NCBI GenBank assembly: GCA_031256125.1
Contig: JAIRRE010000035.1
Span: 1 to 10,899, forward strand
DNA length: 10,899 bases
Source: Burkholderiaceae bacterium
Lineage (GTDB): Bacteria > Pseudomonadota > Gammaproteobacteria > Burkholderiales > Burkholderiaceae_C
Direction: 5' to 3'
Shown: in pieces, positions 1 through 10,899 of the stretch
Layout: every line of letters begins with the position of its first letter
How positions within the stretch are numbered: the stretch's first letter is position 1
Made by a program: the position numbers and the translations under genes
The notes under the pieces: generated by a model
The model's input: only the letters and a program-made list of their open reading frames with translations
The model's database searches: none
Told to the model about the DNA's origin: nothing

Positions 1-1666
1 CGGCGCGGGTTGCCGCCGGAATCCAGACGGTGAAGCGGCAGCCAACGATGTGTGAACCATTGTAGAGATTCTTCGCGGCGATGCGGCCCTGGTGCGATTC
101 GACGATGGAGCGGCACAGCGACAGGCCGATGCCCAGCCCGTCGGCTGTGGTGGTGAAAAATGTTTCGTAAAGCCGCGCCAGTACCGGCGGCGGCAGGCCC
201 GCGCCGGTGTCGCTGACCGTGAAGCGCACGGCGGGACTGCCATCGAGCGCGGCGGCGATAACGCGCAAATTCACCGTGCGGTTATCGGGTGCGCGCCGCG
301 CGGCGTCAATGGCTTCGGCGCCGTTTTTCAGCAGGTTGAGCAGCGTCTGCTCAATCAGAATCGGGTCAACATACAGCGGCGGCAAGTCAGGCCCGATGTC
401 GCAGGTCAGGCGCACTTGACGGCGGCGCAGCGCAATGTCGGCCAGTTCCACCGCTTGCTCGACCACGGTTTGGGCCTGCGTCCACTGGCGGTTCGGTTCG
501 CTGCGCTTGATGAAGCCGCGGATGTGCCCGATGACCTGGCCCGCGCGCTGTGCCTGGTAGGCGGTTTTTTCCAGCGCCGCCAGCAGCTCGGCCTGGTCGA
601 TGCGCCCGTTCTTGATGCGCCCGATGATGCCCTGGCAATAGTTGCTGATGGCTGTAAGCGGCTGGTTGAGTTCGTGCGCCACGCTGGAAGCCATTTCGCC
701 CATGGTAATCAGGCGGCTGGCGGCCTGCGCGCGTTCGGCCTGGATGGCGGCCTGTTCCTCGGCCTGGTGGCGCGCGGTGATGTCGGTGGCGATCACGATT
801 TGCGCCAGCCGCCCATCGACCCAGGTGAGGTAGCGCGAGTGGACTTCCAGCCAGCGCCCCAGGTGTTCGGCGTGAACTTCGGCCCGCCCGGCGGCCTGCT
901 CTCCGGCCAAGCTTTCCAGGTGTTCGATGGGCAGACCCGCCAGCGCATCGGACGCATCGAGACTCTCGCCGCTCAAATCGCGCGGCTGGGCCGGAACCGC
1001 GCCGCCGCGTTCGAGCAGGGTCAGGTGCCCGTCCGTGCCGTTGCCAAACCATTGGCGGTATTGCCGGTTGGCATAAAGCAGATCCTGGCTGCCCAAGGGC
1101 GCGACCGATACCGCCGCGTCCAGCGCTCCAAGCACGGTGATGAAGCGTTCCTGCGCGGCAGCCAGCTCGCGCCGGATAGTGGCCGACTCGCTGATGTCGG
1201 TCATCATGCCCAGCCAGCCAGTTTGCCGTCCGTCGGTATCGAGTAGCCGGGAGCTGTACAGGCGAGCGTCGAACGGGCTGCCGTCCTTGCGTGTGATGCG
1301 CATCTGCAAGCCGCGGCCCGGATCGGTCTGCCCGGTCAATTCACGGGCCAGATTGATGGCGTGCTGCGCGTAATCCTCCTGGGTCCAATAGGGAAAAGGC
1401 GCAGTCTGGTTGACCAGTTCCGCCGCGCTCCAACCCGTCATCCGGCAAAAGGCCGCATTGACGTGGGTAATGCGTCCTTGCAGATCAAGTACGCGCAGGC
1501 CAACCGTCATGGCGTTTTCTAACGCGCGGCGGAAAGCAACTTCGTTTTGCAATGCCTTGCCCGCCGGCAGCCATCGCAACGCCGCGGCAAACCACCGCCT
1601 GAGCGGTCCAGAGCGGTTCAAACTCCGGGCGAGCAGGGCGTTTGCGGCAGACGGGGAATGGGACAT
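1..1666 (-). CDS. PAS-PAS sensor histidine kinase (3' end outside window)
   Basis: Two-component sensor kinase that autophosphorylates a histidine and passes the phosphate to a response regulator, probably encoded just beyond the left edge. My reading of the minus strand gives 555 codons with no stop. PAS domain 1 lies at about residues 45-158 and PAS 2 at about 172-297. A HisKA domain follows, with the H-box VAHELNQPLTAI (phospho-acceptor His331). The HATPase domain has N-box LLNLLKNGAEAIDAA, G1 box DTGAGLP and G2 box GLGIGLSLCRSIVESHQG. The reading ends near GCRFTVWIPAA, which is normally very close to the C-terminus, so few residues are missing. No membrane segment is seen, so the kinase is likely cytoplasmic and senses a soluble or redox/gas signal, as FixL/TodS-like kinases do. 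The ATG at 1666 is the first start after an in-frame TGA near 1715 on the minus strand. The signal cannot be inferred. Confidence 0.9.
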   Translation of the reverse strand, partial: MSHSPSAANALLARSLNRSGPLRRWFAAALRWLPAGKALQNEVAFRRALENAMTVGLRVLDLQGRITHVNAAFCRMTGWSAAELVNQTAPFPYWTQEDYAQHAINLARELTGQTDPGRGLQMRITRKDGSPFDARLYSSRLLDTDGRQTGWLGMMTDISESATIRRELAAAQERFITVLGALDAAVSVAPLGSQDLLYANRQYRQWFGNGTDGHLTLLERGGAVPAQPRDLSGESLDASDALAGLPIEHLESLAGEQAAGRAEVHAEHLGRWLEVHSRYLTWVDGRLAQIVIATDITARHQAEEQAAIQAERAQAASRLITMGEMASSVAHELNQPLTAISNYCQGIIGRIKNGRIDQAELLAALEKTAYQAQRAGQVIGHIRGFIKRSEPNRQWTQAQTVVEQAVELADIALRRRQVRLTCDIGPDLPPLYVDPILIEQTLLNLLKNGAEAIDAARRAPDNRTVNLRVIAAALDGSPAVRFTVSDTGAGLPPPVLARLYETFFTTTADGLGIGLSLCRSIVESHQGRIAAKNLYNGSHIVGCRFTVWIPAATRA

Positions 1667-1824
1667 GGACCCAGTTATACGAAATTTTTTCGCTTCAAAC
1701 TCATCGGAAACTCACGCTCAACGATACCCAAAGTCGGGTTAGCCACTTATTTTTACGCTTTGCTGGAAAAACATGGCGTTTTGTTTTGGCATCGCAAAGC
1801 CGCGAAACACAGACAATCAGCCGC
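1667..1824. promoter_or_regulatory. divergent intergenic region, kinase / tonB
   Basis: These 158 bp separate two divergent genes and must hold both start regions. The segment is more AT-rich than its flanks. On the minus strand a TATAAC hexamer (1674-1679) lies only 7 nt before the kinase ATG. If it is a -10 element, the kinase mRNA would be nearly leaderless, but no good -35 is visible at 16-18 nt. No Fur-box-like palindrome is recognisable in front of tonB, and no convincing Shine-Dalgarno precedes either gene. Confidence 0.3.
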
Positions 1825-2661
1825 ATGACGATCATCTCGCACCGTAACCGTGTTTTGCGCTGGGCTGCCGTCGTCGCGGCAGCTTTGGCGTTGCACGTGG
1901 CGGCGCTGTGGGCTTTGCAAATGGGATTGATGCGGCGGGCGGCAGATATGGCGTCGGCGCCTGCGGTTTCGGTGATCCAGATGACGATGATTAGCCGGAC
2001 GGTTCCTGCGCCCGCGCTTGCCTTGACCCCGCCGCCAATGACGGCGCGGCCTGCTATACCGCGAGCGGTGCCGTCAGTGAAGGTAAGAGAGAAACCCAAA
2101 CCTGCGAGCAAGCCTGTGATGCTCACGGCTTTGCCGCGTTCTCCGGTTTTGCCGGTTCAACCATCCCGGCTGCCTGATCGACCCGTGCAGTCGGCCCAGC
2201 CAGTACTGCAATCGGTGGCTGACCCCGTGGCACAGACGGTTCATGAAGCTGTGTCGGCGGTTTCGGAGCCATCACCACCCATTGCTTCGGCCAGCGCTGC
2301 CCAGACAGATGGCGGGCTGGCGGCGACCGCATCAACCGCCGATGCGGCGGGGTTACCTGCGCAAGAGCAAGGGGATGCTGTGCTGCCTTCGGCGGACGCG
2401 GTTTGTTTCTACCGTCCGAAGCCGGACTATCCGCCGATGAGCCGTTTGCGGCACGAAACCGGCACGGTAAAAGTGGACGTGCTGATTGGCACAGATGGCC
2501 GCGTGCAGAAGACGCGGATCGAAAAAACCAGCGGTTACGTGCGGCTGGACGATGCGGCGCAGGCTACCGTGTACGACAGTTGGCGCTGCCGTCCCTATAC
2601 GCGCGACGGCGTACCTGTGGCAAAGTGGTACGGCGTACCGTTTGAGTTCAATTTGGAATAG
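1825..2661 (+). CDS. tonB: energy transducer TonB
   Basis: TonB couples the proton-motive force harvested by ExbB-ExbD to outer-membrane TonB-dependent receptors. The 278-residue product has a short basic N-terminus and one membrane helix at about residues 12-32. His24 in that helix matches the functionally important His of the TonB transmembrane segment. A long Pro/Ala/Lys-rich periplasm-spanning region follows (about 60-190), including KVREKPKPASKP. The TonB C-terminal fold is at about 195-278, with the typical PDYPPMSRLRHETGTVKV start and a DSWRCRPY motif near the end. The frame stays open upstream to an ATG at 1642, but that start would overlap the divergent kinase and adds 61 residues unlike TonB, so I prefer 1825. 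No exbB or exbD is adjacent, so it must use ExbBD encoded elsewhere. Cys194 and Cys255 in the C-terminal domain could form a disulfide. Confidence 0.88.
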   Translation: MTIISHRNRVLRWAAVVAAALALHVAALWALQMGLMRRAADMASAPAVSVIQMTMISRTVPAPALALTPPPMTARPAIPRAVPSVKVREKPKPASKPVMLTALPRSPVLPVQPSRLPDRPVQSAQPVLQSVADPVAQTVHEAVSAVSEPSPPIASASAAQTDGGLAATASTADAAGLPAQEQGDAVLPSADAVCFYRPKPDYPPMSRLRHETGTVKVDVLIGTDGRVQKTRIEKTSGYVRLDDAAQATVYDSWRCRPYTRDGVPVAKWYGVPFEFNLE

Positions 2662-2710
2662 CCGTCACATCTTCACTGCTCGGTCGCTGCCGGATTCAGT
2701 TGAGCGATGA

Positions 2711-2740
2711 CGTAGCAGGCCACGCTGATGGCTTGCTACG
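2711..2740. terminator. stem-loop between convergent tonB and NIPSNAP genes
   Basis: An inverted repeat of 11 bp with one G-T wobble (arms 2711-2721 and 2730-2740, 8-nt loop) lies 49 bp after the tonB stop and 37 bp beyond the stop of the convergent NIPSNAP gene. Its position fits a shared bidirectional terminator. No U-run follows on either strand, so it may instead be a 3'-end stabiliser or a factor-assisted terminator. Confidence 0.45.
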
Positions 2741-2777
2741 CTGTCAAAGCGCGTGCCGCGGATCGCGTTAACCGCCC

Positions 2778-3104
2778 CTAACGCAGCGCTGAAAACGCGG
2801 TCGGCGTGAGAATATGGCTCTCGATGCGTTCGACGATCGGGCGCTCGGCTTCGCTCGCGCTGCGCTTGGCAATCCATTCGGGATCGGCCTGAAAGGCGTT
2901 CCACTTCTGTTCGCGTTCAGCCAGACTTTCCCATTGCAGCATATATGTCAGCGTGTGATTGCTTGGTCCGATGAGTGTGGTCCAGAAGCCGATTTGGCGG
3001 ATGCCATGCTTGTCGAAGAAATCGAGCGTAGTGTTTGCAAAGCGGTCGAGTAACGCCGGCAGACGGGCGGGCGCGCAGTGGTAGATGCGCAATTCAACAA
3101 TCAT
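2778..3104 (-). CDS. NIPSNAP family protein
   Basis: Small (108-residue) single-domain protein of the NIPSNAP family, which adopts a dimeric alpha/beta-barrel ferredoxin-like fold. Bacterial members have no settled biochemical role. The family pattern is clear: an N-terminal VELRIYHCAPARLPALLDRF strand-helix, KHGIRQIGFWTTLIG in the middle, YMLQWESLAERE, then WNAFQADPEW. No signal peptide or membrane segment is present, so it is cytoplasmic. It starts 18 nt after fabI on the same strand and has a GGAGA Shine-Dalgarno a few nt before the ATG, so the two genes are very likely cotranscribed. The pairing hints at a link to lipid or acyl metabolism, but that is inference only. Confidence 0.85.
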   Translation of the reverse strand: MIVELRIYHCAPARLPALLDRFANTTLDFFDKHGIRQIGFWTTLIGPSNHTLTYMLQWESLAEREQKWNAFQADPEWIAKRSASEAERPIVERIESHILTPTAFSALR

Positions 3105-3122
3105 CGGTTTTCTCCGTTGCCT

Positions 3123-3932
3123 TTACAACACCATATCCACGCTCAAGCCCGCCGTCTGGCTGAAGCCGCCATCGACGTAGGTGATTTCGGCGGTTACGCC
3201 CGCCGCCAGGTCGGACAGCAGAAATGCCGCCACATTACCCACGTCGTCGATGCTGACGTTGCGGCGCAGCGGCGCGGCTTGCGCTACGTAGCCCAACAGC
3301 TTGCCGAAGTCCTTGATGCCGCTGGCAGCCAGCGTTTTGATGGGGCCGGCGCTAATACCGTTAACGCGGATGCCGCGCGGCCCCAGCGCCTCGGCCAGGT
3401 AACGCACGCCCGCTTCCAGGCTGGCCTTGGCCAGCCCCATGGTGTTGTAGTTGGGGATGGCGCGCAGCGCGCCCAGATACGACAGGGTCAGCAACGCTGC
3501 CTTGTCGTTCAGGTACGGCAGGGCGGCCTTGGCCATGCCGGCGAAGCTGTAGGCGCTGATGTCGTGCGCGATGCGGAAGTTTTCGCGCGTCAGGCCGTCC
3601 AGGAAGTTGCCCGCGATGGCTTCGCGCGGCGCAAAGCCGATGGCGTGCACAAAGCCGTCAAACTTGGGCCAATGCGCAGACAGATCGGCGAACAGGCGCT
3701 CGATCTGCTCATCGCTGCCGGCATCGCAGTCGAACACCAGTTGTGAGCCAAACTCGGCGGCGAATTCGGTGATGCGCGCCTTGAAGCGTTCGCCGACGTA
3801 GCTGAAGGCCAGCTCCGCTCCCTGCGCGTGCGCCGCGCGGGCAATGCCGTAGGCGATGGAGCGGTTGGAGAGCACGCCGGTGATGAGCAATTTTTTGCCC
3901 GCCAGAAAGCCAGTGGGGTTGGGGAGGTTCAT
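3123..3932 (-). CDS. fabI: enoyl-[acyl-carrier-protein] reductase (NADH), FabI
   Basis: Catalyses the last, NADH-dependent step of each fatty-acid elongation cycle by reducing trans-2-enoyl-ACP in the cytosol. The 269-residue product is the usual FabI length. It shows the atypical-SDR cofactor segment [15 protein letters not shown] (about 17-31), then VHAIGFAP (95-102). The FabI catalytic pattern Tyr-x6-Tyr-x6-Lys is present as Tyr152, Tyr162 and Lys169 within [19 protein letters not shown], followed by [17 protein letters not shown]. Residues equivalent to E. coli Gly93, Met159 and Phe203, where triclosan-resistance changes arise, are the wild-type ones. The frame extends upstream to 4031, but the ATG at 3932 has a good AGGAGA Shine-Dalgarno 8 nt away and begins at the normal FabI N-terminus. 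It is first in a two-gene unit with the NIPSNAP gene and is divergent from the solute-binding protein gene. Confidence 0.97.
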
Positions 3933-3973
3933 ACGGACAATCTCCTGTGAAAAAAGACCGGCAGAATTGTCGC

Positions 3974-5818
3974 ATGTGGGTTTGCAAGGCCATTTTGAAT
4001 ATGCTGATCGCCGGGTGCGCCGCGCTGGCACCGTGCTGTGCGCTGGCTGCGCAGGGCTACGCGCTGTGGGACGATCTGAAGTATTCCGCCGGGTTCGACC
4101 ATTTCGCCTACGTCAACCCCGCCGCGCCCAAGGGCGGCGAGTTGCGGCTGGCGAGCAACCAGCGCGCGTCCACGTTCGACAAATACAACCCGTTCACGCT
4201 GCGCGGCAGCGCGCCGGCGTATCTGGAAGGGTTGCTGTTCGATACGCTGCTGACCAGTCCAATGGACGAAAGCGGCGCAGGCTACGGGCTGCTGGCCGAG
4301 GACGTGCAAGTCGCGCCCGACCGCTTGTCCGTCACTTTCCGGTTGCGACCCGATGCGCGTTTCCACAACGGCGATCCGGTGCTGGCCGAAGACGTACGCC
4401 ACAGTTACGAAACGCTAATCGGCCCCTACGCCTCGCCCGCTTACAAGACGCTGCTGATCGACGTGGCCGGCGTGAACGTGCTGGACGCGCGCACGGTGCG
4501 TTTTCGCTTCAAGGCGCCGCGCCGCGAGCTGCCTCTGGTCGTCGGCGGTCTGCCGGTGTTTAGCCGCAAGTGGGGCCAGGGCAAGCCGTTCGACAAGGTG
4601 GTGATGGATGTGCCCATCGGCTCCGGTCCTTACACCATTGGGCCGGTGCGTTTTGGCAAGGACATTACCTACGTGCGCGATCCACGCTATTGGGCGCGCG
4701 ATCTGCCGGTGCGGCGCGGCCAGTTCAACTTCGACCGCATCACGGTCAAGATTTACCAGGACAACACCGCACGGCTGGAAGCGCTCAAGGCCGGCGAATT
4801 CGACCTGATGACGTTTTATTCGGCGGGGGACTGGGTGCGGCGCGTCAATGGCAAGCGGTTTGCCAGCGGCGAACTGGTCAAGGCTCAATTCCGGCACCGG
4901 CTGCCCACGGGTTTTCAAAGCACCGTGCTTAACAGCCGCCGCCCGTTTTTGGCCGACGCGCGAGTGCGCCAGGCGCTGGGGCTGGCGATCGACTTCGAGT
5001 GGCTCAACCGCCAGTTGTTCTACGGCAGTTACCGGCGCGTGCGTGGACTGTTTGGCAATACCGATTGCGCCGCCACTGGCGAACCGGACGCGGCGCAACT
5101 GGCGCTGATGAACCCGTGGCGCAAGGACATCCCGCCTGCCGCGTTCGGCCCGGCTTATCAGCCGCCGCGCACCGACCGCCCCGCCGACCCCAGTGTCGGC
5201 GGTCTGCGCGAGAACCTGCGCCGCGCGCAGGCGCTGCTCAAGGACGCAGGCTGGCAGGTCAGGGATGGCGCGCTGCGCAACGCTGCCGGGCAGGCGATGG
5301 TGCTGGAATATCTCGACAGCAGCGAGGCCGGCGCGCGCGTGGTCGTGCCGTGGATGCGCAATCTGGAAAAACTCGGCATTCGCCTGGTCTTTCGCCCAGT
5401 CGATTTCGCGCTGTACCAGCAGCGCCTGCAAACCTTCGATTTCGATATCACCACCATCGCCTATCAGGGCAGCAGCAATCCGGGACAGGAATACGCTGAC
5501 CTGTTCGGCAGCCGCGCCGCCGATACGCCCGATTCGGGCAACCTGGCGGGCGTGAAAAACCCGGCAGTCGATGATCTCATTAGCCGCATGGTCGCCGCGC
5601 GCGCCAAGCCCGACTATTTGGCTGCCTGCCGCGCGCTGGAGAGGGTTATCACCCACGGCTACTGGCTGCTGCCGCAGTGGTATGCGCCCATTCACCGCGT
5701 CGCCTACAACGCCTGGCGGCTGGGCAAACCGGACATCACACCCGATTACTTTCAGCCCGAAGATTGGGCGATGCAGACGTGGTGGGCGGCGCGGGGTGAT
5801 TTCGCAGCGCAGCGATGA
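3974..5818 (+). CDS. extracellular solute-binding protein family 5, YejA-like
   Basis: Periplasmic binding protein of an oligopeptide-type ABC importer (SBP family 5). The YejA subgroup delivers peptides such as microcin C to YejBEF. Recognition rests on the mature N-terminus ([20 protein letters not shown], then APKGG), the [20 protein letters not shown] motif, the IGSGPYTI segment and the YejA-like tail [13 protein letters not shown]. The signal peptide is about 25 residues and ends near CCALAA. An LIAGC lipobox-like string occurs but lies too early to be convincing. The start is uncertain: GTG 3947 (623 aa), ATG 3974 (614 aa) or ATG 4001 (605 aa). None has a strong Shine-Dalgarno, and I chose the ATG that gives a normal n-region. 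No permease or ATPase gene follows. The last 51 codons plus stop are duplicated at 8792-8947, so the 3' end may be a graft made when the arsenic islet entered. Confidence 0.88.
5661..5818 (+). repeat. direct repeat copy A: 3' end of solute-binding protein gene
   Basis: These 158 bp form the functional 3' end of the solute-binding protein gene and align without gaps to 8790-8947 with 13 mismatches (about 92% identity, counted by eye). The longest identical run is 18 bp (5770-5787). Homology stops abruptly on the 5' side at about 5661 and fades within about 20 bp after the stop codon. The two copies are in the same orientation and flank the arsenic operon, with equivalent points 3,129 bp apart. 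Confidence 0.9.
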
Positions 5819-5865
5819 CCGGCGCGGGCAAGGCTAACCAACAATATCTCCGCTGGTCGGCATCA

Positions 5866-5899
5866 TGGCGTTACCACCGCCTTTTCAGCCATAACGCCA
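5866..5899 (-). other. stem-loop across the acr3 stop codon
   Basis: A perfect 8-bp inverted repeat (arms 5866-5873 and 5892-5899, 18-nt loop) spans the acr3 stop codon, which lies within one arm. It is the last structured element of the arsenic operon before the junction with the binding-protein gene. There is no U-run, so a classical intrinsic terminator is not supported. It could protect the mRNA 3' end, terminate weakly, or be chance. Confidence 0.3.
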
Positions 5900-6908
5900 C
5901 GTTGACCAGCGCAATAAGCACCGGCACTTCCACCAGCGGGCCGATGACAGCCACGAACGCTTCGCCGGAGTTCAGACCGAACACGGCAATCGCTACGGCA
6001 ATGGCAAGTTCAAAGTTGTTGGAGGCAGCGGTGAAGGACAGAGTTGCCGATTGTTCGTAGTTTGCGCCTGCCCGTTTGGACAGGTAGAACGACAGCAGAA
6101 ACATGACTAGGAAATACACCAGCAGGGGAATGGCGACCTTCACCACGTCAAAAGGAAGCTGCACGATGTATTCGCCCTTGAGGGAGAACATGACCAGAAT
6201 CGTGAACAGCAACGCCCGCAGCGTCCAGGGGCTTATGCGGGAAATAAAGACCTTCTCGTACCAGTCCAGTCCTTTGACCTTGAGGCCATAGAACCGCGAG
6301 GCCACACCCGCAATAAAGGGAATACCAAGGTAGATAAAGACGCTTTCGGCAATCTGTCCCATGCTCACATTTACCACGGCCCCGGACAGGCCAAGCCAGC
6401 CGGGCAGCACGGTAATGAACACATAGGCATAAACCGAAAAGAAAAGCACCTGAAACACCGCATTAAAGGCCACCAGCCCGGCGCAATATTCCCTGTCGCC
6501 ACCGGCAAGGTCGTTCCAGATAATGACCATAGCGATGCAGCGGGCCAGACCGATGAGGATAAGCCCTACCATGTAGCTGTTATTGCCGGAAAGAAAGGCA
6601 ATTGCCAGCAGAAACATGAGAACCGGACCGACAACCCAGTTCTGTACCAAAGAGAGCAAAAGTACTTTCCTGTTGCGAAACACCTGCCCAAGTTGTTCGT
6701 ATTTCACTTTTGCCAGAGGCGGATACATCATCAAGATAAGCCCGATGGCGATGGGAATATTGGTGGTGCCCGCCTGAAAAAAGTTGATGACATTCTTCAC
6801 GCCCGGTGCGGCCCAGCCAAGCCCCACGCCGACGAACATGGCGAGGAAAATCCACAAGGTCAGGTAGCGATCAAGGAAGGAAAGCCGCAGTCGAGTGGTT
6901 TGGCTCAT
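5871..6908 (-). CDS. acr3: arsenite efflux permease Acr3 (BASS superfamily)
   Basis: Exports arsenite from the cytoplasm across the inner membrane, driven by the proton-motive force. The 345-residue product is typical of bacterial Acr3, with about ten hydrophobic helices beginning at residues 15-33. The family hallmark [18 protein letters not shown] contains Cys124, the counterpart of the essential Cys129 of the Alkaliphilus enzyme. The [20 protein letters not shown] segment (291-310) and Glu327 in [10 protein letters not shown] are also conserved positions. It is the last gene of the ars operon, 14 nt after arsC, with a GGGA Shine-Dalgarno that overlaps the arsC stop codon. Lower GC than the surrounding chromosome suggests recent acquisition. 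Some databases call this family ArsB, but it is unrelated to the 12-helix ArsB pump. Confidence 0.96.
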
Positions 6909-6922
6909 GAACTTGCATTCCC

Positions 6923-7465
6923 TTACATTGCGGCAATGCCGTCAAGAACAGTCTGGAGTTCGGTTGCGCCCATATCCGGTTGCGCTTCAAGCTGTCGTGC
7001 CAAAGCGCGTATCCGTTGGCCAAGCACTGCCAAGGTATCGGCAAAGGCAGCGGCGATGGCTGCTTCATCCCCCTGTACCTTGGCCGGATCGGGCATTCCC
7101 CAGTGGCTGCGGATGACACTGCCGAAATACAGCGGGCAGGTTTCTCCCGCTGCATCGGAGCATAGGGTTATCACCGCATTCGGTTTTTCTGGCAGGTGGT
7201 CCCATGATTTACTGGATAAGCCTTCTGTGGCAATTCCAGCATCCTTGAGCGCGGCCAGGGCGCGGGGGTGCACAAACCCGGTGGGCTTGCTACCCGCGCT
7301 TTGCGCAGTCACATCAGTCGGGGCCATTGACCTGAGCAAGGCTTCCGCGATGATGGAACGGCAGGAATTGCCCGTGCATAAGAAAAGAATTTTCAGAGGC
7401 GTTACCCAATGGCAGCGCACCTTCGGAGCGCTAGGGTCGCTAGTACATACAAAACGAAGACTCAT
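6923..7465 (-). CDS. arsC: arsenate reductase ArsC, low-molecular-weight phosphatase type
   Basis: Reduces arsenate to arsenite, the form methylated by ArsM or exported by Acr3. The LMW protein tyrosine phosphatase fold is recognised by the P-loop CTGNSCRS (nucleophile Cys30, Arg36) and the aspartate loop HWGMPDPA (Asp126). The resolving cysteines Cys102 and Cys110 in [11 protein letters not shown] resemble those of thioredoxin-coupled enzymes. The protein is 180 residues and carries about 22 extra residues before the usual [12 protein letters not shown] start, including Cys7 and Cys18. The ATG at 7465 is chosen because a clean AGGAG lies 5 nt before it and it begins only 8 nt after the arsM stop, which implies translational coupling. 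A GTG at 7420 would shorten the protein by 15 residues but has no Shine-Dalgarno. The C-terminal extension after about residue 150 is helical and not diagnostic. Confidence 0.95.
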
Positions 7466-7473
7466 AAGCGCTC

Positions 7474-8355
7474 CTATTTCTTGGCTTCAATGGATAGGCT
7501 GACAACGTAATCCGCTATTTCCTCGCCTTTCGGCAGTGTCTCGGCGATTTGTCTATACAAGGGGTCGTTCCAGTCCTGCATGCTGCGCACGTAATCGGGC
7601 TTGGGCGTAAGGGCGATGGAGGTGAAGCCAGCCTTTTCCAGCATGATCTTGGTTTCGTCCACCAGCGCTGCGCCAGCGACGCAACCCACCAGCGCCGCAG
7701 CCATTTCCCGGATGTTGTCGGGAAGAGGTTTGAGCAATGCCAAATCGGAAACGGACACTTTGCCGCCTGGTTTGAGCACGCGGAAGATTTCACGCCAGAC
7801 TTGAAGCTTGTCCGGCGAAAGGTTGATGACGCAGTTGGAAAGCACCACGTCAACGCTGGCATCCGGCACGGGCAGGTGTTCAATCTCGCCAAGGCGAAAC
7901 TCCACGTTGTCCAGGCCGGTACGCTGCCGATACTGCGCGATGTTCTGACGGGCTTTGGCCAGCATTTCCGGGGTCATGTCCACGCCGATAGCCTGCCCGG
8001 AAGCCTGCACCTTCTGGCCCGCCTGAAACACGTCGAAGCCGCCGCCGCTGCCCAGGTCAAGCACGGTTTGGCCTTCCTGCAAAGCTGCGATGGCAACCGG
8101 ATTGCCGCAGGAAAGCCCCATATTCGCGCCGTCCGGCAAGTTTGCAAGAGCTTCTGCGTCGTAGCCGATGGCTTGTGCCAACCGGTCGGGATCAACCTGA
8201 TTGCTGCGCTGGCCGCCACAACATCCGCCCCCGCCGCCCCTGCTGGCCCCGCTGCCACAACAGGAGGACTGCTGTCCCGTGGCAATGGCCGCATATCCGG
8301 CACGCACGGTCTCTCTGACTTGTTCGCTCGATGCGCTTGGGTTAGGTGTACTCAT
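7474..8355 (-). CDS. arsM: arsenite methyltransferase ArsM
   Basis: S-adenosylmethionine-dependent enzyme that methylates As(III) to mono-, di- and trimethylated forms. The 293-residue Rossmann-fold protein has the SAM motif I VLDLGSGGGFDVF (98-110) and an acidic VDMTPEML strand end (125-132). The three cysteines of the arsenic site are conserved: Cys83 (LSCGNP), Cys175 (SNCVINLSPDK) and Cys225 (LVGCVAGA). A Gly/Ser-rich N-terminal segment carries two CC pairs (32-33 and 45-46), as is common in bacterial ArsM, and may pre-bind arsenic. It starts 20 nt after arsR with a GAGG Shine-Dalgarno. An out-of-frame ATG sits 5 nt before the chosen ATG. Its presence makes the operon both an efflux and a volatilisation/detoxification system. 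Confidence 0.96.
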   Translation of the reverse strand: MSTPNPSASSEQVRETVRAGYAAIATGQQSSCCGSGASRGGGGGCCGGQRSNQVDPDRLAQAIGYDAEALANLPDGANMGLSCGNPVAIAALQEGQTVLDLGSGGGFDVFQAGQKVQASGQAIGVDMTPEMLAKARQNIAQYRQRTGLDNVEFRLGEIEHLPVPDASVDVVLSNCVINLSPDKLQVWREIFRVLKPGGKVSVSDLALLKPLPDNIREMAAALVGCVAGAALVDETKIMLEKAGFTSIALTPKPDYVRSMQDWNDPLYRQIAETLPKGEEIADYVVSLSIEAKK

Positions 8356-8375
8356 TTCATTTCCTCTGGGTTAGG

Positions 8376-8744
8376 TTACGGTTTCCCGTCTTTGCAACAA
8401 GCCGGCAAAAATTCCGGCTCAACTCCGCTTGTCATCGGGAAGCTCTGGCACTGGTCAGGTTTCCCGGAACAGCATTCAGCCGTCAGGTAAGCGATGGTTT
8501 CCAGCATCAGGGGAATGTTGGCCCTGTAGCGCGTGTTGCGGCCTTCCCGTTCCATGCTGGCAAGCCCGCTGTGGACGATAGCTTTCAGGTGGAAGGAAAG
8601 ATTGGTCTTCGGGATGTCCAGCATCCGTGCGACTTCGCCAGCAACCAGGCCGTCTGGCGCGTATTTGACCAACAGACGGTAGATGGCAAGCCGTGCCTCG
8701 GAAGACAGGACTTCAAAGATGGCGGTGGCTGTTTTCGCTTCCAT
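8376..8744 (-). CDS. arsR: ArsR/SmtB-family arsenic-responsive repressor
   Basis: Dimeric winged-helix repressor that leaves its operator when As(III) binds cysteines. From ATG 8744 the product is 122 residues. The recognition helix region is VAGEVARMLDIPKTNLSFHLKAI (about 35-57), written here as two adjacent parts, VAGEVARML and DIPKTNLSFHLKAI. The wing follows at SMEREGRNTRYRA. It lacks the ELCVCD motif of the E. coli plasmid type. Instead it has Cys91, Cys92 and Cys99 after the last helix, as in the Acidithiobacillus ferrooxidans ArsR type, plus a further CysCys pair (116-117) near the C-terminus. ATGs at 8762 and 8765 are in frame but lie upstream of or within the predicted -10, so 8744 is preferred. 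It is the first gene of the operon and presumably represses it. Confidence 0.93.
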   Translation of the reverse strand: MEAKTATAIFEVLSSEARLAIYRLLVKYAPDGLVAGEVARMLDIPKTNLSFHLKAIVHSGLASMEREGRNTRYRANIPLMLETIAYLTAECCSGKPDQCQSFPMTSGVEPEFLPACCKDGKP

Positions 8745-8750
8745 TGGATG

Positions 8751-8779
8751 ATTATACAACATCAATTGAACAATTACAA
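8751..8779 (-). promoter_or_regulatory. sigma-70 promoter of the ars operon
   Basis: On the minus strand a TTGTAA -35 (8774-8779) and a perfect TATAAT -10 (8751-8756) are separated by exactly 17 bp. The -10 ends 6 nt before the arsR ATG, so transcription should start at or within a base or two of the start codon. This implies a leaderless arsR message, which agrees with the lack of a Shine-Dalgarno. The promoter abuts direct-repeat copy B, so the islet carries its own promoter right up to the junction. Confidence 0.7.
8762..8769. promoter_or_regulatory. candidate ArsR operator palindrome
   Basis: The perfect palindrome TCAATTGA sits in the spacer between the -35 and -10 of the ars promoter, where a bound repressor would exclude RNA polymerase. 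A related CAATT half-site follows at 8771-8775. The placement is what an ArsR operator needs, but the palindrome is short and AT-rich, so chance cannot be excluded. Confidence 0.35.
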
Positions 8780-8789
8780 ATCGACAGCC

Positions 8790-8947
8790 ACTGGTTGCTG
8801 CCGCAGTGGTATTCGCCTATTCACCGCGTCGCCTATAACGCCTGGCGGCTGCGCAAACCGGACATCACGCCCGATTACTTCCAGCCCGAAGATTGGGTGA
8901 TGCAGACGTGGTGGGCAGCGCGGGGTGATTCCGCAGAACAGCGATAA
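8790..8947 (+). repeat. direct repeat copy B: diverged 3' end of solute-binding protein gene
   Basis: Ungapped partner of 5661-5818 with 13 mismatches in 158 bp. The mismatches are six synonymous, six that change five amino acids, and one TGA-to-TAA stop change. It begins about 10 bp beyond the ars promoter -35 and ends at the stop codon. After the stop, about 15 of the next 19 or so aligned positions, including the stop itself, still agree before similarity is lost. Confidence 0.9.
8792..8947 (+). pseudogene. headless 3' remnant of a YejA-like solute-binding protein gene
   Basis: Fifty-one codons and a TAA stop keep the reading frame of the solute-binding protein C-terminus: [18 protein letters not shown], then [13 protein letters not shown] and [10 protein letters not shown]. 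Five of 51 residues differ from the intact copy. There is no plausible start: the frame runs upstream only into DNA antisense to arsR. It is therefore a non-functional fragment. It is either the original 3' end of the upstream gene, displaced when the islet entered, or the last piece of a tandem paralogue whose body was lost. The even split of silent and replacement changes fits relaxed selection on one copy but is too small a sample to prove it. Confidence 0.85.
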
Positions 8948-9008
8948 CGGCGGCGGTCACCCCTGGTAAAAGTAGGGATATTGTCGCGATAAGCGCCGCT
9001 GGCGTGCG

Positions 9009-9470
9009 ATGATTGGCGCAGGCGTGTACGGTATGCCCTACTTTCTTTCATCACGGCTGCGAAAAACTCTTGCCTGGCTGGCGCTGTGCGGCATGTGCTT
9101 TGGTGCGGTCGCGCCAGGGGTTTCCAAATGGCTGGCCGCGACGAGGCAAGCGGCGGATTGGGTTGCGGTTTGCGATGGGCATGGCATTGAACGGGTTCCC
9201 GCAACGCAATTACAGGCGCAAGCCGGGCAAGGCACGCAGCAGAATCACCACCACGGCAGCAGCCCCGGCGGTGGACAGTCTGACGACGATGGCGATTGCT
9301 GCCCGTATTGCACGCTGATTCACCATTCGCCTTGGGTGCCTGTGGTTGCCGCGGCTTTCGCGCCGCATGCGCTGCCGCTGGTCGCACACTATCCCGCTGC
9401 GGATGTGCCCACCCCTGCCTTGCGGGCCGGGCGCAGGCCGCAGATGCCGCAGGCTCCGCCCCTCGTTTGA
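9009..9470 (+). CDS. DUF2946 family protein, probable copper-linked envelope protein
   Basis: 153-residue protein with a basic N-terminus and a hydrophobic segment at about 20-37 (signal anchor or signal peptide). A Cys-containing segment follows (WVAVCDGHGIERV, Cys55), then a polar, His- and Asp-rich linker with three consecutive His (80-82). The DUF2946 hallmark CCPYC (97-101) comes next, followed by HH (105-106) and a second hydrophobic stretch (about 109-126). Members commonly sit beside TonB-dependent copper receptors (as I recall, small genes next to oprC in Pseudomonas), and here the copper receptor follows 147 bp downstream. A role in metal binding or copper handling in the periplasm is inferred. 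The function of the domain is not established. ATG 9033 is an alternative start that fits the usual short N-terminus and has an AGG about 10 nt upstream. Neither start has a strong ribosome site. Confidence 0.75.
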   Translation: MIGAGVYGMPYFLSSRLRKTLAWLALCGMCFGAVAPGVSKWLAATRQAADWVAVCDGHGIERVPATQLQAQAGQGTQQNHHHGSSPGGGQSDDDGDCCPYCTLIHHSPWVPVVAAAFAPHALPLVAHYPAADVPTPALRAGRRPQMPQAPPLV

Positions 9471-9474
9471 AGCG

Positions 9475-9516
9475 GGGCGCCGGTTTTTCTCCACTTCTCT
9501 TTATGGCCCGGCGCCC
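9475..9516. other. inverted repeat just after the DUF2946 stop
   Basis: Perfect 9-bp GC-rich arms (9475-9483 and 9508-9516) enclose a 24-nt pyrimidine-rich loop, starting 4 bp after the stop codon. No U-run follows, so it is a weak terminator candidate. It may act together with the second hairpin at 9552-9595. Confidence 0.35.
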
Positions 9517-9551
9517 ACTTCCGCACTTTTCCGTTTCTTCTCTTTCGTAAG

Positions 9552-9595
9552 CCAGCCGCCGCGCTGTAGGCGTAGCTGCGGGCTGGTTTTGTTTT
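9552..9595 (+). terminator. intrinsic-terminator-like hairpin in the leader of the copper receptor gene
   Basis: GC-rich stem (9552-9562 with 9575-9586, one bulged G and one mismatch, 12-nt loop) followed directly by TTTTGTTTT (9587-9595), the layout of a Rho-independent terminator. It lies 22 bp before the receptor ATG, leaving no room for a normal promoter in between. It therefore either ends the DUF2946 transcript with the receptor read by readthrough, or lies inside the receptor 5' leader as an attenuator. Confidence 0.55.
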
Positions 9596-9617
9596 GACCG
9601 GATTTCCCCTGATTACC

Positions 9618-10899
9618 ATGAAAAAGCATTCTTCCCGCATTCCCTTGCCGCTGACTGGCTTGACCCTGGCGCTGCTGGCGGCGTTTCCGGCGGCGCAGGC
9701 CCAGTCACAAGCCCAGCCGCAGCCGCAAGCGCAAACCCAGCCGGAGGCGCAAACGAGCGTGCCGGTACTCAGTACCGTGACCGTCACGGCATCCGACCTG
9801 TCGCCACTGGCGACCGTAATGTCCGACCCCAAGGCGGCGGATACCGCGCAATTGACCAGCAGCGGCGCGGATTACCTGACCAGCATTCCCGGCTTTTCCG
9901 CCATCCGCAGCGGCGGCACCAACGGCGACCCGGTGCTGCGCGGCATGTTCGGCTCGCGCTTGAACATCCTGACCGACGGTACCAACATGATCGGCGCATG
10001 TCCCGGCCGCATGGACAACCCAAGCACCTACGTCGCGCCGGAGAATTTCGATGCGGTGACGGTTATCAAGGGGCCGGAAACCGTGATCTGGGGGCCGGGC
10101 GCGTCGGCGGGCACGATCAAGTTCGACCGCGACACGCCGCGCTTTACCGCGCCGGGCCTGCGCTTTGACGGCAACGTGGGCGGTGGTTCGTTTGGCCGCA
10201 ACGACGAAACGGTGGACCTGACGGCGGGCAACGACAAGTTCTACGCCCGGATCACCGCCAACCACACCCATTCGGGCGACTACAAGGACGGCAGCGGCCA
10301 CGCCATCGCATCAGGCTGGGACAAGCGCAATGCCGATGTGTCGCTGGGCTTTACGCCCGATGCCGACACGCTGTTCGAGGTCACGGCGGGCGGCGGCAAT
10401 GGCTATGCCAAGTACGCGGGCCGCGGCATGGATGCGACCAAACTGACGCACCAGAACCTGAGCGCGCGTTTCGTCAAAAGCCATCTGGGCGGCCCGCTGG
10501 ACAAGGTCGAGGCGCAGCTTTACTACAACAGCGCCGACATGGTGATGGACAACTTTACCTTCCGTCCACTCAGCAGCAGCAGTAGCGGCGGCATGGGTGG
10601 CATGGGCAGCGGTGGCATGGGCGGTATGGGCGGTATGGGCGGCATGGGCAGTATGGGCATGGCGATGGCCGCGGCGGACAACCGCACAACCACCGGTGGG
10701 CGGCTGGCGGCAACCTGGAAGCTGGGCCAGACGTTCGATCTGGTCACGGGCGTGGACGCACAGGCCAGCCGCCACCGCGACCGCAGCGGCTCGAACACCG
10801 ATTCCTACACCACTTACCCGTGGGTCGGGGATGCCACGTTGGGCAACACCGGCTTGTTTGCCGAAGGCACTTGGCACGCCACGCAGCGCGACCGCGTGG
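9618..10899 (+). CDS. TonB-dependent copper receptor, OprC/NosA type (3' end outside window)
   Basis: Outer-membrane receptor that takes up copper using TonB energy. My translation gives 427 residues up to the window edge. A signal peptide ends at about residue 28 (AAQA), followed by a Gln/Pro/Ala-rich linker (29-46). A TonB-box-like STVTVTA (52-58) precedes the plug domain (about 62-172), with VLRGMFGSRLNILTDG and PENFDAVTVIKGPETVIWGP. The barrel begins at about 180. The CxxxM copper motif of OprC is present as Cys128-x3-Met132 (ACPGRM). The second half of that site in OprC is His-x-Met, and here the matching place reads Met308-Val-Met310 (DMVMDNF). A Met-Gly repeat follows at 324-350. No Shine-Dalgarno is evident before ATG 9618. 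DUF2946 lies upstream. The remaining barrel strands are outside the window. Confidence 0.9.
   Translation, partial: MKKHSSRIPLPLTGLTLALLAAFPAAQAQSQAQPQPQAQTQPEAQTSVPVLSTVTVTASDLSPLATVMSDPKAADTAQLTSSGADYLTSIPGFSAIRSGGTNGDPVLRGMFGSRLNILTDGTNMIGACPGRMDNPSTYVAPENFDAVTVIKGPETVIWGPGASAGTIKFDRDTPRFTAPGLRFDGNVGGGSFGRNDETVDLTAGNDKFYARITANHTHSGDYKDGSGHAIASGWDKRNADVSLGFTPDADTLFEVTAGGGNGYAKYAGRGMDATKLTHQNLSARFVKSHLGGPLDKVEAQLYYNSADMVMDNFTFRPLSSSSSGGMGGMGSGGMGGMGGMGGMGSMGMAMAAADNRTTTGGRLAATWKLGQTFDLVTGVDAQASRHRDRSGSNTDSYTTYPWVGDATLGNTGLFAEGTWHATQRDRV
10587..10667 (+). repeat. Met-Gly coding tandem repeat in the copper receptor
   Basis: Imperfect repeats of a 9-bp unit (GGCATGGGC and variants) encode GGM-type units at residues 324-350, with nine Met in 25 residues, preceded by five Ser codons (10572-10586). 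The segment directly follows the Met308-x-Met310 site and the FRPL strand and probably forms an extracellular loop. Methionine thioethers are soft copper(I) ligands, so the loop could gather copper. Such repeats are prone to length change by slippage. Confidence 0.8.

Follow-up and report, generated by a model that had tools for sequence, protein, structure and literature searches.

Gene content of the ars locus

The window, which is the whole 10,899-nt stretch of DNA analysed here, is one entire contig of a metagenome-assembled genome (MAG) from an uncultured, Ottowia-like bacterium. Four open frames, all on the minus strand, encode Acr3, ArsC, ArsM and ArsR (Table 1); they are bracketed by an intact yejA-like gene and by an additional, headless copy of that gene's end. 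The Acr3 and ArsM matches are above their NCBIfam cut-offs and those of ArsR and ArsC are under theirs, and the four genes together are assigned to an arsenic operon. The order arsR-arsM-arsC-acr3 is a recognised type of arsenic operon. The locus resembles known operons of this type in its gene content and in the presence of a promoter-like site upstream of arsR, but differs from them in its placement between two yejA tails and in having no near DNA relative in 399 genomes of the family or in a plasmid collection. Four promoter-like sites were predicted, compared with a mean of 1.4 in shuffled sequence, and the −35 element of the site upstream of arsR starts 4 nt inside the islet edge. Alternative starts are also possible for yejA (an ATG at 3971) and for arsR (at 8744).

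The first-pass annotation had reported no visible recombinase, and this holds for the window ORFs that were scanned by profile search; likewise, no tRNA or Rfam features were found in the window. The GC content is 52-60% in most islet windows (63% in one) and 61-67% in the stretch between fabI and the repeat; beyond position 9000 it is 64-66%. By itself, GC content is weak evidence, since values of 57-64% also occur at the left of the contig (1251-3250).

Table 1 Features of the window
Feature	Position	Strand	Evidence
fabI, enoyl-ACP reductase, divergent from yejA; synteny anchor	3123..3932	-	Pfam adh_short_C2; fabI/yejA divergent in relatives' loci
yejA-like, family 5 solute-binding protein, intact	3947..5818	+	SBP_bac_5, 221 bits
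Tail copy 1, 3' end of intact yejA	5655..5818	+	Repeat comparison
Left boundary zone after yejA stop	5819..5834	.	Residual 9/16 identity with copy 2, none further on
acr3, arsenite efflux	5871..6908	-	TIGR00832, 452 bits, above cut-off
arsC, low-molecular-weight-phosphatase type	6923..7465	-	Pfam LMWPc; TIGR02691 under its cut-off
arsM, arsenite methyltransferase	7474..8355	-	NF008823, 312 bits (cut-off 263)
arsR regulator	8376..8765	-	HTH_20 above cut-off, HTH_5 slightly under; NF033788 under cut-off
Predicted core promoter of ars operon, TTGTAA-17-TATAAT	8751..8779	-	10/12, best of 4 promoter-like sites
Tail copy 2, headless yejA 3' end, TAA stop; read as displaced native tail	8784..8947	+	Repeat comparison
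DUF2946 protein, likely native downstream neighbour	9009..9470	+	PF11162; adjoins fabI in G170 (locus L177)
TonB-dependent receptor, runs off contig	9594..10899	+	PF07715 Plug, 54.8 bits

A diverged direct repeat flanks the operon

The direct repeat of about 92% identity first noticed between 5661-5818 and 8790-8947 was recovered, with 145 of 158 positions identical at an offset of 3129 nt. When one half of the window was compared with the other by blastn, 5655-5830 matched 8784-8959 with an E value of 3e-63, which excludes a chance origin. Identity is 13/55 just upstream of the repeat (5600-5654); past the tail stops it is 9/16 over the first 16 nt and then 16/66. Consistent with the initial description of an intact first copy, a headless second copy with its own stop and an ars operon between them, the frames and profile matches place copy 1 at the end of an intact SBP_bac_5 (YejA-like) gene and identify copy 2 as a headless open frame of 84 aa from its GTG. 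A search of the source MAG (77.7% complete) recovers no tail copies other than these two.

As this MAG is divided into 365 contigs and is incomplete, the arrangement could in principle be an assembly chimera of two metagenome strains. This explanation is unlikely: the longest exact stretch common to the two tail copies, which lies inside the repeat, is just 18 nt, and assembly k-mers in common use are longer. In addition, all ars frames remain open, no part of the promoter-like site is missing and tail 2 continues into the DUF2946 gene, the position of which is supported by a second genome (G170, described below).

The divergence between the tails corresponds to a dS of 0.24 and a dN of 0.051 over 52 codons, which is within the range between genus alleles at a similar silent distance. 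These values are based on the 52-codon alignment rather than on the window pair of the genus-wide comparison, which contains up to four non-homologous codons. From position 5660 on, 14 sites differ, and polarisation was possible at nine of them. Copy 2 has the derived state at five (four silent) and copy 1 at four (one silent), with outgroups split at two of the nine (11/19 and 12/19). These per-site tallies use 19 genomes, five distant ones being omitted, and the identity counts use all 24 tails with the end motif, which the tail of G150 lacks. In a 126-nt comparison, 15 of the 24 genus tails are closer to copy 1 and five to copy 2, with four ties. The nearest tail from outside, P0123, has H, S and R in common with copy 2 at three sites and two residues in common with copy 1 only; 41 and 42 of 52 residues are matched in the two copies. 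On these few sites, a pair of alleles diverging under constraint describes the tails better than does decay of one copy in place. The changes in copy 2 are mostly silent. Small as the numbers are, the two tails probably diverged in different strains, in line with the original reading.

The yejA locus across the genus

A yejA gene is present in 26 of 29 genus genomes, the source genome included, and is single in 25 of these 26. The exception, G151, has four matches in a fabI-yejA array with an exact 2424-nt period over 7,272 nt, in which the additional copies keep the head (match to residue 532) and lack the tail. This array documents that yejA can be amplified in tandem, as would be needed if a paralogue had once stood at the present locus and its body had been replaced by the ars islet. 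Such a history is nonetheless quite improbable, given the single copy in nearly all of the genomes and surplus G151 copies that are missing the tail and not the head.

In G170, a MAG that is 57% complete and carries neither yejA nor ars genes, fabI directly adjoins DUF2946 (locus L177). Because the fabI-yejA spacer is conserved in this genome up to approximately the yejA ATG, deletion is the most likely reason for the missing yejA, and the gene order suggests that DUF2946 is likely the native downstream neighbour of the fabI/yejA locus. It follows from this adjacency that the gene likely to be the native neighbour lies next to tail 2 and not next to tail 1. The expectation of an ars-less relative with yejA followed by DUF2946 is therefore borne out for the linkage of DUF2946 to the fabI/yejA locus; an intact yejA directly before DUF2946 was not seen, since G170 has no yejA. 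No close relative with that junction was found, so that the foreign status of tail 1 is not demonstrable.

Genes often intervene between yejA and yejB, with a gap of at least 500 bp in 12 of the 15 genus loci with yejB in reach. After six loci repeating genus genomes were dropped, yejB could be reached in 15 of the 22 loci from the genus and in 56 of the 61 others. Three short loci outside the gap count (G158, G175 and G160) have yejB-like frames 63, 61 and 5 nt after yejA, and their addition would change the proportion to 12/18. In the source genome (G000), yejB is on a different contig (C239), away from yejA. Among viral contigs, none encodes a relative of YejA or DUF2946, and the yejA tails on plasmids (53 records, 20 of them listed) are all below 60%.

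Relatives of the ars operon

The ars DNA has matches in eight of the 399 family genomes, its own included, and the other seven are at 66-71%. There are 304 matching plasmid records, all of which cover less than 80% of the query; the best 30 of the 304 are at 64-67.5% over one third of it. Thirteen records fall in the 80-90% band, and the three that are among the 60 listed are pieces of 62-72 nt. Megablast of the ars query against the plasmids gave no match. No donor with yejA adjoining this ars operon was seen in these searches. At the protein level, ArsR relatives occur in 37 of 399 genomes of the order, its own included, with 66% aa identity for the best other, and the best ArsM match is 85% among the 120 listed of 8000 candidates scored. 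A literature search on Ottowia and arsenic resistance found nothing.

Headless tails in other genomes

Second tails are rare, with one clear case in 87 downstream stretches, some from the same genomes and some short (385 bp in G174 and 902 bp in G161), and two credible cases in the 29 genus genomes, G000 and G153. In G153, a toxin-antitoxin-like cargo (a BrnT/CopG-like pair) is followed by a headless yejA tail that has decayed and belongs to another allele. The cargo of G153 also includes NACHT-type genes. Among other cargoes between duplicated tails, for which a search had been suggested, this is the one case, and it is broken at a different codon, about 85 before the stop as compared with about 54 in the present locus. 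The second tail matches of G163 and G156 are at chance level (E 0.007 and 0.0085), and G308 was rejected as its two tail matches sit in long frames about 2 Mb apart. Searches of the literature for duplicated target genes of islands mostly found nothing.

SCC elements place cargo at the 3' end of rlmH and leave its reading frame intact, using a ccr recombinase and a short defined att repeat. The first-pass annotation proposed a similar integration at the 3' end of yejA with a replacement tail, for which a site-specific recombinase would have acted in trans or been lost. The anatomy fits in that the target ORF (3947-5818) stays open and the left edge is 0-16 nt past its stop. Unlike SCC, neither ccr nor another recombinase is seen: the islet ORFs are acr3, arsC, arsM and arsR. 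The repeat is 158 nt long and 8% diverged, with at most 18 identical nt. No pair of short, identical att repeats marks a fixed position, and the only other headless tail, that of G153, breaks elsewhere. Together with the rarity of second tails, these observations make an SCC-like integration very improbable.

Proposed origin of the islet

The arrangement is real and is probably an ordinary recombination scar. Homologous recombination in yejA combined with a non-homologous join is tentatively put forward as its best explanation, at slightly under an even chance, and is preferred to SCC-like integration and to deletion of a tandem paralogue. In its favour are the fabI-DUF2946 adjacency of G170, the single yejA of nearly all genus genomes, the pattern of tail changes and the three P0123 residues found in copy 2; the genus-wide identity counts, the two split outgroups and the lack of a matching donor weigh against it. 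From a native order of fabI (minus), yejA (plus) and DUF2946 (plus), the cell would have taken up a DNA segment from a presumed donor, which carried the 3' end of yejA in a foreign allelic form and, behind it, a putative arsenic resistance operon. On one side, this segment would have undergone ordinary homologous recombination with the resident yejA, presumably needing no dedicated recombinase; its opposite end, immediately upstream of the ars promoter, would have been attached, with no long homology involved, to the resident yejA at a point about 54 codons ahead of the stop. This would leave yejA intact but with an imported 3' end, add an ars operon together with its promoter, and turn the former tail into a headless relic.

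A single crossover of the Campbell type, in which a circle of about 3.1 kb with a yejA tail and the ars operon is inserted by RecA only and could leave again, would yield exactly one intact gene, an insert and a headless tail, and the unit between the repeats is 3129 nt. This route is unlikely: none of the ORFs named between the repeats is a replication or recombination gene, and a crossover is expected to be rare within about 160 nt that are 92% identical and share no uninterrupted match longer than 18 nt.

The preferred one-sided homologous exchange resembles homology-facilitated illegitimate recombination (PMC3240628), which combines homology at one end with a homology-free join at the other; here, where two diverged yejA tails adjoin, it is a candidate mechanism. 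Read in this way, the locus records how a small resistance islet that lacks any mobility gene can enter a chromosome beside a widely kept gene and leave that gene unbroken. A systematic search for such scars, in which a gene and a cargo are followed by another allele's headless tail, could gauge integrase-free gene gain through ordinary recombination. A further, rather unlikely reading is that the yejA end is a recurrent recombination handle in the genus, at which units of cargo (arsenic genes here, toxin-antitoxin-like and NACHT-type genes in G153) and yejA tail would move by host recombination alone, with relic tails marking successive swaps and circle excision possible.

A possible sign of recombination in the flanking core gene is an identical tract in a single pair, G153 and G162, which share 1,597 nt from mid-yejA into a downstream metallophosphatase gene; with the headless tail of G153, it offers a parallel within the genus to the preferred reading. 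This tract may be a co-assembly effect; the tail relic of G153 is outside it. A recombination-driven hotspot without mobile elements (2017, PMC5635113) is alike in having no mobile-element gene and a cargo beside a gene kept in most relatives, and in that the G153/G162 tract spans that gene into the next, but differs in that a headless gene relic remains here. A double crossover at both flanks would leave no such relic. Around the G153/G162 tract, mismatched columns number 135 over about 1.5 kb on its left side and 65 over about 0.4 kb on its right.

The ars operon lies between two copies of the yejA 3' end

The window is one entire contig of 10,899 bp from a MAG of 365 contigs (77.7% complete). 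As the first-pass annotation described, the ars operon lies between two copies of a yejA 3' end: 145 of 158 positions are identical by direct comparison of the copies (E = 3e-63 within the window), so this is not a chance match. The repeat begins at about 5655/8784, and similarity fades no more than 16 nt past the stop. At the left islet edge, ars DNA starts 0-16 nt past the yejA stop; the right edge is at 8783/8784. Because the best-matching promoter-like site in this region, TTGTAA-17-TATAAT, starts 4 nt inside the right edge, the operon seems to have arrived with a complete predicted core promoter and little besides. Across most of the islet, GC content is 52-60%, below that of the genes on both sides and similar to the 57-64% farther left on the contig. 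ArsM reaches 85% identity among the relatives listed, whose labels include Betaproteobacteria and Azoarcus; no near DNA donor of the operon was found in 399 family genomes or a plasmid collection. The scar in the window is real and well defined, and it represents a type of event already known.

Window features in gene order, from gene calls and profile searches, followed by stretches compared in relatives
Feature	Sequence	Position	Strand
Histidine kinase	window		-
TonB	window	1825-2661	+
NIPSNAP	window		-
fabI	window		-
yejA-like gene	window		+
Tail copy 1 (end of yejA-like gene)	window	5661-5818	+
acr3	window		-
arsC	window		-
arsM	window		-
arsR	window		-
Promoter-like site	window	8779-8751	-
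Tail copy 2 (headless)	window	8790-8947	+
DUF2946	window	9009 on	+
TonB-dependent receptor	window		+
Met/Gly-rich repeat (GGMGGMG...) within receptor	window	10579-10671
fabI-yejA array	G151, L157	6574-16269
Tract identical to G162 (L148)	G153, L152	6768-8364
Stretch containing NACHT-type ORF	G153, L152	8843-12041
DUF2946/receptor/TonB row	G169, L161	4033-10517

The yejA locus in relatives

yejA is present in 26 of 29 genus genomes (own included), as four copies in G151 and as a single copy in the other 25. The annotation's rival proposal, a tandem paralogue whose body was replaced by the islet, is less supported than import, since no genus relative carries two full copies and the extra copies in G151 are tailless. 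In G151, an exact tandem array has a 2424-nt period, its unit being fabI plus yejA lacking the 3' end (four fabI in total); this may reflect genuine amplification of fabI or be produced by the assembly.

At the loci of 25 genus relatives, fabI and yejA have divergent orientations. In the stretches examined of these relatives, some of which reach only a short way downstream (385 bp for G174, 902 bp for G161), no ars or DUF2946 match adjoins yejA. The yejA-yejB gap has a median of 858 bp in the genus (at least 500 bp in 12 of 15 loci; three further genomes outside this count have short gaps) and of 57 bp outside it (at least 500 bp in 5 of 56 loci with yejB in reach). Genes have therefore often been gained or lost behind yejA. 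In much of the genus the widened interval holds varied cargo, and yejB-yejE is likewise widened in several genomes.

The closest FabI seen to that of the window (93%) belongs to G170, where about 180 nt separate fabI from DUF2946. This spacer matches the window up to about the yejA ATG, yejA is absent from this 57% complete genome, and the match returns about 20 nt past the stop position of the second tail. On the simplest reading of these breakpoints, the common ancestor had fabI-yejA-DUF2946; G170 then lost yejA, and the window gained the islet.

Divergence of the two tails

Over 52 codons, the copies differ with a dS of 0.24 and a dN of 0.051. Their non-silent proportion (0.049 at a silent proportion of 0.21) is comparable to that of the listed genus allele pairs (0 to 0.38 at 0.24-0.36), and on this basis the tails look like two alleles; a young duplication would also be compatible. 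From 5660 on, 14 sites differ, nine of them within the comparable block and two of these nine having split outgroups. Copy 2 is derived at five of the nine (four silent) and copy 1 at four (one silent). A headless fragment decaying in place predicts the opposite pattern and is not favoured. Besides the split outgroups, overall similarity to 24 genus tails counts against the allele reading of this polarisation: copy 1 is closer to 15, copy 2 to five, and four are tied. So does P0123, the nearest outside tail: three of its residues match only copy 2 and two match only copy 1 (totals of 42 and 41 of 52). Small as these numbers are, most of the divergence is taken to predate the juxtaposition.

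A second tail in G153

Among 87 downstream stretches, in which some genomes are represented more than once, one clear second tail was found besides that of the window, in G153, with four weak matches elsewhere. When the 29 genus genomes were searched in full, only the window's MAG and G153 had a credible second tail. In the family sample, 214 of 399 genomes have a tail match, and only the window's MAG and G308 have two; G308 was rejected because its matches sit in two dispersed long frames.

The order in G153 is intact yejA, metallophosphatase, a short duplicate of the beginning of yejB, a BrnT/CopG-like pair whose scores fall below Pfam cut-offs, a headless yejA tail, a NACHT-type ORF and yejB. 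This tail is decayed and of a different allele (84% nucleotide identity to G161, 82% to G173). The ORF encodes 773 aa, with NCH1 scoring above its cut-off (106 bits) and NACHT slightly under its own (24 bits); together with the nearby pair, it is possibly defence cargo. G162, a relative of G153, has yejA, metallophosphatase and yejB without the extra genes. An exact match of 1,597 nt between the two genomes runs from mid-yejA into the metallophosphatase gene; the roughly 1.5 kb to its left contains 135 mismatched columns, and the approximately 0.4 kb to its right contains 65. Such a trace is what homologous recombination would produce in a recent exchange, and co-assembly might produce it too. 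The tail relic lies outside this tract and therefore stems from an older event. G153 is a possible parallel, the one in the genus, to the window's scar.

Origin of the arrangement

The distance from tail start to stop is about 85 codons in G153 and about 54 in the window, which gives no sign of a fixed entry point. The SCC-like element integrating at the yejA 3' end, proposed in the first-pass annotation, fails on this count and because no recombinase was found among the scanned window ORFs. The core idea of that annotation, that a tail came from another strain, is favoured. Our leading explanation, held tentatively at slightly below an even chance, is that the incoming DNA would have carried both the ars operon and a yejA 3' end of foreign origin; one side would have entered by homologous recombination and the other by a join without homology, and the relic would be what remains of the native tail. 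This explanation is slightly weakened, and the paralogue and an otherwise unlikely assembly chimera are slightly strengthened, by the small number of polarised sites and by the limited length of downstream sequence for some relatives. Of the published models found, the nearest to the scar is turnover of integrase-free hotspots driven by recombination (PMC5635113), and homology-facilitated illegitimate recombination (PMC3240628) provides a model for the non-homologous join.

Other arrangements were also observed in the genus. In G150 (L180), yejA loses its reading frame at a G run in its final codons, possibly through sequencing error; homologues of the G153 BrnT/CopG-like pair follow it immediately. 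Neither yejA nor fabI was found in G164 or G169. G169 has consecutive DUF2946, receptor, TonB, DUF2946 and receptor genes, that at 4033-6162 being one we take to be a receptor from its sequence; unlike this row, the window has NIPSNAP, fabI, yejA and the ars genes between TonB and the DUF2946-receptor pair.
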